Shown: piece after piece, positions 1 to 61,042 of the stretch
How the letters are laid out: each line of letters opens with the position of its first letter
Numbering within the stretch: the first letter of the stretch is position 1
IMG/VR virus record: IMGVR_UViG_3300042377_000298
Span: 1 to 61,042 of that record
Direction: 5' to 3' (one strand)
Length of the DNA: 61,042 nt
From: a virus
The notes under the pieces: generated by a model
The model's input: the letters and a program-made list of their open reading frames with translations, nothing else
The model's database searches: none
Told to the model about the DNA's origin: nothing
Position numbers and translations under genes: made by a program

Positions 1-1844
1 ATGAAGTAATAGTAACGATAACAGAAGTAGCAGAAGAAGCTATTATTCAACTTACAGAAGTGTCTGAGAATGTTGTTGTTACTATTCAAGAAGCTTTGAA
101 TGGGGAAATTGGACTAACTGGTCCTCCTGGAGCAAGCGGCGGCTCAACCTCGGCATGGGAATATAACGCCAAGACCAACGCGACCAGCGGTTATCCGGGC
201 AACGGCTACCTTTTATGGAACAACGCAACGCAGACAAGCGCAACAAGTATCATTGTCTCACACCTCACCGATGACGACACCGACATTGAGCTTTTACTTT
301 CATTTTTCGTCGTCAATCAAAAAATCTTTATTCAAGACCGCGACGACTCAAGCAAAAATCAAGTGTGGCTAATCAGCGGAACGCCAACGGTGACAGGTGC
401 GAATACGTCGACGGCTTATTACACTTTTCCAGTCACTTTGGTATCATCAGCGGGCGGGGCATTTACGAACAACCACTCGATTTTATTTGGACAAATCTCG
501 GTAGCTACTAACGCCGTTACAAGCGCGACGACCAGCGATGGGACTTGCGCGTTGAGCGTGGCTAGTCTTGGCAGTCTTGGATTAGTTGAGGGTGCAACTG
601 GATTCCAGTTTGGAGATGTTGAGACGGCGGCTGGAATGTTGGCTTTCAATTTTGACAATACAAGACTTAGTTGGGAAAGTGAATTACCCACCCAAAGAAG
701 CTACGGATTTAATGTCTTAAATCTGGCGCAAGACGTTTTTTTATACATTCCGAACGCCACTGGCACACTTGCACTAACATCATCAACAACAGGCGTGCCA
801 GACAAGCTCACAGACGGCACGATTGCAGGAACGCTAACGCTCAACAGCACAAGCTACACCTACGGAACAGGGGCGGCGGCGGCTCATCGCACGGCTTTAG
901 GGCTTACAACGCTCGCAACGACAACCCCAGCGGTAAACGTAGCAACATTTCTCGAATCGCCAACCAGCGCGAATCTTGCAGCAGCGGTCACAGGCGAAAC
1001 GGGCAGCGGCGCATTGGTTTTTGGCACATCGCCGACAATCGACGCGCCAACGATCAGCGGCAGCGCAGCATTCACATCGACGACACGCCCGACATCGGCA
1101 GGCACTGGAATGCCATCGGCTACGAGCTTAATGACAAGAGACGATGTTGCGCTAGAGCCATTTTACAACCTCGGCAGTGTTTTCCGCGTATCGGCAACGC
1201 CCGCTTTTGCAAATAGCGGAACTGGCTCAGCGGCATCTCAAGCAGCAGGCGACCGATGGGCAGCATTAAGCTCAGGAACTTCCAATAGTGGCTGGGGGAG
1301 AGCGCAAATAGGTAGAGGTATCACAACAATCCCATCATTGTCTGGAGCAGGTATAAACTTTGCATCAAAACTGGGAGTTTCGATTGTTTTATGGCTTGGA
1401 AATTCGGCAGCAACTAATAACTTAAACATTTTTCGATTGCGTTTTGGTTCAGATAACACACCTGTTGCCGATGGCGTTGATGCTGTTTCGTATCGAGGAT
1501 TTGGTGTAGAAATTAAAGCACGTGGAACCTCACACGATTGGCGAGTGTATGGACACAATGGAACATCAATAACATATAGCGCATGGTCAAATACAGGATT
1601 GAACGCAAATTCACTTCAAAGCAGAATTTCCCTAACTGTAATGAGCAATGGTGCTGGAAGTATTACTGCTAGTATTGGCATAAATGGATCAAGAATACTA
1701 TCAACCATATCAACAACTGGTGGGCCAACTACGGCAGGCACTAGCGCACAATCTCAGGTTGAGTGCCATGTAGCAAACTCAGCTAGCGGAACATTGCCAT
1801 TGGCTGCCGCGCTTTACGATGCAATCTTTTACGCTCAATCATAA
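1..1844 (+). CDS. tail fibre protein, 5'-truncated by the window
   Basis: The frame (codons from base 3) is already open at the window edge, so the N-terminus lies outside; the GTG at 60 is internal. The visible start has short repeated beta-type phrases (ITEV, LTEV) followed by a collagen-like GLTGPPG stretch near 110-140, a usual linker in phage fibres. The middle is a Thr/Ser/Ala-rich region with phrases such as AAVTGETGSGALVFG that recur in phage tail fibres. The C-terminal 200 residues change to a more globular, aromatic composition (WRVYGHNG), plausibly the receptor-binding head. It is followed 4 bp later by a small gene and then the lysis cassette, a common place for the fibre. The family assignment rests on composition and motifs; receptor specificity cannot be inferred. 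Confidence 0.8.
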   Translation, partial: EVIVTITEVAEEAIIQLTEVSENVVVTIQEALNGEIGLTGPPGASGGSTSAWEYNAKTNATSGYPGNGYLLWNNATQTSATSIIVSHLTDDDTDIELLLSFFVVNQKIFIQDRDDSSKNQVWLISGTPTVTGANTSTAYYTFPVTLVSSAGGAFTNNHSILFGQISVATNAVTSATTSDGTCALSVASLGSLGLVEGATGFQFGDVETAAGMLAFNFDNTRLSWESELPTQRSYGFNVLNLAQDVFLYIPNATGTLALTSSTTGVPDKLTDGTIAGTLTLNSTSYTYGTGAAAAHRTALGLTTLATTTPAVNVATFLESPTSANLAAAVTGETGSGALVFGTSPTIDAPTISGSAAFTSTTRPTSAGTGMPSATSLMTRDDVALEPFYNLGSVFRVSATPAFANSGTGSAASQAAGDRWAALSSGTSNSGWGRAQIGRGITTIPSLSGAGINFASKLGVSIVLWLGNSAATNNLNIFRLRFGSDNTPVADGVDAVSYRGFGVEIKARGTSHDWRVYGHNGTSITYSAWSNTGLNANSLQSRISLTVMSNGAGSITASIGINGSRILSTISTTGGPTTAGTSAQSQVECHVANSASGTLPLAAALYDAIFYAQS

Positions 1845-1848
1845 AATT

Positions 1849-2211
1849 ATGCTCACACCAAAAACACAACTTGAAAAAGACCTAGCGGAAAAAGACGCTG
1901 GAATCATCCGTGCAGCAACTGCTTTGCACTACGCTGGAACCGTTATTGCAGCGGAGAACGCGCAGTTCTGGGCTTTACCACAAGATCGTTTGCTTGCCGT
2001 TCTCAACGACAACGTAGAGCGCACGCTGGCAATGTTTGAAGCAAACAGCGCAGCGGCTAACGCAATAAATTCGTTGCTTGATCAGATCGACAACGAAGCG
2101 TTGAGTCATCGCGTTCCGACTGCCATGCCTGCAAACTGGGTTTTTGCAAACGGAGCATTTGCATACGCTGAGCCACAGCCTGAGCCTGAACCTGAATCTC
2201 TTCTAGAATAA
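1849..2211 (+). CDS. small fibre-linked protein, unknown function
   Basis: 120 residues from the ATG at 1849; an in-frame start at 1819 would overlap the fibre gene and is not preferred. The protein is mostly helical and alanine-rich in its first 90 residues and ends with an acidic/proline tail of alternating P and E (EPQPEPEPE). Its place directly after the fibre gene suggests a fibre accessory or assembly protein, but no family is recognised. Confidence 0.65.
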   Translation: MLTPKTQLEKDLAEKDAGIIRAATALHYAGTVIAAENAQFWALPQDRLLAVLNDNVERTLAMFEANSAAANAINSLLDQIDNEALSHRVPTAMPANWVFANGAFAYAEPQPEPEPESLLE

Positions 2212-2216
2212 ATATC

Positions 2217-2399
2217 ATGATTGAGGAACACAGTGCGACATACAATATTGTCAATGGGCTTATCGGCATTGCCGCATCCTCATTAGGGGTCATTACTCAG
2301 TTCCAAGAACAATTGGATTGGGCTTTGAAAACATCTTCTACAATGTTATTAATTTGTGTTTCTATTGTTACTCTTTACAACCTATTGAAAAAGAAATGA
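2217..2399 (+). CDS. small membrane protein, holin candidate
   Basis: 60 residues with two hydrophobic stretches (about residues 11-30 and 40-56) separated by a short polar turn, ending in three lysines. This two-helix plan with a basic tail fits a class II holin-like inner-membrane protein. It lies five bases after the preceding gene, and its stop overlaps the next start as ATGA, so translation is probably coupled. It is the first gene of a lysis cassette that ends with an M15 peptidase. The holin role is inferred from topology and position only. Confidence 0.6.
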   Translation: MIEEHSATYNIVNGLIGIAASSLGVITQFQEQLDWALKTSSTMLLICVSIVTLYNLLKKK

Positions 2400-2593
2400 A
2401 CCAAAAACAATCTAGAGCAAGACTATCTCTGTATATTCTTATTGCAATGGGAACAAGTGCCAGCGCTGGCTTAACAACAGTTGATTTTTCGGATTGGCGA
2501 GAGACTGTTTCATTTATGCTATCAGTTGCAATGACAGGATTAATAACGGCACGAAGCTACATCGACCAAACACCAAGCAGAATTGATCAATGA
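2396..2593 (+). CDS. second small membrane protein of the lysis cassette
   Basis: 65 residues from the ATG at 2396, which overlaps the stop of the preceding gene (ATGA); a longer in-frame reading from 2318 would run through that gene and is unlikely. There are two hydrophobic segments (about residues 11-27 and 43-58) after a basic N-terminus. Its stop again overlaps the next gene's start (ATGA at 2590). It may be a holin partner, an antiholin, or the true holin; the sequence does not decide which. Confidence 0.6.
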   Translation: MNQKQSRARLSLYILIAMGTSASAGLTTVDFSDWRETVSFMLSVAMTGLITARSYIDQTPSRIDQ

Positions 2594-3063
2594 ACTACAG
2601 AATTCTTCATCCAATTAAAGAAGGAAAGCGCAAATATAGATTTGCAGCAGTGGGAGTAAATTGCATAGCCTTGAAGGGTAAGTTATCACAGCATCCGAAT
2701 GTTGAGTTCTACAGCGCTGACGGAGTGCTAAGAGCATGGATTAAGAACGGATGGATGTTCGCAACAAACGAGTATTTTTGGAACGGTTGCAGCCCTAAAA
2801 AATACGTCGGGATTCACCCGTTTGGATTTTGGGCGGGAACACCAGACTTTGCTGGCACCATCGAAGCATCATTTTGGCACGATGTTCTTTTCCAGTTCTC
2901 GGCGGTCGGCATGTATGACTTGCGTGATGCAAATTATCAATTTTTATATCTCATGGAACGTAACGGCTTTACTCTTGCCAGTCACTACTACGATGCTGTT
3001 GAAGCATATGGAGATAAGTATTTTGGCAAAGACAAAGATGGAGTATATGTTAAAATTTTATAA
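2590..3063 (+). CDS. DUF1353-like phage protein
   Basis: 157 residues. The core has the pattern WNGCSP... G-F-x-x-GTPDF... SFWHDVLFQF followed by an RD-x-NYQFLYLM helix. This resembles the DUF1353 family of phage proteins (a conserved SxxHD segment near lysis genes), although the match is from memory and not close. Translationally coupled to the upstream membrane protein. Probably helps lysis or wall processing, but function is not established for the family. Confidence 0.5.
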   Translation: MNYRILHPIKEGKRKYRFAAVGVNCIALKGKLSQHPNVEFYSADGVLRAWIKNGWMFATNEYFWNGCSPKKYVGIHPFGFWAGTPDFAGTIEASFWHDVLFQFSAVGMYDLRDANYQFLYLMERNGFTLASHYYDAVEAYGDKYFGKDKDGVYVKIL

Positions 3064-3138
3064 GATATGTTAACGAAATCTGTTTCGGGAACATAAGCAA
3101 AAACATTGGATACCAATGAACTCACATAACAATAAATT

Positions 3139-3270
3139 ATGAAAAAATTAATTACAATTATTCTAACAATTATGCTTGCGTCGTGCGTAGAAAAAATTAC
3201 AGTGCAGGGGCAATACGGGGAATATTCCTTCAAACCCCGCAAAGTAATCGTCATCGAGGAGGCTAAATGA
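3139..3270 (+). CDS. short lipoprotein, outer-membrane spanin candidate
   Basis: A 43-residue gene. It opens with MKK, a hydrophobic run and a lipobox LASC, so signal peptidase II would leave a lipidated 28-residue mature peptide. Its stop overlaps the ATG of the M15 endolysin (ATGA at 3267). A tiny lipoprotein inside a lysis cassette fits an o-spanin (Rz1-like) role in Gram-negative hosts. It is not proline-rich as Rz1 is, and no separate i-spanin is obvious, so a u-spanin-like or unrelated lipoprotein remains possible. Confidence 0.65.
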   Translation: MKKLITIILTIMLASCVEKITVQGQYGEYSFKPRKVIVIEEAK

Positions 3271-3860
3271 ATAAACAACAAATCACAGCAATGCAGCAAC
3301 GCATTCATGACAAGTTTGATAAGAACTTAATAGTGGATGGATTTTGGGGACAACGATCAATTGTTGCATGTCAAAGTTATCTACGTTCACTTATGCCTAG
3401 CCCTAATCCATGGCCTCGTAGTGACCAAGGAAGCCTTAATAAGTTTTATGGTAAAGCTGGTGATGAAAGCAATCTTGTCTCAATTACTTTCCCATTCCCA
3501 ATGTATTATGATGGGAAGCTTGTAAAAACAACACGCGTAAATAAGCGTTGTTCCGCATCATTACTTCGGGTCTTGACAGCTATTAGCGACAAGTATCACG
3601 GGAACAAGGAAGTCATTGAAGAAGCTGAAGACTATGGTGGGGTGTTCAACAACCGCAACAAACGGGGAGGCTCTTCCAAATCCCTTCATGCCTTTGGCGC
3701 TGCCATTGACATGGATGCGGATGACAATACTTTCAAAGATTCTTGGCCAATGATTGCTGATATGCCATTGGAGATTATGGAAGAGTTTGCTAAGGAGGGT
3801 TGGTTGTCTGCTGGCGCTTTTTGGGGTTATGATGGGATGCATTTTCAGGCAACAATTTAA
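3267..3860 (+). CDS. peptidase M15-family endolysin (D-Ala-D-Ala carboxypeptidase / L-Ala-D-Glu peptidase type)
   Basis: 197 residues. The C-terminal half has the M15 zinc signature: S-L-H141-A-F-G-A-A-I-D148 and D-G-M-H192-F, giving His141, Asp148 and His192 as likely Zn ligands. Residues 10-45 (IHDKFDKNLIVDGFWG and following) look like a short peptidoglycan-binding repeat. The start is supported by GAGGAGG a few bases upstream, one of the few clear Shine-Dalgarno sites in the window. It would cut the peptide part of peptidoglycan during lysis; the bond cannot be told from the sequence. Confidence 0.85.
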   Translation: MNKQQITAMQQRIHDKFDKNLIVDGFWGQRSIVACQSYLRSLMPSPNPWPRSDQGSLNKFYGKAGDESNLVSITFPFPMYYDGKLVKTTRVNKRCSASLLRVLTAISDKYHGNKEVIEEAEDYGGVFNNRNKRGGSSKSLHAFGAAIDMDADDNTFKDSWPMIADMPLEIMEEFAKEGWLSAGAFWGYDGMHFQATI

Positions 3861-3878
3861 ATTAAGTTAAATCAAATT

Positions 3879-4673
3879 ATGAAGACAACGAGCAAAGTTC
3901 TATTAAATATTAGTGATCTGCACGTTGGATCAACCGTTGGGCTATGGCCTAAAGACTTCATTACTAATGAAGGAAACCATATTGGTCAAAACAACTTTCA
4001 GAAATGGTTGTGGTTGTGTTGGGTAGATATGCAGTCTTGGGCATGGAAGGTTATTGGAGATGATGACTTTGATATTGTTATTAATGGTGATGCTATTGAT
4101 GGAATTCACCACAGAACCTTACAAGTAATGACACCTGATGTAGGGGATCAATTCGCAGCCGTTAAGCATATACTTGGTGACATGGCAAAAAAATGTAAAA
4201 ATATCCATATCATCAAAGGAACGGAATGCCACACAACTAACTTTGAGATTGCACTAGGTCACGCTCTAGGCGCATCGAAAGACAAATCCACAGGTCAACA
4301 TGCATGGGACAACCTCGACTTAGAAGTTCACGGAACGCTTTATAACTTTGCGCATCACATTAGTGCGACAGCGCGAACATACCTCGAGGCGAGCGCACAC
4401 AGCATCATGCTGGGCAACCTGACCCATTCACGAGCAAGGACAGGCAAGCCAGTTCCAAAGGTCATGGTAAGGGCGCACAGGCATCGCCACGGCATCTGGC
4501 AGGATGGCAATCAGACAAGTGCAATTTGTGGAGCTTGGCAGGGGTTAACTCGATTTGGACATAAAGTAGTTCCAGACGCGATCCCGCAACCTAGCGCAAT
4601 TATCTTTGATCATCGTGGGCTTGATAAAAACGAAACGCCACTAATCCACCAACGAGTTTACACAGCAAAATGA
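3879..4673 (+). CDS. calcineurin-like metallophosphoesterase
   Basis: 264 residues. The metal-binding motifs come in the usual order: D13-L-H15, NGDAIDG (about 69-75), GTECH (about 115-119, the N/H-E box variant) and R-A-H-R-H-R-H-G near residue 200. This fits a two-metal phosphoesterase that may act on nucleotides or nucleic acid. It sits between lysis and virion genes, and its stop overlaps the next start as ATGA. Substrate unknown. Confidence 0.8.
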   Translation: MKTTSKVLLNISDLHVGSTVGLWPKDFITNEGNHIGQNNFQKWLWLCWVDMQSWAWKVIGDDDFDIVINGDAIDGIHHRTLQVMTPDVGDQFAAVKHILGDMAKKCKNIHIIKGTECHTTNFEIALGHALGASKDKSTGQHAWDNLDLEVHGTLYNFAHHISATARTYLEASAHSIMLGNLTHSRARTGKPVPKVMVRAHRHRHGIWQDGNQTSAICGAWQGLTRFGHKVVPDAIPQPSAIIFDHRGLDKNETPLIHQRVYTAK

Positions 4674-4927
4674 AAACCATCGGAAACAGAAAGCAAGTCA
4701 TGAGCGCACTTGATTATGCGCTGGAACAAACTGAGACAGTGAAGCGAAAAGATGATGAATTCACATCAAGCGAGTTTTATAATGCATTGATTGCTAAGGG
4801 TGTAAAAATATCCAACTCAGGCGCAATGTACCGGTTGAAGGAAATGGTTGCTAGGAGAGAACTAGTAAAGCGCAAAACTATGATCAACGGCGCAACAACC
4901 AATTTATATAGTAAACCTAGCCTTTAA
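4670..4927 (+). CDS. small winged-helix-like DNA-binding protein
   Basis: 85 residues, basic. The segment FTSSEFYNALIAKGVKISNSGAMYRLKEMVARRELVKRK reads as helix-turn-recognition helix followed by a two-strand wing, typical of small winged-helix proteins (pieces quoted here are EFYNALIAKGV and MYRLKEMVARREL). Coupled to the phosphoesterase by ATGA. It could regulate the late block that starts after the 223-bp gap, but no target is shown. Confidence 0.5.
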   Translation: MKTIGNRKQVMSALDYALEQTETVKRKDDEFTSSEFYNALIAKGVKISNSGAMYRLKEMVARRELVKRKTMINGATTNLYSKPSL

Positions 4928-5037
4928 TAAGGATTCTGTTATTAAACATAATGAACGTATCCTTTAATATGGATGATAGCCAATCTGCGTAACCTCAAAT
5001 CTTCAAAGTAATTTTTACGTAATGATAGTTTATTTTT

Positions 5038-5066
5038 GCACAATAAACTAACATGGTTTATTGTGC
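5038..5066. promoter_or_regulatory. perfect 11-bp inverted repeat in the gap before the virion block
   Basis: GCACAATAAAC (5038-5048) and GTTTATTGTGC (5056-5066) are perfect reverse complements around a 7-nt loop. No T-run follows on either strand, so this is not a typical Rho-independent terminator. The whole 4928-5150 gap is AT-rich and has a TTGACA at about 5092 with no good -10 partner. An operator or an RNA hairpin in the leader of the gene starting at 5151 are both possible. Confidence 0.5.
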
Positions 5067-5150
5067 ATTAAGCCCTATGAAAACCCTATATTGACATAAG
5101 AATTATTTAGTCTTGCCAACAATATAAAATCAATTAACTTCTTTTCAGGT

Positions 5151-6413
5151 ATGAGTATTCCAATGCAGCGGTATCCAATCTTTGATGTTTCGACACCTTT
5201 GCGTGACTTAATATTCTATGAGGTTGTAGACTTCAATATTAGGTCAAATAGAGATATGGCATATGGAACGCCTCACCATAATGTTCCTGCTTATCCTAAT
5301 CATGAACTTGTTTACATTATGCCAAATGACAAAGAGGCTAAAACTTATCGTTTTTACTATGCTGCAAAAAGAGAAAATCAAGATGACTACAATTGGGAAA
5401 TACAAACTGGTGAACAATTGACCAGAACTTATGTTATTAAGCGTGAATTATATTTTGAAAGATCCTCATTGGAAGCAGAAGTTGTTGATGAGTTTACGTA
5501 TCCTGCAATTGGAACGCCAGATATTCGCTTTCCTAAATACGGCTTTGCAGATGATTCGGTAATGCAAAGTAACCAAGAAATTACGAGTCTTTATGTTTTT
5601 GTAAAAAGAAGATTCATCGAGCCAATTACTTCGGAGCTTAATTGGGATGATGACTTGGAAAGATATGTTTTAATCACAAAAGAAATTATTCCAGCAGAGG
5701 TTTACCCAACTCCTCCAGTAAGAATAGCTGGCTACACTAGTGAGGTTAAGCAGGGCAATACTTTTTTTGATGCAAAAATAACTAGACAGGTAATTGGAGA
5801 AAGTAATGAAATTGGAGACGAGCAAACATATCCTTATGAACTTGCTCCTATTCCTAGGTCAATTGATCAACCATTTCCTGCAAAGCTAAACTCTATTGAC
5901 TTAGTTACGGCATGGGCTTGGGCTATTTCAACAAGTGCTGCGCCAGCTTATGATGAGGCACATTATTGGAGATGGAACATTGTATCCGCTCGTCCCGGCC
6001 CTTATTCTGCTACATCAAGAAGATTTATTACTGACGATCCTGAAACAATTCAATTGCTTTATCCAATTGATATTATTCCAAAGCCAGTAAGAGATGTAAT
6101 TGGAATTGTTTATTCTTGGTTTAGCGCAGGTCAACAAGGAAATATTGCAGTAGCTTCAGCAAGTGAGGTGGAAGTTCCTTCAACTATTCACGATGAGATT
6201 ATTGTGGCTGAGAATTTAGAACCAGATGGTCCAACTGCCTCAGAACTAAAAAAAGCATACACTGAAACATTAGATGCGACTCCGGGCTACGCTGAGTTCA
6301 TGACAAAGATTGAAAATGGAACAGTAATCCTTGATCATAAAACGCAAAAAATGCCAATGGGTCTTTATATGGTAGAAGTTATTGAAGTAAACATTGAGAA
6401 TCTATATGGCTGA
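5151..6413 (+). CDS. putative virion protein, unknown
   Basis: 420 residues, first gene of the long plus-strand block that ends with the giant protein. The composition is beta-rich with many aromatics and prolines (MQRYPIFDVSTP at the start, RPGPYSATSRRF in the middle), no signal peptide and no enzyme motif. The last codons overlap the start of the next gene. Its position among structural genes suggests a virion component; I do not recognise the family. Confidence 0.6.
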   Translation: MSIPMQRYPIFDVSTPLRDLIFYEVVDFNIRSNRDMAYGTPHHNVPAYPNHELVYIMPNDKEAKTYRFYYAAKRENQDDYNWEIQTGEQLTRTYVIKRELYFERSSLEAEVVDEFTYPAIGTPDIRFPKYGFADDSVMQSNQEITSLYVFVKRRFIEPITSELNWDDDLERYVLITKEIIPAEVYPTPPVRIAGYTSEVKQGNTFFDAKITRQVIGESNEIGDEQTYPYELAPIPRSIDQPFPAKLNSIDLVTAWAWAISTSAAPAYDEAHYWRWNIVSARPGPYSATSRRFITDDPETIQLLYPIDIIPKPVRDVIGIVYSWFSAGQQGNIAVASASEVEVPSTIHDEIIVAENLEPDGPTASELKKAYTETLDATPGYAEFMTKIENGTVILDHKTQKMPMGLYMVEVIEVNIENLYG

Positions 6414-7422
6414 ACAAGAAGTAAATAGTATTGGGAAAACGCTTAAAGACTTTAATGCATCAGAAGATACATTAATGGGTTCTATGCCGAGCAACCCTCC
6501 GCGTGAAAGTTTTGTTTCTCCAGTTGGCGAGTATTTTGGTGGTCAAAAAGCTCCAATAATGTCACGGAAATTTGACGACAAGGTTGAAAATATTCCTAAA
6601 CGTTATGCTCCATTTACGCCTATTGTAGGAACAGTTGGAGCAACTTATAAAGTTTACATTACTGAAGGAACTTTGATTTGGTGCAATTGCTCAAATAATG
6701 GAAAGGTTTTTATGTACTTTGACCCTGTAGTAAAGGCTGGAGACAACTACATTGAGCACACTATTGCAGATGGGCAGTCATTATTATTATCTATCCCAGT
6801 AGGTTCTGATGGCGTTCCTAGCCCCGCTGCTGGCGACTTAGCGTTTTTTGTTGCTGACACTGCAACATATGATGGAGGAACACATTTCTACCCAGAAGTT
6901 GGAGATTATGCTGGCAATGCTGGCACTCATGTTTATAGGATGCTAGACTTTAGCCTAGTAGGTGATGCTCCAATAGTTGCATCTCGGCATTGTGGTTCGA
7001 ACTTGCTACATTATGATGAACGTGCTGAAATGATCAATGTTACAGATTCAATTGTTGATGGCGTTGATTATGGCGTTTTAAAAGAGGCTGATCCAGATTC
7101 AGATAGGATTACTTTCAGAACTCTTACACAAAAACCATATCCTGGAGTTGAAATTATTGATCCTGTTTCTGCCGACTCAATTCAAATAAGAAGAGTGAAA
7201 GAGCTTGATCTTTATCCACAAGTAAAGGTTCTTGAAGATGATGGAGCTATTTTAGTAAGGGGCAATAATGCTTATGGCTCACTATCTGTAACCAACTGCG
7301 ATGGGATTACTACAACTTTGTTATCGTGGGAAGATGGATTAATTACTACAGGAATAGACGTTCCTGAATATATTGACTTTGTTGCTGGATGTTCAGATTC
7401 GGGATCAGGAGGTATGGTGTGA
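6406..7422 (+). CDS. putative virion protein, unknown
   Basis: 338 residues from the ATG at 6406, which overlaps the upstream stop by 8 bases; an ATG at 6394 is less likely because of longer overlap. It has an N-terminal segment rich in N, P and S and then a beta-rich body with cysteines (WCNCSNNG). Its stop overlaps the GTG start of the following gene. It may be a capsid or tail decoration protein, from context only. Confidence 0.6.
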   Translation: MAEQEVNSIGKTLKDFNASEDTLMGSMPSNPPRESFVSPVGEYFGGQKAPIMSRKFDDKVENIPKRYAPFTPIVGTVGATYKVYITEGTLIWCNCSNNGKVFMYFDPVVKAGDNYIEHTIADGQSLLLSIPVGSDGVPSPAAGDLAFFVADTATYDGGTHFYPEVGDYAGNAGTHVYRMLDFSLVGDAPIVASRHCGSNLLHYDERAEMINVTDSIVDGVDYGVLKEADPDSDRITFRTLTQKPYPGVEIIDPVSADSIQIRRVKELDLYPQVKVLEDDGAILVRGNNAYGSLSVTNCDGITTTLLSWEDGLITTGIDVPEYIDFVAGCSDSGSGGMV

Positions 7423-8786
7423 CTTATGCTGCTATTGTTTGTTGCCATCAAGAAGATGCTTCAATGCTTCCATTCTTTATGTCACAATGGAAGAAGGTTT
7501 ATCCTGAAGTTCAACTATGGCTCGCTAATGACTCTGTCAGTCCAGTAATTGATGCCTGTGGACTTCCATTAACTAAAAAAGTAAAATGGGGCAAGGGTGT
7601 TGGTCGTGAGATGGTTGAGGCAATGTTGAGCACTGGCGCAGATATTGTTGCCAAGGTTGATGTTGATGGATGGCATCAAGAGCCATACTTATTTGCTCCT
7701 TTTGCGGATGAGAGTATAATGGCTTGTGGAATAGCTTGGCTCAATGATCCCGGACGCTTTCTTGGTATTGGCTATGCTGTAAGGCGTAAAGCATTGTCAC
7801 TTATTGAAATGTCAAACTCATGCGGAGATTGGGTAAGTTCGCAGGAGGATTTTTCTGTATGCAATGCTGTCAGGTTTGCTTTTCCTAATGGAGTATTTCT
7901 TTACAAAAATAAACATTGTCGCAGGGCTGACACCGATCCTAGCTCGTCTTCCGTGGTTCATTGCGGGATTCATGGACGCAACGACAAAGGAAGGAAACTT
8001 GCCTTAGGAGAAATGTTTAATTTGTCACAAGGTAACCCAGTTGTAGCAACCTTTGCAGAAACATGGATAGGATTGTCAATAATGCCCGATCGTCTGTCTT
8101 CTGCACGAAAAGTGCTAAACGGGCTACTTGCTAACACTCTTGCGCCTACTGGCATTGTTGTTGCAATACCTCACGTTATAAAAAGAACAGGGCAAGAATA
8201 CAGCTTAGAGTTTCTAGAAAGCATCTCATCTATTGACGAACGAATTAAAATTGTTCGATGCGAGGACAATGGTCCAATTACAAAGTATTTAGAACTTGTG
8301 AAGTATGTATCAAATCCAAAGGCTTTATGTATTATTGTTGATGATGACATTAATTATTCTTCTCAATTCATACAGCGCATGAGCGCAAACTATATGGCAG
8401 TAGATGATGAGGTTATATCCAATAATGTTTTAAGGGTAAGAGGGTTTGATTGGGTTGTTCCCGAAGGTTTTTCTGGAGTTGGTTTTATGCGCGACGTGAT
8501 TGAACTACCGCATTTTGAAAGCTATATTGAGTTTTCCAAACAGAACACGGAATCTTTTCTGGCTGATGATGCATTAATGGGCTTTTACTTTAACTTGATT
8601 GGCGCAAAAGTGTCTTCTTCTATTACTCAAATATTTACTACTCCAATGAATGAGAACTACGATGAAAACGCTTTGCACAAGATTGGCAAAGGACATTTGT
8701 CAAGATACAGACAAGTGATTGACTGGCTCAACAAAAATGTGCATACTTTTGAATACGCAATGCCACAACAATTAGAAAATAAATAA
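7419..8786 (+). CDS. tandem glycosyltransferase-like protein
   Basis: 455 residues from GTG 7419, chosen because AGGAGGT lies 6 nt upstream and the start overlaps the previous stop (GTGA). Two GT-A-like halves are visible. The first has AKVDVDGWH near residues 77-85, a DxD-type metal site. The second begins near residue 245 (IVVAIPHVIKR, then RIKIVRCEDNGPITKY) and has IIVDDDIN at about 305-312, also a DxD-type site, as in GT2 enzymes. It could glycosylate virion proteins or host glycans, or be a sugar-binding derivative. Location within the virion block is unusual for such an enzyme. Acceptor and donor unknown. Confidence 0.7.
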   Translation: MTYAAIVCCHQEDASMLPFFMSQWKKVYPEVQLWLANDSVSPVIDACGLPLTKKVKWGKGVGREMVEAMLSTGADIVAKVDVDGWHQEPYLFAPFADESIMACGIAWLNDPGRFLGIGYAVRRKALSLIEMSNSCGDWVSSQEDFSVCNAVRFAFPNGVFLYKNKHCRRADTDPSSSSVVHCGIHGRNDKGRKLALGEMFNLSQGNPVVATFAETWIGLSIMPDRLSSARKVLNGLLANTLAPTGIVVAIPHVIKRTGQEYSLEFLESISSIDERIKIVRCEDNGPITKYLELVKYVSNPKALCIIVDDDINYSSQFIQRMSANYMAVDDEVISNNVLRVRGFDWVVPEGFSGVGFMRDVIELPHFESYIEFSKQNTESFLADDALMGFYFNLIGAKVSSSITQIFTTPMNENYDENALHKIGKGHLSRYRQVIDWLNKNVHTFEYAMPQQLENK

Positions 8787-8790
8787 CTTT

Positions 8791-9660
8791 ATGACACCTA
8801 AGAAAATATCATCAGTTCAACGATTATTTGCAACAGCAACACCTCAGTCAAGTGGGTCATCTGGGACAATAATTATTAATGCAAATGCAGTTAATAAGAC
8901 ACTTAGCCCGACAACTTGTTTTCCATTGTTCCGCAAGGTTAGTATTTTTGATGCTACTGAAACTGGGACATGGCAGATTTCAGACTCTGAAGTGGTTGGT
9001 TCTGCTGCTTATGTTGCAGCAATTGCCCAGCAACACTCCATAACTTGCGTCGATCCAATTACGGAATTTTCCTACTTAGATATAGGAATAACATCTTCCG
9101 TATATTCGGCGCTTGACGATGATACTCTTGTCGTTAGAATTGGAATAACCTCTTCATCTTCCATAAATAAATTAAGTAGTCAATTAGCATTAAAACTCAA
9201 CCTCAATAAGCAATTCAGTCAATATTTTATTGCTTCATCCTCAAGCACAACATTAACAGTAAAAAGAATAATTGACACTTACGGATTAGTTACTGATGCA
9301 ACAATGAATGTTTCTCTTACTGTATTTAGTGGAGTAGGAACTGCTGTGCCAACATCTACAGAAAATGAAGCAGGTTCCTTAGCGCAAGGTGTTCTATGGG
9401 AAGGCAATGATCCAGTTGATGCAGAGGGCGTTAGCGTTCCTGTTCTTTACGGATTATTGAAGGCTTCTATGATTAATTGCATATCTGGACAAGGTAATGT
9501 TTTTGATTCTGTTACCGATCGTTTTATTCCAGCAATTGAGGGTAGTTGTGACAGTCATTGCAATAGTGGCGTATCAACTGGGTTTGGAGGGATTGTAACC
9601 GTATATTGCACAACTGCGCCATTTATCCTTGAAATGACATTTGTCGCGCTTATTGATTAA
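8791..9660 (+). CDS. putative virion protein, Ser/Thr-rich
   Basis: 289 residues, starting 4 bp after the glycosyltransferase-like gene. It is Ser/Thr/Ala-rich with predicted beta structure and a few cysteines near the C-terminus (ISGQGNVFDS, CDSHCNSG). It has no signal peptide or enzyme motif. Likely a virion surface or tail protein by context; the pairing with the upstream enzyme makes it one possible acceptor, which is inference. Confidence 0.55.
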   Translation: MTPKKISSVQRLFATATPQSSGSSGTIIINANAVNKTLSPTTCFPLFRKVSIFDATETGTWQISDSEVVGSAAYVAAIAQQHSITCVDPITEFSYLDIGITSSVYSALDDDTLVVRIGITSSSSINKLSSQLALKLNLNKQFSQYFIASSSSTTLTVKRIIDTYGLVTDATMNVSLTVFSGVGTAVPTSTENEAGSLAQGVLWEGNDPVDAEGVSVPVLYGLLKASMINCISGQGNVFDSVTDRFIPAIEGSCDSHCNSGVSTGFGGIVTVYCTTAPFILEMTFVALID

Positions 9661-9666
9661 TATTTC

Positions 9667-9680
9667 TTTAGTCAACTAAA
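9667..9680. repeat. TTTAG-N4-CTAAA palindrome (core TCAA)
   Basis: CTTTAGTCAACTAAAG lies in the 66-bp gap before the gene at 9727. It is one of 12 exact copies of TTTAG-N(4-5)-CTAAA in this window, most of the others with core CCAA or CCGA. Probably a protein-binding operator or RNA signal. Confidence 0.6.
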
Positions 9681-9726
9681 GAATCAAGTTGATTATTTCA
9701 ATTGATAATAGTAGTTTTCTTTTGTC

Positions 9727-10395
9727 ATGTCGCAGTCAATTACATTTGCAGATGCCGCAGCTAGGTTTAGTGGCTTGGTTACTACTGAAGTCAACATTAC
9801 TGACGCTATTCAAGAGGTGGTAGATCGTGCTTATGAAATGGGACGATGGAGAGGAATGATTGAAGAAATTGAATGCACAACCAACCAATACGTCACCATT
9901 AGTGAAGACACTGAAAAACAAGAAGTTTATTTTGATTTTGACCCTGATCAATTTGACGGAGCTATTGGGTTCCGTCATGGAGGAAGAGGATACGGAATTA
10001 AGACATTAGTTTCTCTATACCAAGAAGATACAGGAGTTGGTAATTTGTCCTTTATTGATATTGGTGATGTTATTGTAGATGATGTCACTTACCGTCGCTA
10101 TCGAGCACCTCGTTCATGGAACACTCCCATAACGGAGCTGTACGCGCTTCTAAAGAAGGTTAGCAAGTCTCCGCTAGAAGATACAGACATTTTACCAATC
10201 AAAAGCATTGGCGCGCTTAAATCAGGCATTCTGGCAGTTGCATACGAAAACGTAAATGACATGGAGCGAGCAGATGCACATTGGCAAAAATTTATGCTAC
10301 TTATGGAAAGAGCACAGAAGCAATACAATGGAGGTCGGAAGATCTCTATTCGATTCAATGACAACATTAGAAAACGTCCAACCCAATTCAAATAA
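9727..10395 (+). CDS. putative head-tail connector / tail-tube-like virion protein
   Basis: 222 residues. The N-terminus (SITFADAAARFSGL) and a helical C-terminal part (ADAHWQKFMLLMERAQKQY, ending basic) recall the size and helical plan of podovirus tail tubular A or adaptor proteins, where a helical ring protein joins portal and tail. The resemblance is weak and rests on length, position and the late helical segment. It is coupled to the next gene by TAATG. Confidence 0.4.
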   Translation: MSQSITFADAAARFSGLVTTEVNITDAIQEVVDRAYEMGRWRGMIEEIECTTNQYVTISEDTEKQEVYFDFDPDQFDGAIGFRHGGRGYGIKTLVSLYQEDTGVGNLSFIDIGDVIVDDVTYRRYRAPRSWNTPITELYALLKKVSKSPLEDTDILPIKSIGALKSGILAVAYENVNDMERADAHWQKFMLLMERAQKQYNGGRKISIRFNDNIRKRPTQFK

Positions 10396-11780
10396 TGGCA
10401 CTACAAGAAGATCCCACTAAAACTTTTGGTTCTACTTCTTATTTTAAGAATAAGGATGATCAACGCAAAGCAGTTAATGAAACTCGACAAGCCGAGAGGC
10501 AAAAGCGTATAGCGACGCAATTGCTTCGACGTAACATGAAGAAGTCCATGAGGGCTGGTGGCGATGGAGGTAATTTCATGCAAGCTGCCAAACTTGGCAA
10601 ACTAGACATCTTTGGAAGCAATGGGCTAGGAGAAGAGGCTGGTGCTGCCATGAGAAGGGCGCGTTACGACGTTGATCAAAACTTTCAAGCAGCAGCCAAG
10701 GCAAAGGCTATGGAAGAGTCTAAAAAGGGCAATGCGGGGCAAACGCCAGCAATCAACACAGGTGCGCCAATGCAAGCTGACTCGATTACTCAAACTGGAG
10801 ACACTACTCCAGCCAATACAACTCCTCCCCCACCCGTATCTAGTCAAGTAGCAACTCAACCAGCAGACTCCAAATCTGTATTAACTCGTCCTGATTGGGC
10901 TGATGAAGTAAAAAATGACAGGACGTTCAAAGATGTTGATTTTAATGATCCCGGAACTCTTGCCAAAATTCAAGGAAAATCAAGAGCTGAAGTATATGAT
11001 ATGCTTATGAAAGCAAAAGCCAGCAGTTTCATGTCTGGAGCAAGCAGGGCTGGCGCAAGCATGATAGCAGATGAAGAAGCTGCAATAAAATTAGCAGCAG
11101 AAGCGCAAGCAAAAAAAGAAAAAGGAATTTTTGATTCAAAAGTAAAAGACAAAGTTGATACGGCAATTATGAATTCCGCTGCGGGTTTAGATCGTGATCC
11201 TGATGGAGGCATTTTAAGAACAAGTAAAGCTGACACTGCATCTTATAATTTTGCACTGGAACAGGCAACCATGATTAATAAGTTGGCTAATAATTTGTCA
11301 GAGGAAAATTTTCAGTTCATGGGGACGACTAGAGAGAAGTTCTTACAGAAAGCTGCTCAAAATAATCCAGTAACTAATGAGTATCAAACTCCAAGCGCAG
11401 ATTACTATTCAATGTCGCTTGAAGACCAAGTTGCTGATCTTCAAAAAAGAAACAAGGATTATGATTCTGGAAACTCTCCACCTATAGGAACAGTTAAACA
11501 ATATGAATACAAGTTGTCTGATAATGGAGAAATTGTAGTTGAACTTAATCCTAATTACAAATCAAAAGAAGCAGAAACTTACGAGCAATTAAAGTTTGAG
11601 TCTCAGGATGGCGCTTCAACATTAATGAAAAACACTCGTGATCTTGTCTTGGCTGAAGACAAAGCCAAGCAACAAAGACTTGATAAACTAGCATTGGATA
11701 GAGCACAATATCAAGAACAACGTATACGTGATCAACAAGCAAAAGCAGCTGCTTCAACAATGTTTGGAACTGGATCTTAA
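10395..11780 (+). CDS. coiled-coil internal virion protein candidate
   Basis: 461 residues, rich in A, K, Q, E and D, with long predicted coiled coils at about residues 10-50, 210-250 and at the C-terminus (AEDKAKQQRLDKLALDRAQ) and a Pro/Thr-rich linker around 120-145. It is the first of three consecutive genes of growing size (461, 474, 5501 residues) with this style, the arrangement seen for podovirus internal/ejection proteins. No enzyme motif is recognised. Confidence 0.5.
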   Translation: MALQEDPTKTFGSTSYFKNKDDQRKAVNETRQAERQKRIATQLLRRNMKKSMRAGGDGGNFMQAAKLGKLDIFGSNGLGEEAGAAMRRARYDVDQNFQAAAKAKAMEESKKGNAGQTPAINTGAPMQADSITQTGDTTPANTTPPPPVSSQVATQPADSKSVLTRPDWADEVKNDRTFKDVDFNDPGTLAKIQGKSRAEVYDMLMKAKASSFMSGASRAGASMIADEEAAIKLAAEAQAKKEKGIFDSKVKDKVDTAIMNSAAGLDRDPDGGILRTSKADTASYNFALEQATMINKLANNLSEENFQFMGTTREKFLQKAAQNNPVTNEYQTPSADYYSMSLEDQVADLQKRNKDYDSGNSPPIGTVKQYEYKLSDNGEIVVELNPNYKSKEAETYEQLKFESQDGASTLMKNTRDLVLAEDKAKQQRLDKLALDRAQYQEQRIRDQQAKAAASTMFGTGS

Positions 11781-11802
11781 AATAATTACTTACTAAATTA
11801 AT

Positions 11803-13227
11803 ATGGCTGAAGAATTTGATAAATTAACTGAATCAGACAAGCTGCGTAGCTTTGTAGACACTAGCGGATTTAGAGAGCAATTAGCAGAAAGCACTGCTAA
11901 GATTTTTGATACAGAATTAAAAAGCATGCAGCTTGATGAATCAAAAATTGATATTGCTGAAAAGCAAAAACTATATGCGTCAAATGAAATTGAGAGACGA
12001 GAAAAACAAAAAGCAACCGAATATCAAATCAAATTTGCAGAATCTTCTTTTAATGCAAAAAATGTAGATGAAGTTAATTCGGCTGCGCAAAAGTTTATAT
12101 CCGAGAATCCTGGTTCCGCGTTATACGTCAGTCCTGCAATTGACAATAAAATTAAATCCTTGTCTGGCCAATCAGCTACAAAAGGTCAAGAATTGCAACT
12201 TAAAAGAGAAAAAGAACTTGAGGAACAACAAACTAAAGCAGATAAGGCAAGGCTAAGAGCAGACTCATTAAAAAGCGAGGTTGATGCAAGAAACATATTA
12301 ATCCAAGATAATTTAAGTTCTGGAGCAGTTGATCAAGCTGTGCTAGACATTACCGCTGATTTGCCAGAATCTTTTTATTCTGAGTCTAACAAAGCATTCA
12401 GTGAAATTAATAATATTACAGATCCTCTTGGCAAGCAACTAGCTGCTCAAGAATTTGCTAAAAAATATCAACCAATTGCAAGAGGTTACAGGATTGCAAA
12501 AGTTGTTACTTCTGATTTCTTTAATGATAATCTTCCGTATCTTAATGCACTTAGGGAAACCAAAAATGAATTTTTTGTAGACAAAGATGGGAAGCCTATT
12601 TCTCTTGGCAAATTAATTGAACATCTTGGTGGTGCAGACACTGAAGACGGTGCAAGTAGGGGGTCTATTCTTTTTGATCAATTAATTAGCGAGTCTAAGG
12701 ATGAGGGTGAAATAAAAAAACTTATGGACATGCGTAAAAACTTTGATCAAATTTCTGACTTGCAAAAACTTCAAGCTAAAGTTATTGCAACTAGTAAAAG
12801 TGATTCACTTGATTCTGAAGGAATACCACTTACTCCTGAAATGCGCACAGTTAAACTAAGATTAGAGACTGCTGCTTTTGCAAGGCAATCCGAAATAGTT
12901 GCGGCTTCAAGAGATATTGAAATGAAACGTGAACTAGAAAATCTTGGATTAATGCAAAAACAAGCCAATCTTGAAAAGACTGTTGTTCAAACTGATACAG
13001 CAAAAGATGTAAACGCCATTAAGCTTTTAAGTATTTCATTGACCAGCGCATCAGAAAAATTAAGAACAATATCAAAAAAAGCAGATAAAGAGCTTGAGGA
13101 ACGAAACACAGTTAATGCTTCGACTAAACTTGCTCTTGAGGCAGCACAAAAAGAATATAATGATCTGCAAGATAAAATTCAAAATTTTAAAACCCAGAAC
13201 AATGATGATGGGAATCTTGATGATTGA
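11803..13227 (+). CDS. coiled-coil internal virion protein candidate
   Basis: 474 residues with almost continuous charged helices, for example KELEEQQTKADKARLRADS near residue 135 and a C-terminal DKELEERNTVNASTK helix. It has no cysteine-based or enzymatic motif. It sits 22 bp after the previous coiled-coil gene and 33 bp before the giant gene. Likely packed or ejected with the giant protein, by analogy with podovirus ejection proteins. Confidence 0.5.
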   Translation: MAEEFDKLTESDKLRSFVDTSGFREQLAESTAKIFDTELKSMQLDESKIDIAEKQKLYASNEIERREKQKATEYQIKFAESSFNAKNVDEVNSAAQKFISENPGSALYVSPAIDNKIKSLSGQSATKGQELQLKREKELEEQQTKADKARLRADSLKSEVDARNILIQDNLSSGAVDQAVLDITADLPESFYSESNKAFSEINNITDPLGKQLAAQEFAKKYQPIARGYRIAKVVTSDFFNDNLPYLNALRETKNEFFVDKDGKPISLGKLIEHLGGADTEDGASRGSILFDQLISESKDEGEIKKLMDMRKNFDQISDLQKLQAKVIATSKSDSLDSEGIPLTPEMRTVKLRLETAAFARQSEIVAASRDIEMKRELENLGLMQKQANLEKTVVQTDTAKDVNAIKLLSISLTSASEKLRTISKKADKELEERNTVNASTKLALEAAQKEYNDLQDKIQNFKTQNNDDGNLDD

Positions 13228-13260
13228 TAAAAACAAAATTAATTCACCAAACTAAATAAC

Positions 13261-16200
13261 ATGTCTGAAATTTCTCCTATTAATACTGAAAATGATAAAT
13301 TACCTATTGATGATCAGCCTAATAATGCAACAAATATAACTCCAGTTATTGCTCCTTTAGATCAATCAATAAAACAAGAAGCTTCCACAGCCAAGGCTCC
13401 TAAAGTTCCAGATGTAGAAAAAACAAATGCTCGCCGCAAGACTTATGAGTTTTTGGATATCGACCCAATTGATTCATTAAATGTTTTCAATAAAGTAAAT
13501 AAAAATGAATGGAGTTCTGCTGATCCTTCTCGTCGAGATGAAATTGCTTCTGAGAGATTAAATGAGCTAAATCAAAACTTAATAGCAGCAGACCCTAGCA
13601 CCCCATCTGGGCGTGTAGAGATTCCATCATTGCGCAAAATAATTGTAGACGGTAAAGAGACAGAAGAGTTAGTAAATGTTCCTGCTAGCGACAGTTCTGG
13701 AAGGCTTAGCAAGGCTGGTCAGGATTACTACAATCAATCATCTTCTTTACTTTCATCAGCAGCAAAAGATGAGAAAGGTGGACTACGCATAAATCCACTT
13801 ACTGGGAAAACGGTATCGAAAATTGGATCTCGTTTATTAACGCCATATGCAAAAGATGAAATTGATCCTGAGAGATTTTCTGTAAATGAAGAAGGAATTA
13901 AATATGAAAAATTAAATCCAGAAGATGTTGTTGATTACGCGCATGTTCGCAGAATTTATCAGGCAAGAGCGAAACAAGCTGGCATATCCTACAAAAAATT
14001 AATTACTGAATTAATAAGTCCAGGCGAGTCATTGGATCAACTTGATGTAAATAGGCGCATTGTATCTGATATTGGATACAATGCGGGAACCTATGAGGAT
14101 GGATCAAGTGGTGAATTTGTTAATGATCTAGAGCTGCTTGCACAAATTAAAAATTCAAAAATTGGTTCTGAAAACAAAGAAGAAAATGAAAAGTTACAGG
14201 CAATACTTACCAAAAGTATTGCAAGACTTAAAGCCGAAGAAGGCATGGGTTCCAAATTGGTTGATCTTCATGATGGTCAACCAATTTTCAATATGGAGAA
14301 AATAAAAAATATTAATGATATTGAACAAGCATTAGAACAACTTCCAATTTCTAAAACAGAAAAACAATCACTTAAATTAAACTTCAAGACAAATTTTGAA
14401 TCCCAAGCTGTTGAGTTAATTAGAAAACTAGATGTTGGGGATCAGATGACTGATCTTTTCAGGAATAATGATGGACTTGAAAAACTTGCTGATTACATAG
14501 ATCCGGAAACACGTAAAAAATTAGATATTCCTGATTTCCGTGATTTTAGCTCGTTTGAATCATTTACAAATTCTGGGCTATCTGCATATGATTGGCTAAA
14601 ACAAAATTCTGATTTATACGATACTAATATTATATCTTCCAGCATAGAAAAAATTCTTCTTGGAACGCTTGACTCTTTTGACTCTACTAGAGTTGCTGTT
14701 TTAAGTCTTGGAGCTGGAATTGCTCAAGCAGGCATGTCTGTATTGCCAAATACCATAAGCGAAGGACTTAAAGGTAGAGAGTTGCTAGAAGATGCACGGC
14801 TAGGTTTAGCTGAAGGGAAAGCTTTTTTTTCAGAAATGAAAAAAGGTAGAGCTGCCCAGCTTGGGAAATGGGATTTAATAGGCAACGAAGATAGTTATAT
14901 TAATATTACAAGTGATGATATTTTTGACGCTGCTGGAAATATTATTGAAATGTATCTTACGCTAGGTACTTCAAGCGCTGTAAAGGGTCTTGGACTAATT
15001 GGATCAAGAACATTGACCGTTGCAGCATCCAAAGAGTTAGGGAAAAAAGCTGCTGTGGAGTCAACAAAAATGGCAGCAAAATTGCAAGGCGCAGATTCTT
15101 TATTGTTAAGGAACATTGGCAAGATTTCTAAATCTGGAATTGAGTTTAAAGAAGGTGCTAAAGCTTTATGGCAAAACGCAGAAGCATTGAATACTGCGGC
15201 AAATGTATTAAAGACAAGTTTGTATGGCTCATTTACGTCCGCTGGTGGCGGTATCGGAGAAGGTTATTCACGCGCTATACAAGCAGGCAAGAGTGAAGAC
15301 GAAGCTCTTATTGAAGCTACCTCTACTGGGCTTAGCAATGGCCTTGCTACTTTTGTTGCAATGACTGTAATGAACGGGTTGTTTCCTAGTCTAGGTGTCG
15401 AGAAAGGGCTTATTAAAGCCTCTGAGGGAGTTGGATTACGCACATCAATCAGAAACACTATTGCTAGAAACAAATCTTCCGATTCTATTTCAAAGGGCCT
15501 TAGGGAATTAGTTAAAGATAAAGCAACATTAAAGGGAGTTCCAAAAGGTGTTGCAGATGCAATGCGTGGCATTTCTAAATCGCAAGGAATTGTTGGCTTT
15601 GGCAAATCTGTTACTTTTGGAAGCATTGCAGAAGGCATTGAAGAATGGGGTGATGAAATGCTTGCTCCCGTTATTAATGCTTATCTATTAAAAAATGAAT
15701 CTGCTCGTAAACAATTAGAAACAGATGGGTATTGGCTTGGAGCACTTAAGGCTGGAGTTATTGGCATGTTGATGGGTGGAGCAACATCTTTAGGAACAAA
15801 AACTTCTGAAGGTAAAGCAAAGGCTTTTGAACTTGCTAATCAACGTATGGATTCTTATATTGAAAGAGTTCTACCTGCATATAAAGGAATGCAAGACGAG
15901 CTTGTATCTGTAAAGTCTACAACTGCCGAGGGAGCCGAAGCAATTGGCACATTACGCAATATTTTAGAAACTGGCACTACTGACCAAAAGGTTCAGGCGT
16001 TGACAGAGCTTGGCAAACAAAAAATTCAACAATTATCTTTTGATGCGAATACCAAACAAGAAGGTGTTTTAAAAACTCCATCTACTCCTCAAGATTCTGA
16101 CACGAGCAAAAATCCAGATGCAAAAGGTGACCCAATAACTCCAAAAGAAAAAACTACTACTGTAATTGAAAAAAAGAAATTTGATATTCCAAGTAAAATA

Positions 16201-19200
16201 ACAAATAAACAAAATAATGTAAATGTCCCAGTGCAAGAAGAAAGCAATCTTGCTTCATTTGCTTACAATCAAGCGCATGGTCTAGAGATTAAAGATACGA
16301 ATATGCCTAGTCCAAAACTCGAAGTAAGTGGCTCTAGCGTATTCCAAAAAGTTGGTGGCAATATCACTGTTACAAGTTATAACATTAATGGCAATGAAGC
16401 CGATCTTCATAGTTTTGAAGATACAAATGGAGATACTATTTTTACAAATAAAACCAATTTAGGGAAATTATTACTCAAGTCGCATGGCCAAGGAGTTGTT
16501 CTTAAGAATTTATCAAAAGTTTCAAATACTGATAACGTTGCTTCTTTAATAAAATCCTCAGAAAGCAATGTTGATAAAAATCAAACACCAGAAAAAGATA
16601 AAGCTTCTGATCCTGAAGTCACAGAAAAAGATGATTCAAATAAATCAACTTCTGAGCAAGATCCTTTGTCAACAGATACAGCTCCTATTGAAGCAGAGGA
16701 GAAAACTGAAGATATTTACGATGAGAATAAACAAGTTGTTGGAGAAAATAAATTAAAACCAGCACTTAAAAAAGTTTACGACAAGTATCGAAATTATTTT
16801 AATAGAAAGAAAATTGGTATTATTATTGTAACCAATGCTAGTGAGCTTGAAAACATACCCGAATTTAAAAACTTTAAAAAAACCTCAATGGGATTTGCAG
16901 GGACAATTAATATTGGGAAATCAAATCAACGCGATGTTATTGTTATTATAACAGATAATATTGAATCCCAGAAAGCAAGCACACCAGAGGCATCTATTGA
17001 AACAATTTTTGAAGATATTCTTGAGCACGAAAATGCTCATGTCATTACAAAACGATTTAATAGAACAAAAAAAGGCAATAAGCTCAGGAAGGATTTTGAA
17101 GAAGATTTATTCAACAATCAGAAACTTAATGAAGCAATGGATGAAGACTATCCAAGTTTTTCAAAACAAAGTAATGATACCAAGTTTTTTGAATTTGTTA
17201 GAACATTTGTTTCTGGAAAACTAACTAATAGAACTTTGTCTGCGATGATGAGCATCAGCCCATCAATGAAGAAATGGATAGCTGGATTTATTAAGTTTGC
17301 AAAAAAAGAACTAAAAAACTACAGAGGAGCTAAGACTTATTTATCTGCATTTGAAAAGTTTTACATTCAAGAAATTAAGGATGACGCTGCGTTATTCAAG
17401 TATTCTCCATCATCCACTGAAGCATTTAAGAATTTTATTACCAATCTTATATCAAAGGTTTCCCCAACCAAAGCTCGCAAACAAGGAAAGCTTTTAACAA
17501 CAAAAGAAATTGACTTTAGTAATGTTGATAGATATGCAGATGCTTTTACTGATTTTCTTAGAACTGGAATTACAGATTTAACATCTCCTAATGATTTAGT
17601 ATCTAAACTAGTCGATATTCTTAATGGATTTTCTGAAGAATCAATTGGATTAGGGCCAGAATCTAAAAAAGAAATTTTCAATAAAGTAATTGAAGATTGG
17701 AGAAATAACGAAACAAACACAGATATTCTTAATGCATTGTTGGATGCCTCTAATAAAATTGGATCAGTCGATAACGCTCCTCACATTTCTGACGAGTCTA
17801 CTCCTGCTTCAGAGATGGTTCTTAAAGCTACTGAAGAAAGACTAGCATACAACCAGTATACGCGCATTAGAAAGACAGTTGCAGACACTCTTGTAGTTTT
17901 GGTCAAGAACGATACAACCGCCACCCAAAAGGCTGTAACAGAGATTGACAAGCCTTCTGACACTCAAGGAAATTCTGCCAGTAATGCGTATATCTTAGGG
18001 AGGATTGATCAAGCAACTGGTGAAATTATTGATCTTGGATTTGAGGTAGGAGACGTTGTAAGCGTAGTCAATTCAAGCGGCGATGTTATACAACATTTAG
18101 TTTACGTTAAATCGGAAATCTTCATTGCGCCTAATGGACAGAAAGAAGCTAGGCATGAGTTTCTTTCTGGAGTTGTTTCAGAAAATGGCAAACTAAGTTC
18201 TTTTGGGATTGGTTTGCAAACAATGTTTTCTGACAAGTTTCGGAAAGACTTTGAAGAAAGTGGGCTTGTTGATGATATGTTTGCTGTTGAAAGTGGCAAT
18301 CTGAAACTTGATAATGTTGATAAATTATTGCAATTTGTTTTTGAATCACTCACTAATAAGGCAATTAATTCCGAAGGCAAAAATATTAACTCAATTGAAA
18401 TTGCTGGAAAGAGCTACACATTTAATGATTTATTTTTATTTGATATTACAGGAAAGACTAGTGATGCCAATGCATCTCCATTTTATTACAAAGATGGCAA
18501 AATTGTAGTAAACATTGATGCGTTAAGAACTGAGTTTTCTTTTATTAATGACAGTCTTTTAAAGGACTCTGATAACAAAAAAACTATTGGATTGCTTATT
18601 GCTCAAGCGGTTCGCACCGCAATTGACGAAGAGTTGCTTCACCACATTACAACACTGACATTTGGTGAAGATGAACTTGTTAGCCTATATAACGATTTAG
18701 CAGAAAATGATAGATTTAGTGGCTTGTTAAATCAAATTGCCAATGCGCAAGGTATTTACGTATCTAGCGAACAATTTACAGATCAGCAGCGTTATGTTAT
18801 TGCTACAGAGTTCCTTGCATTTATTAATCAAAAGTCTTTTGATGGCGCAACATATGCAGATCAATACAATCAATTACTCAAGTCTTACGCCAGTGCCAAG
18901 CCAGATGGGAAAGCTCTTGCTACTGCATCTTTATATGGAAAACGATTTAAAGATATTCTCATAGCTAGATCCGCTACATCACTAATGGCTCCGCGTCTTA
19001 TTGACATGGTTAACAAACTATCAGTATTGAAAAGCGAAGTCATGCCAAAGCAATCTAGCTCCAACATGGCCAATGTATACGCAAACTTCAATGCAGATGC
19101 ATACACTAAATCCAGAGGTCGTATGCAGCAATCTATTGATAATGCATTCTTAAAACAATATTCCGCTGTAAATGACTTGCGCACTTACCTTGCTGAGAGT

Positions 19201-22200
19201 CGATTAATGGCAAATCAAATATTAGATTTTGACTTTAACAATAACACTGTTTCTTTATCTCCAGAATTTAGGGCTGTATATCAAAACAAAATTACAGCCG
19301 AAGAATTGGCTGAACTAGATGATTACTTTAGCCGACTAAACAATGATTCTGTAGTAAGAGAGTTTCTTGTTACGCTTTCAGCCGCAAGAGCAAGTCTTGA
19401 TGCAATTACTGAGCAAGTTGACGTGAACAATAATGATCCTGATTTGGGTAATAGATTTCAACAAGCAACTAAAAATTACAATAATCTTGTATTGGACTAT
19501 GCTGATATTTTCCTAAACAAAAACCTTACAAAAGTTGATGAGTTTGGTAGATCCTTTGCAGTAATTGGTTCCGAGCTTGGAGGAGAATCATTTCCTGTTT
19601 ATTCAGAAACATCTGATAACTCTGTCACAGTCAAATTTAATGCAGATACCAGCAATGTCACTATATTCACATACGATGTTAATTTGTTTGGTTATGAAAA
19701 TCAAAATCCAAGTAACGCAATTAATGACCGATATGAACAAAGAAAAAAATTTGCAGATGTTAACAATGATTTGGAAAAAGCAAAAACAGAAACTCTTTGG
19801 TTTTATGGCTACAGGGGTAGATACACAAGTTCCGATCGCCAAAACTTTCCCAACAAGGTTTCGACAATTGAAGGCAATGCGGCGTTTCTTGGAGAAGAGG
19901 AATTCAACTTCTTTTATATTTCAAGAATTAATGGAGAATCATTTAGATTAAATAACAACCCATATAGTTACACTGACTTTAGGAAAATGATGGGTTTTAA
20001 TCCCATTGATTTCAAGATCAATAGTGATGGGGAAAAAGTCTTCTTAAACTTCAATGAAGTTATTAATAAATTTATTATTTCTGACGAAGAACTTGAAACT
20101 GGTGTTTCAAATACAAGCACTGGAGAATCTTACACGGTTACAATTCGACGCATGTCCGAAAGCAAATTGCTTAAGGATTCGGAACCAGAGAGACAAAGAA
20201 TTGTTCTAGGATCTGCTTTGCAAAGGTTTTTTGGCGATACTAAAAATATTTTAACTTGGTTCAATAAACTTGAAGAGATTATTGGTTATGAACGCAGTAG
20301 CGGTGATATCAATGTTATTAATGAAATATCTGGAAGAGAAACATTTGCTAGCAAGTTTGCCAAGCAGCTTAAGTATCGGATGTTTAACAATAGGTTAATT
20401 CATGGCAATGGTATTCATGAAAAAATAGATGGTGAAACTGAAAGTGATCAATCTCTCTATGGAATGATTAAGGAGCTTCAGTCTGCTTATTATGCATTAT
20501 TTGCCAGCATTACTCCACCAAGCGATGTCAAGCTTTTCAAATCAGTTGGCAAAAACGAATTAAGTAATGCAGAAGTTAGCAACCTACTTGCTAAATTGCC
20601 TGTGTTTCTAGAGGCAATTGATTCACTGAATCAAGATATTGGATTGGCTCGAAAAGCATATACACGTTTCACTAGCAGTTATCTTCTCAATACAATTAAG
20701 GGCGACATTCGATTGATTCAAGAACAAAACACTGAGGGTCTTAGAGCTAATGAAGAACTATTAAGGGCGATCCAGTATAGTTTTTATGATATTCAGGCAA
20801 TGGAGGATGTTGAGTTTTTAATGGACTACAGGAATAATGGTGGAAGAAACGGAATAAATGGCATTATTGCGCTTAACCTTCTTGATCAACTTGCCAACAT
20901 TCCTAGTTCTGCGCAAAATGAATATTATGTCAGCAATACTCCATCTAAAAACGTTGCTTATTTGCTACAAACATACGCTATGTATCTTGAAAATGGAGTT
21001 AATCCAAGAACAAAAGATGCTGATGGTAAGTCAACCTATCCAACTGACAACTTAGTATTTAATGTTATTCAGAAATATGGAGACAAGGCTAACGAGAATG
21101 AAGATGATTTCAATGCGGATATTGACACTAAACCAAGCGACACTGCCGAAACCATTGGCATGTCTGGTGTCTCTCCAGTAACTGGTAGAGATGAGGCAAG
21201 TCAGGAGGCTATTGATTCAGCACGCAGAGAGTCAATGCACGAAGAGGTCAAGAGAATGAAGTCTTGGACTTTCCACGCTGCTATCTCTATTTTCCAAAGA
21301 ATTGTTGGCAATGACAATGATATAACTATTGATGGAATTGATACTTCAAAAACTAAATTGTTCTTTTACTTATTTGCTAAAATTCAAAATCGTCCAAGCA
21401 TGGAAAATGATTTCAATGAAGAGGACTTTAGCCAACTAAAGAAAGATCATCAAGACTTAAGCAACTTAATGCTTGATCAATTAAAAGCTCTTTCAAATCA
21501 CTACAACATGACAAACTCACCTAACACTGGGTTTGAACAGATCGCAAACAAAGTGCGTAAATCTAGTTATACGCATCCAATGGAATTCCTTGCTGATGTT
21601 GTTGAGGTGATTGGTGCAATGGAAAGAGATTATCTTGATGAGGTTACTGATGCTGGGAAAACTCTTGCTGAATATTCACAAAGAGAGCTTAAAAAGGAAA
21701 TAGCTAAATCTGAATCCGCAGTTAGCGTAGATAAAGGCGCTACAAGTTTTGCTGATACTAGTAAATTGCAAGAAAAACTTGAGTCATTGATTGAAGGATT
21801 AAATCTTGAATTAGATAGTCCATCTGTGTCTCCATCAATTATAGCACTGTATAAAACTAAAATTTCTGAGATTGAATCTGAGATTGAGTCTGCTACACAA
21901 GGTGCTGCTCAACAGGTTCAGGGCCAATCTGCTGTTAAGCGTTACATTAAAAAAGACACAACAGAGTTGCGCCAAAAACTGGACTTTCTTAATAGCCAGC
22001 TTGATGCATTTAAAACTTCCTTATTAGAAATAAGAGCGGACAACCCAAAGAATCCAAGCATTCCGGGTGTAATGAAAGAAATATCAAATAAGCAAGCTGA
22101 GGTAAAGAGAGCTACTTACGAACTTAAAAACTTAACATCAGAAAATGAAAAAGCTGATGCGCAAATAAAAACCCCAATTGAAAAACTTGAAAATTATTAT

Positions 22201-25200
22201 CAAGCACTTAGATCAAAGTTGTATGCGGCGCAGCAAAAAGCAACTACTGATGATCTTGGAAATGCAGTTTCTGAAACAACCAAAAGAGACATTGGTAATG
22301 AAGGTCAATTTTTGCGTAGGCCTCGAGTTGGAGAAACAGAAAATATTGCAGTTAACGAACTTGCTGCTGATGCGCAAATTGAAAGCATAATGAATCGAGT
22401 TGGCTTGATGATTTCAAAACTACAGAATTTACAAGAAAAACCAAAGTCAATGCTTAGCTATAACCAAGAGCAAGCACAGTTGGTATTGGACTCCATGCAG
22501 GAAGATTCAGACAAGAATAAATTAAGTGCAGGAACTATTTTTTACGCTAGAACATTTAAATTCAAATCTAATGAATCATTAATTAATGATAGCTTGTTCA
22601 TGAAGTTTCCTTTATTTAGCGCATTAATTCAATCAATGCCTAACCTGATTGTGTATCAACCAGATACAAACTATAATGGGAAAACAAATAATCTTCCTGA
22701 TGGTGCTGGCCTTGTGCAATTGTCAAATGGAGACAATATATTGTATATCACAAATCCTGATCAATTAAATAATAGCAAACAAGCTCAGATTCTAGAGTCT
22801 TTAATTGTCGCACAAATTAAATCAGAATCGGACAATGGCGCTCGCCCTTCTGTTTTACAGCAGACAATTGATCAAATGGCTGAAGTAGTGCAAACTCAAG
22901 CTAAGCACGCAATCAACATGACCCCAGACAGGATTAATGTAATGATGGCAAGAGCTGAACTTGCGATTAACAAACTTACAACAATTGATAATAAAGTTAA
23001 AAAAGCGATAATTAGTCGTTACAAAAAGTCACTAGAGGCAAATGCTTACGACTCAATCAAGTTGCTAACTAATCGGACAGCTAGGCGTTCATACATTGAG
23101 GATCGCGTATCTAATCGCACGGAAAACGTAAGTCGTTTCTTTGACCAATTAGTAACTGCTGATCGTGCAAATGGGAAGACATCAACAATTGACAATATTC
23201 AAATGATTGTTGATATGTTTACTAATCCAGATTCATATAGGTTATTAAGCACATTCAAATCTCCTGATTTAGATTTTAATGCATATTCACCATTGCCTCA
23301 ATTTGATGCTTTGCTTAATAAGGCTTTGTCAATTTTTGCAATTCCCGAAGTTCGAAGTAGTGCAATTCATGAAATTCAAATACAAAAAAGACTTCAGTTA
23401 ATAGATGAAGCAAACGAAGGAATTGAAGAAGACAATGTTGAGACTGATCCAAATTTAATTTACGAAGCTATTGCTGAAAATTACAACGAAGAAAATCGCA
23501 CTCGAAAAAAACTAAGCAAACCTGAGATTTTAAATATCATCAAGCAAATGTCGGATAGTCAAATTAAGGGCATTATTGACCCTCTCATCATGGAGAGGTA
23601 TTTCTTGACCAATCGCTCACCTGAAGCTGCAAAAGACCTTGTTGAGGCATTTAAGCAGAACACTGCGCAACCTGACTTCCTATACAGATATGTTGGATCA
23701 CAATTAATGAAAGCAATGGAGCCTACATTAATTAACGCAGATCCTTCAATTAAGGAAACATCTATTTTTGATAATGAGTTTCCAACTAAATCACTTAGTC
23801 GTGAAGCAAGAGCATATGACGTTTTGTTTGCAACCAATAAGCCAATCTTACTTAGCACTATGATGGACCCAGCCATTGGAACTAATAATACTTTTTCCAA
23901 TGTTGAGGCGAGAACGCCAACTGGAGATATTACTAATTTCTATTATGGCCACAGCCCAATGACTGAAACTTATAGGGTCAATCGCAAAAAAGTTCTTCTT
24001 GGGATGTTACTTGGCAAAACTGAAACTGGCAAAAGTTTAGTTGATAAGCTATTTGATGATCAAGAAGAATTAGCTATGGAAGTTTTTTCCGTCACTTCCT
24101 CTGTAAGCCTTGATAAGTTTTCTGGCATTTTAGGATTAATGATTAAGGAACTACCCGCATTAATAGGCGATGATGTAGTAGCTAGGGCAGAGCAAATCGT
24201 TGATAGAATTGCTGTCTTAGCGCGCAACAACAAAGAAGAAACCAAGAAACGTATTGCTGAATTAAGCAATCAATTAGAGGTGATTAAACAACAAGGACGA
24301 GAATTCTTATTAGAGAAACTTATTGAGCGAAATAAAGAAGCTGCTAAAGTCGCAACTTCACAACTTCTTTTTACTCCTGATGAAAACGAAGAAAACATTG
24401 GTATTTATGACTCTCGATCCACACTGGAATCTATTGCAAATCGTATTTCTAATTATCTCATTTCTGAAAAACTTGGTTTGAATCGCAACAGTTATAACTT
24501 AGCTAAAAAACTAGAAACAAATGCAAATAGCTATTTGTTAAAATATAAAAATGCTATTTCAAGAATATCTAATTATGATCAACAAATTGCAACTTTATTT
24601 GATGGAGACTTTTCTTCCGACTATACTAGAAATAACACCAAGTATCGTTTTCTTGTTGATGGACGCAATAATTTAATTGATAAGGCTGAAATCTATAAAT
24701 CTGAGTATGTAAAGCTTGCGGCAATGGATTTAATGGGAGAGTTAATTAATCCGTCTCATTTCTTTGCAAGTCCCAATTCAGATGTGCAAGGTTATATCCG
24801 TAGTCGCCTGAATGAAATAGGCAATTATGGTAAGATTAAATACAGAAGTGTTTCACCATTTGATGAAGATGCTACCTCATCTGCTGTTTTCAGGGGAATT
24901 TCTGGTAGTCTTGTTACTAGAGGACGCAAAACAAATTTAATGCTTGGCATTAATAAAGCTACAAGGCCTGAATTTGCATCTGAATTGCTTGATGGAATTA
25001 CCAAGAACGAAGCAAAAGAAATGTTTGCTTCACTAGGTCCAGATTTGCTGAAAAATTTTGCAAACAATAAAGGATACCTACAAGACAACTTCAAGTCTGA
25101 AATGGTGCGCGAATTCTTTAGCCGACTAAAACAAGAAGGAACAATATCCAAGTTTGCTAAGGAGATGTCGCAAAAAATAGACGTTCTCAAATACAATGAG

Positions 25201-28200
25201 AGCCAAATCAAGGAAATGGTTATCAAGTCTCTTTCTGAAAACAAATCATTATTAAAACTTATTAATGATGAGTTCATTGTTACTGATTTAGAATTAGCTG
25301 AATCTGATGTTGAGACTGGAAAGAAAATTCTTGATGGAAACATTGAAGGAAAAATTGAAGAAATCACATCTGAAATTGAAAGATTAACAAAAATTAGAAA
25401 TACAACTCAAGGTCACTCTACGCAATTATCCAAAACAGGATCTCCAAAAATTGGTAACGTGACGCTATTTGAAATACCAGCTTACAAATATCCAGATGAA
25501 AATGATGCAAGAAAGCGCATGAACATGGGCATGCCAGCAAGCAGAAAAGTCAATCTCAGATTGACAAGAAGCCTTAACGAGTCTGACTTAAGCACTGATC
25601 AAATAGCGCGCTTTGATGCTACGACTAGGGATGCTCGTATTATTAACGAAGCTATGAACATCTTTCTTGAAGAAGAGGGCGAGGTTGCTTACAAGGCGCT
25701 ATCCGAAGAAGTTGATTTGTATGGCGAAGGTTTCGACGTTAAGCAAAACATTCAAAACGTAATTGAATTAATACAACTCAAAAACAATCTTTCTGAAAAA
25801 ACAAATACTAAATTTGAATTAATGATTCAGGAAATGTCAAAGATTGACACAATTCTCAATGAAGCAGATCAGCCAGCAATTGAGCTATATGGTATGACGT
25901 TGCGTGACATGATCAAGTTGGGCTTGTCTCCAGCAACTTTAATTAATGAGAAGGGCAAAAAAGAAGTTATTAATATTGCAGACAAGTCTTCCACTCAGTC
26001 TGAAATCAATAGAATTAAACAAACTGCGTTATTTATTAAAAATGAAGCTGGGTTAGCGGTATTTATGCCGACAGATGGAAAACTTGTCGACCAGCCGGGA
26101 AGAAGTCATTTTCTTTATAGTCGATCAGCGCTGAATCATTTGCAAAGTTTCAAGAAAATCACTAAACAAAAAGGAAAAGCAGAGAGTTTGTTGAAAGACG
26201 CTATCTTTAGAGCCTCACGTGGCGCTACTGGATTTGACACATTCCTTAGAACACAAAGCCATGAAAATGTAGACTTTGATGCAAGCAAGCCAGTCAGTTC
26301 AGAACTTGCTGTTGCTACTGGTGTAAATCCAGCAATGACAAAAGGAGAGTTTGTTAAGACTGCTAAAAGACTCTTTAATGAATACTTCTTAAAAGAAATA
26401 GGCAACTACGTGTTTTCTTCATTTGCTAAAGGTATTGGGATTTATAGCACGATCAAAAAAACTGATCGCATGAATGATCAAGAAATTCAAGAAGCATTTG
26501 ATTCTGTTTACAGCTTTGCATCTGATGTAGCAAATGATGCTATATTGAAATCTTCTGGTTTTTCTGTTTTAACAAAAGCAAAACAGGACTACACAAATAA
26601 TGAAAAAGCGAAAATTGTTAAATCTGCTTACGATATTGCAATTAATGAGAACAAATTTTTAGCTCCAAATTCACATGCATCAAACAATATTTTGCTTAAT
26701 GAATCTATGTTTGAAGACATTATTACAATGTTGGAAAGTGATAAGTTCGCCTTGCTTAATAAAAACAAATCAGTAAGCGCATATGAAGTTGCTGCAATTA
26801 ATGCAATAGCAAGTGTATTTAGTAACGAAATTAATACGGCAAATAGCACTTCTGGCAAATTCTTTAGCTTTGATACAGCTATTACGCGTCTTGATTTACG
26901 TCAAAACTATTCAAGACTTTATTCGTTGCTTTACTCACAAGATATTTTCACTGATCTTCTTAGTGGTGTTGTTGATTCAGAGAAAAGAGACAGCAATGAT
27001 TTATTTACTCATTCAAATGCTTTAGTGAAACAAAAGTTCGCAAGAAGCTTTGGTTCTTATCAAAGGGCATTAAGTTTGCAAGGATTGATTGAGCAAGGTA
27101 TTAATGGAAATTCTGGAAGAAATAAATACTCAGCAAAATATGAGGAGTATCAAGACAGGATTGGAAAAGCAGCAAGTCAAATTGGAAATGATTTTGACCT
27201 AGGCTCACGTGCTTATATGGTGGCTGTGACAAAAGGAATTGTTGAAGCCAATAATAGAGATGGGGGAACTGATTTGGACTTGGCTTTGAAATTGCATTAT
27301 TTTGCTTCTGCTTACAACAATGGGATAAGAGATCATCGCCAATTGCTTAGAGACATTAAGGATTTCAAGAAAAATGGCAACATGTTTTCTCGCGCAGTTA
27401 AACTCTTTGATACTATTGGAAGAAAGCAATCAAGAGAAGACATGAACGTCAGCCTTATTAATAATTTAATTGGGGCGGAAATTGAATTAATTGCGCGAAG
27501 AGATCCAAAATCATTAACAAGACAAGAAGTTCAGTCCTATATCAATCAAATTGAAAATATTCTTTATGATGGATTTGACTCCAAAACAATTAGTGGAATG
27601 AACAATTATGCGAATGCATTATTGGAAGAATTTACTGGGATTTACGAAGGCCATAGAATTGCAAATGCTTTTGCTTCTGAAGAAACATTGCGTGGAATTG
27701 AAGAGGTTGTTGATCCTAAAATAAGCAAAACTGCAAAAACATTAAAAAATCCATATAGCGTTATTCCATTGCGTTTTGGGCATGTGAAAAATCCATTAAG
27801 TAAAAAAGATCCAAGTATTGGCAATGGATCTCCAACTATTGATAGCTTTGTGAACTTTGAGCAAAGTTTAATGAACTATAAGGGACGAACAATCTATGAC
27901 TTGCAAAAAGAAAGCTTTGTTCGCGTTTTACGTCCTTTAGACATGAACCCATTTACTGCTCCAGATCAAATTGCCAATGATGCAATTTATAGAATGTATT
28001 TGAATCCATCATATACTGTTATTCGCAAAATGCTTGGAGAGTATGGAGTTGATGTCAATGGAATTCCAAAAACAGAAAATGGACATTTGGTTGGAGCTAT
28101 AAAAGCACTTTACAATATAAGCAATGATCAAAGAATTGAAAAAATTGGTCAATATAATCAAATATCTGCTTACATTATAGATAAAATTAACACTGAAATT

Positions 28201-29766
28201 AAAAACGATATGCCAATGGATTTGGCTGATAGTTTGCTTGCTGATGCACTTCGCATTTCTAATGTTCATTTAATGGTGAAAACCTTGGCGAGTGTAACGC
28301 AAATCTTGACACAAGGAATTTTACCAGCATTAGCCAAATACCTTAATGTTAAAATTGGTAATTTTGCAGGACTGCATCAAAAAGATTCTGCAAGATTAAC
28401 AGAGGCTTACGCTTTGGCATTAAAAGATTATTTTAAGTCTAGCAGCGAGGGAGATGGCCGAAACTTTGTTAAAGAGAATAGCACTAATAGTTACAAGTGG
28501 AGAGCTGAAGGGGCTAATAAAAGAGATTCGCAAGTCAGCATGACCAAGTATGCAAGCCAAAATCATCTCACTTATTTAACAAGAGTTTTTGGAGCTTCAT
28601 TCAATAAACTTGGAGAAGGATTGCTGGATGCTACAATTGGAAAACCAGAAAGAGCACTGGTGCAAGCTATTTACATGTTTGAATTATTTAATGAACTGCA
28701 AAAAGACATGGGGCAAAACGCGCCAAAAACAATTGCAGAAATGATCAAAATGAATCCAGATCAATTTAGCACCTATGCTAAAACAAAAGCTGATACAATG
28801 GTCACTGACTTTATGGGCATTGGTGATAGAGCTAAAAAAGCTAGAATTTACAACCTACCTAGAAATAGGGCGGTAGAGACATTGTTATTGAACTATGTGA
28901 CTAGATATGGGAATCACGCGCTTACTGTTGGCCCGAATTTAATGGTCAACATGGATCAATTGTATAAGCAATTAAGCGGAACATACAGCGACAAGCAAAT
29001 GCGCAATGATGCACTTGAAAACGTTATTGGAACTGTTTTGCAAACATTGTTATTTAGGTTTGGTCAGGTCCAAGTGATGTTGCCAAACTTGATTTATTTG
29101 TTTTACGGCATTACTGGATTGCTTGGTGGTGATAAAGACGAGGATGAGGAAGATGCTACGCAAAAAACGCTGGATTTATTGCGTAGATTGGATGTTTATG
29201 GAGAGCCTGAACTTGAAGAGGATACATTTATGACAATACTTAGCAGAAGATTGAGAACTTATTTGCTACCGCAGCAATTTGCTGCTACTAAAAAAGAAAA
29301 TAGAACTGCTAAATTATTTGGATGGCAATTCAAACATAGTCCAATTCTTGAATCTAATTTAGGAGCGCTTAGAAAATCTGCATTAGATACACTTCCTGTT
29401 ATTTCTTATCTAAAGGCTGGGTCTGCTTTAAGCGTCCCACTGGGCAACAATTTTATTGATCTTACTTCTGAAATTTCAATGATGGGATTAAGAGGCGATA
29501 ATGTTGATTTCTCTGATATTGGTCGCATTGCATTTAAAACGGAAAATATAGCATCTGCTCCAGTTTTGTCTTTGCTTGAAAGCTATAAAGGAGTAATGAA
29601 CACTGCTTCTGTTCCGTTAAATTACTTTTTACCAAAAGAAGGAATGGAAGGTATTTCTGCTACAGAAATGCTTGAAGGAATGTTAGTATCACCTCTTGGT
29701 ACAAGAGAATATCGCCCAACATATTATGAGCGAATTAAAAATAAAGGTGGATGGGGGGACTATTAA
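13261..29766 (+). CDS. giant 5501-residue virion-type protein with zinc-peptidase motif
   Basis: One uninterrupted frame of 16.5 kb. Residues 1-60 are acidic and disordered. About 480-860 holds several hydrophobic, glycine-rich helices (VAVLSLGAGIAQAG, LSNGLATFVAMTVMNG, GVIGMLMGGATSLG) as in ejected proteins that form membrane channels. About 920-1150 is a charged linker. At 1256-1260 lies H-E-N-A-H, a zincin HExxH, with E1311 (in KFFEFVRTF) as likely third ligand. A related but degenerate D-E-E-L-L-H-H lies at 1789-1795. The rest is mainly helical, with coiled coils (about 2830-3000) and a hydrophobic segment near 5260-5290 followed by DKDEDEEDA. Such giants occur in phages as multidomain polyvalent or ejection proteins; no RNA polymerase motif set was seen. 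Probably delivered into the host with the DNA. Confidence 0.75.
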   Translation: MSEISPINTENDKLPIDDQPNNATNITPVIAPLDQSIKQEASTAKAPKVPDVEKTNARRKTYEFLDIDPIDSLNVFNKVNKNEWSSADPSRRDEIASERLNELNQNLIAADPSTPSGRVEIPSLRKIIVDGKETEELVNVPASDSSGRLSKAGQDYYNQSSSLLSSAAKDEKGGLRINPLTGKTVSKIGSRLLTPYAKDEIDPERFSVNEEGIKYEKLNPEDVVDYAHVRRIYQARAKQAGISYKKLITELISPGESLDQLDVNRRIVSDIGYNAGTYEDGSSGEFVNDLELLAQIKNSKIGSENKEENEKLQAILTKSIARLKAEEGMGSKLVDLHDGQPIFNMEKIKNINDIEQALEQLPISKTEKQSLKLNFKTNFESQAVELIRKLDVGDQMTDLFRNNDGLEKLADYIDPETRKKLDIPDFRDFSSFESFTNSGLSAYDWLKQNSDLYDTNIISSSIEKILLGTLDSFDSTRVAVLSLGAGIAQAGMSVLPNTISEGLKGRELLEDARLGLAEGKAFFSEMKKGRAAQLGKWDLIGNEDSYINITSDDIFDAAGNIIEMYLTLGTSSAVKGLGLIGSRTLTVAASKELGKKAAVESTKMAAKLQGADSLLLRNIGKISKSGIEFKEGAKALWQNAEALNTAANVLKTSLYGSFTSAGGGIGEGYSRAIQAGKSEDEALIEATSTGLSNGLATFVAMTVMNGLFPSLGVEKGLIKASEGVGLRTSIRNTIARNKSSDSISKGLRELVKDKATLKGVPKGVADAMRGISKSQGIVGFGKSVTFGSIAEGIEEWGDEMLAPVINAYLLKNESARKQLETDGYWLGALKAGVIGMLMGGATSLGTKTSEGKAKAFELANQRMDSYIERVLPAYKGMQDELVSVKSTTAEGAEAIGTLRNILETGTTDQKVQALTELGKQKIQQLSFDANTKQEGVLKTPSTPQDSDTSKNPDAKGDPITPKEKTTTVIEKKKFDIPSKITNKQNNVNVPVQEESNLASFAYNQAHGLEIKDTNMPSPKLEVSGSSVFQKVGGNITVTSYNINGNEADLHSFEDTNGDTIFTNKTNLGKLLLKSHGQGVVLKNLSKVSNTDNVASLIKSSESNVDKNQTPEKDKASDPEVTEKDDSNKSTSEQDPLSTDTAPIEAEEKTEDIYDENKQVVGENKLKPALKKVYDKYRNYFNRKKIGIIIVTNASELENIPEFKNFKKTSMGFAGTINIGKSNQRDVIVIITDNIESQKASTPEASIETIFEDILEHENAHVITKRFNRTKKGNKLRKDFEEDLFNNQKLNEAMDEDYPSFSKQSNDTKFFEFVRTFVSGKLTNRTLSAMMSISPSMKKWIAGFIKFAKKELKNYRGAKTYLSAFEKFYIQEIKDDAALFKYSPSSTEAFKNFITNLISKVSPTKARKQGKLLTTKEIDFSNVDRYADAFTDFLRTGITDLTSPNDLVSKLVDILNGFSEESIGLGPESKKEIFNKVIEDWRNNETNTDILNALLDASNKIGSVDNAPHISDESTPASEMVLKATEERLAYNQYTRIRKTVADTLVVLVKNDTTATQKAVTEIDKPSDTQGNSASNAYILGRIDQATGEIIDLGFEVGDVVSVVNSSGDVIQHLVYVKSEIFIAPNGQKEARHEFLSGVVSENGKLSSFGIGLQTMFSDKFRKDFEESGLVDDMFAVESGNLKLDNVDKLLQFVFESLTNKAINSEGKNINSIEIAGKSYTFNDLFLFDITGKTSDANASPFYYKDGKIVVNIDALRTEFSFINDSLLKDSDNKKTIGLLIAQAVRTAIDEELLHHITTLTFGEDELVSLYNDLAENDRFSGLLNQIANAQGIYVSSEQFTDQQRYVIATEFLAFINQKSFDGATYADQYNQLLKSYASAKPDGKALATASLYGKRFKDILIARSATSLMAPRLIDMVNKLSVLKSEVMPKQSSSNMANVYANFNADAYTKSRGRMQQSIDNAFLKQYSAVNDLRTYLAESRLMANQILDFDFNNNTVSLSPEFRAVYQNKITAEELAELDDYFSRLNNDSVVREFLVTLSAARASLDAITEQVDVNNNDPDLGNRFQQATKNYNNLVLDYADIFLNKNLTKVDEFGRSFAVIGSELGGESFPVYSETSDNSVTVKFNADTSNVTIFTYDVNLFGYENQNPSNAINDRYEQRKKFADVNNDLEKAKTETLWFYGYRGRYTSSDRQNFPNKVSTIEGNAAFLGEEEFNFFYISRINGESFRLNNNPYSYTDFRKMMGFNPIDFKINSDGEKVFLNFNEVINKFIISDEELETGVSNTSTGESYTVTIRRMSESKLLKDSEPERQRIVLGSALQRFFGDTKNILTWFNKLEEIIGYERSSGDINVINEISGRETFASKFAKQLKYRMFNNRLIHGNGIHEKIDGETESDQSLYGMIKELQSAYYALFASITPPSDVKLFKSVGKNELSNAEVSNLLAKLPVFLEAIDSLNQDIGLARKAYTRFTSSYLLNTIKGDIRLIQEQNTEGLRANEELLRAIQYSFYDIQAMEDVEFLMDYRNNGGRNGINGIIALNLLDQLANIPSSAQNEYYVSNTPSKNVAYLLQTYAMYLENGVNPRTKDADGKSTYPTDNLVFNVIQKYGDKANENEDDFNADIDTKPSDTAETIGMSGVSPVTGRDEASQEAIDSARRESMHEEVKRMKSWTFHAAISIFQRIVGNDNDITIDGIDTSKTKLFFYLFAKIQNRPSMENDFNEEDFSQLKKDHQDLSNLMLDQLKALSNHYNMTNSPNTGFEQIANKVRKSSYTHPMEFLADVVEVIGAMERDYLDEVTDAGKTLAEYSQRELKKEIAKSESAVSVDKGATSFADTSKLQEKLESLIEGLNLELDSPSVSPSIIALYKTKISEIESEIESATQGAAQQVQGQSAVKRYIKKDTTELRQKLDFLNSQLDAFKTSLLEIRADNPKNPSIPGVMKEISNKQAEVKRATYELKNLTSENEKADAQIKTPIEKLENYYQALRSKLYAAQQKATTDDLGNAVSETTKRDIGNEGQFLRRPRVGETENIAVNELAADAQIESIMNRVGLMISKLQNLQEKPKSMLSYNQEQAQLVLDSMQEDSDKNKLSAGTIFYARTFKFKSNESLINDSLFMKFPLFSALIQSMPNLIVYQPDTNYNGKTNNLPDGAGLVQLSNGDNILYITNPDQLNNSKQAQILESLIVAQIKSESDNGARPSVLQQTIDQMAEVVQTQAKHAINMTPDRINVMMARAELAINKLTTIDNKVKKAIISRYKKSLEANAYDSIKLLTNRTARRSYIEDRVSNRTENVSRFFDQLVTADRANGKTSTIDNIQMIVDMFTNPDSYRLLSTFKSPDLDFNAYSPLPQFDALLNKALSIFAIPEVRSSAIHEIQIQKRLQLIDEANEGIEEDNVETDPNLIYEAIAENYNEENRTRKKLSKPEILNIIKQMSDSQIKGIIDPLIMERYFLTNRSPEAAKDLVEAFKQNTAQPDFLYRYVGSQLMKAMEPTLINADPSIKETSIFDNEFPTKSLSREARAYDVLFATNKPILLSTMMDPAIGTNNTFSNVEARTPTGDITNFYYGHSPMTETYRVNRKKVLLGMLLGKTETGKSLVDKLFDDQEELAMEVFSVTSSVSLDKFSGILGLMIKELPALIGDDVVARAEQIVDRIAVLARNNKEETKKRIAELSNQLEVIKQQGREFLLEKLIERNKEAAKVATSQLLFTPDENEENIGIYDSRSTLESIANRISNYLISEKLGLNRNSYNLAKKLETNANSYLLKYKNAISRISNYDQQIATLFDGDFSSDYTRNNTKYRFLVDGRNNLIDKAEIYKSEYVKLAAMDLMGELINPSHFFASPNSDVQGYIRSRLNEIGNYGKIKYRSVSPFDEDATSSAVFRGISGSLVTRGRKTNLMLGINKATRPEFASELLDGITKNEAKEMFASLGPDLLKNFANNKGYLQDNFKSEMVREFFSRLKQEGTISKFAKEMSQKIDVLKYNESQIKEMVIKSLSENKSLLKLINDEFIVTDLELAESDVETGKKILDGNIEGKIEEITSEIERLTKIRNTTQGHSTQLSKTGSPKIGNVTLFEIPAYKYPDENDARKRMNMGMPASRKVNLRLTRSLNESDLSTDQIARFDATTRDARIINEAMNIFLEEEGEVAYKALSEEVDLYGEGFDVKQNIQNVIELIQLKNNLSEKTNTKFELMIQEMSKIDTILNEADQPAIELYGMTLRDMIKLGLSPATLINEKGKKEVINIADKSSTQSEINRIKQTALFIKNEAGLAVFMPTDGKLVDQPGRSHFLYSRSALNHLQSFKKITKQKGKAESLLKDAIFRASRGATGFDTFLRTQSHENVDFDASKPVSSELAVATGVNPAMTKGEFVKTAKRLFNEYFLKEIGNYVFSSFAKGIGIYSTIKKTDRMNDQEIQEAFDSVYSFASDVANDAILKSSGFSVLTKAKQDYTNNEKAKIVKSAYDIAINENKFLAPNSHASNNILLNESMFEDIITMLESDKFALLNKNKSVSAYEVAAINAIASVFSNEINTANSTSGKFFSFDTAITRLDLRQNYSRLYSLLYSQDIFTDLLSGVVDSEKRDSNDLFTHSNALVKQKFARSFGSYQRALSLQGLIEQGINGNSGRNKYSAKYEEYQDRIGKAASQIGNDFDLGSRAYMVAVTKGIVEANNRDGGTDLDLALKLHYFASAYNNGIRDHRQLLRDIKDFKKNGNMFSRAVKLFDTIGRKQSREDMNVSLINNLIGAEIELIARRDPKSLTRQEVQSYINQIENILYDGFDSKTISGMNNYANALLEEFTGIYEGHRIANAFASEETLRGIEEVVDPKISKTAKTLKNPYSVIPLRFGHVKNPLSKKDPSIGNGSPTIDSFVNFEQSLMNYKGRTIYDLQKESFVRVLRPLDMNPFTAPDQIANDAIYRMYLNPSYTVIRKMLGEYGVDVNGIPKTENGHLVGAIKALYNISNDQRIEKIGQYNQISAYIIDKINTEIKNDMPMDLADSLLADALRISNVHLMVKTLASVTQILTQGILPALAKYLNVKIGNFAGLHQKDSARLTEAYALALKDYFKSSSEGDGRNFVKENSTNSYKWRAEGANKRDSQVSMTKYASQNHLTYLTRVFGASFNKLGEGLLDATIGKPERALVQAIYMFELFNELQKDMGQNAPKTIAEMIKMNPDQFSTYAKTKADTMVTDFMGIGDRAKKARIYNLPRNRAVETLLLNYVTRYGNHALTVGPNLMVNMDQLYKQLSGTYSDKQMRNDALENVIGTVLQTLLFRFGQVQVMLPNLIYLFYGITGLLGGDKDEDEEDATQKTLDLLRRLDVYGEPELEEDTFMTILSRRLRTYLLPQQFAATKKENRTAKLFGWQFKHSPILESNLGALRKSALDTLPVISYLKAGSALSVPLGNNFIDLTSEISMMGLRGDNVDFSDIGRIAFKTENIASAPVLSLLESYKGVMNTASVPLNYFLPKEGMEGISATEMLEGMLVSPLGTREYRPTYYERIKNKGGWGDY

Positions 29767-29787
29767 TAGCTCGCACCTTATTTTACA

Positions 29788-30150
29788 TCAAGCATCCATA
29801 GCCTTAACCGTATTGATTAAGATTGTTGCTGACTCTACGCGCTTTTTGATAATCTCATGGCGCGTAGGGGTCATTGGTTGTTTTGATAACATGAAGCGAA
29901 TAGCGTCCATTAATAATGGAACTACTCGCAACACCTCTAGCTTCACCACCAATGGCGTTATAAGGGGCAGAGAAGGCAGGGATAGCGCACTTGGGTATGG
30001 AGACTCCGCTTCGCCCTCAAGATCGCTAGAATCACCGCTTATGTCCTCCTGCTGAGCTTCTATGCTTGGCTCGCTGTAGTTTTCCATTTCTGGTGGTGCT
30101 TCAATAGTTTCCTCATCAATGATGAGATTTCGTTTTTTTAGTTTAGGCAT
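29788..30150 (-). CDS. small acidic protein, unknown
   Basis: 120 residues. A short basic start (MPKLKKRN) precedes a strongly acidic, proline-containing stretch and a more hydrophobic helical C-terminal half. It is convergent with the giant gene, 21 bp apart, and is the last gene of the long minus-strand block. A plus-strand frame of similar size overlaps here, but the minus frame has the more protein-like composition. No family recognised. Confidence 0.5.
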   Translation of the reverse strand: MPKLKKRNLIIDEETIEAPPEMENYSEPSIEAQQEDISGDSSDLEGEAESPYPSALSLPSLPLITPLVVKLEVLRVVPLLMDAIRFMLSKQPMTPTRHEIIKKRVESATILINTVKAMDA

Positions 30151-30174
30151 AATTTGTTTAGAAAGTTTTGCGGT

Positions 30175-30219
30175 GGTTAAGTTGCTGCCGCATCAGCTAC
30201 ACATCAGGCTCCCTTAACC
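30175..30219 (-). promoter_or_regulatory. structured leader upstream of the 29788-30150 gene
   Basis: GGTTAAG (30175-30181) and CTTAACC (30213-30219) form a 7-bp stem enclosing GC-rich smaller pairings (GCC/GGC) on the minus strand. The stretch 30151-30300 is gene-free and less AT-rich than its surroundings. It could be a leader RNA for the minus-strand gene whose ATG is at 30150. I do not recognise a riboswitch class. Confidence 0.35.
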
Positions 30220-30264
30220 TAGAGCAGAACAGGGGAATACAAAACCCTACCTTCTGTGCAAATC

Positions 30265-30278
30265 TTTAGTCGGCTAAA
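30265..30278. repeat. TTTAG-N4-CTAAA palindrome (core TCGG)
   Basis: TTTAGTCGGCTAAA in the gap between two minus-strand genes; the minus strand reads TTTAGCCGACTAAA, the same sequence as two copies inside the giant gene. Confidence 0.6.
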
Positions 30279-30300
30279 GCCGAATTATTAAGGAATATTA

Positions 30301-30549
30301 TTAAACCAAATCCGTCCATCTACCTAAACCAGGATATCCCTTCCACGGTTTTTCTAATAAATCACGGGCTATGTCAAGCATTATTTGCGAACGTTTCCAT
30401 GATGCAAGCCAATACTCATAAGCGCCATGCTCAATCCAGCAATTGCAAGACTCAGACCAGACAGTAAATTTATAGCCATGCCCAAACTTAAATAATGTAG
30501 ACACTTCGGAACGGGCTTTTTTAATTGCTGTTGTTTTATTGATTTTCAT
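30301..30549 (-). CDS. small protein, unknown
   Basis: 82 residues from the ATG at 30549; an alternative start at 30579 would overlap the HNH gene by 44 bases. A basic N-terminal helix (KINKTTAIKKARSEV) is followed by an aromatic-rich part with two tryptophan/cysteine-containing segments (SESCNCWIEHG). It looks folded and conserved-type, but I do not recognise it. Confidence 0.5.
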   Translation of the reverse strand: MKINKTTAIKKARSEVSTLFKFGHGYKFTVWSESCNCWIEHGAYEYWLASWKRSQIMLDIARDLLEKPWKGYPGLGRWTDLV

Positions 30550-31024
30550 TTGATTTGATTTTTGATTTTGAATACCCAAGTTCTCTAGCCAGCTTCAAGT
30601 TGCGCTCGATCCATGGGTGACACCCTTCTGTCTGGTTTGACTCAGGATGCTGTGTGTTTAAGTATGTTGACCCAGCCATGCAGACTTGGAGAAAGTTTGA
30701 ATGATCATAAAGAAGTTTTCCACTTCTTCCTGCAATATGGTGGATACTTAGGTTTTCTAAATTACCACAAATTTCACAGTTTGCCACATTGTAAGACTTC
30801 TTTGCTAGTTGATATTTCGCCAGCCTGTCTTTCATTTTGTTGCTAACTTGCTTAATTGCTTTTCTTGGCTTGACTACAATAGTTGAAGTCTTTGTGAATT
30901 TTAACCAGTAAGTTACAACGCTTTGTAACAGTCCAAGTTGCTTTGCTAGGTCACGAGGGCGCATTTCAGCATTGTTCCTAATGAATTTAATTTCATCTTT
31001 TGTTGCTTGTTTGCGTGGCTTCAT
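30536..31024 (-). CDS. HNH endonuclease with N-terminal helix-turn-helix
   Basis: 162 residues. Residues 8-45 (DEIKFIRNNAEMRPRDLAKQ and following) fit a helix-turn-helix. A CEICG knuckle (about 85) is followed by SIHHIAGRSG (HH of the HNH core), D-H-S-N-F and a C-x(n)-GCHPWIE end that pairs with the first cysteines to bind zinc. This is a free-standing homing-type HNH enzyme typical of phages. It lies 4 bp downstream of the tandem-repeat protein gene. Confidence 0.75.
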   Translation of the reverse strand: MKPRKQATKDEIKFIRNNAEMRPRDLAKQLGLLQSVVTYWLKFTKTSTIVVKPRKAIKQVSNKMKDRLAKYQLAKKSYNVANCEICGNLENLSIHHIAGRSGKLLYDHSNFLQVCMAGSTYLNTQHPESNQTEGCHPWIERNLKLARELGYSKSKIKSNENQ

Positions 31025-31028
31025 TTAT

Positions 31029-31343
31029 TTACTTAAGAATTTTTCCGTCTACCAACAATCCTTCTTTTGTTAAGAGATCGATGGCTTTTTGGATTTCTGT
31101 TTCAGGACGATTATCAACGATTGTTCCATCGGAGTTCTCGTAGTAAATCCGATTACCCTTGGAATCCCATCTCCGCTTTATCCAGAATCCATTGGAAGCT
31201 TCCAAGTAAATCTCTTTACCCTCGGAATCGTATTCATGCTTTCGCCAATCTCCATTGGAGTCCTCGCAGTAAATCTGATTACCTTTGGAATCTTTGATTT
31301 CAAATGGAAACTCTTTGATCTTTAATTGTTGAGCGATTGTCAT
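31029..31343 (-). CDS. tandem-repeat protein (YENSDG-x-W-x-K-x-EYDSxG repeats), shorter copy
   Basis: 104 residues made of three to four repeats of about 22 residues with the pattern IYYENSDGxWxKxxYDSxGK. An N-terminal cap (MTIAQQLKIKEFPFEI) and a C-terminal cap (EIQKAIDLLTKEGLLVDG) are nearly identical to those of the neighbouring gene at 31358. The repeats resemble the extended beta-hairpin repeats found in many bacterial and phage proteins. It is a tandem duplicate with fewer repeats. Function unknown; likely protein binding. Confidence 0.65.
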   Translation of the reverse strand: MTIAQQLKIKEFPFEIKDSKGNQIYCEDSNGDWRKHEYDSEGKEIYLEASNGFWIKRRWDSKGNRIYYENSDGTIVDNRPETEIQKAIDLLTKEGLLVDGKILK

Positions 31344-31357
31344 GTTATTATTATATT

Positions 31358-31738
31358 TTAGTTTTCAAGAATCTTACCATCTACGATTAATCCTTCTTTC
31401 GTGAGAAGATCGATTGCCTTTTGGATTTCTGTTTGGGGGCGATTATCAATAATTCTTCCCTTGGAGTCCTTGGAGTAAATCTTTTTACCATCGGAATCGT
31501 ATTCATTCTTTACCCAATATCTATCGGAGTTCTCGTAGTAAATCTCTTTACCCTCGGAATCGTATTCATTCTTTGCCCAATATCCCTTTGAGTCCTCCCA
31601 GTAAATCTCTTTCCCCTTGGAATCGTATTCCATCTTTGCCCAATATCCATCAGAGTTCTCATAGTAAATCTTATTACCCTCGGAATTTTTGATTTCAAAT
31701 GGGAACTCTTTGATCTTTAATTGTTTGGCGATTGTCAT
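31358..31738 (-). CDS. tandem-repeat protein, longer paralogue
   Basis: 126 residues from the ATG at 31738, which clears the upstream gene by 4 bp; an in-frame ATG at 31759 would overlap it. Same N- and C-terminal caps as the gene at 31029, with about one more 22-residue repeat (GYWAKMEYDSKGKEIYWEDS type). Nucleotide similarity between repeat units is high, so repeat number probably changes by slippage or recombination. Confidence 0.65.
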   Translation of the reverse strand: MTIAKQLKIKEFPFEIKNSEGNKIYYENSDGYWAKMEYDSKGKEIYWEDSKGYWAKNEYDSEGKEIYYENSDRYWVKNEYDSDGKKIYSKDSKGRIIDNRPQTEIQKAIDLLTKEGLIVDGKILEN

Positions 31739-31742
31739 GTTA

Positions 31743-32099
31743 TTATTTATTAATTGCATTTATATTGCGACCTACAATTTTTACAAATGCAGCATTGTCA
31801 ATATATCCCGTCCCATCATGGAATCGTTCAAGTTGATACGGATTGTATCGCACTGTTGTCATTTCATCATCAGGAACTTGTTCGACAAGATTGCCAATAA
31901 TAAACGCATGAACATTTTTGCGCTTCTCACTTAGAACTCGTTGCCTACCTTTCTCGTATACTTTAAACTTTATATCTGCCAACATGATCTCATCCGCGTG
32001 TCTAGTGACTTTCCACTGACCATTTACTTTTTCTTGGATGGATAGCTTTTTACGATGAAGATTAAAGTAAACACGAACTTGTTTGCATGTTGTTGACAT
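31743..32099 (-). CDS. conserved phage protein next to primase, unknown
   Basis: 118 residues from the ATG at 32099, 5 bp after the primase-helicase stop. It opens with STTCKQVRVYFNLHRKKLSI, has HADEIML and ends the conserved part with GRQRVLSEKRKNVHAFI. I recall this KNVHAF-containing family as a frequent hypothetical in phages, but know no function. Strand-rich with a basic patch, so nucleic-acid contact is possible. Confidence 0.6.
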   Translation of the reverse strand: MSTTCKQVRVYFNLHRKKLSIQEKVNGQWKVTRHADEIMLADIKFKVYEKGRQRVLSEKRKNVHAFIIGNLVEQVPDDEMTTVRYNPYQLERFHDGTGYIDNAAFVKIVGRNINAINK

Positions 32100-32104
32100 A
32101 AGAA

Positions 32105-33937
32105 TTAAGTCCAAGGCTTTTCACTTTGGGAATACATTGGACGAACAGGGCCTGGACTTGAAAGAAAACGCTTTGTAGCTTTATCAAACCAAGTGTTTGT
32201 CATTGGAATCTCACCAGTGGCACGTTGCTTGCGACAGATTAGTTTACCGCAAGGAGTAGACTCCCAGAACTCTTGCATTGCATCGTCTGGATAATCATTG
32301 GCTTTCATCTCTGCAAGGCGCTCATGCTTTGAAACATCGCGCCATACCGTAATAATGTTGTCTGGCATATTGCCCCATTCACTAGCACCTTGAATTTCTG
32401 CAATAGCTGGTGGGCTACTGACCCCTTCTCCACTCTTACGTGGATGAGCAACAACGTGGACATGCACAGGATAATTAGATGCAAAGACGCGAATATTATC
32501 AATGGCTTGTGCTTGTGCTGTATTGTCACCACGATCGACATCCATCGTCATGACGTTATCAATAACAAAATTAGTTACCCCATACCGTTTGTGTGCATGA
32601 ATAAACATGTTGATGAGTTTTAGAGGGTTTGCTTTTTCTCTGCTTTTGTAAATAAAGCAATGCTCGCTAAGGTATTTGAATGCTTTATCAAAATCATCAT
32701 TAGCAACAATCTCTGAACTACCAGTCATATTCATCAATATGGAACCAAACGTTCGCTCTGGAGGCTGTTCAAAAGAAGCAACAACACTCATCACCCCACG
32801 CGCAGCTAAGTTAGCAACTTGATTTTGCACGGCTTGAGACTTGCCTTGCGAAGTGTATCCAAACCATAAAGTAATCTCATGCTTACGGAATGTAAGGTCA
32901 AAGCCCGGCAGGAAGAATGGATCGCCATCAAAAAGATAGTCGCCACGAATGAAGTCAATAACTCCACTCTTCATCTCCTTGGCATCTACAATCTCGTCAA
33001 GCTGACCTTTGGCAGTAGAGTCAATAAGATTTATAATCTCCCCGCCACGACCAGCTTTGAGCATGTCATTAGCGTCCTTGAGTGGGAGGTTTACAATGAT
33101 GCATTTGTCAATGCCAAGCCTTGCTGCAACATCTGCCGAGCATTTCTTGCCAGCAGCATCACTGTCCATAATAAGAACAATGGTATCAAAGTAAGAAAGA
33201 TATTCATAATCCTCCTTAATCCAGTTCATGTTTGACACGCCAGAAGGAATTGAAACAGCAGGAAGTCCAAGTTCATATAGAGCCAAAGCGTCCCATTGAC
33301 CTTCTACAATAATCAACCGATCACTATTAGAAGAAGGATCACAAACATCTTTACCAAACAAATTGTGAACAGGGTTTGCACTGCTCCACATTGTTTTGTC
33401 ATTATTGGGCATCCAGTGTTTAGTCAGGCTAAGCCGTGATTCGCAGTCATAGTGGGGGAAAATAAACTCTCCACGACTTCCTGATCCCACACTGTAAGTC
33501 TCTAATGTCTTTTTATTAATCTTACGAGTAGCAGCATACTTAATGCAATCTTCATTGAGGGGTTGGATTAACTCTGCTAGCTCTTTGTAATTTGATGACT
33601 TGTTTGCCCCTGAAAAGTTTTGAATAGGAGCTACATTGAGAAAATTACCAAGCCATGCAATACTAGCGGGGATAGAAATCCCTTTAACTAGATGCACAAG
33701 CTTCCATGCGCTGCCCTTAATTGAGGGATTTGCATGGTCATAGAATTGCCCAATGTTATACGTCTTAGTTGAAATGCTAAGGCTGTCGCCGGGATTGCCA
33801 TCAATGTTGCCAATGCGGTAACACCCAGTTTGTTTCTTAGCTGCGGGAAACAAGGTTAGAACGAACTCGTCAATGCGATATTCTAGCTTTGTTTTAATTT
33901 CTTGTAAGTCGTATATTGTCTTTGTTTCAGTCATCAT
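32105..33937 (-). CDS. Toprim primase / DnaB-type replicative helicase
   Basis: 610 residues. An N-terminal primase part (about 1-150) is followed by a Toprim domain with LIIVEGQWDALAL (about 208-220) and MDSDAAG (about 256). The C-terminal RecA-like helicase has Walker A GYTSQGKS (about 358-366), a Walker B region FVIDNVMTMD (about 460) and the later HVVAHPRKSGEG and IQGASEWGNMPDNIITVWRD segments. This is the T7 gp4/Twinkle plan. No clear CxxC zinc finger is seen at the N-terminus, so primer synthesis may be weak or use another mode. The start overlaps the upstream gene by 11 bases. Confidence 0.85.
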   Translation of the reverse strand: MMTETKTIYDLQEIKTKLEYRIDEFVLTLFPAAKKQTGCYRIGNIDGNPGDSLSISTKTYNIGQFYDHANPSIKGSAWKLVHLVKGISIPASIAWLGNFLNVAPIQNFSGANKSSNYKELAELIQPLNEDCIKYAATRKINKKTLETYSVGSGSRGEFIFPHYDCESRLSLTKHWMPNNDKTMWSSANPVHNLFGKDVCDPSSNSDRLIIVEGQWDALALYELGLPAVSIPSGVSNMNWIKEDYEYLSYFDTIVLIMDSDAAGKKCSADVAARLGIDKCIIVNLPLKDANDMLKAGRGGEIINLIDSTAKGQLDEIVDAKEMKSGVIDFIRGDYLFDGDPFFLPGFDLTFRKHEITLWFGYTSQGKSQAVQNQVANLAARGVMSVVASFEQPPERTFGSILMNMTGSSEIVANDDFDKAFKYLSEHCFIYKSREKANPLKLINMFIHAHKRYGVTNFVIDNVMTMDVDRGDNTAQAQAIDNIRVFASNYPVHVHVVAHPRKSGEGVSSPPAIAEIQGASEWGNMPDNIITVWRDVSKHERLAEMKANDYPDDAMQEFWESTPCGKLICRKQRATGEIPMTNTWFDKATKRFLSSPGPVRPMYSQSEKPWT

Positions 33938-34343
33938 TAAATTGCTTTTGATTTATTTCTTCTATTGCTTTTGTTACAGGATCAAACCCAATGGTTGCTG
34001 CCATTGAGCCAATCAAAGAAGTAACAAAATTCAATCCTATTGCATCAGCCATAGGAACTAACATCATTACTTGATTCATATTCTTCTCCATGATTTCAAT
34101 GCTTTGCGCATCAGGAAGTTTTTTGAATTCATCTACGTATTCAGAATTTTCTTCTGATTCACGCTTAAATGCTTCTGTTATTTCTTTTTGAAGAAATGTC
34201 GTTAAATCTCCAATCTCGATAATAATGTTTCTTAATCCTTCGTGCGTATCTTGTGCTCCTTCCCGTTGATCTTGATCACATTGGTTTTCAGATTGATCAC
34301 AATTTCCGCTGTCGGTTCCGTCATGCTTTTGGTTCTCTTCCAT
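33927..34343 (-). CDS. unknown protein overlapping its upstream neighbour out of frame
   Basis: 138 residues. The first 37 residues are polar low complexity (D, N, Q, E) and lie entirely within the 3' end of the gene at 34232-35227, in another frame. The rest is helical with a late hydrophobic stretch (LNFVTSLIGSMAATIGF). No other ATG, GTG or TTG lies between the overlap and the folded-looking part, so the overlap seems real. Function unknown; position suggests replication. Confidence 0.55.
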   Translation of the reverse strand: MEENQKHDGTDSGNCDQSENQCDQDQREGAQDTHEGLRNIIIEIGDLTTFLQKEITEAFKRESEENSEYVDEFKKLPDAQSIEIMEKNMNQVMMLVPMADAIGLNFVTSLIGSMAATIGFDPVTKAIEEINQKQFNDD

Positions 34344-35227
34344 AAATTATTTTCGTCGCAAGTCACATAGTCAATTGAAGCATCTTTACATGCTGCAATC
34401 AAATCAATTGCTTGGTCTTTAGATGATAGGTCAACAATTACTGAGTTGCCTATTTTTTTGCAAATACTTGCAAGACTTCTTACATTTTTAGCTGACAATC
34501 CAATCTCTTCAGCTTTTTTAAGGATAAGATCTTTGTCTTCTTTTTCAATTTTAGAGTAAAATGCTTCTTTGTGGTGGCTGAATGATAGATTGAACTTTCG
34601 TCCATTGTATTCCTTGAACACGCTTACTGCTGTCACGATAGTATTGTATGCTTTGTCAGATACTTCAATTACCTGACTTACATCAAATTGATTGCCAAAA
34701 TAGTTTTCTAGTTCTGACGTGATACTGCCAAGCAGCCAAGTTGAATAGTCGTCAATTTTATCTGTTACTTCACGCGCTACAAATATTCGGTCAATTACTT
34801 TATAGGCTTGCTCTAAAGTAGGAGGATTATCTGATCTCATTACAGCTTGCCCACCATCTCTGATTATGAAGTGCTCTGAAATCGGATCTGTTACAATCTG
34901 CATTAAAGCAGCAACATCTTGTCGCTTGTCGTCAATTTGATCAGGATGGCTCAGGACGGCGGTTACGTCAACTTTGGATACAACATGCACCTCAGTTAGT
35001 TGCGTCTCTTCTAGGCACTGTTCTGGCTCTCTGGTGAGCAACGAGATGAAATCTTCTACTCGCTTTTTAATTACTCCGCTATAAGCGTTCCCTGTAAGCT
35101 CTTTCCCATTTCGATATTGAGCTAAAAGTTCTGCAATAACGTCGTATGGAATTGAATATTCTTCACTTACCGCTCCGATGTCATCATTTTCTAATGGAAT
35201 TCCGTCAAGATATACTGTGTCTGTCAT
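34232..35227 (-). CDS. unknown replication-block protein
   Basis: 331 residues, acidic N-terminal half with helical character, basic C-terminal half (KEDKDLILKKAEEIGLSAKN), ending VIKINGKEHKIRTKD. No catalytic motif recognised. It is two upstream of the primase-helicase in one close-packed series of genes, so a replication or recombination role is plausible. The last 112 bp also encode the start of the next gene. Confidence 0.55.
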   Translation of the reverse strand: MTDTVYLDGIPLENDDIGAVSEEYSIPYDVIAELLAQYRNGKELTGNAYSGVIKKRVEDFISLLTREPEQCLEETQLTEVHVVSKVDVTAVLSHPDQIDDKRQDVAALMQIVTDPISEHFIIRDGGQAVMRSDNPPTLEQAYKVIDRIFVAREVTDKIDDYSTWLLGSITSELENYFGNQFDVSQVIEVSDKAYNTIVTAVSVFKEYNGRKFNLSFSHHKEAFYSKIEKEDKDLILKKAEEIGLSAKNVRSLASICKKIGNSVIVDLSSKDQAIDLIAACKDASIDYVTCDENNLWKRTKSMTEPTAEIVINLKTNVIKINGKEHKIRTKD

Positions 35228-35229
35228 TT

Positions 35230-35472
35230 TTATTCTTCTTCACTTGTTGTTTCTAACCCCAATCCATTGATTCCAGCTTCTCTAAGCAGTAAATCATATG
35301 CATTTGGTGGGTCAGGTTGGTTGAATTTGAAATTTGCTGCAAGTTTTAATTTGTATAAGATATGTTTTTCATGCTGATGAACAGTTTCCCATTTTCCTGT
35401 TTCTTCTACAAATCTCACTTCCAGAAACATTTTGGCAATTTGATGCCAGTTTTCAATTATTGATACCTTCAT
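35230..35472 (-). CDS. small protein, unknown
   Basis: 80 residues, acidic C-terminus (LETTSEEE), no motif recognised. It overlaps the upstream gene by 20 bases and ends 2 bp before the next start, so it is probably cotranscribed and coupled. Confidence 0.5.
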   Translation of the reverse strand: MKVSIIENWHQIAKMFLEVRFVEETGKWETVHQHEKHILYKLKLAANFKFNQPDPPNAYDLLLREAGINGLGLETTSEEE

Positions 35473-35719
35473 CGTATTGATCTTGCATTTTTTGCAGGAC
35501 TTTCCTTGCTATCCCAGCCATTTCAAAAATAACTGAAGCATCATCATTGATCAATAAGGAACTTTTTACTCCCCAAGGATCAGAAATTTCACGCAATGCA
35601 TCAACCATTTCTGGCAAATTCATTGCTGCAACAGTATCTGCCTCTTTAACTACAATGTAATTTAACTGATCTACTCCCCATGGTGAAGGAGTGATGTCTT
35701 GCAAGATTGATTTGTTCAT
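35453..35719 (-). CDS. small protein of the TPSPW / Ea22-like kind
   Basis: 88 residues. The pattern ITPSPWGV ... YIVVKEADTVAAMNLPEMVDALREI resembles short accessory phage proteins in which TP-x-PW is followed by an alanine/asparagine helix and a leucine-rich end (ead/Ea22-like). Overlap with the upstream gene is ATGA. The function of such proteins is not known. Confidence 0.5.
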   Translation of the reverse strand: MNKSILQDITPSPWGVDQLNYIVVKEADTVAAMNLPEMVDALREISDPWGVKSSLLINDDASVIFEMAGIARKVLQKMQDQYDEGINN

Positions 35720-36024
35720 TGTTCTGTTTCAGTAAAAGTTAAAATATAAGCTTTGGGATGCGTTTGATTTAATTGCTCTAGTCTACTTAATACTGCTGAT
35801 CTTACTGGCGTTACAAAAACAAAAAGTCCTTCAGCGTAAATAGCATAAAGCTTTTTCTTTTCTGGATTTTTTTCATAATGATATTTCTCCCAGTTCCATG
35901 ATGGATTTAAGTCTAATTCAAATGGGTCATCAACATAATACTTTATTCGGGATACCACTTCGCCGCCATTAAAGAAATGACGCATTACTTCAACCATGTA
36001 TTCAGTATCAATTTTTTCTTCCAT
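35716..36024 (-). CDS. small protein, unknown
   Basis: 102 residues, mixed alpha/beta with aromatic residues (SWNWEKYHYEKNPEKKKLY). The ATG at 36024 lies 3 nt downstream of a TTTAG-N4-CTAAA palindrome, which also covers the stop of the DUF932 gene. If the palindrome is an operator, this gene starts a regulated segment. Confidence 0.5.
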   Translation of the reverse strand: MEEKIDTEYMVEVMRHFFNGGEVVSRIKYYVDDPFELDLNPSWNWEKYHYEKNPEKKKLYAIYAEGLFVFVTPVRSAVLSRLEQLNQTHPKAYILTFTETEQ

Positions 36025-36027
36025 ATA

Positions 36028-36041
36028 TTTAGTTGGCTAAA
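36028..36041. repeat. TTTAG-N4-CTAAA palindrome (core TTGG)
   Basis: Read on the minus strand as TTTAGCCAACTAAA. It covers the last codons (L-A-N-stop) of the DUF932 gene and ends 3 nt before the next gene's ATG. Confidence 0.6.
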
Positions 36042-37033
36042 GATACTGCTGACTCAAGGAGTTTTGTTCCGCGTTTTACATTGTTTTCCCAATCTTGCTC
36101 AAAGCGTTGAGCAGCAATGGTTTTTGTCAATGCAGATGCGCCCCAGTTACTAGTGTAGTTCTGTGACCCAGCTTCTTTACGATTTGATGACTCGTGCGTC
36201 TCAAACTCTGTAAGTGCTTGGAAGGCATCAAGGCGTGTGCGACCTTCATTGCCGCGACCAGAATCAAACAACTCACCAATGCGAGCAGCTTTTTGAACAA
36301 GGGCATTTGTTCCTTTGTCCATGTTGCGACCATGAATACCAGCAGCCCAAGCTTTTGCTTCATCTCGTGAGCATTGCACATCATGTGCGCGCTGCAACAT
36401 AGACTTGAACATATTTGAAGTGCCAGCAAAGCCATCAATTGCATCAATAAGGCGAGAAACATTTACCTCAAGCATTTGGGTGTGCTTAGCTTTGCCAAGT
36501 TCTACACCAGAAGCCATGGATGCCATGAATGTATTATTGCAAACTGTGCAGAAATTAAGGTATTTAGCCGTAAGTGCTGTAGTTTTGTCAAAAGAATCCA
36601 ATACTGTAATGAAATCATCAAATTGGCGACCAGCAACTTCAAAACCTTCAGTAACCTTAAGCGAAGCAAATATCTTGCGACGATTATCAACTGTGCCAGC
36701 AGATACAATTTGATAAGGAGTTTGTCCCATTCCCTTCTTGATCACATCCCAAAACATATTGATTGATGATGGTTGATAGCTTGTGCCGTATGGATCACCA
36801 ATTGGGAGCCAATCGTCATTAGCCAATAGAATCTTGAATTCTGGATCTTCGATATAAATATCTTTGGTAACGCCGAAGTAATCTTGTTCCTGTCTTTTGT
36901 AGTAGATAGGGGACTCAACAACCTCAAAGGGCATAGAGTTCTCTTGGTTAACTTCGGAGACAATAGTTGTCAGATTGTGCCATGCTTGCTCTAGCCCTGC
37001 TTGGATGTCGCGTTCTTGAATTAGGTGTGCCAT
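36029..37033 (-). CDS. DUF932 phage/plasmid-like protein
   Basis: 334 residues. It has the family marks AWHNL near the start, SFDKTTALTAKYLNFCTVCNNTF in the middle (pieces: SFDKTTALTAKYL, TVCNNTFMAS) and a long helical C-terminal half with KAWAAGIHGRNMDKG. DUF932 proteins are common in plasmid and phage replication/recombination regions, often close to ERF or Cas4-like genes as here; the activity is unproven. It is the first minus-strand gene after the plus-strand Cys-rich gene. Confidence 0.75.
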   Translation of the reverse strand: MAHLIQERDIQAGLEQAWHNLTTIVSEVNQENSMPFEVVESPIYYKRQEQDYFGVTKDIYIEDPEFKILLANDDWLPIGDPYGTSYQPSSINMFWDVIKKGMGQTPYQIVSAGTVDNRRKIFASLKVTEGFEVAGRQFDDFITVLDSFDKTTALTAKYLNFCTVCNNTFMASMASGVELGKAKHTQMLEVNVSRLIDAIDGFAGTSNMFKSMLQRAHDVQCSRDEAKAWAAGIHGRNMDKGTNALVQKAARIGELFDSGRGNEGRTRLDAFQALTEFETHESSNRKEAGSQNYTSNWGASALTKTIAAQRFEQDWENNVKRGTKLLESAVSLAN

Positions 37034-37075
37034 AATTTTGGTTGTATTTTTTGTTGTTTGTTTTAATGTTTGGCT

Positions 37076-37627
37076 ATGGAGCCATCTGGTTTATCAATTA
37101 ATCCACCTGTAAAGGTGGAATGGAAAGGGAATATTATCTATGTTAGTGGTGCTAGAGCAGCATTGATGGAAAATAAAATTCAATTTGAAGATCGTGATGA
37201 ATTTCTAAAAGCTATTTATGATGTAAATCCATCATTGGTTACAGACCCTAATGCTAAATCTCAATACAAAATTCATTTAGGAGACTTCCTCCAATACCTA
37301 AAGGCACTAAAGGCGCGCTGGTCTGATGGTATACCTTTGGTCACTGAAGACGAAGCTACACGTAGATCAAAAATTTGCATGTTATGTCCAGAGAAGTCAA
37401 AAGCTAATGGATGCTATGGGTGTAGCGGAATATCCAAGCTACTCATGCATATCCCAAAGACATTAATGGAAAACACAGATGGTTGCGGGGTTTGCAAATG
37501 TTACTTAAATAATAAGATCTGGATGAGTAATGAAGTTCTAGAGGTTGATACTAGAGATCTTCAGTATCCTTCAAACTGTTGGATACACGAAGCTTCTCTT
37601 CAGCAGTTACCTGTGAATGACAAGTAA
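37076..37627 (+). CDS. cysteine-rich putative zinc protein on the opposite strand
   Basis: 183 residues from the ATG at 37076. The first 90 residues are a mixed alpha/beta domain. Then come ICMLCPEKSKANGCYGCSG (about 99-117), CGVCKC (about 143-148) and a final NCWIHE, eight cysteines that can hold two zincs. The order resembles phage proteins with CxxC... CxxCxC... CW. It is the only plus-strand gene in the 14-kb minus block and overlaps the 3' end of the HNH gene at 37551 by 77 bp. Divergent with DUF932, so 37034-37075 may hold two promoters. Confidence 0.6.
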   Translation: MEPSGLSINPPVKVEWKGNIIYVSGARAALMENKIQFEDRDEFLKAIYDVNPSLVTDPNAKSQYKIHLGDFLQYLKALKARWSDGIPLVTEDEATRRSKICMLCPEKSKANGCYGCSGISKLLMHIPKTLMENTDGCGVCKCYLNNKIWMSNEVLEVDTRDLQYPSNCWIHEASLQQLPVNDK

Positions 37628-37988
37628 TGCACAATGCTCTAAAGCCTGACGCTTCGCAAAACAATCGTTGAGCAAAGCTAGGCAAGTCCTCAAATTCCCT
37701 CAAGCTGCCAGCTGGTATTATGTGATCAATTTGAATTTCTTTGCCCGGATATATGCTTTTACACAAAGCACATTTGTAATGCTTTGATACTCTTTTTGTT
37801 TTCTCATTCATCCGTGTGTCAAAGTATGCTGCTTTTAAGCAATCAAACTTTGGTTGCCAACGTGTGCTGGCACTACGTAATGCACTTCTTATGAACCCAA
37901 AGAAACGAGATTTTGTCCATTCGCCACTATTATATGGACGATCAACATCTAGCTTCCTCTTTACTGGTCTTGCTTTTTTCTTAGCCAT
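37551..37988 (-). CDS. HNH endonuclease
   Basis: 145 residues from the ATG at 37988, which overlaps the upstream stop by 8 bases. A basic N-terminus (MAKKKARPVKRKL) and a helical part precede YKCALCKS, EIQIDHIIPAG (the HNH histidines) and FRALCITCHSQVTAEEK, with two CxxC pairs binding zinc. This is a common phage HNH form near replication genes; it may be a nicking or homing enzyme. Confidence 0.75.
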   Translation of the reverse strand: MAKKKARPVKRKLDVDRPYNSGEWTKSRFFGFIRSALRSASTRWQPKFDCLKAAYFDTRMNEKTKRVSKHYKCALCKSIYPGKEIQIDHIIPAGSLREFEDLPSFAQRLFCEASGFRALCITCHSQVTAEEKLRVSNSLKDTEDL

Positions 37989-38202
37989 ATTCTTTCTCAT
38001 GGCAAATCTCGCATATTAAACGCAAATCTACAATCTTTTGTATGAAATCTTTTTTTATTCCTTGTGCAGGAAAGTTTACAAATGATTTTTTTGTAATTGA
38101 AAAGTAGCGTTCAACATCATCATTGATCTCTTGAGCAGTCACTTTGCTTTTGCAATCTTGACACTCCACAATGACATTTTTTAGTTCTATTGATTCATCC
38201 AT
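37981..38202 (-). CDS. small zinc-ribbon protein
   Basis: 73 residues with VECQDCKSK near the N-terminus and LICEICHEKEYG at the end, two CxxC pairs about 50 residues apart. Probably a small zinc-binding protein that works with DNA or with the HNH enzyme whose start overlaps its stop. Confidence 0.55.
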   Translation of the reverse strand: MDESIELKNVIVECQDCKSKVTAQEINDDVERYFSITKKSFVNFPAQGIKKDFIQKIVDLRLICEICHEKEYG

Positions 38203-38228
38203 ATTGATGAGTAGTTAATTGTAATTGA

Positions 38229-38250
38229 TACAGACTATTTCCGGTCTGTA
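38229..38250 (-). promoter_or_regulatory. perfect 7-bp hairpin in a 107-bp gap
   Basis: TACAGAC and GTCTGTA are perfect complements around an 8-nt loop, just before the gene at 38202 on the minus strand. A TTCCATG direct repeat (near 38271 and 38283) lies beside it. No T-run follows, so a leader hairpin or operator is more likely than a terminator. Confidence 0.4.
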
Positions 38251-38309
38251 AGCGGAGCTATTGTTCCATGTTTAACAAAATTATTCCATGGAATTATTAC
38301 AAGTTTCCT

Positions 38310-38867
38310 TCAATCGTTCACGTCTACAACTTCTTCAGGAACTGCTTCCTTGAGTTGTTGCTCACCGAAACCCCACATTGCTGCGTATTCAGGCGCACGA
38401 GACACGATTTTCTCTATTGTTACTTTGTCGATCTCCATAACTCGGAGAGCTTCTTGCAATTCAAATGTGAATAGCGCCATCTGTTTAGCAAGCTCGTGTA
38501 AGGGTAGCTTGTTGGCTGACGGAGCATGTGTTGGTTTGCTGGTAGAAGTAGTTACAGTCGGGACAGTAACGCTTGCACCAGAGATTGTGCATGATTCACT
38601 AGAAATGCTTACAGCGCCATTGTATTCATTCTTTTTGAGAGTTCCTACAAATGTAACTGTATCACCTTGGTTCAGATTGCATTCACATGCAGCACCCCAT
38701 AATGACATTTTGGATTTACCAGAATTATCTGAGATGCTGATGTTGCGATAGTTTTTCCCATTGGAGCTTTGCTTTGTCTCATAAACTGCATCGATCTTGA
38801 CAGGACCAAGTGACATTGCTGTTCCTCTTTGAGGTAAATTTAATACTTGATGAATTGTGCTTGCCAT
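38310..38867 (-). CDS. OB-fold single-stranded DNA-binding protein
   Basis: 185 residues. The N-terminal 90 residues read as an OB fold: ISISDNSGKSKMSLWG, then QGDTVTFVGTLKKNEYNG and SISSESCTI. A Thr/Ser/Pro linker (about 97-118) is followed by a helical domain and an acidic end (EEVVDVND), as SSB proteins use to recruit partners. It lies next to the ERF annealing protein, a usual pairing. Confidence 0.7.
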   Translation of the reverse strand: MASTIHQVLNLPQRGTAMSLGPVKIDAVYETKQSSNGKNYRNISISDNSGKSKMSLWGAACECNLNQGDTVTFVGTLKKNEYNGAVSISSESCTISGASVTVPTVTTSTSKPTHAPSANKLPLHELAKQMALFTFELQEALRVMEIDKVTIEKIVSRAPEYAAMWGFGEQQLKEAVPEEVVDVND

Positions 38868-38906
38868 ATTTATTTTTTAATTGATTACAGTTTTTAACTT
38901 AACAAA

Positions 38907-39191
38907 TTAAAATCCTTCGTCAACTGCTGACTCCAACTCTTTTGACGTTTTAATTCCGTCACGAACGTAAATTACTTTCCCATTGCCAATATAGGTTTTG
39001 GGTTTTTTAGCCTTACGCTCATCTTCGCTTTGGCTGATTGTAGCCGATACGTTTTGTTTGAATTTATCATTCTTGTCATCTATGAAAAGAGTCAAGGGAA
39101 TGTAAGTTGCGTTTTTCCCGACGATAAACGTAGCTGGGTCTAGTTTATCAAGGTCTTCTTTCTTCAAGCTGATGCTTATAATTGCTGACAT
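38907..39191 (-). CDS. conserved phage protein linked to ssDNA annealing genes, unknown
   Basis: 94 residues, beta-rich with charged surface (SISLKKEDLDKLDPATFIVG; IGNGKVIYVRDG). It sits between SSB-like and ERF genes with 3-39 bp gaps. A small partner of the recombination set is likely, but no family function is known to me. Confidence 0.5.
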   Translation of the reverse strand: MSAIISISLKKEDLDKLDPATFIVGKNATYIPLTLFIDDKNDKFKQNVSATISQSEDERKAKKPKTYIGNGKVIYVRDGIKTSKELESAVDEGF

Positions 39192-39194
39192 AAT

Positions 39195-39776
39195 TTATTT
39201 AATTAATCTAGTTTTGTTGTTTTGGTATGCGGCTTGAACTACTGGGTTCGCGCCGTGAATTGTTGTGTTTGCTTTGGCAAGTTTTGCGTCAAGCTCGGCA
39301 AGTGTAGTTTGTGCATTGAAAGATGCAATAATTTTATTGACCAATTCTGAATTTATTTCTGAAGCATTATCTCTTTTTCCGTGGTCATTGGTAGCGTCAG
39401 CATCTTTTGTGTCGTCAATGCAGAACAAGCCATTAAGGGCATACTTGCGTGAGTAAGATGAACAAGCTCCTGTAACTTGGGCCGAGTCTTGCCCTTTCTT
39501 TTCGTCAGCTTCACGTGCAAAAGCACTTACTTCTAGCCACTCTCCTGTCTCAACACTAATTAAGCGAGCAGTAGATCGAACGTAAATTCTATCCCCGATC
39601 ATTGAGATGTCGTCACTTATAGTTAACGCAAGACTGTTTTGAGCAAGAAGAGGTTTAACTGCTTCTAAAATGCCTTCCGCATTGCGATAATTGTATTTAG
39701 CAAAAGCGTTAAATTGATCTTTGGGGCATTTCAAGTCACGTTGGACTTTACATAGTTTATGAGCAATGTCTTTCAT
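39195..39776 (-). CDS. ERF-family single-strand annealing protein
   Basis: 193 residues. ERF signature features are visible: FAKYNYRNAEGILEAVKPLL near 26-45, a beta region with AFAREADEKKGQDSAQVTGA and SYSRKYALNGLFCIDDTKDAD (about 108-128). The C-terminal 50 residues are a variable helical domain. It would anneal single strands during recombination-dependent replication, together with the SSB-like protein and the Cas4/RecB-like nuclease. Confidence 0.85.
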   Translation of the reverse strand: MKDIAHKLCKVQRDLKCPKDQFNAFAKYNYRNAEGILEAVKPLLAQNSLALTISDDISMIGDRIYVRSTARLISVETGEWLEVSAFAREADEKKGQDSAQVTGACSSYSRKYALNGLFCIDDTKDADATNDHGKRDNASEINSELVNKIIASFNAQTTLAELDAKLAKANTTIHGANPVVQAAYQNNKTRLIK

Positions 39777-39780
39777 TTTT

Positions 39781-40212
39781 TTATTTTTGTGTTGGTTGAG
39801 TAAGAGCTTTTTCTATTGTCCATCCTCTGCTGATTCTTGTGCGGATGGTTTGTCTTTTAATGCCAGTGGCTTTTTGCCAATCTAGTAAATGCTTTGTCTG
39901 ATTATTGTGTGTTAAATAAATGGTGTTTTCTTTATTGTTAGCATTCATTTGAGGAGTTACAAATCGGCAGTTTTCAGGTGAGTATCCTTTGTAATTTTTG
40001 ATTCGATCAAGTTGAAGACCTTGTGCGTATCCATTGTTTTCAGCCCATTCAATAAATGCTGCGGCTGAAACCCATTCTTCACATACGGATATTTTCTTTT
40101 CTTTGTATGATTTTGTTTTTGGATAGTTACCTTTGCATCTTCGATGCATTTCTTTCCAGACTTCGTGAATTTTACTTCCTGTTTTTCCGTGCTTAGTGTA
40201 ACTTCTTTTCAT
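39781..40212 (-). CDS. HNH-like / homing-type DNA-binding protein inserted in the recombination module
   Basis: 143 residues. The order KIHEVWKEMHRRCKG, then VCEEWVSAAAFIEWAENNGY, LDRIKNYKGYSPENCRFVT and a C-terminal helix-turn-helix (LLDWQKATGIKRQTIRTRIS) matches a widespread phage family annotated as HNH or homing endonuclease. It separates ERF from the exonuclease gene, a typical insertion site for a free-standing homing gene. The catalytic residues differ from classical HNH, so activity is uncertain. Confidence 0.65.
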   Translation of the reverse strand: MKRSYTKHGKTGSKIHEVWKEMHRRCKGNYPKTKSYKEKKISVCEEWVSAAAFIEWAENNGYAQGLQLDRIKNYKGYSPENCRFVTPQMNANNKENTIYLTHNNQTKHLLDWQKATGIKRQTIRTRISRGWTIEKALTQPTQK

Positions 40213-40262
40213 GAATGGGTGAATAATTACTCACGCTTTTGAAGTTGTCAATTGTTTTTTTA

Positions 40263-41084
40263 TTAATTTTCTGATTTGAATTGAGGACAACAATGCGCAA
40301 ATCCACAAAAAGAATTACAGTAGGTCTTTTCTCCTGCTCTTTTCTCAATGATTTCTCCAGGTTTAATGTTTTCATCAGCTTCTGCTTTAGTGTCATAGAC
40401 CCTTCTTGCTCGTTGTGCATCTGGTTTCTTGACTGCAAAAGTGTCTGGCTTTGCCCATTGTTCATCTAAGGTGCATTTCCTTGAATCCCCAAGCGAAGCT
40501 CTATGATGCTCCATAACACTGCTATAAATTAGCTTATTAGCATATTCTTCGTCATAAGGATGAATGAATGTTCTGATTGGTGTCTTTGGATACGATGGAT
40601 CAACCTTGCTTAGCATGTATTTCCAGTCTCGCTGGAAGTAAGTTACTCCTACATACTCGCATTTGATTCCATTTCTTATCGCCAACCAAGCATTCATTTG
40701 AACCTGTTTGTAATGTTCATCTTTTGCTTTCTCTTGAACGCCTCCAGTAGCTTTGTAATCATAAAGGCAATTGTCAGCCCAAAAATCCATTTGCCCTGAG
40801 ATAGTGACTGACTGATTTCCAATTACGATATTAGCAAAGTTTCTTACTTCAGCTAGTTCTCCATTCTCTGGACGCGCATACTTCTCAAGAATACTATGGA
40901 TTGCTGTGCCTAGGAGAGCCATGAAGGACGAATACTCGTCTTTTACGGGTTGTGAATGCATAGCGAGGTAAGTGCGCTGTGGCGGCCCCACAAGCTGCGT
41001 GACGGTGTAGTCTGAATTGCCTTTGTTATAGTCGCTTGCTGCTAGTGCGCGAGCAAACGGTGCTGGTAGTGATGAATTGGACAT
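40263..41084 (-). CDS. Cas4/RecB-like PD-(D/E)XK exonuclease
   Basis: 273 residues. The nuclease core is seen as GTAIHSILEKYA (H, motif I), SGQMDFWADNCLYDYKATGG (D and D-Y-K, motifs II and III) and QVQMNAWLAIRNG (QxxxY-like helix). The C-terminus has cysteines YCNSFCGFAHCC that, with an earlier residue, could hold an iron-sulphur cluster as in Cas4 and AddB. It likely makes single-stranded ends for the ERF protein. Its ATG overlaps the upstream stop (TAATG). Confidence 0.75.
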   Translation of the reverse strand: MSNSSLPAPFARALAASDYNKGNSDYTVTQLVGPPQRTYLAMHSQPVKDEYSSFMALLGTAIHSILEKYARPENGELAEVRNFANIVIGNQSVTISGQMDFWADNCLYDYKATGGVQEKAKDEHYKQVQMNAWLAIRNGIKCEYVGVTYFQRDWKYMLSKVDPSYPKTPIRTFIHPYDEEYANKLIYSSVMEHHRASLGDSRKCTLDEQWAKPDTFAVKKPDAQRARRVYDTKAEADENIKPGEIIEKRAGEKTYCNSFCGFAHCCPQFKSEN

Positions 41085-42289
41085 TAAATAGATTGTTGGT
41101 GTTGAATTATGATGTATTGATTGTGGACTAGTCTGGCAATATGATTACACAAATACTGTTCGTATCTGCGATCTTCATCTACGTATCCATCAATGTGAGC
41201 AAACTCTTCAATTAACGTAGAAGTAAGATAGTCTTCTCCACTGGCAAAAGCTGATTCTGTCAAATTAACTTCACCATTCATTACAAAAGCAATTAACTTA
41301 GAATCAATACATCTTACTTTTTTGATTTTGTCGCAAGTGTTTATACCTGCTGATTTGATTTTGGCAACTGCATTTGCAATCATTATTTTTTCGTGAATAG
41401 ATGGTTCTAAAACTTCAAATTGATATTTTTTACTTTTCAAAAGCATGGAAGCAACTTCCTTGTTCATTTTATGAGGGTTCTCATTAAACAGATTAGTAGC
41501 TGTTTCCTTAAAGACATCGCACCAATCATGAATTTCCGGGAAACTGCATTCTCGTTCTTTGCCTTCTGCTGTAAGAAACTTAGTTATTAAGCTAACATTT
41601 GTTGACTTTGCAATTGCTCTGCCAATATCCCACATTACGCTCCATTGGCTCTTTAATGTCCTATCCTCTGTAAGCTGAGTTTTTGTTTTTAGATTGTAGC
41701 CATATGTGAATTCTTCTGCTACTCCAACAAAGATCCCACGATAAAACCATTTAGCTGAGTGCTTATCTGACAACATCTCAAACTCTGGGCAATCTTCTTC
41801 TATCTTATAGCTTTCTTCATTGAGGATGTATTCTCCAATATTGGCCATACAAGCGGCGATCTCTTCGCTTTCGATTATAACTACACTTGATCCTCTATCT
41901 GCGCTTACAGGGGCATCTGAGACGATTGTGCTACCATTCTCGTCAACAGTGTTTGAATACAACTCTCTCATTACTGTCCAGTCGTCCCAATGCTTGCCTA
42001 AATCAGTAGTGTATGGCATTTGTTTGTCATTGCACATAACTAAAGATTTTTCCTCACCCCTGAAATCTATCTTTTTTGAAGTAAATTTATAGGTTTCAAT
42101 TAATCCATTGTTATTGTTTACAATAGTGATTGGCCAATTACGTGAGACGCAAATTGCAATGGCATATTTAAGCCCAGTTCCGTAATAACCTATGGGAGAG
42201 TCTGAGTTTGGTTTCGCCGTCATCGCCATAATTTCCCAACTTAATGGATTTATGACTGTTGGTGTGATAAAGTTAATGAAATTTTTCAT
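41084..42289 (-). CDS. GHKL-type ATPase-like protein with C-terminal EExxH segment
   Basis: 401 residues. Near the N-terminus SWEIMAMTAKPNS and GYYGTGLKYAIAICV recall the N-box and glycine-rich lid of GHKL ATPases; I recall phage ATP-binding proteins with FGTGLKYAIA. The centre is divergent. Near residue 358 lies TLIEEFAHIDGYVDEDRRYE, an EExxH segment followed by acidic residues as in some zinc-peptidase remnants. The pairing of an ATPase fold with this C-terminus is unusual. Function unknown; context suggests a DNA-processing or host-takeover role. Confidence 0.6.
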   Translation of the reverse strand: MKNFINFITPTVINPLSWEIMAMTAKPNSDSPIGYYGTGLKYAIAICVSRNWPITIVNNNNGLIETYKFTSKKIDFRGEEKSLVMCNDKQMPYTTDLGKHWDDWTVMRELYSNTVDENGSTIVSDAPVSADRGSSVVIIESEEIAACMANIGEYILNEESYKIEEDCPEFEMLSDKHSAKWFYRGIFVGVAEEFTYGYNLKTKTQLTEDRTLKSQWSVMWDIGRAIAKSTNVSLITKFLTAEGKERECSFPEIHDWCDVFKETATNLFNENPHKMNKEVASMLLKSKKYQFEVLEPSIHEKIMIANAVAKIKSAGINTCDKIKKVRCIDSKLIAFVMNGEVNLTESAFASGEDYLTSTLIEEFAHIDGYVDEDRRYEQYLCNHIARLVHNQYIIIQHQQSI

Positions 42290-42315
42290 AATACAAAATA
42301 ATCAAAAGGAACTAT

Positions 42316-42723
42316 TTAACAAATAGCGTGTCTATAAGAGCGATTAATCATGGCGACTGGCGCCCAAACTTCAGTTATGTGGAGTTTTAATTGATTTCCG
42401 TTCATGTGGTAACAAGTAGAATTTTCTTCATATGCTATTTCTGCAATAACTTCTAAGCCATCATCAGAAATTGACGTTATTCGGCACGGAGCCATATAGC
42501 AATATAGGTTCTTTCCGTCAGTAATAGAATGAACAATTGGTTTACCAACTTCGCAATATCCATCAATTGATTCATAGTCAACTAATGGACCGTTCCACTC
42601 TGGCCAACAGATCTTTAGGATTTTGCGATGCTTTTTAACTTCTTCTTTATCTTCATGAATAATCTTTTGAGCAGTTGCCACAGCTTCTTCTTTGATGAAG
42701 AAGTCAAACATTGGGGTGTCCAT
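42316..42723 (-). CDS. small protein, unknown
   Basis: 135 residues, acidic helical N-terminus and a beta-rich C-terminal part (YCYMAPCRITSISDDGLEV) that may be an SH3-like or OB-like barrel. It lies between the ATPase-like gene and the 79-residue gene with gaps of 3 and 26 bp. Not recognised. Confidence 0.5.
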   Translation of the reverse strand: MDTPMFDFFIKEEAVATAQKIIHEDKEEVKKHRKILKICWPEWNGPLVDYESIDGYCEVGKPIVHSITDGKNLYCYMAPCRITSISDDGLEVIAEIAYEENSTCYHMNGNQLKLHITEVWAPVAMINRSYRHAIC

Positions 42724-42726
42724 AAG

Positions 42727-42966
42727 TTAAACTAGATCAAGGATTGATCTCCCTGACATCATCATCATTAAAATATAAGGATGTGGTTCCTTATCTGGTG
42801 TGCCAAACATATATCCCAATAAGAAACTAAACTCTACAGTAGCTGCTTGTTTTGTTCTCTCGCCGCTTTTAGTTTTTTCTACTACTCCCGCTTGAGAAAA
42901 GACTTTTCTCAATCTTTCTTTTAAGGGTGCAAATTGATCTTCTTTTGTAATTGGTTCTTCAGTCAT
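42727..42966 (-). CDS. small protein, unknown
   Basis: 79 residues with a charged N-terminal half (KERLRKVFSQAGVVEKTKSG) and a hydrophobic, methionine-rich end (YILMMMMSGRSILDLV). No family recognised. Tightly packed with neighbours. Confidence 0.45.
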   Translation of the reverse strand: MTEEPITKEDQFAPLKERLRKVFSQAGVVEKTKSGERTKQAATVEFSFLLGYMFGTPDKEPHPYILMMMMSGRSILDLV

Positions 42967-42971
42967 ATTTA

Positions 42972-43328
42972 TTATTTTACTTCTAATGTTTGTTGTTGGA
43001 TTTTACCCACTTTAAGCATCCAAGGATCAGGATTTTGAAGCAACGGCCTGAGCCAGTCTTGAACAGTTGGAATATAACCGCAGTCTTCTGTTACATGCTG
43101 CTCTGATAAAAGCTTCACTGGTATTTTTTTGCCATGACTATTTGTAATGTAATGACCAAATACTAAGATTGACTGTTCAACTCCTTGTGCGTGATGACGT
43201 AAGGCTCTATGAGTCCAGTTACCAGTCAGTTGCTTTGTCTCATCAAACCATTGATGTAGGTCAATGTAGTCTTCTGGAGTGCCGCCCCACTTAATGCAGC
43301 TGCTTTCAGCGTGTTTGTAAGGAGTCAT
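42972..43328 (-). CDS. DUF6915-like phage protein
   Basis: 118 residues. The conserved chain is visible: HAESSCIKWGGTPEDYIDLH, WFDETKQLTGNWTHRALRHH, GKKIPVKLLSEQHVTEDCGY and IPTVQDWL ... PWML. I recall this H-x-W-FD ... HRAxRHH ... EQHVxEDxG pattern as DUF6915. Many His residues suggest metal binding. Coupled by ATGA to the upstream gene. Function unknown. Confidence 0.65.
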   Translation of the reverse strand: MTPYKHAESSCIKWGGTPEDYIDLHQWFDETKQLTGNWTHRALRHHAQGVEQSILVFGHYITNSHGKKIPVKLLSEQHVTEDCGYIPTVQDWLRPLLQNPDPWMLKVGKIQQQTLEVK

Positions 43329-43639
43329 AATACATCTAGTTTTACAGAGCCTTGATAAGTATCAGTTCTTTCCATAGTCCATTCCATATGGCTCACGGTA
43401 TTATTAACAAGATCATATTCAATATTATCTCCATAATCAGTTCCGTCTCCAGCGCCATTATATGGATAATGATCATCTGCCCATTCATATAACTCATCTC
43501 GCAGTTCTGGGCTGTAAGGATATGTCTGAATTTCTAAATTCCCGCAATCGCTTCCACCTGATAATTCAACAACAAATTGTTTAATTTCTGCTGCAAGTAG
43601 TTTTTGATGTAGTAGTTTTGGTAATGGTTGTATAGTCAT
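43325..43639 (-). CDS. small acidic protein, unknown
   Basis: 104 residues with FVVELSGGSDCGNLEIQTY and an acidic aromatic section (YEWADDHYPYNGAGDGTDYG). It resembles small phage proteins of the DUF6878 kind in tone, but I cannot confirm that. Coupled to both neighbours by ATGA overlaps. Confidence 0.5.
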   Translation of the reverse strand: MTIQPLPKLLHQKLLAAEIKQFVVELSGGSDCGNLEIQTYPYSPELRDELYEWADDHYPYNGAGDGTDYGDNIEYDLVNNTVSHMEWTMERTDTYQGSVKLDVL

Positions 43640-43803
43640 TTTGTTTTTGGTCTATAGTTGTATGGGTATTCCCCGTAAAAAGCTTTATAATTTTCAATAA
43701 CTTCCATGTTTGTATGAGTGCATGACCCATCTTTCCACATGAGGGTTACCTTTTCTTGGTTTTTAGGTCTAGGTTTTTCTTTAGTTATTGCATTGCTACT
43801 CAT
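43636..43803 (-). CDS. 55-residue protein, unknown
   Basis: A short gene supported by context: ATG at 43803, stop overlapping the next ATG (ATGA at 43636), no gap. The product is basic (ITKEKPRPKNQEKVTLMWKD) with an aromatic end (YKAFYGEYPYNYRPKTK). Its ATG lies 6 nt downstream of a TTTAG-N4-CTAAA palindrome and it is the first gene after the structured RNA, so readthrough from that RNA could feed this operon. Confidence 0.6.
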   Translation of the reverse strand: MSSNAITKEKPRPKNQEKVTLMWKDGSCTHTNMEVIENYKAFYGEYPYNYRPKTK

Positions 43804-43809
43804 GTTTAA

Positions 43810-43823
43810 TTTAGTTGGCTAAA
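43810..43823. repeat. TTTAG-N4-CTAAA palindrome (core TTGG) at the 3' edge of the RNA
   Basis: Minus strand TTTAGCCAACTAAA, directly after a T6 run, between the structured RNA and the ATG at 43803. An identical palindrome, in the other orientation, lies beyond the RNA's other end at 44635. Confidence 0.65.
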
Positions 43824-44312
43824 AAAGGTGGCCGATGCGCGCGGCATTATGACTTTTCATCTTACAGTGTGTCGCTAGTATTACGTTTAGCTGTCCAGAG
43901 GTGAGAATTATTAGAGTTTCATCCGATCGACCTTTTATGTTCCTGCTTACCGTATGCAGGGCTAGCTTGACGCTACTAGCGGGTCCATCAGGAATCCTCT
44001 TTATCAGTGAGTTCCTAATGCCTAAGGCAGCGTCTTTCCGCTGTGTCTTTGTGGTGATGTGCTACTACGCTAAAGAGAAGATCGACCTTACCATTTACGG
44101 GGTGTCTCACTACTTAACCAAGGGAGCCAAACGAAACTCGTTTTCAGGAAAGCTATCCCATTGCTTTAGTGATTAGCGAAATCACCTTGCATTGATAAAT
44201 GGTTCTCACGGTAATCAAAGCCGAATTACATTTACCCTCTGAACTTTCACATGATTGATGCTCCTCTCACATGCTACAACGTCACGATTTGCTCTTGTCC
44301 CACTCATTATAG

Positions 44313-44333
44313 GATGGCTGCTTCTAAGCCAAC
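44313..44333 (-). ncRNA. hairpin matching the 23S rRNA GTPase-associated centre (L11-binding) stem-loop
   Basis: The minus strand here matches 21 of 21 nt with the stem-loop of E. coli 23S rRNA around positions 1060-1080 as I remember it (core GGCTTAGAAGCAGCC). The second hairpin of the 58-nt ribosomal domain is not evident downstream, so only half of the motif is present. It folds locally as TGGCT/AGCCA with loop TAGAAGC. Possible mimic of an L11-type site, or convergence on a loop fold. Confidence 0.55.
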
Positions 44334-44497
44334 CTTTCACCACACTCGCACCCACTGTTCAGGTCGCTCAACATCCACCCAAGCTTGCTGTTGGACGTAT
44401 ATCCTAAGTAGAGACTTACAGGTATTGTTTACTCAGTTGCCCTCAATGCAATAAGCGCGAGTGTAGTGACATGCTAAACGGCATGTCAGCGTTTATC

Positions 44498-44538
44498 GAA
44501 CATGTTGATGCAATCAACCTTGCGGTGATTGATCTTTT
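44498..44538 (-). repeat. GNRA hairpin element, copy A (5' part of the large RNA)
   Basis: On the minus strand: GATC, then AATCACC-GCAA-GGTTGATT, then GCATCAACATGTTC. Copy B at 47812-47852 shares the flanks and differs in the stem by two paired changes. It is the first strong structure of the candidate RNA and lies next to the TGACATGC hairpin. Confidence 0.65.
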
Positions 44539-44634
44539 CTATTCGGAATATTAATTAATTACACAATCATCTAAAGCAAAGCTAATTTCAATTTATTTAG
44601 TTTTAATTTTTATATTTTTATTTGCTTTTTTGAT

Positions 44635-44648
44635 TTTAGCCAACTAAA
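44635..44648. repeat. TTTAG-N4-CTAAA palindrome (core CCAA)
   Basis: TTTAGCCAACTAAA between the AT-rich upstream side of the large RNA (minus strand) and the plus-strand gene at 44675; it could control either transcript. Confidence 0.65.
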
Positions 44649-44674
44649 GTTTGCTTGTGGACAGAACTGCCATA

Positions 44675-44941
44675 ATGAAGAAACTTGGATTGCAAGGTTT
44701 TAACAAGCCAAAGCGAACTCCATCACACCCAAAGAAATCTCATGTAGTCATGAGTAAAGAGGGCGACAAGACTAAGCTGATTCGTTTTGGTGAACAAGGT
44801 GCTAGTGTGGCAGGAAAGCCTAAAGCTGGCGAGTCTGAGCGAATGAAGGCAAAGCGCAAGTCGTTTAAGGCTAGACATGCACGTAACATTGCAAAAGGAA
44901 AGATGTCAGCGGCGTGGTGGGCCTCAAAAGTCAAATGGTAG
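44675..44941 (+). CDS. small basic conserved phage protein (KARHAKNIAKGK family)
   Basis: 88 residues from ATG 44675; TTG 44651 and GTG 44657 are in frame but the family usually starts close to the KLG motif. It has KLGLQGFNKPKRTPSHPKKS, then FKARHARNIAKGKMSAAWWA and ends in KVKW. I recall this as a widespread small protein of phages, with no known function; the strong basic charge suggests nucleic-acid or capsid interior binding. Confidence 0.7.
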   Translation: MKKLGLQGFNKPKRTPSHPKKSHVVMSKEGDKTKLIRFGEQGASVAGKPKAGESERMKAKRKSFKARHARNIAKGKMSAAWWASKVKW

Positions 44942-44952
44942 TATAATTTCTT

Positions 44953-45072
44953 ATGATGAATAAAAAAATGGCCGGATACGGCAAACCGATGGTAGCAGCT
45001 AAATCAGCTGTTAAAAAAGTGGCTAAGAAAATGGCTCCAGCAGCTAATAAACTTGCCAAGAAGATGAAATAA
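44953..45072 (+). CDS. 39-residue lysine/alanine-rich protein
   Basis: A very short gene, 11 bp after the previous stop and followed directly by a terminator, which makes it a likely real operon member. The product opens MMNKKMAGYGKPMVAAKSAV and continues as an amphipathic Lys/Ala helix. Such peptides resemble small DNA-binding or capsid proteins, or an antimicrobial-like helix. No family recognised. Confidence 0.6.
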   Translation: MMNKKMAGYGKPMVAAKSAVKKVAKKMAPAANKLAKKMK

Positions 45073-45078
45073 TAACCT

Positions 45079-45115
45079 AGCGTAGCCTCGTAACTGGGGC
45101 TGCGCTTTTCTTTTT
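45079..45115 (+). terminator. Rho-independent terminator
   Basis: AGCGTAGCC (45079-45087) pairs with GGCTGCGCT (45098-45106), 9 bp with one G-T wobble and a 10-nt loop, followed by TTTTCTTTTT. It ends the short plus-strand operon 44675-45072. Confidence 0.85.
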
Positions 45116-45196
45116 ATGAAAAACACTAAAAGCACAGTTCAATTTGTTAAGCAACCAAAATCAATAGCTAAAAAAACATCAACATATCGACAGTAA
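45116..45196 (+). CDS. possible 26-residue basic peptide
   Basis: ATG directly after the terminator T-run; 26 codons to the stop, product MKNTKSTVQFVKQPKSIAKK and a short end. Composition resembles the neighbouring basic proteins, but a start immediately after a terminator and its small size make it doubtful. Confidence 0.25.
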   Translation: MKNTKSTVQFVKQPKSIAKKTSTYRQ

Positions 45197-45209
45197 GTTT
45201 ACAAAAAAC

Positions 45210-45584
45210 TTAAACTAATGATATGGCTTTTCCTTTTTTGTCTTTATTGGATTGGCTTCTATGCGATTCTGTGTCTATTGGAATGAAACACAACAAATCT
45301 CCTAATTTATTAATACCAGCATTGGATAACTTGTGGCGATATGACTTTTTGTTTCTATCGTTTCTTGTTTCTTCTGAGATAAGCGCCCACTGTGAGCGTT
45401 TTAGCTGCCCTGCTGCTGTCTCTCCTGACATTCCAAGGACTTTTGACACTTCTGTAGACGTAACCCACTGATCTGTCTCTCCAACCAGTTCTGCGATAGC
45501 CATTAGCATGAAAGCTTCTTGGTAATTAATAGCGTTTTTGTTTATGTTTCTTGCAAAACAGTTTAATGCTTGTATTTTGTTCAT
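45210..45584 (-). CDS. winged-helix transcription regulator-like protein, paralogue 1
   Basis: 124 residues. EAFMLMAIAELVGETDQWVT is a first helix pair and STEVSKVLGMSGETAAGQLK a helix-turn-helix, followed by a basic wing (RNDRNKKSYRHKLSNAG), as in MarR-type regulators. The N-terminal MNKIQALNCFARN matches MNKIDAITSFTRN of the neighbouring gene at 45596, so the two are tandem paralogues. Could act on the palindromes of this phage; not shown. Confidence 0.6.
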   Translation of the reverse strand: MNKIQALNCFARNINKNAINYQEAFMLMAIAELVGETDQWVTSTEVSKVLGMSGETAAGQLKRSQWALISEETRNDRNKKSYRHKLSNAGINKLGDLLCFIPIDTESHRSQSNKDKKGKAISLV

Positions 45585-45595
45585 TTTTTTGTTGG

Positions 45596-45955
45596 TTAAT
45601 ATTGTTTTTTATATGTTGCTATGTCCATTAGCTCTTGAATGCCAATTATTTTGAAATCTAACAAGTTATTTACTGTTTCAATGCCTTTTGCGTTAAGCCA
45701 ATAATACGACTTGTGGACTTTGCCTGTTTTTCTACGCTTGAATTCGAGCCAGAACTTTAGCCGACTAATCGTTGATCTCATTTCCATGCTGGTCATTAAG
45801 TTAACCTCAGCTTGAGTAGCTTCAGGAACTAGCCCAATTGCTGCTTTATTAGCGCATATACCAGCAACTGCCACAATAATGCAGGCTTCTTTGACCGTTA
45901 AGCCATAAGCCATGCTGTTTCGAGTGAATGATGTTATAGCGTCTATTTTGTTCAT
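45596..45955 (-). CDS. winged-helix-like protein, paralogue 2
   Basis: 119 residues with the same N-terminal phrase and layout as the gene at 45210: helix region VKEACIIVAVAGICANK, HTH ATQAEVNLMTSMEMRSTISR and a basic wing (FKRRKTGKVHKSYYW). Similarity is clear only at the N-terminus and layout. A near-palindrome TTTAGCCGACTAAT lies inside this gene (45776). Confidence 0.6.
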   Translation of the reverse strand: MNKIDAITSFTRNSMAYGLTVKEACIIVAVAGICANKAAIGLVPEATQAEVNLMTSMEMRSTISRLKFWLEFKRRKTGKVHKSYYWLNAKGIETVNNLLDFKIIGIQELMDIATYKKQY

Positions 45956-46233
45956 GATATTTCTTGATCAATTGGTGCTTGTCTTGCGTATAAAGTATCA
46001 CCATCTACCAAAACTGAATAATTACCAACATCTTTACTATCAGGCAACAATGGCAACTCAATAGTTACAACTCTTGCGCAATACAGTGAGGTGTTTGCTA
46101 TTTTAATAACTTCTTCATTAGCTTTTTCTGGCAATCCTGTTCTCCATGGATAACCAGTGTTGCTCATGTGCATTGTCCATATTGTTGATCCTCTTGGTCT
46201 GACGAAGATAAGGTGTATTTTTCTTAGTTGCAT
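45952..46233 (-). CDS. small protein, unknown
   Basis: 93 residues from the ATG at 46233; the ATG at 46257 would overlap the upstream gene by 34 bases. Mixed beta composition (RKIHLIFVRPRGSTIWTMHM; NYSVLVDGDTLYARQAP). Stop overlaps the paralogue-2 start (ATGA). Not recognised. Confidence 0.5.
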   Translation of the reverse strand: MQLRKIHLIFVRPRGSTIWTMHMSNTGYPWRTGLPEKANEEVIKIANTSLYCARVVTIELPLLPDSKDVGNYSVLVDGDTLYARQAPIDQEIS

Positions 46234-46445
46234 AAGTTTGGTGTGACTAGGTTCCATATTTCTTTTCTAAGTCTTCTTGATTTTGCTTCTGACTCTTCTA
46301 GCATTTCAGTGAATTTGATTAATGCGTTTGCTAATTTGCAATAATTGCTTGCTAATTCGCCAGCTTCTTCAGCATTTAGCAAAATGTCTTCAAAGCCATT
46401 ATTAATTTGTTTGTAAATGTTAATGATAATATCTTCACGATTCAT
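46224..46445 (-). CDS. small helical protein, unknown
   Basis: 73 residues, two or three helices (INIYKQINNGFEDILLNAEE; FTEMLEESEAKSRRLRKEI). Coupled by ATGA overlap to the TPRTD-type gene upstream. No known family. Confidence 0.5.
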   Translation of the reverse strand: MNREDIIINIYKQINNGFEDILLNAEEAGELASNYCKLANALIKFTEMLEESEAKSRRLRKEIWNLVTPNLCN

Positions 46446-46720
46446 AATTTATTCTTTCTTATACTGTGTTTTAACTCAATTAATTCATCTTCAAGTTGTT
46501 TGATTCTCTTGGTTTGGCTTGCAATTATTTCTTTAGCAAATTCGTCAGCAAAAAGCCTTTTGTTTTTTGGAATTGATTCGTTTAAGCGATCATATTTAGA
46601 CGCAATAGCATTAAGCTCGCGTTCTAATTCTCTGCATAAATCAAGAGTTATTGGCGCACTGCTCCAAGAATCTTGCCATGATTTGAAATAAGCATCTGTC
46701 CTAGGTGTGTCTTCAATCAT
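46442..46720 (-). CDS. TPRTD-type coiled-coil accessory protein
   Basis: 92 residues. Starts DTPRTDAYFKSW, followed by LCRELERELNAIASKYDRLN and a C-terminal coiled coil ending in basic residues. The TPRTD opening with an ERELN helix is a widespread short phage protein; its role is unknown. Three more genes of this style lie within 2 kb. Confidence 0.6.
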   Translation of the reverse strand: MIEDTPRTDAYFKSWQDSWSSAPITLDLCRELERELNAIASKYDRLNESIPKNKRLFADEFAKEIIASQTKRIKQLEDELIELKHSIRKNKL

Positions 46721-47036
46721 TTTTCTTCAGTTTGCAAGAAATAATTAATAGCTTTCCGTCTACTGATTTCACGTCTAGCCCATACATTTTCAGCACTACC
46801 TCCAGCGCGTCCCGTTGTTCTTTAAGCCTGATAAGGTTAGACCTGCACTCGGTCGCGTCATGGCCATCGAGTAACTCAGCTAGGCAGTTGTAGTCCTTTT
46901 GTGTTTCCATCAGCTCCTCTGTCGCATCGGCAAGCTCGAGTTCTAGATTTTTGCTTAAGCGTTTAGCGCATTGCAAATGCTCTAAATAACCGCTAAAGTG
47001 CTGCCATACGGAATCTGTTCTTGGTGTCTCGTTCAT
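46713..47036 (-). CDS. TPRTD-type coiled-coil accessory protein
   Basis: 107 residues, opening NETPRTDSVWQHFSG, then a coiled coil (RLSKNLELELADATEELMET) and a C-terminal beta part (LLIISCKLKKND). Overlaps the next gene by 8 bases. Paralogous in plan to 46442-46720. Confidence 0.6.
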   Translation of the reverse strand: MNETPRTDSVWQHFSGYLEHLQCAKRLSKNLELELADATEELMETQKDYNCLAELLDGHDATECRSNLIRLKEQRDALEVVLKMYGLDVKSVDGKLLIISCKLKKND

Positions 47037-47053
47037 TTTGTTTCGTTTGTTGG

Positions 47054-47326
47054 TTATTCAGAACATTCCGCATCAGGCAACTCTGGGCGTGCCTGTGCTT
47101 GGCTGTTCGGCTGAATAAATTCGTGCGGGAACTCCTCGCTGAATCCGTAGTGTTCCCTGAACTCTTCCCCCGTCATCGGATCGTTTTTTGCAGCCACCAA
47201 TCCGTCTGTGGCATCAACCGTTTTCAGGACATATCTGCGTTCCATCTTATTGCGGTCGATAGTGACCACAAAAGGCCACGGTGGTGCGCAACCTTCGGGC
47301 GCGTCGGAGTTGGTTTGTGTTTTCAT
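47054..47326 (-). CDS. small protein, unknown
   Basis: 90 residues from ATG 47326; a GTG at 47344 would extend it into a terminator hairpin. Acidic/proline-rich ends with a beta core (PPWPFVVTIDRNKMERRYVL) and MTGEEFREHYGFSEEF. The ATG lies 4 nt after a terminator T-run, so expression may depend on readthrough. Not recognised. Confidence 0.45.
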   Translation of the reverse strand: MKTQTNSDAPEGCAPPWPFVVTIDRNKMERRYVLKTVDATDGLVAAKNDPMTGEEFREHYGFSEEFPHEFIQPNSQAQARPELPDAECSE

Positions 47327-47329
47327 AGC

Positions 47330-47383
47330 AAAAAAGAACGCCACGAGACCTGTTGCGCGGGGGCAAGGAAGGTTTCTCGTGGC
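47330..47383 (-). terminator. intergenic terminator-like hairpin
   Basis: On the minus strand GCCACGAGA and TCTCGTGGC form a perfect 9-bp stem with an inner TTGC/GCAA pairing, followed by GTTC and T6. It stands between two minus-strand genes, only 4 nt before the ATG at 47326, so it may act as attenuator of the downstream TPRTD operon or simply as an operon end. Confidence 0.8.
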
Positions 47384-47453
47384 TAGGTAAGTATTTTAAC
47401 ATGGAAAATCAGCATTGCAAGCCTAACAATTTGCGCATTCCTCGCATACGTCA

Positions 47454-47639
47454 TCATTTTGTTCTGCTAATGTTTTCCAAGATAAAAAAAGCTAGCTTAT
47501 CTCTACCGTAAAAGCAATTATCGCAAAAACAGTTACTTCTTGGCAATGGCTTTTCTGATTCTTCCAAATAAAAAAGTGCGTTATTTGGATTTCTTTCATC
47601 ATACACGCAAAGATATGTTAGTATTTCTTCGATGTTCAT
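47454..47639 (-). CDS. small cysteine-containing protein, unknown
   Basis: 61 residues with EEILTYLCVYDERNP and NCFCDNCFYGRDKL, a C-x-C-x2-C cluster that may bind metal. Coupled by ATGA to the 51-residue gene upstream. Not recognised. Confidence 0.5.
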   Translation of the reverse strand: MNIEEILTYLCVYDERNPNNALFYLEESEKPLPRSNCFCDNCFYGRDKLAFFILENISRTK

Positions 47640-47791
47640 GCTTCATCCTCCTGTTCGCGTTCTCCCATGAAATCGTGCATCTGCTCGATCTTGTCCATTT
47701 TCATCTGCCATTCCCACTCGTCGTTCTCGCGGTTGAGTCGATCTGTTAGGTTTAGCATTGACACGGCATAATTTGCTTCTGGTTCGTTCAT
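47636..47791 (-). CDS. 51-residue acidic helical protein
   Basis: A short gene with ATG at 47791 and an ATGA overlap with the next gene. The product is a strongly charged helix (NLTDRLNRENDEWEWQMKMD, ending EREQEDEA). Composition matches the TPRTD neighbours. It starts 21 nt after copy B of the GNRA hairpin element. Confidence 0.55.
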   Translation of the reverse strand: MNEPEANYAVSMLNLTDRLNRENDEWEWQMKMDKIEQMHDFMGEREQEDEA

Positions 47792-47811
47792 AGTTGTTTT
47801 AGTTAAAGTTA

Positions 47812-47852
47812 GAACATGTCGATGCGCTCAACCTTTCGGTGAGCGATCTTTG
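47812..47852 (-). repeat. GNRA hairpin element, copy B
   Basis: Minus strand: GATC, GCTCACC-GAAA-GGTTGAGC, GCATCGACATGTTC. Against copy A (44498-44538), the two outer stem pairs A-T become G-C and C-G while both flanks are kept, and the loop GCAA becomes GAAA. It overlaps the last codons of the gene ending at 47828 and ends 21 nt before the next ATG (47791). Confidence 0.65.
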
Positions 47853-48085
47853 CTGGTCGCGTGGAAAGATTCTAGCGCGTCACGGATCAGTTCCGCTTTG
47901 CGTTTGCATGAGGTCAGGCAGATTCGATCTTGCCCCCGATGGTCGCCCACTTCCCATTCGTGCCACTTTTGCAGCGGGGCTAGATTTTTCAGCAGGTAGC
48001 CGGGCTGAGCGATGAAGAAACGCGAACAATGCACGGCATGAGCGGATTTCTTCTTCGTGGTTTTCGTGGCTTTTTTCGCGCTCAT
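47828..48085 (-). CDS. small basic protein, unknown
   Basis: 85 residues from the ATG at 48085, chosen because a longer frame to 48247 would run through the upstream gene. It opens with a lysine-rich stretch (SAKKATKTTKKKSAH), then HCSRFFIAQPG and LTSCKRKAELIRDALESFHA. The stop lies inside the GNRA hairpin. DNA binding plausible. Not recognised. Confidence 0.5.
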   Translation of the reverse strand: MSAKKATKTTKKKSAHAVHCSRFFIAQPGYLLKNLAPLQKWHEWEVGDHRGQDRICLTSCKRKAELIRDALESFHATSKDRSPKG

Positions 48086-48101
48086 GTCTGTGCTGTGTCG
48101 A

Positions 48102-48374
48102 TCATAAACAATCCTCCTCTGCAATCTCATCCATTGTTGGTAATTTGCCTTTTTTATCGCCAAACTCTGAAGCATACGCTTTTTCATTTTCCGTTTGAGG
48201 TAGTTCGCCGCAAAATTCGCATCGTTTTTCTTTGAATGATTTCGCAATCTCGGAAAGCTCGCGCTCTAGTTGCTTGGCGTGGTCTTCTAGCTCTATAATG
48301 TAATCGAGAGCATTTCTTTTGCGTTCTTGAGTCGGCTTTATAGCGTCCGTTCTCGGTGTCGGTGTGTCGTTCAT
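48102..48374 (-). CDS. TPRTD-type protein with CxxC
   Basis: 90 residues from ATG 48374 (ATGA overlap with upstream stop). NDTPTPRTDAIKPTQ, then a coiled coil (LEDHAKQLERELSEIAKSF) and RCEFCGELP, a single CxxC. Member of the same accessory set as 46442 and 46713. Confidence 0.6.
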   Translation of the reverse strand: MNDTPTPRTDAIKPTQERKRNALDYIIELEDHAKQLERELSEIAKSFKEKRCEFCGELPQTENEKAYASEFGDKKGKLPTMDEIAEEDCL

Positions 48375-48622
48375 AGTTCGTTCGGGGTTGTTATTTCCCA
48401 AGGCAGCAGCGTTTCATCAGCTTTTTCTAGGGTGTCGCATGATAGGTCGCGGTATTTCTCGGCTAGGCGACGCGCTTCGTCCCGCTGCTCGGTGACGGCG
48501 GTAAGCTCGCGTTCTAGGAATTGCCTTTTATCATCAAGTTCTATCCACGCTTTACGCAGTCCTCTTGATTCAGATCTTTCGGCATTTATCGCACCGTGGT
48601 CTGGGTCGTTACATTCATTCAT
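48371..48622 (-). CDS. coiled-coil accessory protein
   Basis: 83 residues; NECNDPDHGAINAERSES replaces the TPRTD start, then WIELDDKRQFLERELTAVTE and EARRLAEKYRDL form a coiled coil. Layout as in its neighbours. Unknown function. Confidence 0.55.
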   Translation of the reverse strand: MNECNDPDHGAINAERSESRGLRKAWIELDDKRQFLERELTAVTEQRDEARRLAEKYRDLSCDTLEKADETLLPWEITTPNEL

Positions 48623-48726
48623 AGTTCGTTTTAGTTTGTTAGATATTTATTTTTTGATTGGAAAATTCGCCCTGTCGTGATTCTCTGGGCTAGAGTGTTT
48701 TTAACCGTCATGACTCGGTGCTGGAG

Positions 48727-48969
48727 TTATGTGCGACTTCTGAAGAATCGCGTATTGTAGCTGTTTCCTGGCTTCGCCTCGCGGAACTCTACGCCTTCCA
48801 TTAGACTACTTCCATGATCCGATTCGACTTTTGCTCTTGAAAGCCATAAGTCTCTCTTGAATCCTACAGAAGATACTAGGTACTTCTGCTCATCTGCATT
48901 GAAGCCTACTATTTTTTTATCGTAGTAGACTGTTCCTATTTCTAGCGGTGTATCGTCAAATATGCTCAT
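48727..48969 (-). CDS. small protein, unknown
   Basis: 80 residues with a beta-rich core (LEIGTVYYDKKIVGFNADEQ) and basic end. No family recognised. The 104 bp between it and 48622 show no gene or strong structure. Confidence 0.45.
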   Translation of the reverse strand: MSIFDDTPLEIGTVYYDKKIVGFNADEQKYLVSSVGFKRDLWLSRAKVESDHGSSLMEGVEFREAKPGNSYNTRFFRSRT

Positions 48970-49001
48970 GGTCGTGCGTTGGTTAATTCTATAGCATTGT
49001 T

Positions 49002-49211
49002 TTAGATGTTGTCATATACAGAAAACCATTTATCAGGAAAATCACAAGGTTCACTACAGTATTTACAGTTTGGACATGTGATTTCTTCCGCATACATTTT
49101 GTGTAGTAGTGTGAATCCGCAATTGCCGCAGGTTACCATGTTGACACTTTCTAGTTTGTTAATTGCTTTTACTAAGCACAGCTGTTCGTCTACTAATAAG
49201 TTTGTTTTCAT
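49002..49211 (-). CDS. small zinc-ribbon protein
   Basis: 69 residues. VTCGNCGFTLLHK and TCPNCKYCSEPCDFPDKWF provide two CxxC knuckles for one zinc, ending in CDFPD, a pattern I recall from small phage proteins. Function unknown, possibly nucleic-acid or protein binding. Confidence 0.65.
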   Translation of the reverse strand: MKTNLLVDEQLCLVKAINKLESVNMVTCGNCGFTLLHKMYAEEITCPNCKYCSEPCDFPDKWFSVYDNI

Positions 49212-49255
49212 AGTTTGTTTTTGCCTAGGCTCAGCGTCTTTGCCTGTTCGTACAC

Positions 49256-49287
49256 AAAAAAAGGGAGAGACGGACTAGCCGCCTCCC
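49256..49287 (-). terminator. Rho-independent terminator
   Basis: On the minus strand GGGAG-CGG pairs with CCG-CTCCC (small internal loop, loop CTAGT), followed by seven T. It closes the 49310-49705 transcript and separates it from the zinc-ribbon gene. Confidence 0.8.
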
Positions 49288-49309
49288 CCAAACACTACAC
49301 ACGGAAAGT

Positions 49310-49705
49310 TTATGGTAGGTCTTCTGTTGCTGGAGCGCCACCTTGACCGATGGCTTTTAGATACAATGCAGATGCAATAAGCTCTTCATAAGCTTCATTG
49401 TCCATGATCTCCATCGTTGCGATATGGCGTGGTGGCATACAGCCTGACGAACGACCACCTCCCGGCAGTGCTTTGTCCCATGCGCGAAGCACAGTGACTT
49501 TGCCAAGCGCGCAAGCAACGTCTAGCGGCAGTCCTGTCGTGGTGATTGATTCACCAGATCGGGCTGCAATCTGTAGCTCTACTTGTGTTGGTGTTGTCAG
49601 TCCGAAGACTACCTTAGCACCAGCAATCGCGCTAGGCATAATGTTTTTTAGCACGTTGAATTCAGCTTCATCACGGCAATGGATTAGTTTGTTTACGTTT
49701 GACAT
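49310..49705 (-). CDS. unknown protein
   Basis: 131 residues from the ATG at 49705; a longer in-frame reading from 49783 lacks support. It starts SNVNKLIHCRDEAEFNVLKN, is rich in Gly/Ala/Thr in the middle (LPLDVACALGKVTVL) and ends with a helix. No motif recognised. It and the 517-residue gene upstream are the last genes before the TerS divergence. Confidence 0.5.
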   Translation of the reverse strand: MSNVNKLIHCRDEAEFNVLKNIMPSAIAGAKVVFGLTTPTQVELQIAARSGESITTTGLPLDVACALGKVTVLRAWDKALPGGGRSSGCMPPRHIATMEIMDNEAYEELIASALYLKAIGQGGAPATEDLP

Positions 49706-49796
49706 ATTTGTATTTAGTTTAGTTTGTTGAGTAGCGTGTATTTGACGGAATACGCAACCTCCGTTGTAATTAACACTTATCAATTACATAACCACC

Positions 49797-51350
49797 TCAT
49801 GCGAAGCTTTCTTTTCGCTTTGCAATCTTTAACGCTTTTGGCAACGAACCAGTCAGTGTCATGGCTGATACGATTGCGTCCAGTTTTGGATAGTCGCGCA
49901 GGCTAAACTGTTTTGGTTGCTTAGCTGGTGCTACTCCACGTTGACCTAGTGCATTTACGCATTGGCTACTAGGCTTAGCCCATATGTGTGATATGGTTTT
50001 GCTTGGGATTGCTGGACTAGTTATCGGCTCTGAGAACTTCTGAACTGGGGGAACATACAGTGTGCTTTCCAAGAATTTAGTCTGGCTAAACGGATTTGGT
50101 GCTGGCATGAAATACTTTTCATACGTTGTGGTAACGCCCATGATGTTTGTAGTGACATTGCGCGTTGAACCCTTCATCTGGAACAAAGGCTTTTCTTTTA
50201 CCTCTGTATAGCAATACGCTTGAGTGTCTTCCAACGCATCGTATTGCTCGTTGTGCATCATACGTGCTACGTAGAACGCTTTTTCGATGTTTCCGTCATA
50301 TTTCTTGACGAGACGCATTGCTGTTTGCTCTACGCGCTGATCAATGATGTCATGGTAGTCTTGTGACTGATATGTTGGAGAACCTGACATGAAGTCAATT
50401 AGGTCACCATTTTCAGCAGCTAACTCCATCACCAACATTTCTGTCGGGGACATGGTTTCTGTGTCTAGTTTGTCAGACATGGCTTCTACCATCATCTGAG
50501 CCTGATGATCACCATCGAACTCGTAACAGTATTGCAGCGAGTGCTCTGAGTCATCCTCTTCGATTATACCCTTGATTAAGGCATACTCTACTTCTGACAC
50601 AGAATTGGATGGATGGTTTGCGTCCGTAGATTTCACAGTGCCTTCCATTGTTACATGGAAAGACGCTGGTGTTATCTTAGGGTCGCGCATCATTGTTATG
50701 AGGACAATCCATTGATTTCCAACACGCATTGCTGTTGATGTCGCAATAAGGTCTGTATCACCAACAATCTGTTGTGCAACACGATTGAAGTCACCACCAA
50801 TTGATCTTCCAAGGCGCGTAGCAACGGATTGCAATGCACTGTTTGGATTGTTGTGCATGATTGGAGAGTATTTCCCATCCTGTGCTCCAAGGTCAACTCT
50901 GATCGAGCCGTGCTTGAAGATGTAACGTGCGGGGCGATGATAAACCGTATTGTTTACCAAGCCACTACGTGTAACTGGACGCTCATATGGAGGCCATAAG
51001 CAAGTTTCTAAGTCATTCCACTTGCCATTAACTTTAGAGCTAACGGTGATGGATTGATGCGACTTACGCAGATTAGCCGCTTTCCATTTCTCTAGCGATT
51101 TGTGCGAAGCAATCACACCAAACACTATGGATATGGCAATCTGTGGATGGTAAGGCTCTTGTGAGGCAACCTCCATTAACTGGCGGCGAACTCGTGATGG
51201 GACACCACCAAACTCCTTAACTATCCACTTCCGCGCATAGCTAGGTAGAAGCCCTGTTTTAAGGTGGGCGTATTCCTGTTCGCTGATTAAGTTTTGATCA
51301 TGTAGGCCAGCGAAACCCGCATAATTTTCTGTATCGTGTTGTGTATTCAT
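49797..51350 (-). CDS. 517-residue protein, unknown
   Basis: A large gene with no recognised domain. The N-terminal third is helical (LHDQNLISEQEYAHLKTGLL; GGVPSRVRRQLMEVA), the middle mixed, and residues about 290-350 acidic helical. The C-terminus has basic and proline-containing pieces (KPSSQCVNALGQRG). It contains a 15-nt version of the palindrome (50076). It is divergent from the TerS candidate, sharing a 73-bp promoter gap. A replication, transcription or host-takeover role is possible, none is shown. Confidence 0.55.
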   Translation of the reverse strand: MNTQHDTENYAGFAGLHDQNLISEQEYAHLKTGLLPSYARKWIVKEFGGVPSRVRRQLMEVASQEPYHPQIAISIVFGVIASHKSLEKWKAANLRKSHQSITVSSKVNGKWNDLETCLWPPYERPVTRSGLVNNTVYHRPARYIFKHGSIRVDLGAQDGKYSPIMHNNPNSALQSVATRLGRSIGGDFNRVAQQIVGDTDLIATSTAMRVGNQWIVLITMMRDPKITPASFHVTMEGTVKSTDANHPSNSVSEVEYALIKGIIEEDDSEHSLQYCYEFDGDHQAQMMVEAMSDKLDTETMSPTEMLVMELAAENGDLIDFMSGSPTYQSQDYHDIIDQRVEQTAMRLVKKYDGNIEKAFYVARMMHNEQYDALEDTQAYCYTEVKEKPLFQMKGSTRNVTTNIMGVTTTYEKYFMPAPNPFSQTKFLESTLYVPPVQKFSEPITSPAIPSKTISHIWAKPSSQCVNALGQRGVAPAKQPKQFSLRDYPKLDAIVSAMTLTGSLPKALKIAKRKESFA

Positions 51351-51423
51351 AGTATGTAATGCTAATTTAACCTATAGCGAAGCTTCTTCTTGACAACCAT
51401 TGCCAATTTAGTAAGCTAACGCT

Positions 51424-51906
51424 ATGGGAGATTCTATTCAGCCTGTCCGTAAGGGACGACCACCAAAGATCGCAGATCAAGTTTGGTTGGAAATTGAAGA
51501 AAGGTTTATATCTGGTGACAGTTCTTTGAAAGACTTAGCCATTGAGTTCGGGCTTAAGTATCAAACTGTCTTGTCACGAAGCAAAGATAAACGCTGGCTT
51601 AGTGCTCAACGTGTGTCTCGTGCATTAACCCGCACTGATTTACCCCCAACTGATACAGCAAAGCAAATCGCAGATAAATGGGCGGCGAGAAAAGAAGAGT
51701 TTAGAGAGAAGTTATACAAAGGAACAACTAGAGCATTAGACTCATTCTGGCTCATGTCTCCTATCCCTCAGGACTTTGCGGAGGCGGAGAAAGCTATGAA
51801 GATGCTTGATAAAGCCATCAACCCTGAAGAAGGTAAGTCAGATGGTTCTATCAACCTCAGCATTCTTACCAATGGCTTCAACCCAACACCAATCATTGAT
51901 GTTTAG
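51424..51906 (+). CDS. terminase small subunit candidate
   Basis: 160 residues. KGRPPKIADQVWLEIEERFI and SLKDLAIEFGLKYQTVLSRS form a helix-turn-helix with basic recognition helix, as in DNA-recognising small terminases, followed by a helical middle and an end without cysteine. A TTGACA at 51390-51395 stands upstream without a good -10. It lies 2.8 kb from TerL on the same strand, with minus-strand genes and a structured stretch between, an unusual split. A phage transcription regulator is the main alternative. Confidence 0.6.
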   Translation: MGDSIQPVRKGRPPKIADQVWLEIEERFISGDSSLKDLAIEFGLKYQTVLSRSKDKRWLSAQRVSRALTRTDLPPTDTAKQIADKWAARKEEFREKLYKGTTRALDSFWLMSPIPQDFAEAEKAMKMLDKAINPEEGKSDGSINLSILTNGFNPTPIIDV

Positions 51907-52542
51907 CCAAGTTTAGCGTAGCATTGATTATGGCTATTAAGCTGATATGCTCAATAAAGGCAAAGAAACAGCTAAAATACGCCTAAACAGAGCACACAAT
52001 GGCACTTTCTAGCCCACTTTGACCACTGACTAGGGTGGAGACAGCGGAAACGTGTTACCCCCTGCTTAAATCGGCTTGTAGGAGCACTGTGGGCATGGAT
52101 GTTTAGATGGGATTGCCCTAGGTATTTGCCTGAATGTGGTGATGATGTGTGGTTTATTGGGGGAATAGCAGTACAGATCAACCAAACACTGGTTTATTGC
52201 AGTAGCAAGGGATTTTGTGTTTACGCCCCGTGTGGAGACAAGTCTTGCTGTACTGTTGCCTTAGATTATTGTTGTTACATTGTATTCTTATTAATGAAGA
52301 CAAGTATCCTTACAACCTCCCTAGTGCGTTCCGAATGAAAAGCATTATCTACTCGGAACTTTCTACGTCCATTAAAGAACGACACCTTAGGAGTCAACCT
52401 CCTGCCAGCTTGTTTAGTCTCCCGCTGACACCCGTTAGCCGCTTTCCAGCTGTTCAGGTCTAGTTGAGAGTGTGGAAGATTCACGTCTTCTCGCGTAGCC
52501 CTCTCTTTTATACTGTGATCGGGGAGCGAACAGTGGGCAATG

Positions 52543-52634
52543 AAAAACCCGTCCGAGATACTACCTTCGAACGGGCTTTCCAACCATGAAACACAAGCAC
52601 GGAAATCTTTGTTATACGGTAGTATCGCAAGAAC
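52543..52634 (-). ncRNA. candidate short RNA with pseudoknot and terminator
   Basis: Minus strand, 5' to 3': GATACTACC (52626-52618), 42 nt, CCCGTTCGA (52575-52567), loop AGGTAGTATC, TCGGACGGG (52556-52548), TTTTT. The last hairpin is a 9-bp Rho-independent terminator, and its loop is fully complementary (9 bp) to the first segment, so pseudoknot or alternative pairing is built in. A promoter-like TTGACA-15-ATTAAT lies directly upstream. It may be a small RNA or an attenuator whose loop pairing changes termination. Confidence 0.5.
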
Positions 52635-52643
52635 GAGCAACGA

Positions 52644-52669
52644 TTAATGCATTAATAGTAACTTGTCAA
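52644..52669 (-). promoter_or_regulatory. promoter-like sequence for the 52.6-kb RNA
   Basis: Minus strand TTGACA (52669-52664), 15-nt spacer, ATTAAT (4 of 6 to TATAAT; 52648-52643), or TAATCG at 17 nt. The expected start near 52634 precedes the GATACTACC segment of the RNA. Confidence 0.5.
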
Positions 52670-52841
52670 CATTTATTTTCTTTGCCTGTTGCATTACCAC
52701 CAAGGGCACTATTAGTGACCTGTCTTTGCCTGCTGATCCTGTGCTGTTAGAGAATTGGATAAGTTAAGTTGTTCTCTGTAATGCGCTTTGCACCCAGACC
52801 TAAGCCCACAAGGTTGTTACGCCCTGTGAGCTACGGTCTGA

Positions 52842-53036
52842 TTACAACTCTACATTACGGAGAGGAACAGTCATGTCACCCCAGCGACTGAAGAGCCTGA
52901 AGAGTGTAGACTTCCTGTGTTGCGATGGAACTTTGAGCAATGTGATAGGCTCAGACTTAGGCTTACGCCCTTGTAGGTATTCCATTGCCGCCAACTGACC
53001 CACTGCACGCAGGTTTCTTTCTTGTTTATTATTCAT
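52842..53036 (-). CDS. small basic protein, unknown
   Basis: 64 residues; NNKQERNLRAVGQLAAMEYL helix, then LLKVPSQHRKSTLFRLFSRW, strongly basic. It would lie upstream of the 52.6-kb terminator. A 15-nt palindrome copy stands 77 nt before its ATG. Not recognised. Confidence 0.45.
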   Translation of the reverse strand: MNNKQERNLRAVGQLAAMEYLQGRKPKSEPITLLKVPSQHRKSTLFRLFSRWGDMTVPLRNVEL

Positions 53037-53112
53037 ATTCTTTATTCCTTAACCTCCTTGAACGGAAGGAGTAACCGAGTGTTGCCGTGTTGACACCACC
53101 ATTGCTGTCCAC

Positions 53113-53127
53113 TTTAGTCTGGCTAAA
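53113..53127. repeat. TTTAG-N5-CTAAA palindrome (core TCTGG)
   Basis: TTTAGTCTGGCTAAA in the gap between two minus-strand genes, preceded by GTTGACA; the 15-nt form also occurs inside the gene at 49797 (50076-50090, same core). Confidence 0.55.
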
Positions 53128-53147
53128 ATGAACAGTGTATGGAAGCA

Positions 53148-53387
53148 TTAAACCTCTTGATACAGCTCAAGGAACTTATCAAGAGAGTGCGTCACAGTCG
53201 CCCCAGTGCTCTCGTTAAAGCACAGGACAACCCAATGTAGGGTGGCATTCACAATCCTCCCTCGTCTCGCCGTCAGCTTAGATACCCATAAGGAACCAAT
53301 GCTTGGCGTATCAATTAATGGTTGATCAACCTGCTTGTTTATAATCTCAAGCATTCTCTCAACCCAGTCATCATCAGTGTAATCCAT
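53148..53387 (-). CDS. small protein, unknown
   Basis: 79 residues from the ATG at 53387; a TTG at 53411 would place the start inside the palindrome at 53403. Acidic helical start (DYTDDDWVERMLEIINKQ) and beta-rich rest (SLWVSKLTARRGRIVNATLH). Not recognised. Confidence 0.5.
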   Translation of the reverse strand: MDYTDDDWVERMLEIINKQVDQPLIDTPSIGSLWVSKLTARRGRIVNATLHWVVLCFNESTGATVTHSLDKFLELYQEV

Positions 53388-53402
53388 AGTTAAATACTCT
53401 GT

Positions 53403-53416
53403 TTTAGCCAACTAAA
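53403..53416. repeat. TTTAG-N4-CTAAA palindrome (core CCAA) at a gene start
   Basis: TTTAGCCAACTAAA, 15 nt upstream of the ATG at 53387. Placement next to a start codon matches the copies at 36028 and 43810. Confidence 0.6.
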
Positions 53417-53502
53417 GTGCGCGAGCAAACACCTTAGCTTCTACTTAACCTTAAGCAGACTACAACCCACCACCATTGGCTGATGATGGGCTGTGTGTCT
53501 GA

Positions 53503-53757
53503 TTATATTCTCACTCTGAAAGTTGCCAATTTTTCTGAGTGAACTACCCTTACTTCATTAGCTTTCGTATGTGGGAGCGCTTTGGAGCTAGTTGATATTT
53601 CGACCCCCCATGGAGTATTCTCCTGAACCTGCCACCTATACCCAAGGTGATCGATCCAGAATGCCCACTCTTCTACACTTAAGTGTTCAAGTGGCAGTGT
53701 TTGAGCATTAACAGAGTAGTCAAATCCAAGCAACTCCTTGATGTTTTCCGTAGTCAT
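53503..53757 (-). CDS. small protein, unknown
   Basis: 84 residues, with tryptophan-rich middle (VEEWAFWIDHLGYRWQVQEN; TPWGVEIS). No family recognised. The stretch 53758-53908 between this gene and the next carries no convincing gene on either strand. Confidence 0.5.
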   Translation of the reverse strand: MTTENIKELLGFDYSVNAQTLPLEHLSVEEWAFWIDHLGYRWQVQENTPWGVEISTSSKALPHTKANEVRVVHSEKLATFRVRI

Positions 53758-53908
53758 ATGTGTATATGCAACTGCATGTGCGCGGTGCAGAATCCAATCA
53801 CTGCACAGATAACCAACATCGCTGGTCAGGCGTTGCTCTCCCCATTAGAACTGAATAAGGGGCAGGAAATTCGTGCCAGTTTAGAGACATGGCTGGTCTC
53901 GATGGAGG

Positions 53909-54103
53909 CTACTCCCACATCTCTTTAGATGTGTAGTCCTCGCTTGCCCAATCAGGCACTGGCTCAAACTCGACTGCCTTAGCAGCCTCATAGCTACCAA
54001 GTTTGCCCAGTTCGGTTGCCGCCACTGAAGCAATCCGAAGATCGCCAATGGCAATTGCGTGTGCTTGGATGCAATGCCCAAGCTTTTGTAGTTCACTAGT
54101 CAT
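53909..54103 (-). CDS. small helical protein, unknown
   Basis: 64 residues, alanine-rich helices (TSELQKLGHCIQAHAIAIGD) and an acidic end (PDWASEDYTSKEMWE). The ATG at 54103 follows a hairpin-rich leader (54104-54271). Not recognised. Confidence 0.5.
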   Translation of the reverse strand: MTSELQKLGHCIQAHAIAIGDLRIASVAATELGKLGSYEAAKAVEFEPVPDWASEDYTSKEMWE

Positions 54104-54271
54104 ATTCGTGTATGGTTTGGTTCAAGCTGGCCTACCAACGTGGTAGGTTGCAGCGAGAGGAATATGACGCAACCCCCATCACCTTTCGGTGACAGGACGC
54201 TTTGGGCTTAATGTCTGTTTAACGTCGCCCAAACGACGGAGTAGTTTTAACGCCTTGCTCAGGGCGAAGTC
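54104..54271 (-). promoter_or_regulatory. hairpin-rich leader
   Basis: Minus strand shows CCTACCA-CGT-TGGTAGG (perfect 7 bp), GTTGC/GCAAC, TCACC-GAAA-GGTGA (GNRA loop, about 54167-54181) and GGGC/GCCC pairings within 168 bp, all before the ATG at 54103. The GNRA hairpin resembles the elements at 44.5 and 47.8 kb but lacks their flank. Leader RNA or small RNA. Confidence 0.45.
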
Positions 54272-54520
54272 TTACCAATTACGATCTATCAAGCAACGCT
54301 TAATGATCTCTGATATTGTCTCATCAATCTCATTGATTGCGTGATTGATGAAGCCTGAGCCTGAACCCATTCCTGCTCTCACGCTTCGGCAGTCAGCCTC
54401 GTGTCTTTCTTCAAACGGGAACGATCCTTTAGGTAGTAACGCTCTCAAGCCTTCCTTCCTTGCTTGTAGTTGATTGATCGCTAACGCGGCTGTCTCTGGT
54501 AGTTGTAGTGTAGTATTCAT
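54272..54520 (-). CDS. small protein, unknown
   Basis: 82 residues from ATG 54520; the in-frame ATG at 54565 would start with a Thr/His run made by a TG repeat. NTTLQLPETAALAINQLQAR helix, then a Gly/Ser stretch (AGMGSGSGFINHAINEIDET). Similar in tone to phage accessory proteins; not recognised. Confidence 0.5.
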   Translation of the reverse strand: MNTTLQLPETAALAINQLQARKEGLRALLPKGSFPFEERHEADCRSVRAGMGSGSGFINHAINEIDETISEIIKRCLIDRNW

Positions 54521-54600
54521 ATGTGTGTGTGTTGTGTGTGTAGTCTGAGGGGCGGCGGGTGTCACCTGACTCCCCTACTCCGCTGCATCGACTACACAGA
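54521..54600. other. TG microsatellite and closed hairpin
   Basis: A TGTG-rich run (54522-54540) is followed by GTGTAGTC (54538-54545) and GACTACAC (54590-54597), a perfect 8-bp stem enclosing GC-rich inner pairs (GGGG/CCCC). It lies between divergent genes, directly before TerL. No T-run follows; an operator or a packaging signal are possible. Confidence 0.4.
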
Positions 54601-54612
54601 TGGAACAGAAGG

Positions 54613-54680
54613 TTTATGAGAAAATTTGTGAAAAAATTCATGAAAAAATTCTAATAAAAAAATCCAACTAAAAAAATCCC
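54613..54680 (+). repeat. AT-rich tandem repeat before TerL
   Basis: Five imperfect copies of about 13 nt with the core TGAAAAAATTC or AAAAAAATCC stand 36-100 bp upstream of TerL. DNA bending, an origin or a pac/cos-type site are possible; none is shown. Confidence 0.5.
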
Positions 54681-54715
54681 TTGAGTGTGTAGGGGGTATG
54701 GGGTAATAAGGGTGC

Positions 54716-56443
54716 ATGGATAAGTATGGGTATAGCTGGCCGATGGGGGTGAACCAGTTAACGATTGAGTTGTGGTGCTATGCGCACAGGAGTTGTGGTG
54801 TTGATGAGAAGTGGGGGCATTTTAAGAACATAGTTGATTTGGCATTTAATGGTGAGGGGAGTATTCGGAGGGTTGTTTGGAACAAGTGGACAGACAAGAT
54901 GATTCGGAGTGCGATTGGTGATGGTGGGAAGAAGAGGTTTTTGGGAATTGCTGGTTGTTCGTCTAGTGGTAAGAGTGATGGATTTGCGTTGTATGCTTTG
55001 GTGGAGTTTTGGAGTAGGCCAGCAGACACGTATGTGTTTGTGATGAGCACGACAAAGGCAGATGCTAGGAAAAGGATTTGGAGAAGTATTACGCAATTGT
55101 TTACGCAAGCGCAGAGGATGGGATGTCCGGGCAAGTTGGTTGATAGCCTTGGGGTGATTCAGGGGGTTAACAAGATGGGCAAGCTGACAAGGAACAGTGG
55201 GATTGAGTTGGTGGCTGCAGGGAAAGCGGAGGCTGGAGAGGCAAGCAGTGGATTGATTGGTATTAAGAGTCCTAATGTTGTAGTGATTGCAGACGAGATG
55301 CCAAACCTTGGAGATGGTATTTTGGAAGCTGCTTGGGATAACCTTACGTCAAACGATCGGGTGTTCTTTGGTGGGTTGGGGAATCCGAATTTGTTTAGTG
55401 ATCCATTTGCTGATTTGTGTGAGCCTATTGGTGGCTGGGCTACGATAACAGAAGATGATGAGGATTGGAAAACAAAGTATGGAACATGTATTCGATTTAA
55501 TGCTGAGAAGAGTCCTAGGATTTTAGAACCTGATGGAGAGAAGTATTTCTGGCAACCAGACCAACAGTATTGCGATAGGATTTCTGAAGCTAGGGGTGGG
55601 AAGAAGAGCCGAGGGTATTACAGGTTTGTTAAAGCATTTTGGTGTCCTGAAGGTGCTGGCAATACAATTTACCAAGAGAGTGAGTTTCTTATTAACAAGG
55701 CAACAGAGAATCAAGAACCTGAATGGGATGGGACACCAATTGTAATTACTTCGCTAGACCCTGCATTTACTCGTGGAGGTGACAGGGCATACACAGGCAT
55801 TGCTAAGATTGGCAAGGTTGCAGGACGTGACCACATGCACGTCTGTCAATACAGGGGGCTAGAAGAGGACACTTCTGATAAAAAAAATCCTTTGTCCCAT
55901 CAATTAGTAATTCAATGGAAAGAGTTGGCTACAGATTGGGGAGTAACGCCATACAGGGCGACGCTAGACGGCACAGGAAGCGGGATTAGTTTTGGACACA
56001 TAGTTGACGCGCTTTGGAGTCCTGCTGTCTCTAAGGTCAATTTTAGCTCAAAGGCTTCAGGAAGAAAAGCGTTCTTCCGTGGGAAGGAGGTTGAGTATTA
56101 CAACAAGAACAGCGAGTTGTGGATTCAGCCAAAAGAGTTTATTCGTGGTGGGCAGATAACGGGAGTCAGCAAAGAGTTAATGAAGGAGCTTTGCACACGG
56201 CAGTATTACTCAAAAGAAACTGAAAAGCTGCGCGTAGAAAGCAAGGACGAGCACAAGAAGAACAATAATGGAGAGTCATGCGACATTGCTGATATGTTCC
56301 TTATGTTAGTGGATAAATCTATTGCTTTGGGAATGTTTCATTCCGAGGAAGTTAAGAACGTAACTAAGGTGACAGGAAAGAACTGGAGAAAATTAGTTAA
56401 GAAAAAACAAATAAATGCTTGCTGTGGTAGAAAATTAAGGTAA
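54716..56443 (+). CDS. terL: terminase large subunit (ATPase-nuclease)
   Basis: 575 residues. Walker A GCSSSGKS at about 80-87, Walker B VVVIADEMPN at about 188-197 and the nuclease motif ITSLDPAF at about 344-351, followed by GGDRAYTG. A late D residue cluster (CDIADMFLMLVD) supplies the third metal ligand. It cuts and pumps DNA into the prohead through the portal encoded 9 bp downstream. Length is ordinary for the family. Confidence 0.95.
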   Translation: MDKYGYSWPMGVNQLTIELWCYAHRSCGVDEKWGHFKNIVDLAFNGEGSIRRVVWNKWTDKMIRSAIGDGGKKRFLGIAGCSSSGKSDGFALYALVEFWSRPADTYVFVMSTTKADARKRIWRSITQLFTQAQRMGCPGKLVDSLGVIQGVNKMGKLTRNSGIELVAAGKAEAGEASSGLIGIKSPNVVVIADEMPNLGDGILEAAWDNLTSNDRVFFGGLGNPNLFSDPFADLCEPIGGWATITEDDEDWKTKYGTCIRFNAEKSPRILEPDGEKYFWQPDQQYCDRISEARGGKKSRGYYRFVKAFWCPEGAGNTIYQESEFLINKATENQEPEWDGTPIVITSLDPAFTRGGDRAYTGIAKIGKVAGRDHMHVCQYRGLEEDTSDKKNPLSHQLVIQWKELATDWGVTPYRATLDGTGSGISFGHIVDALWSPAVSKVNFSSKASGRKAFFRGKEVEYYNKNSELWIQPKEFIRGGQITGVSKELMKELCTRQYYSKETEKLRVESKDEHKKNNNGESCDIADMFLMLVDKSIALGMFHSEEVKNVTKVTGKNWRKLVKKKQINACCGRKLR

Positions 56444-56452
56444 TAAAAGCCC

Positions 56453-58771
56453 ATGTCTTTTGTCGAAAGCACACGCGAGCTTGATATGATCGCTGATAAC
56501 TTGAAGAGCATTAACCCCGAAACGGGTGCTGCTCCAAAGGAGCGTATGGTGACCCCAGCTGGTCTTAGATCAATTCATGGCAAGAACATCACTGATGATG
56601 AAGTTGGCTCCTATAATAGGGGTTTAGTGCAACAAGACATGGACTTTAGTCCTCCATTTGACGAGAATGAACTAAAAAACAAGGGACAAGGTGAAAGATT
56701 CAACTTCAACACTGGCGAAGCTGCTGCAATTAAGAATGAAGCAGTGTCTGGTTATGTTGACATCTATAGCACTCCTACTACTATTGCGCAGATACCATTG
56801 AAAAATGTTTCTGACCCAATGCGTAGCATGTATGAAAACATTCTTGCAGAAGAGTTCACTACTATTGACAGGGCTAATGATTCTTCTTTTCCTACATTCT
56901 TGCAACTTTGCGACATTTACGTAACTCATGGCGTTGCTGTTGGTTATTTTGAAGATAAGCAAACAATGCATTACAAGGTTGGTGGATTAGATCGGTTTAA
57001 GTTTCCACGCAAGACAACAATCATCACGAGCGACATGCCTATGTGTACTTGCTCCAGCACAATGAGCATCATTGAGCTTTACAGTAAGATCAATGGTGAT
57101 TCACCACTAAAAGGCTGGGATAAGGATGCCGTGATCAAGGCAATCACAACTGCCGCTGGACAAACGGATACTAAGTGGAACGAGTGGGAACGCTTAGAAG
57201 AAGATTTAAAATGTAATGACGTTTATCTTGAGAGCGCAGTTGACATGATTGAACTGGTTTATGGTTGGGTTGTTGAATTTGACAAGAGCGTTTCATTCTA
57301 CATTACAACGAAAAGCGGTTCTGACATTAACACAGCTAAAGGAAATGAAGGATTTTTATTCAAGGAAGTCAGTTACTATGAAAATACAAACCAAGCGTTT
57401 CAGATCTTTTCCTTTACTATTGGAAACAATGCTCGTATTCACTCCGTAAGAGGGTTGGGTTATTTAATTTATCAAATTTGCAATGCAATGAACGTCTTGA
57501 CTTGTAAGATGATGGACAATGCAAGGATTGAGGGATCAATGGTTATTCAGGCTACTACGCAAGAAGACCTTGAAGACTTGGAAATTATTGACTTTGCTGG
57601 AGGCATTGCACTTCCACCAAACATTAATCTCCCAGCAAGATCACAAGCAAACAACCTCAACAACTCTATGATTCCAGCCATCCAGCTTGGTCGTGGACTA
57701 CTTGATCGCGCTACTGGTGGACTCAGCGCTGGCAACATGATTTTATCTGGTCAGCAAGATCGACGCACAAAACTTGAAGTTAGTGCGCAACTTGATTGGA
57801 TTAACAAATTAAACAGTTTTGCCATTAACTTATTTTATGGTCCTCTTGATAAATTGATGCGTGAAAAAGTAAAGCGCGCATTTACAGTTCGTCAACCAGA
57901 CAAGGAAAGCCGTAGAATGGTAGATGAAATGAAACGCCGCTGTATTGAACGTGGCGTTCCAGAAGAAGTCTTTGGCATGATTGACTATGAAAAGGTCAAG
58001 GCACAGCGCATTATCGGCACAGGCTCAAGAGTTAGCCGTGTAATGATCTATGATCAATTGCAGCAAATGTATGCAAGCATGGATGAAGTAGGGCGTAAAA
58101 ACTTTACCTTCGACGTATCTGCTGAACTTATTGGCGCTGACAAAACAATTCGTTACTTTGGTAAACCAGAAGAGCAACGTCTTCCAATGGATGCTAAAAT
58201 TGCTGATCTCGAAAACACTCTATTGCTACAAGGCCAACAAGTTAATCCAATTGATGGAGAGATGCACATGGTTCATATTCCTCGTCACTTGGCAATCCTT
58301 GAAGAGTCACTACAAGGAGTTGAGAATGGTCAGGTTGATCTAATGCAGTATGCAACAACATTCTCTCCAGTTCATGAGCATCTTACTCAAACTCTAGAGA
58401 TGACTACTGTGCAACCTGAAATCCAAGAACAGTATAACTCATTCCTACAAAGAACTCAACAAATTGGTGAGATCATTGTTAATGGTATTCGCGCTTACAA
58501 CAAGCAGCAACAAAAAGCTGAAGAAGAAGCAGCCGCCGCTCAAGAGCAAGGACAACCACAAGATCAACAGGCTGGAGCAATTCAAAGTGCTTCTCAAGAA
58601 GAGCGCATGAAGATGCAAATGCAAGCTGAGATCCACCAAGAGAAACTCCGTCAAATGAGAGAAATCGGACAACAAAAAATTGTTCTTGAAACTCAAAAAG
58701 CTATGAGTCAAATCGCAGCTAAAGATGCTGAAGTAAAAGCAAAGCTGGACAGGATTAAAGCCATGGGCTAA
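56453..58771 (+). CDS. portal protein (P22/N4 size class)
   Basis: 772 residues, directly after TerL. The long helical centre and the stem region fit portals of P22 and N4 type (above 700 residues). The C-terminal 90 residues are a Gln/Glu/Ala-rich coiled coil (QQQKAEEEAAAAQEQGQPQ), as in barrel-forming portals. Ring-shaped DNA gate and head-tail joint. Confidence 0.85.
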   Translation: MSFVESTRELDMIADNLKSINPETGAAPKERMVTPAGLRSIHGKNITDDEVGSYNRGLVQQDMDFSPPFDENELKNKGQGERFNFNTGEAAAIKNEAVSGYVDIYSTPTTIAQIPLKNVSDPMRSMYENILAEEFTTIDRANDSSFPTFLQLCDIYVTHGVAVGYFEDKQTMHYKVGGLDRFKFPRKTTIITSDMPMCTCSSTMSIIELYSKINGDSPLKGWDKDAVIKAITTAAGQTDTKWNEWERLEEDLKCNDVYLESAVDMIELVYGWVVEFDKSVSFYITTKSGSDINTAKGNEGFLFKEVSYYENTNQAFQIFSFTIGNNARIHSVRGLGYLIYQICNAMNVLTCKMMDNARIEGSMVIQATTQEDLEDLEIIDFAGGIALPPNINLPARSQANNLNNSMIPAIQLGRGLLDRATGGLSAGNMILSGQQDRRTKLEVSAQLDWINKLNSFAINLFYGPLDKLMREKVKRAFTVRQPDKESRRMVDEMKRRCIERGVPEEVFGMIDYEKVKAQRIIGTGSRVSRVMIYDQLQQMYASMDEVGRKNFTFDVSAELIGADKTIRYFGKPEEQRLPMDAKIADLENTLLLQGQQVNPIDGEMHMVHIPRHLAILEESLQGVENGQVDLMQYATTFSPVHEHLTQTLEMTTVQPEIQEQYNSFLQRTQQIGEIIVNGIRAYNKQQQKAEEEAAAAQEQGQPQDQQAGAIQSASQEERMKMQMQAEIHQEKLRQMREIGQQKIVLETQKAMSQIAAKDAEVKAKLDRIKAMG

Positions 58772-58779
58772 TAAACTTT

Positions 58780-59013
58780 ATGACAGAACTAGAACAACAA
58801 GCATTAAGCAATATTTTAGCAACTCCGTTAATGGAGAAAACATTTTCCGAAATCACCCGCACTAGATGCAGGACAGATGTTGACACAATAGAAAAAGCCG
58901 CGTTATCGCAGGCTTACAACATGGGTATTTTAGCCGGGCTAAACGCATTTTACGAGTTAGCAAAAATAAAACAAACTGTTACATTAACAACTAGAAAACT
59001 AAAACATGAGTGA
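58780..59013 (+). CDS. small head-region protein, unknown
   Basis: 77 residues, helical (EQQALSNILATPLMEKTFSE) with a Lys/Thr end. Located between portal and scaffold, where head accessory proteins are common; it overlaps the scaffold start by 8 bases. A 15-nt palindrome version (58929) lies inside it. Confidence 0.55.
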   Translation: MTELEQQALSNILATPLMEKTFSEITRTRCRTDVDTIEKAALSQAYNMGILAGLNAFYELAKIKQTVTLTTRKLKHE

Positions 59014-60175
59014 AGAAGTAAACGACGACGGGGGAGATATTGAAATTCTCAGAGCAATGAACGATTCATTTCCAGTGAGTGATGAGAATGCATTTCCTGA
59101 TAATAGCGAGCAATTGGAGCAAGTCCAAGCACCAGAGACGCAAGAAAAGAAAGAAGTAGTCAATAAGAGCATTGAGCAACCTGATGATTCTAATTTAATT
59201 GACGAAGCTGATGAATTCCTTGCTTTGTCTGAAGATGAGAAAGCACCTGAGTATAGCGAAGAGTCTTTCAACAAAGAGACAGAAGAAATGTCAAAAGGCA
59301 TGGACGCTAAAGCTGGAGATAAATTCCGAGCTTTGCGACAAGAACTTAAGGAGTATAAGGAAAAGAAAGTAGATGTCAAAGTTTCACCTGACATTGAATC
59401 TAAAATTAAAGATCTTGAGTTGAAGGCTGCTGAGGCTGAAGGCTTACGCCAACAAGTTGAAGAGCTTAGTTCGGTTAGTGCAAAGGTTAAGGTTGAGTCA
59501 TCGCGTGAATACAAACAAAAGGTTCTTGAGCCAGCTGTTACTATTCTACAAGAGTCAGAAAAGATTGCTAAAGCTCATGATGTTGATGCAGAGGTGATTC
59601 ATGATATTATTCGTGAACAAGATAGAGAGTTACAAATTGATCTTATCAATGCTCATCTATCTGGACTTAACGAGCTTGAGAAACAAGACTTGTATCGCAT
59701 GATGTATGAATACCGCAATCTTGGAAAACTAAGAAGCGAGATGTTAGACAATGCATCAACAAAACTAAGTCAGATTGAGGCAGAGCAAATTGAGCAACAG
59801 AGCCAACAGTTTGAAGCTGAAAAGAAAGCAGTGCAACAAATTCAATCTAGTATCTGGGATAAGTATAAAACAATAATTCCGGGATTCACTAATGAAAATG
59901 GTGAAGCTACTGAGGATTGGTCTAAGTTGCGCAATAGATCATTGTCTATTGACTTCAGCAAAGCAGCAGGAAAAGATAAGGCATATGCTGCGTTTGCTGG
60001 TGTTGCGTTACCTCACGTAATCAAGGAACTCAACAATGCTAAGAAAATGTTACAGGAACTTACAGGCAAGGAAGCAAACGAAGTGTTGCGCCGACCAAAA
60101 CTGGGGCAACCAATTGCGCAAAATTCTAGTGAACCAGAAGATTTCCTTTCCGCTATGAGAAAAATGAAATTTTAA
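59006..60175 (+). CDS. scaffold-like head assembly protein
   Basis: 389 residues, very acidic N-terminal half (LEQVQAPETQEKKEVVNKSI and similar), long coiled coil (about 110-300) and a C-terminal basic end, ...SAMRKMKF. This is the plan of phage scaffolding proteins, whose basic tail binds capsid protein. Its last 13 codons form the start of a 99-bp direct repeat whose second copy lies at 60877. The major capsid gene should follow but is not seen. Confidence 0.75.
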   Translation: MSEEVNDDGGDIEILRAMNDSFPVSDENAFPDNSEQLEQVQAPETQEKKEVVNKSIEQPDDSNLIDEADEFLALSEDEKAPEYSEESFNKETEEMSKGMDAKAGDKFRALRQELKEYKEKKVDVKVSPDIESKIKDLELKAAEAEGLRQQVEELSSVSAKVKVESSREYKQKVLEPAVTILQESEKIAKAHDVDAEVIHDIIREQDRELQIDLINAHLSGLNELEKQDLYRMMYEYRNLGKLRSEMLDNASTKLSQIEAEQIEQQSQQFEAEKKAVQQIQSSIWDKYKTIIPGFTNENGEATEDWSKLRNRSLSIDFSKAAGKDKAYAAFAGVALPHVIKELNNAKKMLQELTGKEANEVLRRPKLGQPIAQNSSEPEDFLSAMRKMKF

Positions 60176-60235
60176 TTCTAATAAAAAAAGTTTTGACACA
60201 TACTACTTTTCCAGATAATTGTCTCTCGAACTGTT
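60137..60235 (+). repeat. 99-bp direct repeat, copy 1
   Basis: Covers the scaffold's last 13 codons (EDFLSAMRKMKF plus stop) and the promoter-like region downstream. Copy 2 at 60877-60975 matches at 91 of 99 positions. Confidence 0.9.
60193..60219 (+). promoter_or_regulatory. sigma70-type promoter candidate
   Basis: TTGACA (60193-60198), 15-nt spacer, GATAAT (60214-60219; 5 of 6 to consensus). Copy 2 of the repeat keeps both boxes (TTGACA at 60933). It may drive the genes after scaffold, including the capsid gene outside the window. Confidence 0.6.
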
Positions 60236-60257
60236 AACTAATAACTAAAATAATAAT

Positions 60258-60605
60258 ATGCCAGCTAAAAAGAAAATGTCAGATTCTCAACTTAATGCCC
60301 ACATGCAACAAATAGGTCATAGAAAACTTATGCTAGGACCTAATCCATTCCCATTTCGGGAAAAGAAATTTGCAGAGGAAAGCACAAAAAAATTACGAGA
60401 AAAACAAAGTATGCAAAAATCACAATCATTGGCTGGCCCATCCCGATCCCAGCTTTTACATGAACAAGAATTTGCTTCTCGTACAAAAGAATTAAAGGAG
60501 CGATCATCACCCTCTGCCTATAAGCCACCATCACCTCCTTCACGATCTTCACTCTTAAAGGCTCGCGGAACAAAATCATCGGCTACTCGTAAGCTAATCA
60601 AGTAA
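60258..60605 (+). CDS. small basic protein, unknown
   Basis: 115 residues, Lys/Ser/Pro-rich (MPAKKKMSDSQLNAHMQQIG; SAYKPPSPPSRSSLLKARGT), probably disordered. Head-region position and charge suggest a DNA- or capsid-binding accessory. Stop and next ATG overlap (TAATG). Confidence 0.5.
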   Translation: MPAKKKMSDSQLNAHMQQIGHRKLMLGPNPFPFREKKFAEESTKKLREKQSMQKSQSLAGPSRSQLLHEQEFASRTKELKERSSPSAYKPPSPPSRSSLLKARGTKSSATRKLIK

Positions 60606-60682
60606 TGGAGAAGAGATTCAAAAAAGTAATCACGAACCCAGCAACGGGACGCAAGAGAACCGTGAAGTTTGGGCAAGCCTAA
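60605..60682 (+). CDS. 25-residue gene, likely 5' part of the adjoining HNH-like gene
   Basis: ATG to TAA gives MEKRFKKVITNPATGRKRTV and KFGQA. Skipping one base near 60677 joins KFGQ to PKQVSRRAGRN of the next frame. Short conserved phage proteins have the TNPxTGRxRTVKFGQ phrase, so a frameshift or sequencing error is likely. Confidence 0.45.
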   Translation: MEKRFKKVITNPATGRKRTVKFGQA

Positions 60683-61034
60683 GCAAGTATCTCGCCGTGC
60701 GGGTCGCAATGCTGCGCGAGCGAAAGCAGTGAAGTCTGGCATGGCATGCAAAGGAGACGGAAAGAATATTCATCACAAGAACAATAATCCCAAGGATAAC
60801 CGTTCTTGTAACATTGCATCTGTATCAGTAAGCAAGAACAGAGGGTTTCCACGAACATCAACTAACAAACCGAAAGGAAGATTTCATTTCTGCTATGAGA
60901 AAAATGAAATTTTAATTTTAGTAAAAAAAGTTTTGACACATGCTGCTTTTTCGGATAATTGTCTCTCGAACTGTTCGAGGTGCATGGTTCTAAAAAGCAG
61001 CATTTTCCGTTGGCTCGGTCGTTATCCGTTCTAG
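60669..61034 (+). CDS. HNH-motif protein fragment fused to foreign 3' sequence
   Basis: Frame open from TTG 60669 to 61034. The first 70 residues look real: PKQVSRRAGRNAARAKAVKS, then KNIHHKNNNPKDNRSCNI, the His-Asn motif of HNH-type enzymes (IHHKNxNPxDNRxxN), and SKNRGFPRTS. From about 60877 the frame runs through copy 2 of the 99-bp repeat in a different frame from the scaffold, so the last 50 residues are probably not native. Start and end are therefore uncertain. Confidence 0.5.
   Translation: MGKPKQVSRRAGRNAARAKAVKSGMACKGDGKNIHHKNNNPKDNRSCNIASVSVSKNRGFPRTSTNKPKGRFHFCYEKNEILILVKKVLTHAAFSDNCLSNCSRCMVLKSSIFRWLGRYPF
60877..60975 (+). repeat. 99-bp direct repeat, copy 2
   Basis: Reads EDFISAMRKMKF plus stop in the scaffold's frame, then the same promoter-like boxes. 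Eight differences to copy 1, seven of them transitions; two fall in codons (one synonymous, one Leu to Ile). The sequence after it (60976-61042) has no convincing gene. Confidence 0.9.
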
Positions 61035-61042
61035 TTGTTACT

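Follow-up and report, generated by a model that had tools for sequence, protein, structure and literature searches.

The window analysed here, the whole of a 61,042-base virus record, carries on its minus strand an RNA that is almost certainly a mimic of the GTPase-associated centre (GAC) of 23S rRNA. We infer a GAC-like fold, binding to the host's ribosomal protein uL11 and a role as a decoy in trans; for identity and mechanism together, that is, for a free-standing phage GAC mimic acting in this way, we would put the probability at roughly 0.55.

The likeness to 23S rRNA is direct. A minus-strand block shared with relatives (GGTTGGCTTAGAAGCAGCCATC) is helix 43, with GCCAGGATGTTGGCTTAGAAGCAGCCATCATTTAAAGAAAGCGTAATAGCTCACTGGT as its counterpart in Salmonella 23S; about 240 nt downstream lies UUUAGCGUAGUAGCACAUCACC, the counterpart of 23S GCGUAAUAGCUCACUGG, which comprises helix 44 and the strand that closes helix 42; and UGUGGUGA together with UCACCACA closes the whole RNA as helix 42. 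All three GAC helices are present (helix 43 with its A1067 loop, helix 44 with its A1095 loop, and helix 42), and the variable ones covary. The E. coli numbering and the identities of the tertiary contacts follow what we take to be established for the GAC. Set beside the 23S element, E. coli 1051-1108, where L11, thiostrepton and EF-G bind, the phage RNA has the same order of elements, a near-identical helix 43 and the A1067 and A1095 loops, and likewise has U1060, A1088, G1087-C1102 and the tertiary pair 1082-1086, which in the window takes the compensated form A1082-U1086. It differs in being a separate short gene, in an insert that separates 1090 from 1091 and measures about 50-365 nt, in a U1090-A1101 pair and a UUUG linker, and in a basal helix that varies freely and in most members appears to be without the uL10 kink-turn region. 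No rRNA match was found in the window that would indicate a full 23S gene around the RNA, and the insert interrupts helix 44. This identity had escaped the preliminary description of the same DNA.

Table 1. Features of the RNA and its surroundings in the window
Feature	Position	Strand	Basis or remark
Whole conserved RNA	44044..44346	-	Covariance model R1, built without the window: 96 bits, E = 2.2e-27, full model 1-163
Basal stem 5' strand, 23S helix 42 equivalent, UGUGGUGA	44337..44344	-	8 pairs with 44050-44057
Hairpin equivalent to 23S helix 43 (nt 1057-1081), A1067 loop UUAGAA	44311..44335	-	Near-identity to Salmonella 23S
Equivalent of 23S nt 1082-1090, AUAAUGAGU	44302..44310	-	1082-1086 pairing
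227-nt insert between 1090 and 1091	44075..44301	-	Hypervariable among relatives
Insert-closing helix P2, 5' strand GGGA	44298..44301	-	Pairs with 44075-44078 (UCUC)
Motif A hairpin GACACCCCG[UAAA]UGGUAAGGUC, GNRA/UNAC-type loop	44084..44106	-	Inside insert
Helix P2, 3' strand	44075..44078	-	Covariation
UUUA linker and helix-44 hairpin equivalent (1091-1103: GCGUAGUAGCACA), A1095 loop	44058..44074	-	Conservation
Basal stem 3' strand, helix 42 equivalent	44050..44057	-	Direct reading and covariation
Upstream part of gene-free stretch	44345..44560	-	Fold z = -2.0; no blastn relatives
Downstream part of gene-free stretch	43825..44049	-	Fold z = -1.6; no blastn relatives
Dispersed palindrome TTTAGTTGGCTAAA	43810..43823		10 window copies, not RNA-specific
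Dispersed palindrome TTTAGCCAACTAAA	44635..44648		10 window copies, not RNA-specific

The RNA lies in a gene-free stretch bounded by a minus-strand gene (43325-43639) and, from about 44651, a gene on the plus strand. The preliminary description had seen no protein-like frame in 43824-44545, and indeed just two short plus-strand ORFs (91 and 67 aa) occur there, neither with a significant PHROGs match. Its AT-rich upstream side (44545-44650) and the T6 run at the other end, on the minus strand, were also found, and its choice of the minus strand was correct. The folding energy on this strand is better than that of shuffled sequences (z = -3.6 over 861 nt, 20 shuffles; plus strand, z = -2.4), but the excess is modest, with z values of -2.0 and -1.6 for the upstream and downstream parts and -0.5 for the middle part. 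Energy alone is therefore weak evidence, and the RNA is proven by the comparison of relatives; the minimum free energy fold of 44047-44356 does not display the GAC core. Comparative support covers about 295 nt (44050-44344), not the single ornate RNA of about 0.7 kb that had been proposed. For the outer parts (44345-44560 and 43825-44049), blastn returned no relatives except identical contigs, and a search by protein synteny likewise returned identical contigs only. This outer 0.5 kb or so may or may not belong to the transcript.

The two palindromes said to flank the stretch form a perfect 15-nt inverted repeat (43810-43824/44634-44648), but they are not markers of the RNA: TTTAGYYRRCTAAA has 10 copies in the window at up to one mismatch, against 0.31 expected, at 9667, 19327, 21427, 25117, 30265, 36028, 43810, 44635 and 53403, and with one mismatch at 45756. 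Because of this dispersal, the inverted repeat was dropped as a closing stem of the RNA. Several copies are intergenic, and the sequence is perhaps an operator-like or other regulatory site. Elsewhere in the window are a Pistol ribozyme (54168-54238, minus strand; 61.6 bits, complete model match) and a single frame of 5501 aa (13261-29766, plus strand), unusually long given the size of the phage.

Relatives of the RNA are numerous. When the stretch was compared with 50,697 phage records by sensitive blastn, short matches appeared, mostly in unannotated DNA, in phages of Pseudomonas, Aeromonas, Serratia, Erwinia, Cronobacter and Xanthomonas, and also in plain 23S rRNA records. An exact 19-nt helix-43 pattern was found in 113 stretches of IMG/VR. 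Among 118 helix-43 sites, which include a few from named records and the window itself, 106 are accompanied by a helix-44-like sequence no more than 700 nt away; four of these are ordinary 23S rRNAs, spaced at 13-14 nt, and all the others are spaced at 60-640 nt. With a phage-specific helix-44 pattern, which gave at least 120 matches, at least 140 distinct members with both halves were recognized in IMG/VR and named phages, the latter including Pseudomonas pf16, Aeromonas 4_4572, Serratia BF, Cronobacter GAP32 and Xanthomonas XacN1. Members also occur in metagenome-assembled (MAG) contigs assigned to Clostridia, Nitrospirota, Parcubacteria and Bdellovibrio. A search of the bacterial genome collection with the helix-44 pattern gave only 21 contigs, about 15 of them true members, and the RNA is therefore chiefly a viral feature; exact-pattern matches in Citrobacter, Camelimonas, Thiothrix and two MAG contigs (L208-L211, L214) are probably due to chance, the rest of the RNA being absent. 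A permissive structural scan picked up the window along with 164 loci, and had no match in 1.05 Mb of mononucleotide-shuffled sequence.

In the Pseudomonas phages Astolliot and Milchi, a degenerate second copy of the RNA lies directly upstream of the main one (L116 2654-2983, L234 1161-1490). Small hypothetical proteins deposited for some phages (e.g., Milchi, UNO-G1W1 and Kaldavass; L118, L230, L234) overlap part of the RNA, and these annotated ORFs are probably spurious.

The preliminary description had named a conserved protein frame among relatives, or an alignment free of covariation, as what would speak against an RNA; on both points the outcome favoured RNA, and the covariation among related phage sequences is very strong. 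All nine helix-42 pairs change on both sides among relatives (89% paired), and pairs 1057-1081 and 1058-1080 of helix 43 covary. Across 91 dereplicated cores, the nine helix-42 pairs, 1057-1081, 1058-1080, 1082-1086 and the first four P2 pairs exceed every shuffle, and helix 42 is paired in 89.6% of cases in register, against 36-43% when slid. The first three P2 pairs are 100, 99 and 90% paired in these cores, with compensatory changes in all three. A MAFFT alignment of 42 contiguous members, from which the window was left out, has 93.6% of cells paired (70.7% shuffled, 35-53% slid), changes on both sides in 262 cells (81 shuffled, 56-73 slid), and a covariation score of 0.591 (0.10-0.19 slid). 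The slid control retains the relatedness of the sequences, so common ancestry cannot account for the covariation. The tertiary pair 1082-1086 is formed as UA, CG or AU in 94-97% of members, against 55-60% in shuffles.

Conservation of single positions has to be read with the way in which loci were collected. The two halves, collected independently, corroborate one another. The helix-44 pattern led to 107 loci, of which 83 also passed when checked structurally for helices 42 and 43; position 1067 in loci found this way is A in 76% and G in 16%. U1060, A1088 and G1087-U1090 stand at 100% in these loci, but the scan preset T at 1060 and GAGT at 1087-1090; U1060 and A1088 are also kept in members chosen by overall similarity. 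In 77 members found through helix 43, A1095 is kept in 98%, and G1091-U1094 and A1098-A1101 in 100%, positions partly conditioned by the one mismatch to the helix-44 pattern that was allowed for this set. The covariance model R1, built from the 42 members without the window and with E-values that are rough, matches Salmonella 23S at 1085-1156, the GAC (53.5 bits, E = 2e-14). It also matches eight of eight phage records tested; these or related records supplied three of its 42 training sequences, from loci that include L116 and L119.

The RNA is commonly found beside tRNA genes, although the window itself has none. A tRNA lies within 1 kb in 89 of 140 members, the nearest being on the same strand in all 89; over all 140, 325 tRNAs within this distance are on the same strand and none on the opposite one. 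Gaps between RNA and tRNA peak at 8-22 nt on both sides. Compared with random places in the same loci, tRNAs are found within 1 kb in 64% versus 44% of cases, and within 300 nt in 55% versus 30%.

This setting recalls two known phage RNAs. GOLLD is a large structured phage RNA often near tRNA islands, and ROOL a phage or prophage RNA found near them as well (PMC12286853). A GOLLD- or ROOL-type identity, as first suggested, did not hold: phage origin and tRNA arrays are what they have in common with the present RNA. GOLLD differs in sequence and fold and, being often longer than 800 nt and cage-forming, is unlike the phage GAC RNA; ROOL, though alike in setting, was matched neither by the window nor by 17 relatives. 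The covariance-model search suggested at the outset (GOLLD, ROOL, HEARO and others) gave no Rfam 15 family match in the stretch, either at gathering level or at E up to 10, and 17 relatives gave none at gathering level; the lone weak match, to SCARNA7 (E = 0.69), is on the opposite strand and outside the RNA. The further suggestion of a structured RNA, possibly of a new class, was upheld. No description of the RNA was found in the open PubMed Central papers, the scope of a search that did not extend to subscription papers and preprints, and neither these nor Rfam 15 yielded a viral RNA copying a functional rRNA centre.

Two other systems offer parallels of a different kind. The ribosomal proteins bL12 and bS21 are encoded by phages, bL12 being a stalk protein with uL11-contacting residues (PMC6375957). 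These too are phage-borne mimics of ribosome parts, bL12 coming from the same stalk region, and its carriage by phages shows the GAC/stalk region to be a phage target; they are, however, proteins built into ribosomes, while the present mimic is an RNA and probably acts off the ribosome. OLE RNA has been proposed to sequester the ribosomal protein RpsU/S21 (PMC12286853). The idea of a non-coding RNA holding a ribosomal protein is shared, but OLE is unrelated, bacterial, and concerns another protein.

The RNA reproduces the helix 42/43/44 junction with both its loops (A1067 and A1095) and its L11-binding tertiary core, carries a variable domain inside helix 44 and, in the mechanism proposed here, would bind host uL11. 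In the ribosome, L11 sits on helices 43 and 44, and thiostrepton binds between them (PMC5365698). Since the tertiary core and exposed loops are kept while the basal stem is plain, we infer binding of uL11 without the L10/L12 stalk. To judge by sequence, the RNA should not recruit L10/L12: nearly all members have a plain helix of varying sequence as their basal stem, which in most appears to be without the uL10-binding kink-turn. A possible exception is L016 (1048-1180, minus strand), whose basal stem looks 23S-like (AGACAGCCAGG / CUGGCCGAG), as if the uL10-binding region were kept; it is possibly an intermediate form. By binding, the RNA could keep L11, or factors that use the L11-GAC surface (EF-G, EF-Tu, IF2, RelA), off ribosomes, and this sequestration would change how the infected host translates. 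Among its consequences, a weaker RelA stringent response would be the single most useful; RelA activity requires L11 (PMC5365698). The broader proposal, a class of viral GAC decoys that captures L11 and/or translational GTPases or RelA and so switches off the stringent response or re-tunes translation, is put forward tentatively, at somewhat less than even odds. The G at position 1067 in 16% of relatives speaks against a decoy, as does the insert inside helix 44, which might alter the L11 face.

An alternative, which we consider unlikely, is that the decoy is protective: a host defence enzyme or toxin directed at the GAC, whether to attack or to sense it, would meet the copy instead, and the ribosome would be spared. 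The tRNA-gene setting in largely lytic and jumbo phages would suit such a role, as would the retention of the exposed loops, and there is an analogy in phage tRNAs, which are thought to replace tRNAs lost to anticodon nucleases. However, the preservation of 1082-1086 by compensatory change points to protein binding by the whole fold, and no nuclease or modifier with helix 43 or 44 as its target is known to us from anti-phage defence.

The insert suggests another reading, less probable again, in which the GAC fold is a docking module that holds L11 or a translation factor and thereby brings the insert, or in the window copy the outer 0.5 kb, to bear on the ribosome or phage mRNA. The insert is always between 1090 and 1091 (51-365 nt in 104 regular members), and such a constant place, the closing helix P2 and the recurrent motifs A and B are what a docking module might show, as is the 0.5 kb of gene-free sequence around the window copy. 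Motif A occurs in 25 of 104 relatives, nearly always 7 nt from the P2 3' strand, and its outer pair is GC, UA, AU, CG or GU in 25 of 25; motif B, also recurrent, is CCCUUAGAG. A comparison of motif A (CGUAACUGGUAA) with 16S rRNA, which has a similar stretch close to its 3' end, was dropped, the variants of the motif being a plain GNRA/UNAC hairpin. Yet inserts go down to about 50 nt and are mostly unalike across members, which argues against a shared effector domain, and no relatives of the outer parts were found beyond identical contigs. A further insert occurs in the base of helix 43 in some members. For the decoy favoured here, the insert may tune stability or recruit something else.

Ribosomal protein leaders provide a precedent for a cis-acting role, since the autoregulatory leaders of uL10 and uL1 mimic rRNA sites; it is nevertheless very improbable that the RNA is an L11-sensing element controlling downstream phage genes. 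No constant downstream gene was seen among members, and a tRNA often lies within 8-22 nt on one or both sides. In XacN1, a promoter-like site (TTGACT-17-TAATAT) is found just upstream, and a terminator-like GC hairpin and T tract directly follow the basal stem. Terminator-like sequences lie within 100 nt in 8 of 140 members (control, 1.4%), and a few besides XacN1 end in clean terminators. From the XacN1 signals and these few terminators, the RNA seems to be a unit of its own and not the leader of an mRNA.

Lastly, a non-functional origin, as a recombined rRNA fragment, an attachment site in the 23S gene or contamination, has a negligible chance of being right: some motif matches are real 23S contamination (Pd_22F, Salmonella and Listeria records), but the insert, the phage-specific U1090-A1101, compensatory changes in every variable helix and the presence of the RNA in complete lytic phage genomes all stand against it, and covariation rules out the attachment-site and rRNA-fragment readings. 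Ordinary bacterial 23S rRNA inside the phage records MZ092003, OR845016, KM209255 and others is apparent contamination.

Genes for tRNAs, tmRNA and a few ribosomal proteins are known from phages; a GAC decoy would be the first case known to us of a virus mimicking a functional rRNA centre. The RNA is widespread and very strongly conserved, and the decoy reading predicts L11 binding, thiostrepton binding and an effect on ppGpp. The RNA accounts for an unannotated gap that recurs in tRNA clusters and in the genomes of jumbo phages, sometimes filled by probably spurious ORFs, and it opens a direct test of how phages seize host translational GTPases.

Follow-up and report, generated by a model that had tools for sequence, protein, structure and literature searches.

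The window analysed here, the whole of a 61,042-nt stretch of phage DNA catalogued as a virus record in IMG/VR, carries on its minus strand two copies, A and B, of a hairpin (Table 1). This hairpin represents a previously undescribed family of structured RNAs, unusual in that a stop codon is embedded in it in a fixed frame. It probably serves to cut, insulate or control phage messages where genes meet, much as other phage hairpins act in intergenic processing or regulation. Its secondary structure is conserved with compensatory changes, a point about which we have very little doubt. The family is small, comprising ten distinct copies, all of them from uncultivated phages. Coding sequence, stop codon and conserved RNA fold are combined in one portable cassette, which offers a concrete test case for how phages that lack Shine-Dalgarno (SD) signals separate or couple adjacent genes.

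Table 1. Features of the hairpin copies and their surroundings in the window.
Feature	Coordinates	Strand	Basis or remarks
Hairpin element, copy A	44497..44545	-	Sequence; fold; covariance model R1 72.8 bits, R2 69.5 bits
Hairpin element, copy B	47811..47859	-	Sequence; fold; covariance model R1 71 bits
Element 2, a structured RNA adjoining the 3′ side of copy A	44338..44494	-	Also in L003, L007, L028-L039
GAC-RNA	44051..44343	-	23S GTPase-associated-centre core (H43, H44) with 226-nt insert between
Fourth conserved non-coding block (GGAAAGA...CCUUAGGCAUUAGGAACUCACUGAUAAAGAGG...)	43917..44047	-	92% identity to contig G006 (L075 203-330)
Gene upstream of copy B (...HATSKDRSPKG-stop)	47828..48085	-	UGA 47830-47828 at element positions 30-32
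Next open frame after copy B, 51 codons	47636..47791	-	ATG 20 nt past copy B; without SD

The first-pass annotation had placed the two copies at 44498-44538 and 47812-47852 of the minus strand and had described two stem pairs that differ on both sides (A-U to G-C and A-U to C-G) together with a loop change from GCAA to GAAA. Those positions and all of those changes were confirmed. The place of the element was thus right, but its full length is 49 nt, outer helix included, beyond the 41 nt noted. The outer helix and a conserved internal loop had been missed, as had the stop codon of the preceding gene inside copy B and the location of copy A at the head of a longer non-coding RNA locus. Copy A consists of the outer helix CGAAUA/UGUUCG, the internal loop, the stem GAUCAAUCA/UGAUUGCAUC, a U bulge and the tip CC-GCAA-GG. 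Copy B has the stem GAUCGCUCA/UGAGCGCAUC, the U bulge and the tip CC-GAAA-GG, and its outer helix is weak. With up to three mismatches allowed, TCACCGNRAGGTTGANNGCATC matches the window at A and B only, against 0.03 matches expected, and two matches occurred in 0 of 100 shuffles, so that the pair is not due to chance. Folding of A, B and their relatives as hairpins gave z values of about -3.

Exact-pattern scans of IMG/VR found the A and B stem types in other contigs, one B-like (L001) and two A-like (L003 and L007), as well as in near-identical phages (L002/L005 and L004/L006). A second IMG/VR scan left the stem free and specified the flanks only (AGCAAAGATC-N14-26-ATCGANNTGTT), a design chosen to avoid circularity. 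It yielded a third stem type, L043, with the sequence AGAACAG CAAA GAU CGGGAG CCGC GGUA GCGG U CUCCUG C AUC GAC CUGUUCU. All six lower-stem pairs are kept in L043, five of them changed relative to A; the U bulge is retained as well, and the outer helix is complete. Covariance model R1 then retrieved further copies from related phages at E values of 1e-8 to 1e-10, namely those in L028 (identical in L034 and L039) and L033 together with second copies in L043 and in G005 with its relatives, which brought the distinct copies to ten. The refitted model R2 gave no clear additional copies in the 32 records scanned, and no related copy of the hairpin or its region was found in INPHARED phages, PLSDB plasmids or GTDB genome contigs. 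Seven pattern matches (L015, L030, L038, L040, L042, L044 and L045) were dropped as fortuitous on reading or for a weak model score. Each contig holds only one or two copies of the element.

Across the 18 pairs of the first six copies, 92.6% are standard pairs and six pairs have changed on both sides; the inner helix is 100% paired, with two-sided changes in 5 of its 11 pairs. None of 500 shuffles of this six-copy alignment reached the observed pairing percentage or covariation score, and all slid registers collapsed. Thus, in the wider alignment on which the first-pass annotation had staked its structural claim, the stem pairs do covary, and the metagenome search and covariance model that it had proposed produced ten distinct copies. 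The inner helix (helix 2) is 98% paired among the ten, in an alignment that is model-fitted and therefore leans towards the model. The conclusion that the RNA structure was under selection is upheld by this wider alignment, but not by the original argument that the paired changes occurred in the same genome. A resembles L003 and L007 and B resembles L001, each being nearer to copies in other phages than to the other, so that "in the same genome" was the wrong argument. Moreover, the paired changes between A and B are by themselves too little, because the element also overlaps coding sequence. U-G pairs occur at one outer-helix pair in 4 of the 10 copies, and L043 has one G-U pair. These are paired on the sense strand only, which points to RNA, or to that single strand, rather than to duplex DNA. 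Since they would be mismatched on the other strand, and since every copy joined to a gene points in the direction of that gene, selection has probably acted on the sense RNA.

Members of the family are 47 to 54 nt long. On the 5′ side, GAACAG (or GAAUAG) is followed by CMAA, GAUC, five variable bases and a variable upper stem. After a tri- or tetraloop, the 3′ side continues with the upper stem, a one-base bulge (mostly U), five variable bases, G, C, AUC, GAY and CUGUUC. These segments form an outer helix (GAACAG/CUGUUC), an internal loop (CMAA/GAY) with A or C at its second position, and a clamp (GAUC/G(C)AUC) beside the loop. The outer helix, the internal loop and the clamp keep their letters, while the inner stem and tip drift and yet remain paired. 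The outer helix is weak or missing in copy B and in G005b and may not be essential. Judged by eye, the internal loop fits poorly to a kink-turn or a loop-E motif.

Eight of the ten copies (B, L001, L003, L007, L028, L033, L043_2 and G005b) each overlap the 3′ end of a gene. Seven different genes are involved, the gene upstream of B being the same as that of L001, where it ends NSKDRSPKG-stop. All seven genes enter the element in its frame 2, with 84 to 141 open codons upstream, and stop at element position 27 to 33; the probability that seven genes share one frame by chance is about 0.0014. These otherwise unrelated genes share the tail N-S-(K/Q)-D...stop, and two of the tip-length variants differ by exactly 3 nt, which keeps the UGA in frame. 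L028 and L033 have the element and a downstream helicase-like gene in common but differ in their upstream genes. L043_1 directly follows the stop of a terminase-like gene, and copy A has no upstream gene. Every copy joined to a gene is sense-oriented. In B, L028, L043_1 and L043_2, a start without SD lies 14 to 35 nt past the element. L033 and G005b, for which the automated choice of frame fell on an overlapping one, have an ATG at a similar distance. Behind A, L003 and L007 comes element 2, with no gene for more than 200 nt. Among the long ORFs of the window, 22 of 38 lack even a 3-nt SD match, compared with 30% of random sites. This scarcity suggests a host or a translation mode independent of SD.

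We tentatively read the element as a cis-acting processing or insulator hairpin at gene borders, active on the gene-sense strand of these uncultivated phages. A structure-specific factor, perhaps RNase III or another RNase of the host or the phage, perhaps a different binding protein, would recognize the hairpin via its internal loop, and the upstream message would thereby be separated or insulated from what comes next. A ribosome terminating within the hairpin would set when it can fold, so that folding and processing would have to await translation of the gene before it. The non-coding RNA locus behind copy A would owe its 5′ end to the same site. Such a function explains the location at gene borders, the border to non-coding RNA and the low copy number. 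It is supported by the covariation, the unrelated upstream genes and their shared frame, the free-stem copy L043, the copies retrieved with R1, the sense orientation of gene-joined copies, and by A, L003 and L007, in which the hairpin immediately precedes element 2. Irregular hairpins at the gene borders of polycistronic phage mRNA serve as RNase III processing sites of the T7 R1.1 type. Compared with R1.1 folded locally, the present hairpin likewise has a lower and an upper helix separated by an asymmetric internal loop and sits at gene borders, between same-strand neighbour genes, although many hairpins share these traits, which makes them weak evidence for membership. The likeness is one of general outline only: there is no sequence relation, and the conserved loop and clamp and the in-frame stop are peculiar to the present hairpin. 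Hammerhead ribozymes, several of which flank prophage genes, have been read as processing long phage transcripts (PMC3088659), which sets a precedent for RNA processing at phage gene borders; the present window, too, has a Pistol ribozyme on the strand of A and B.

A plain processing site does not need a fixed frame or an embedded stop, and both fit translational control better. The frame-fixed stop suggests that termination is part of the mechanism, which makes termination-coupled translational control the main rival, a possibility to be taken seriously even though we hold it to be on the unlikely side. The stopping ribosome would open the hairpin, and refolding upon its release would govern initiation or reinitiation at the SD-less start 14 to 35 nt downstream, in the manner of an attenuator or of termination-reinitiation. 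The eight copies whose hairpin contains a stop, always in the same frame, argue for it, as do the starts that follow B, L028, L043_1 and L043_2, the similarly placed ATGs of L033 and G005b, and the avoidance of SD motifs by the phage. It accounts less well for A, L003 and L007, which lead into element 2 with no gene nearby, for L043_1, which follows a finished terminase-like gene, and for copy A, which has no gene before it. In a more specific proposal, drawn from the sequences and in our view rather unlikely, the hairpin might sense translation termination: with the stop in the 3′ arm of a protein-binding or processing hairpin, the message would be cut or re-entered only after translation, and phages would transfer the hairpin with its tail codons and stop, as a ready-made end, from one gene to another that is unrelated.

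By analogy with HK022 put and lambda nut, the element could instead load onto RNA polymerase as an antitermination or antipausing site in nascent RNA, or be an operator bound by a phage protein, which is distinctly unlikely. The conserved internal loop and helix ends together with a free tip form the pattern of a binding site, and the one or two copies per contig recall putL and putR of HK022 (PMC9378689). Like these, the element is a structured cis-acting phage RNA with two related copies per genome. However, put RNA consists of two adjacent stem-loops, about 70 nt in all, downstream of early promoters (PMC9378689), whereas the present element is one hairpin, found at gene ends within strings of genes and not just past promoters, and its fixed reading frame would be left unexplained. 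Scans for promoters and terminators did no better than on shuffled sequences, and neither A nor B has on the minus strand a GC stem with U tract typical of an intrinsic terminator.

Repetitive extragenic palindromes (REP), Rickettsia palindromic elements (RPE) and lambdoid boundary sequences are short palindromes at gene ends or in frame. The present element is likewise a short palindrome in several contexts, which raises the quite improbable alternative of a mobile palindrome or recombination linker whose hairpin acts as single-stranded DNA in transfer and not as RNA. It follows unrelated genes, L028 and L033 carry the same element behind different genes, and hairpin plus element 2 recur, at about 94%, in phages with unrelated flanks. 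Mobile palindromes of the REP/RPE type, however, come in many near-identical copies per genome, whereas here there are one or two per contig that have diverged within the genome, with a sequence-conserved internal loop, a fixed frame and a sense orientation; their compensatory drift indicates long-term function.

We consider it very improbable that the hairpin is a new small self-cleaving ribozyme with the CMAA/GAY internal loop as active site. Intergenic self-cleaving ribozymes do occur in phages, Pistol among them in this one, the internal loop is conserved between variable stems, and the hairpin is absent from Rfam. Hammerhead (PMC3088659) and Pistol (RF02679) ribozymes are, like the hairpin, small structured RNAs at gene borders, several of which sometimes flank gene blocks, but the hairpin lacks a known catalytic core. 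Its single 4/3-nt internal loop is small and varies between A and C at position 2, and it has no pseudoknot or second conserved domain. Rfam 15 gave no match to the A or B regions even at an E value of 5, and the only match of the whole window was the Pistol ribozyme at 54.2 kb (54168-54238, minus strand, the same as A and B; 61.6 bits). An ATG frame on that strand begins about 65 nt after it. Copies A and B do not match the Pistol model with its three stems, pseudoknot and 10 conserved core nucleotides, and none of the related contigs tested contains a Pistol ribozyme.

That the similarity reflects pure coding constraint, with the hairpin incidental to the tail NSKDxSPxG-stop or to an antisense zinc-ribbon-like frame, is hardly credible: unrelated genes do share the N-S-(K/Q)-D tail, and a CxxC...CPQC-like reading exists on the plus strand in A and L003, but the residues past D vary freely, and the 3′ arm beyond the stop codon still covaries with the 5′ arm, which contradicts this reading. 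The antisense zinc-ribbon frame has no start in L003, is frameshifted in A, contains stops in L007 and has no homologue. An RNA anti-CRISPR (Racr) is a solitary repeat unit that resembles a CRISPR repeat in sequence and structure (PMC10651486); given the gene overlap and the drifting stem, the hairpin is unlikely to be one.

Copy A heads a non-coding RNA locus of about 600 nt. Study of the hairpin also brought to light a group of phage non-coding RNAs that had escaped notice, among them the GAC-RNA, which recurs in tRNA arrays of several large phages. Element 2, immediately 3′ of A, is present in more than 10 contigs, in several of them beside a tRNA. It contains the crossing stems AAACG/CGUUU and GACAUGC/GCAUGUC, which show compensatory changes, and a long-range stem of 19 to 20 bp; its covariation is modest (three pairs). 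The tip of element 2 is hypervariable, and phages exchange it: nearly identical flanks enclose wholly different tips in L029 and L031, and L007 and L028 have the same tip with different flanks. Another record picked up by the element 2 pattern, L046, was a chance match within a coding gene. Element 2 has no match in Rfam, and neither it nor the hairpin resembles rRNA above the level of shuffled sequences.

The GAC-RNA starts about 150 nt downstream of A. Its 5′ core aligns with helix 43 of E. coli 23S rRNA over 30 nt (score of 50, compared with a shuffle maximum of 24), and its 3′ core, GCGUAAUAGCACAC, agrees with helix 44 at 13 of 14 positions, which 0 of 500 shuffles achieved. Throughout the family (records L009-L013 and L016-L027) an insert of 100 to 250 nt separates the cores, the loops equivalent to A1067 and A1095 are present, and the closing helix covaries among 14 members. 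Mostly unannotated, these RNAs occur in Pseudomonas phages pf16, UNO-G1W1, Milchi and Astolliot, in Aeromonas phage 4_4572 and in jumbo phages, often inside tRNA arrays (pf16, UNO-G1W1, Milchi and Aeromonas 4_4572). Several short INPHARED records among the matches were excluded because they are evidently host 23S rRNA. The GAC-RNA is possibly a decoy for L11, translation factors or RelA. If expressed, it would bear directly on how phages deal with L11, translation factors or the stringent response, and it may be more interesting than the hairpin itself. The fourth conserved block matched neither Rfam nor isolated phages, and we found no description of the hairpin, element 2 or GAC-RNA in the open-licence literature.

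Elsewhere in the window, palindromes like TTTAGYCRRCTAAA occur at 9658, 19318, 21418, 25108 and 45747 and near 44640 and 43820, some of them between genes; they are possibly operators or modification sites. Large direct repeats lie at 31035-31687 and 60137-60975 (258 nt at 78% identity; 99 nt at 92% identity).

Follow-up and report, generated by a model that had tools for sequence, protein, structure and literature searches.

A candidate leader-like phage RNA with a 5' segment complementary to the loop of its own predicted terminator

The minus strand of a 61-kb virus record (61,042 nucleotides, analysed over its whole length and called the window here) carries a feature that may be a structured phage transcript of about 90 nt, resembling leader RNAs of Bacteroidota phages, with a 5' segment able to pair with the loop of the transcript's intrinsic terminator. 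We put the probability of this reading at about one half. For the class of RNAs that it resembles, the best reading of the sequences is that they are phage leader RNAs in which loop–loop pairing may set the strength of a terminator placed before replication genes. The complementarity, its conservation over differing sequences, the promoter and gene context and the insertion bearing the window copy are directly observed.

A preliminary description of the window listed TTGACA-15-ATTAAT, the segment GATACTACC, a gap of 42 nt and a 9-bp hairpin with a 9-nt loop complement, and all of these are present on the minus strand. The candidate weak promoter occupies 52642–52668, with TTGACA at 52668–52663 and ATTAAT at 52647–52642. 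Its reading as a sigma-70 promoter was not borne out, since the 15-nt spacer is off consensus and the site is not among the promoter-like sites that a promoter scan finds in the window, which are no commoner there than in shuffled sequences. An overlapping TTG-N20-TAATCGTTG reading approximates the Bacteroidota −33/−7 consensus TTTG/TANNTTTG (PMC6847099). The 5' hairpin-like segment UCUUGCGAUACUACCGUAUAACAAAGA (52606–52632) presents GAUACUACC in a weak fold of −3.6 kcal/mol and includes GATACTACC (52618–52626), the pairing partner of the terminator loop. The terminator hairpin CCCGTTCGA[AGGTAGTATC]TCGGACGGG (52548–52575), with nine base pairs including one G–T pair, begins 42 nt after GATACTACC and ends at a TTTTT tract (52543–52547). 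Nine of the ten bases of its tight loop, AGGTAGTATC, form the exact complement of GATACTACC; this side of the pairing, GGTAGTATC (52557–52565), is a 9-mer that also occurs in the viral contigs L039 and L057 and in the L041 group. The first terminator scan of the window allowed loops of up to 8 nt and missed the hairpin because longer loops were excluded.

A 9-nt complement to the loop arises in 5 of 20,000 dinucleotide shuffles of the upstream 110 nt (0.025%; P ~0.0003), and a complement of at least 8 nt in 0.11% of 20,000 such shuffles. A simple scan of the window finds 24 terminator-like sites, and the motif is the only one with a 9-nt upstream complement. Correction for these 24 sites raises the chance expectation to about 1%, which, together with the poor promoter, would suit an ordinary terminator with a coincidental complement upstream. 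This explanation is very improbable and is largely refuted by comparison with other phages, as the same pairing sequence and hairpin recur in unrelated phages within a structurally conserved RNA family.

From the 5' hairpin through the U-tract, the sequence folds better than its shuffles (z −3.0). The fold containing the terminator has about −31 kcal/mol versus −16.5 kcal/mol for a truncated RNA folded into the long-range stem instead, and the terminator is predicted by the folding model to win thermodynamically over that stem. By established pseudoknot geometry, a full 9-bp loop pairing combined with the full 9-bp stem would be sterically strained here because one loop base only remains as linker, and partial pairing or competition is more likely.

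The motif lies on an insertion of about 388 bp (~52290–52677, minus strand, with putative exact breakpoints). Motif and insertion are missing from all distinct relatives spanning the locus (L020, L012, L017, L018, L024, L025, L014 and L027), each of which keeps both flanks; relatives that share the gene at 51.4 kb with 86–98% identity and the gene at 54.7 kb with 92–99% identity lack the motif. L020, the nearest distinct relative, shows ~96% identity on both sides and lacks ~390 bp corresponding to window ~52290–52677. Elsewhere the insertion is found only in contigs identical over the region (L009, L010 and overlapping loci), which represent the same virus. It occurs just once in its own record and in those related records that were searched; no second element was found, and blastn against phage and plasmid collections gave nothing significant. 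On the minus strand the whole insertion has a folding z of −3.7, or −3.0 with flanks, mainly due to the 5' module. The rest of the insertion (52290–52540, minus strand) is moderately structured, a 257-nt stretch having a z of about −2.1, and contains stable hairpins (CAGCU/AGCUG with CCUG/CAGG, and GUUCCGA/UCGGAAC); this part matches no known family in Rfam. Readings of the insertion as a group I or group II intron, tmRNA, tRNA or ribozyme find no support from Rfam or ARAGORN. A 121-aa open reading frame over the motif (52275–52640) was rejected as a gene: it ends outside the insertion, has no Pfam match and has relatives in the same virus only.

Read by eye, the two ends of the insertion, AATAAATGTTGACAAGT at the start and ACTTGTCTTCATTAAT at the end, are inverted-repeat-like at 13 of 16 positions, and AAGAA stands on each side (52678–52682 and 52285–52289), possibly as a target duplication. 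The complementarity in the window could be a by-product of a mobile MITE-like insertion, in which an imperfect DNA inverted repeat provides sites for transposition or protein binding and an outward terminator insulates, with no loop pairing in vivo. The inverted-repeat-like ends and possible 5-bp duplication are consistent with this, as are the single copy, a palindrome at 52642–52655 and the absence of a gene downstream. It is nevertheless improbable, because the L039 RNA shares a run of 20 bases, CGTTCGAAGGTAGTATCTCG, as well as the partner flanks CGATACTACCG, and can form the same loop pairing with them, and because the complement has the low shuffle probability given above (~0.0003).

L039 is an unrelated viral contig, reading like a Bacteroidota phage, in which a pattern search with the hairpin sequence matched an intergenic region. 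In addition to the 20 identical bases shared with the window, it carries GATACTACC some 60 nt farther downstream, where a strong terminator presents it in its loop. The 20-base core of the window hairpin corresponds to the 5' hairpin of L039, and CGATACTACCG to its terminator-loop segment; judged from these sequences, coincidence is an unlikely cause of the likeness. A scan of viral contigs for GGTAGTATC-N45-75-GATACTACC returned 25 stretches, among which a clear family, R1, comprises one close group (L041, L044, L049, L051, L052, L055, L060 and L061), L057 and L039. The 5' hairpin of R1 is UUCAG[AGGUAGUAUC]CUGAA or UUCGA[AGGUAGUAUC]UCGAA, usually with a small second hairpin, and its terminator is ACCCUAUG...GAUACUACC...CAUAGGGU or GCCCGUU...GAUACUACC...AACGGGC; L039 and L057 also have a promoter-like TATATTTG. 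The stems covary, with eight pairs changed on both sides and 98.6% of cells paired over four distinct sequences, versus 30–46% in six slid controls of the alignment. The nine loop–loop pairs are invariant in R1, which is evidence neither way because the pattern search selected those pairs. Other pattern matches were rejected: L042, L043, L045–L048, L050, L053, L054, L056, L058, L059 and L062–L064 lack the flanking structure of the family, L040 has the shared 16-mer with no partner and is attributed to chance, and the seven loci of the first pattern scan, L001–L007, amount to plain long hairpins or hits in coding sequence, likewise attributed to chance. That first scan was blind to the window's own spacing of 52 because its gaps were limited to 50.

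Polaribacter phage Danklef_1 was reached through the initiator protein of L057; at the corresponding place it has another RNA, differing in sequence but built to the same plan: TATATTTG, the hairpin GUUAC[GUGGUGGAACAAG]GUAGC and UUCCACC in the terminator loop. The architecture of the class consists of a TATATTTG promoter, a 5'-terminal hairpin and a terminator with a loop complementary to the hairpin loop. A strict scan (TAnnTTTG, a hairpin within 12 nt, a terminator within 60 nt and complementarity of at least 7 nt) gave Flavobacterium phage 11b (pairing sequence CGGGCAGG), a second copy in Polaribacter phage Freya_1 (L073 2535–2617; CCGCCAAG), Cellulophaga phage phi19:1 (GTACGAC) and Flavobacterium phage FCL-2 (CATCCAC), in addition to the GGTGGAA of the Polaribacter phages Danklef and Freya. 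The scan was modelled on the first examples, and phi19:1 and FCL-2, obtained later, are independent tests of it. The pairing sequence varies by lineage (GGTAGTATC in R1 and the five just given) with complementarity kept, and TATATTTG stands 0–6 nt upstream of the hairpin in Danklef/Freya, 11b, the second Freya copy, phi19:1 and FCL-2. Since Freya_1 has a second RNA with CCGCCAAG, two codes can coexist in a single phage. Among 385 kb of reference sequence from Flavobacteriia phages not chosen by loop sequence, five distinct loci combine TATATTTG with at least four G/C in the pairing, and none does so in 52.8 Mb of dinucleotide shuffles. Transcription in Flavobacterium starts 5 nt after the G of TANNTTTG (PMC6847099), and most hairpins of the class start at, or a few bases from, the +1 predicted in this way. 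No convincing member was found in Colly_1 (first 50 kb), P2559S, P12024S, 6H, phi10:1, phi14:2 (partial) or Riemerella phages, three of which have similar initiator genes; one pattern searched in genome contigs gave no match. Rfam has nothing for any class member tested, and no description of the class was found in open papers. On these sequences, the class looks like an undescribed RNA switch.

In five lineages the genes downstream of the RNA match replication initiation, DnaD-like helicase loader or primosomal families: phrog_428 in FCL-2 (E 5e-32), phrog_2514 in Danklef, phrog_9327 in phi19:1, phrog_18020 in L057 and, for phage 11b, a weak primosomal match with DUF6291, which is also found in L052. 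In L039 an unclassified gene comes next and then DnaB; in L039, L041 and L052 alike the downstream gene stands immediately before a DnaB-type helicase gene. All class loci but one are placed directly ahead of replication-initiator genes, with a small open reading frame intervening in several, the exception being the second Freya copy, which precedes a metal-dependent hydrolase gene. The following start codon lies ~10–40 nt past the U-tract in most members, and no other promoter is seen there.

These arrangements suggest how the RNA might work. RNA polymerase would start at TATATTTG and make a hairpin at the extreme 5' end, then a terminator with a loop complementary to the loop of that hairpin, the replication-initiation gene following shortly past the U-tract. 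The 5' loop could pair with the strand of the terminator loop as it exits from the polymerase, thereby altering the folding of the terminator. Its partner may be in the same nascent RNA or, in trans, an already terminated copy, as a terminated RNA would contain the two loops and could thereby target further nascent copies. Pairing would then shift the frequency of read-through into the replication genes and provide feedback on phage replication. The leading alternative to such a switch is a structural RNA with no effect in cis, a free-standing small phage RNA acting in trans on other RNAs, in which the loop–loop fold joins and protects the ends and genome compactness accounts for the placement ahead of replication genes. 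That the RNA has its own predicted promoter and terminator, that the 5' hairpin begins at the predicted start site and that neither the window copy nor the second Freya copy precedes a replication gene agree with this alternative. It is less probable than a leader, though to be taken seriously, as the short distance to the next gene with no intervening promoter in sight, and the identity of that gene as a replication-initiation gene in five diverse lineages, argue against it.

Set against the leader class, the window copy is an outlier. It has the class order of 5' segment, spacer, terminator loop and U-tract and uses the GGTAGTATC/GATACTACC pair of R1, with the paired segments exchanged between the 5' hairpin and the terminator relative to R1. 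Its terminator-loop complementarity, nine of ten loop bases, exceeds the 7 nt used to define the class. Its 5' hairpin is interrupted and weak, where the class has at least 5 bp with the pairing segment in the loop; the TATATTTG/TAnnTTTG promoter before the 5' hairpin is absent from the window, in which the strict scan finds no member; and no replication-initiation gene, nor any other minus-strand gene start, follows the U-tract. A covariance model of R1 scores window 52529–52574 at 17.6 bits (E 0.23), versus 116–135 bits for the family loci, which are the sequences used to build the model or near-copies of them. Because of the swapped loops, the missing TATATTTG, the weak 5' hairpin, the lack of a downstream gene and the R1 score, the window copy is not filed as a member, although by its design it would work like the class. 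The preliminary description had proposed a compact small RNA or attenuator with pairing between loop and 5' end. This proposal gains support from the same arrangement in unrelated phages, with compensatory differences in the pairing sequence, and comparison of loop and 5' segment reveals no loss of complementarity in R1 or the wider class; attenuation by the window copy itself is unsupported because no minus-strand gene starts downstream of its terminator. The module, with its segments swapped, would have been brought in by the ~388-bp insertion and, with no gene behind it there, would serve as a solo terminator or as a free small RNA.

The window virus has a large leftward gene block, and its genes from 54.7 kb run rightward and, going by their position and length, resemble those for terminase, portal and scaffold; the terminase-like and portal-like genes have no significant Pfam or PHROG match. 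Shine-Dalgarno sequences are scarce as in Bacteroidota phages (value 0.14, versus 0.03–0.16 in those phages and 0.46 in lambda), whereas adenine at −3 is unlike Bacteroidota phages, and TAnnTTTG is not enriched in the window. A Rfam search of the window gave nothing at the gathering threshold near the motif, the only match being a Pistol ribozyme 1.5 kb away (54168–54238, minus strand, 61.6 bits), which is 96–99% identical in L015, L016 and L018. The segment 53754–53899, with little or no assigned open reading frame, is 95–97% identical in L018, L020, L024 and L025, the neighbouring genes being ~80% identical in most of these. A repeat of ~23 nt occurs at 53746–53768, 54092–54114 and 54509–54531 (and at 53019–53038), near start codons of small minus-strand open reading frames, and a single open reading frame of 5501 aa spans 13261–29766 on the plus strand.

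Several known systems resemble the class in part. Phage P4 relies on RNA pairing and premature termination to stop its replication genes (PMC4825925). Like the class, the P4 CI RNA/seqA–seqC immunity system has a short phage RNA and self-complementary segments upstream of replication genes, with control by RNA pairing and premature termination, which for the class we infer. Unlike the class, in which a hairpin loop faces a terminator loop within ~110 nt, CI RNA is cut from a longer transcript and has separate target sites. Terminator riboswitches and attenuators share with the class a 5' leader, alternative pairing and a terminator just ahead of the regulated gene; the class differs in having no identified ligand pocket or competing antiterminator stem and in a pairing sequence free to vary between phages. 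The c4 RNA of P1 and P7 is a short phage RNA with self-complementary segments upstream of antirepressor genes, and Rfam contains a C4 antisense RNA family; neither this nor any other Rfam family matches the window motif or the class members tested. In ColE1 RNAI/RNAII and in pT181-type attenuation, kissing hairpin loops of 7–9 nt control replication. These are sense/antisense pairs, whereas in the class both loops lie within one transcript. Like a type III toxin–antitoxin RNA (ToxI), the window unit is compact and combines a candidate promoter, a possible pseudoknot and a predicted terminator; unlike ToxI, it has no tandem repeats and no toxin gene, and the window locus shows no repeat array, the overlapping 121-aa frame having no Pfam match.

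To our knowledge, little is known about the control of replication genes in Bacteroidota phages. A further, rather doubtful extension is that the class is an undescribed family of replication leaders of these phages, in which a 5' hairpin kisses the terminator loop with a lineage-specific code of the immunity or copy-number type, the window insertion carrying a loop-swapped GGTAGTATC version possibly acting in trans on that family. A compact leader with a changeable loop code would be easily tested with clean compensatory mutants. The class may represent RNA immunity of the P4 kind in another phylum, and, to judge by the window copy, an insertion may also serve as a vehicle for such a module.
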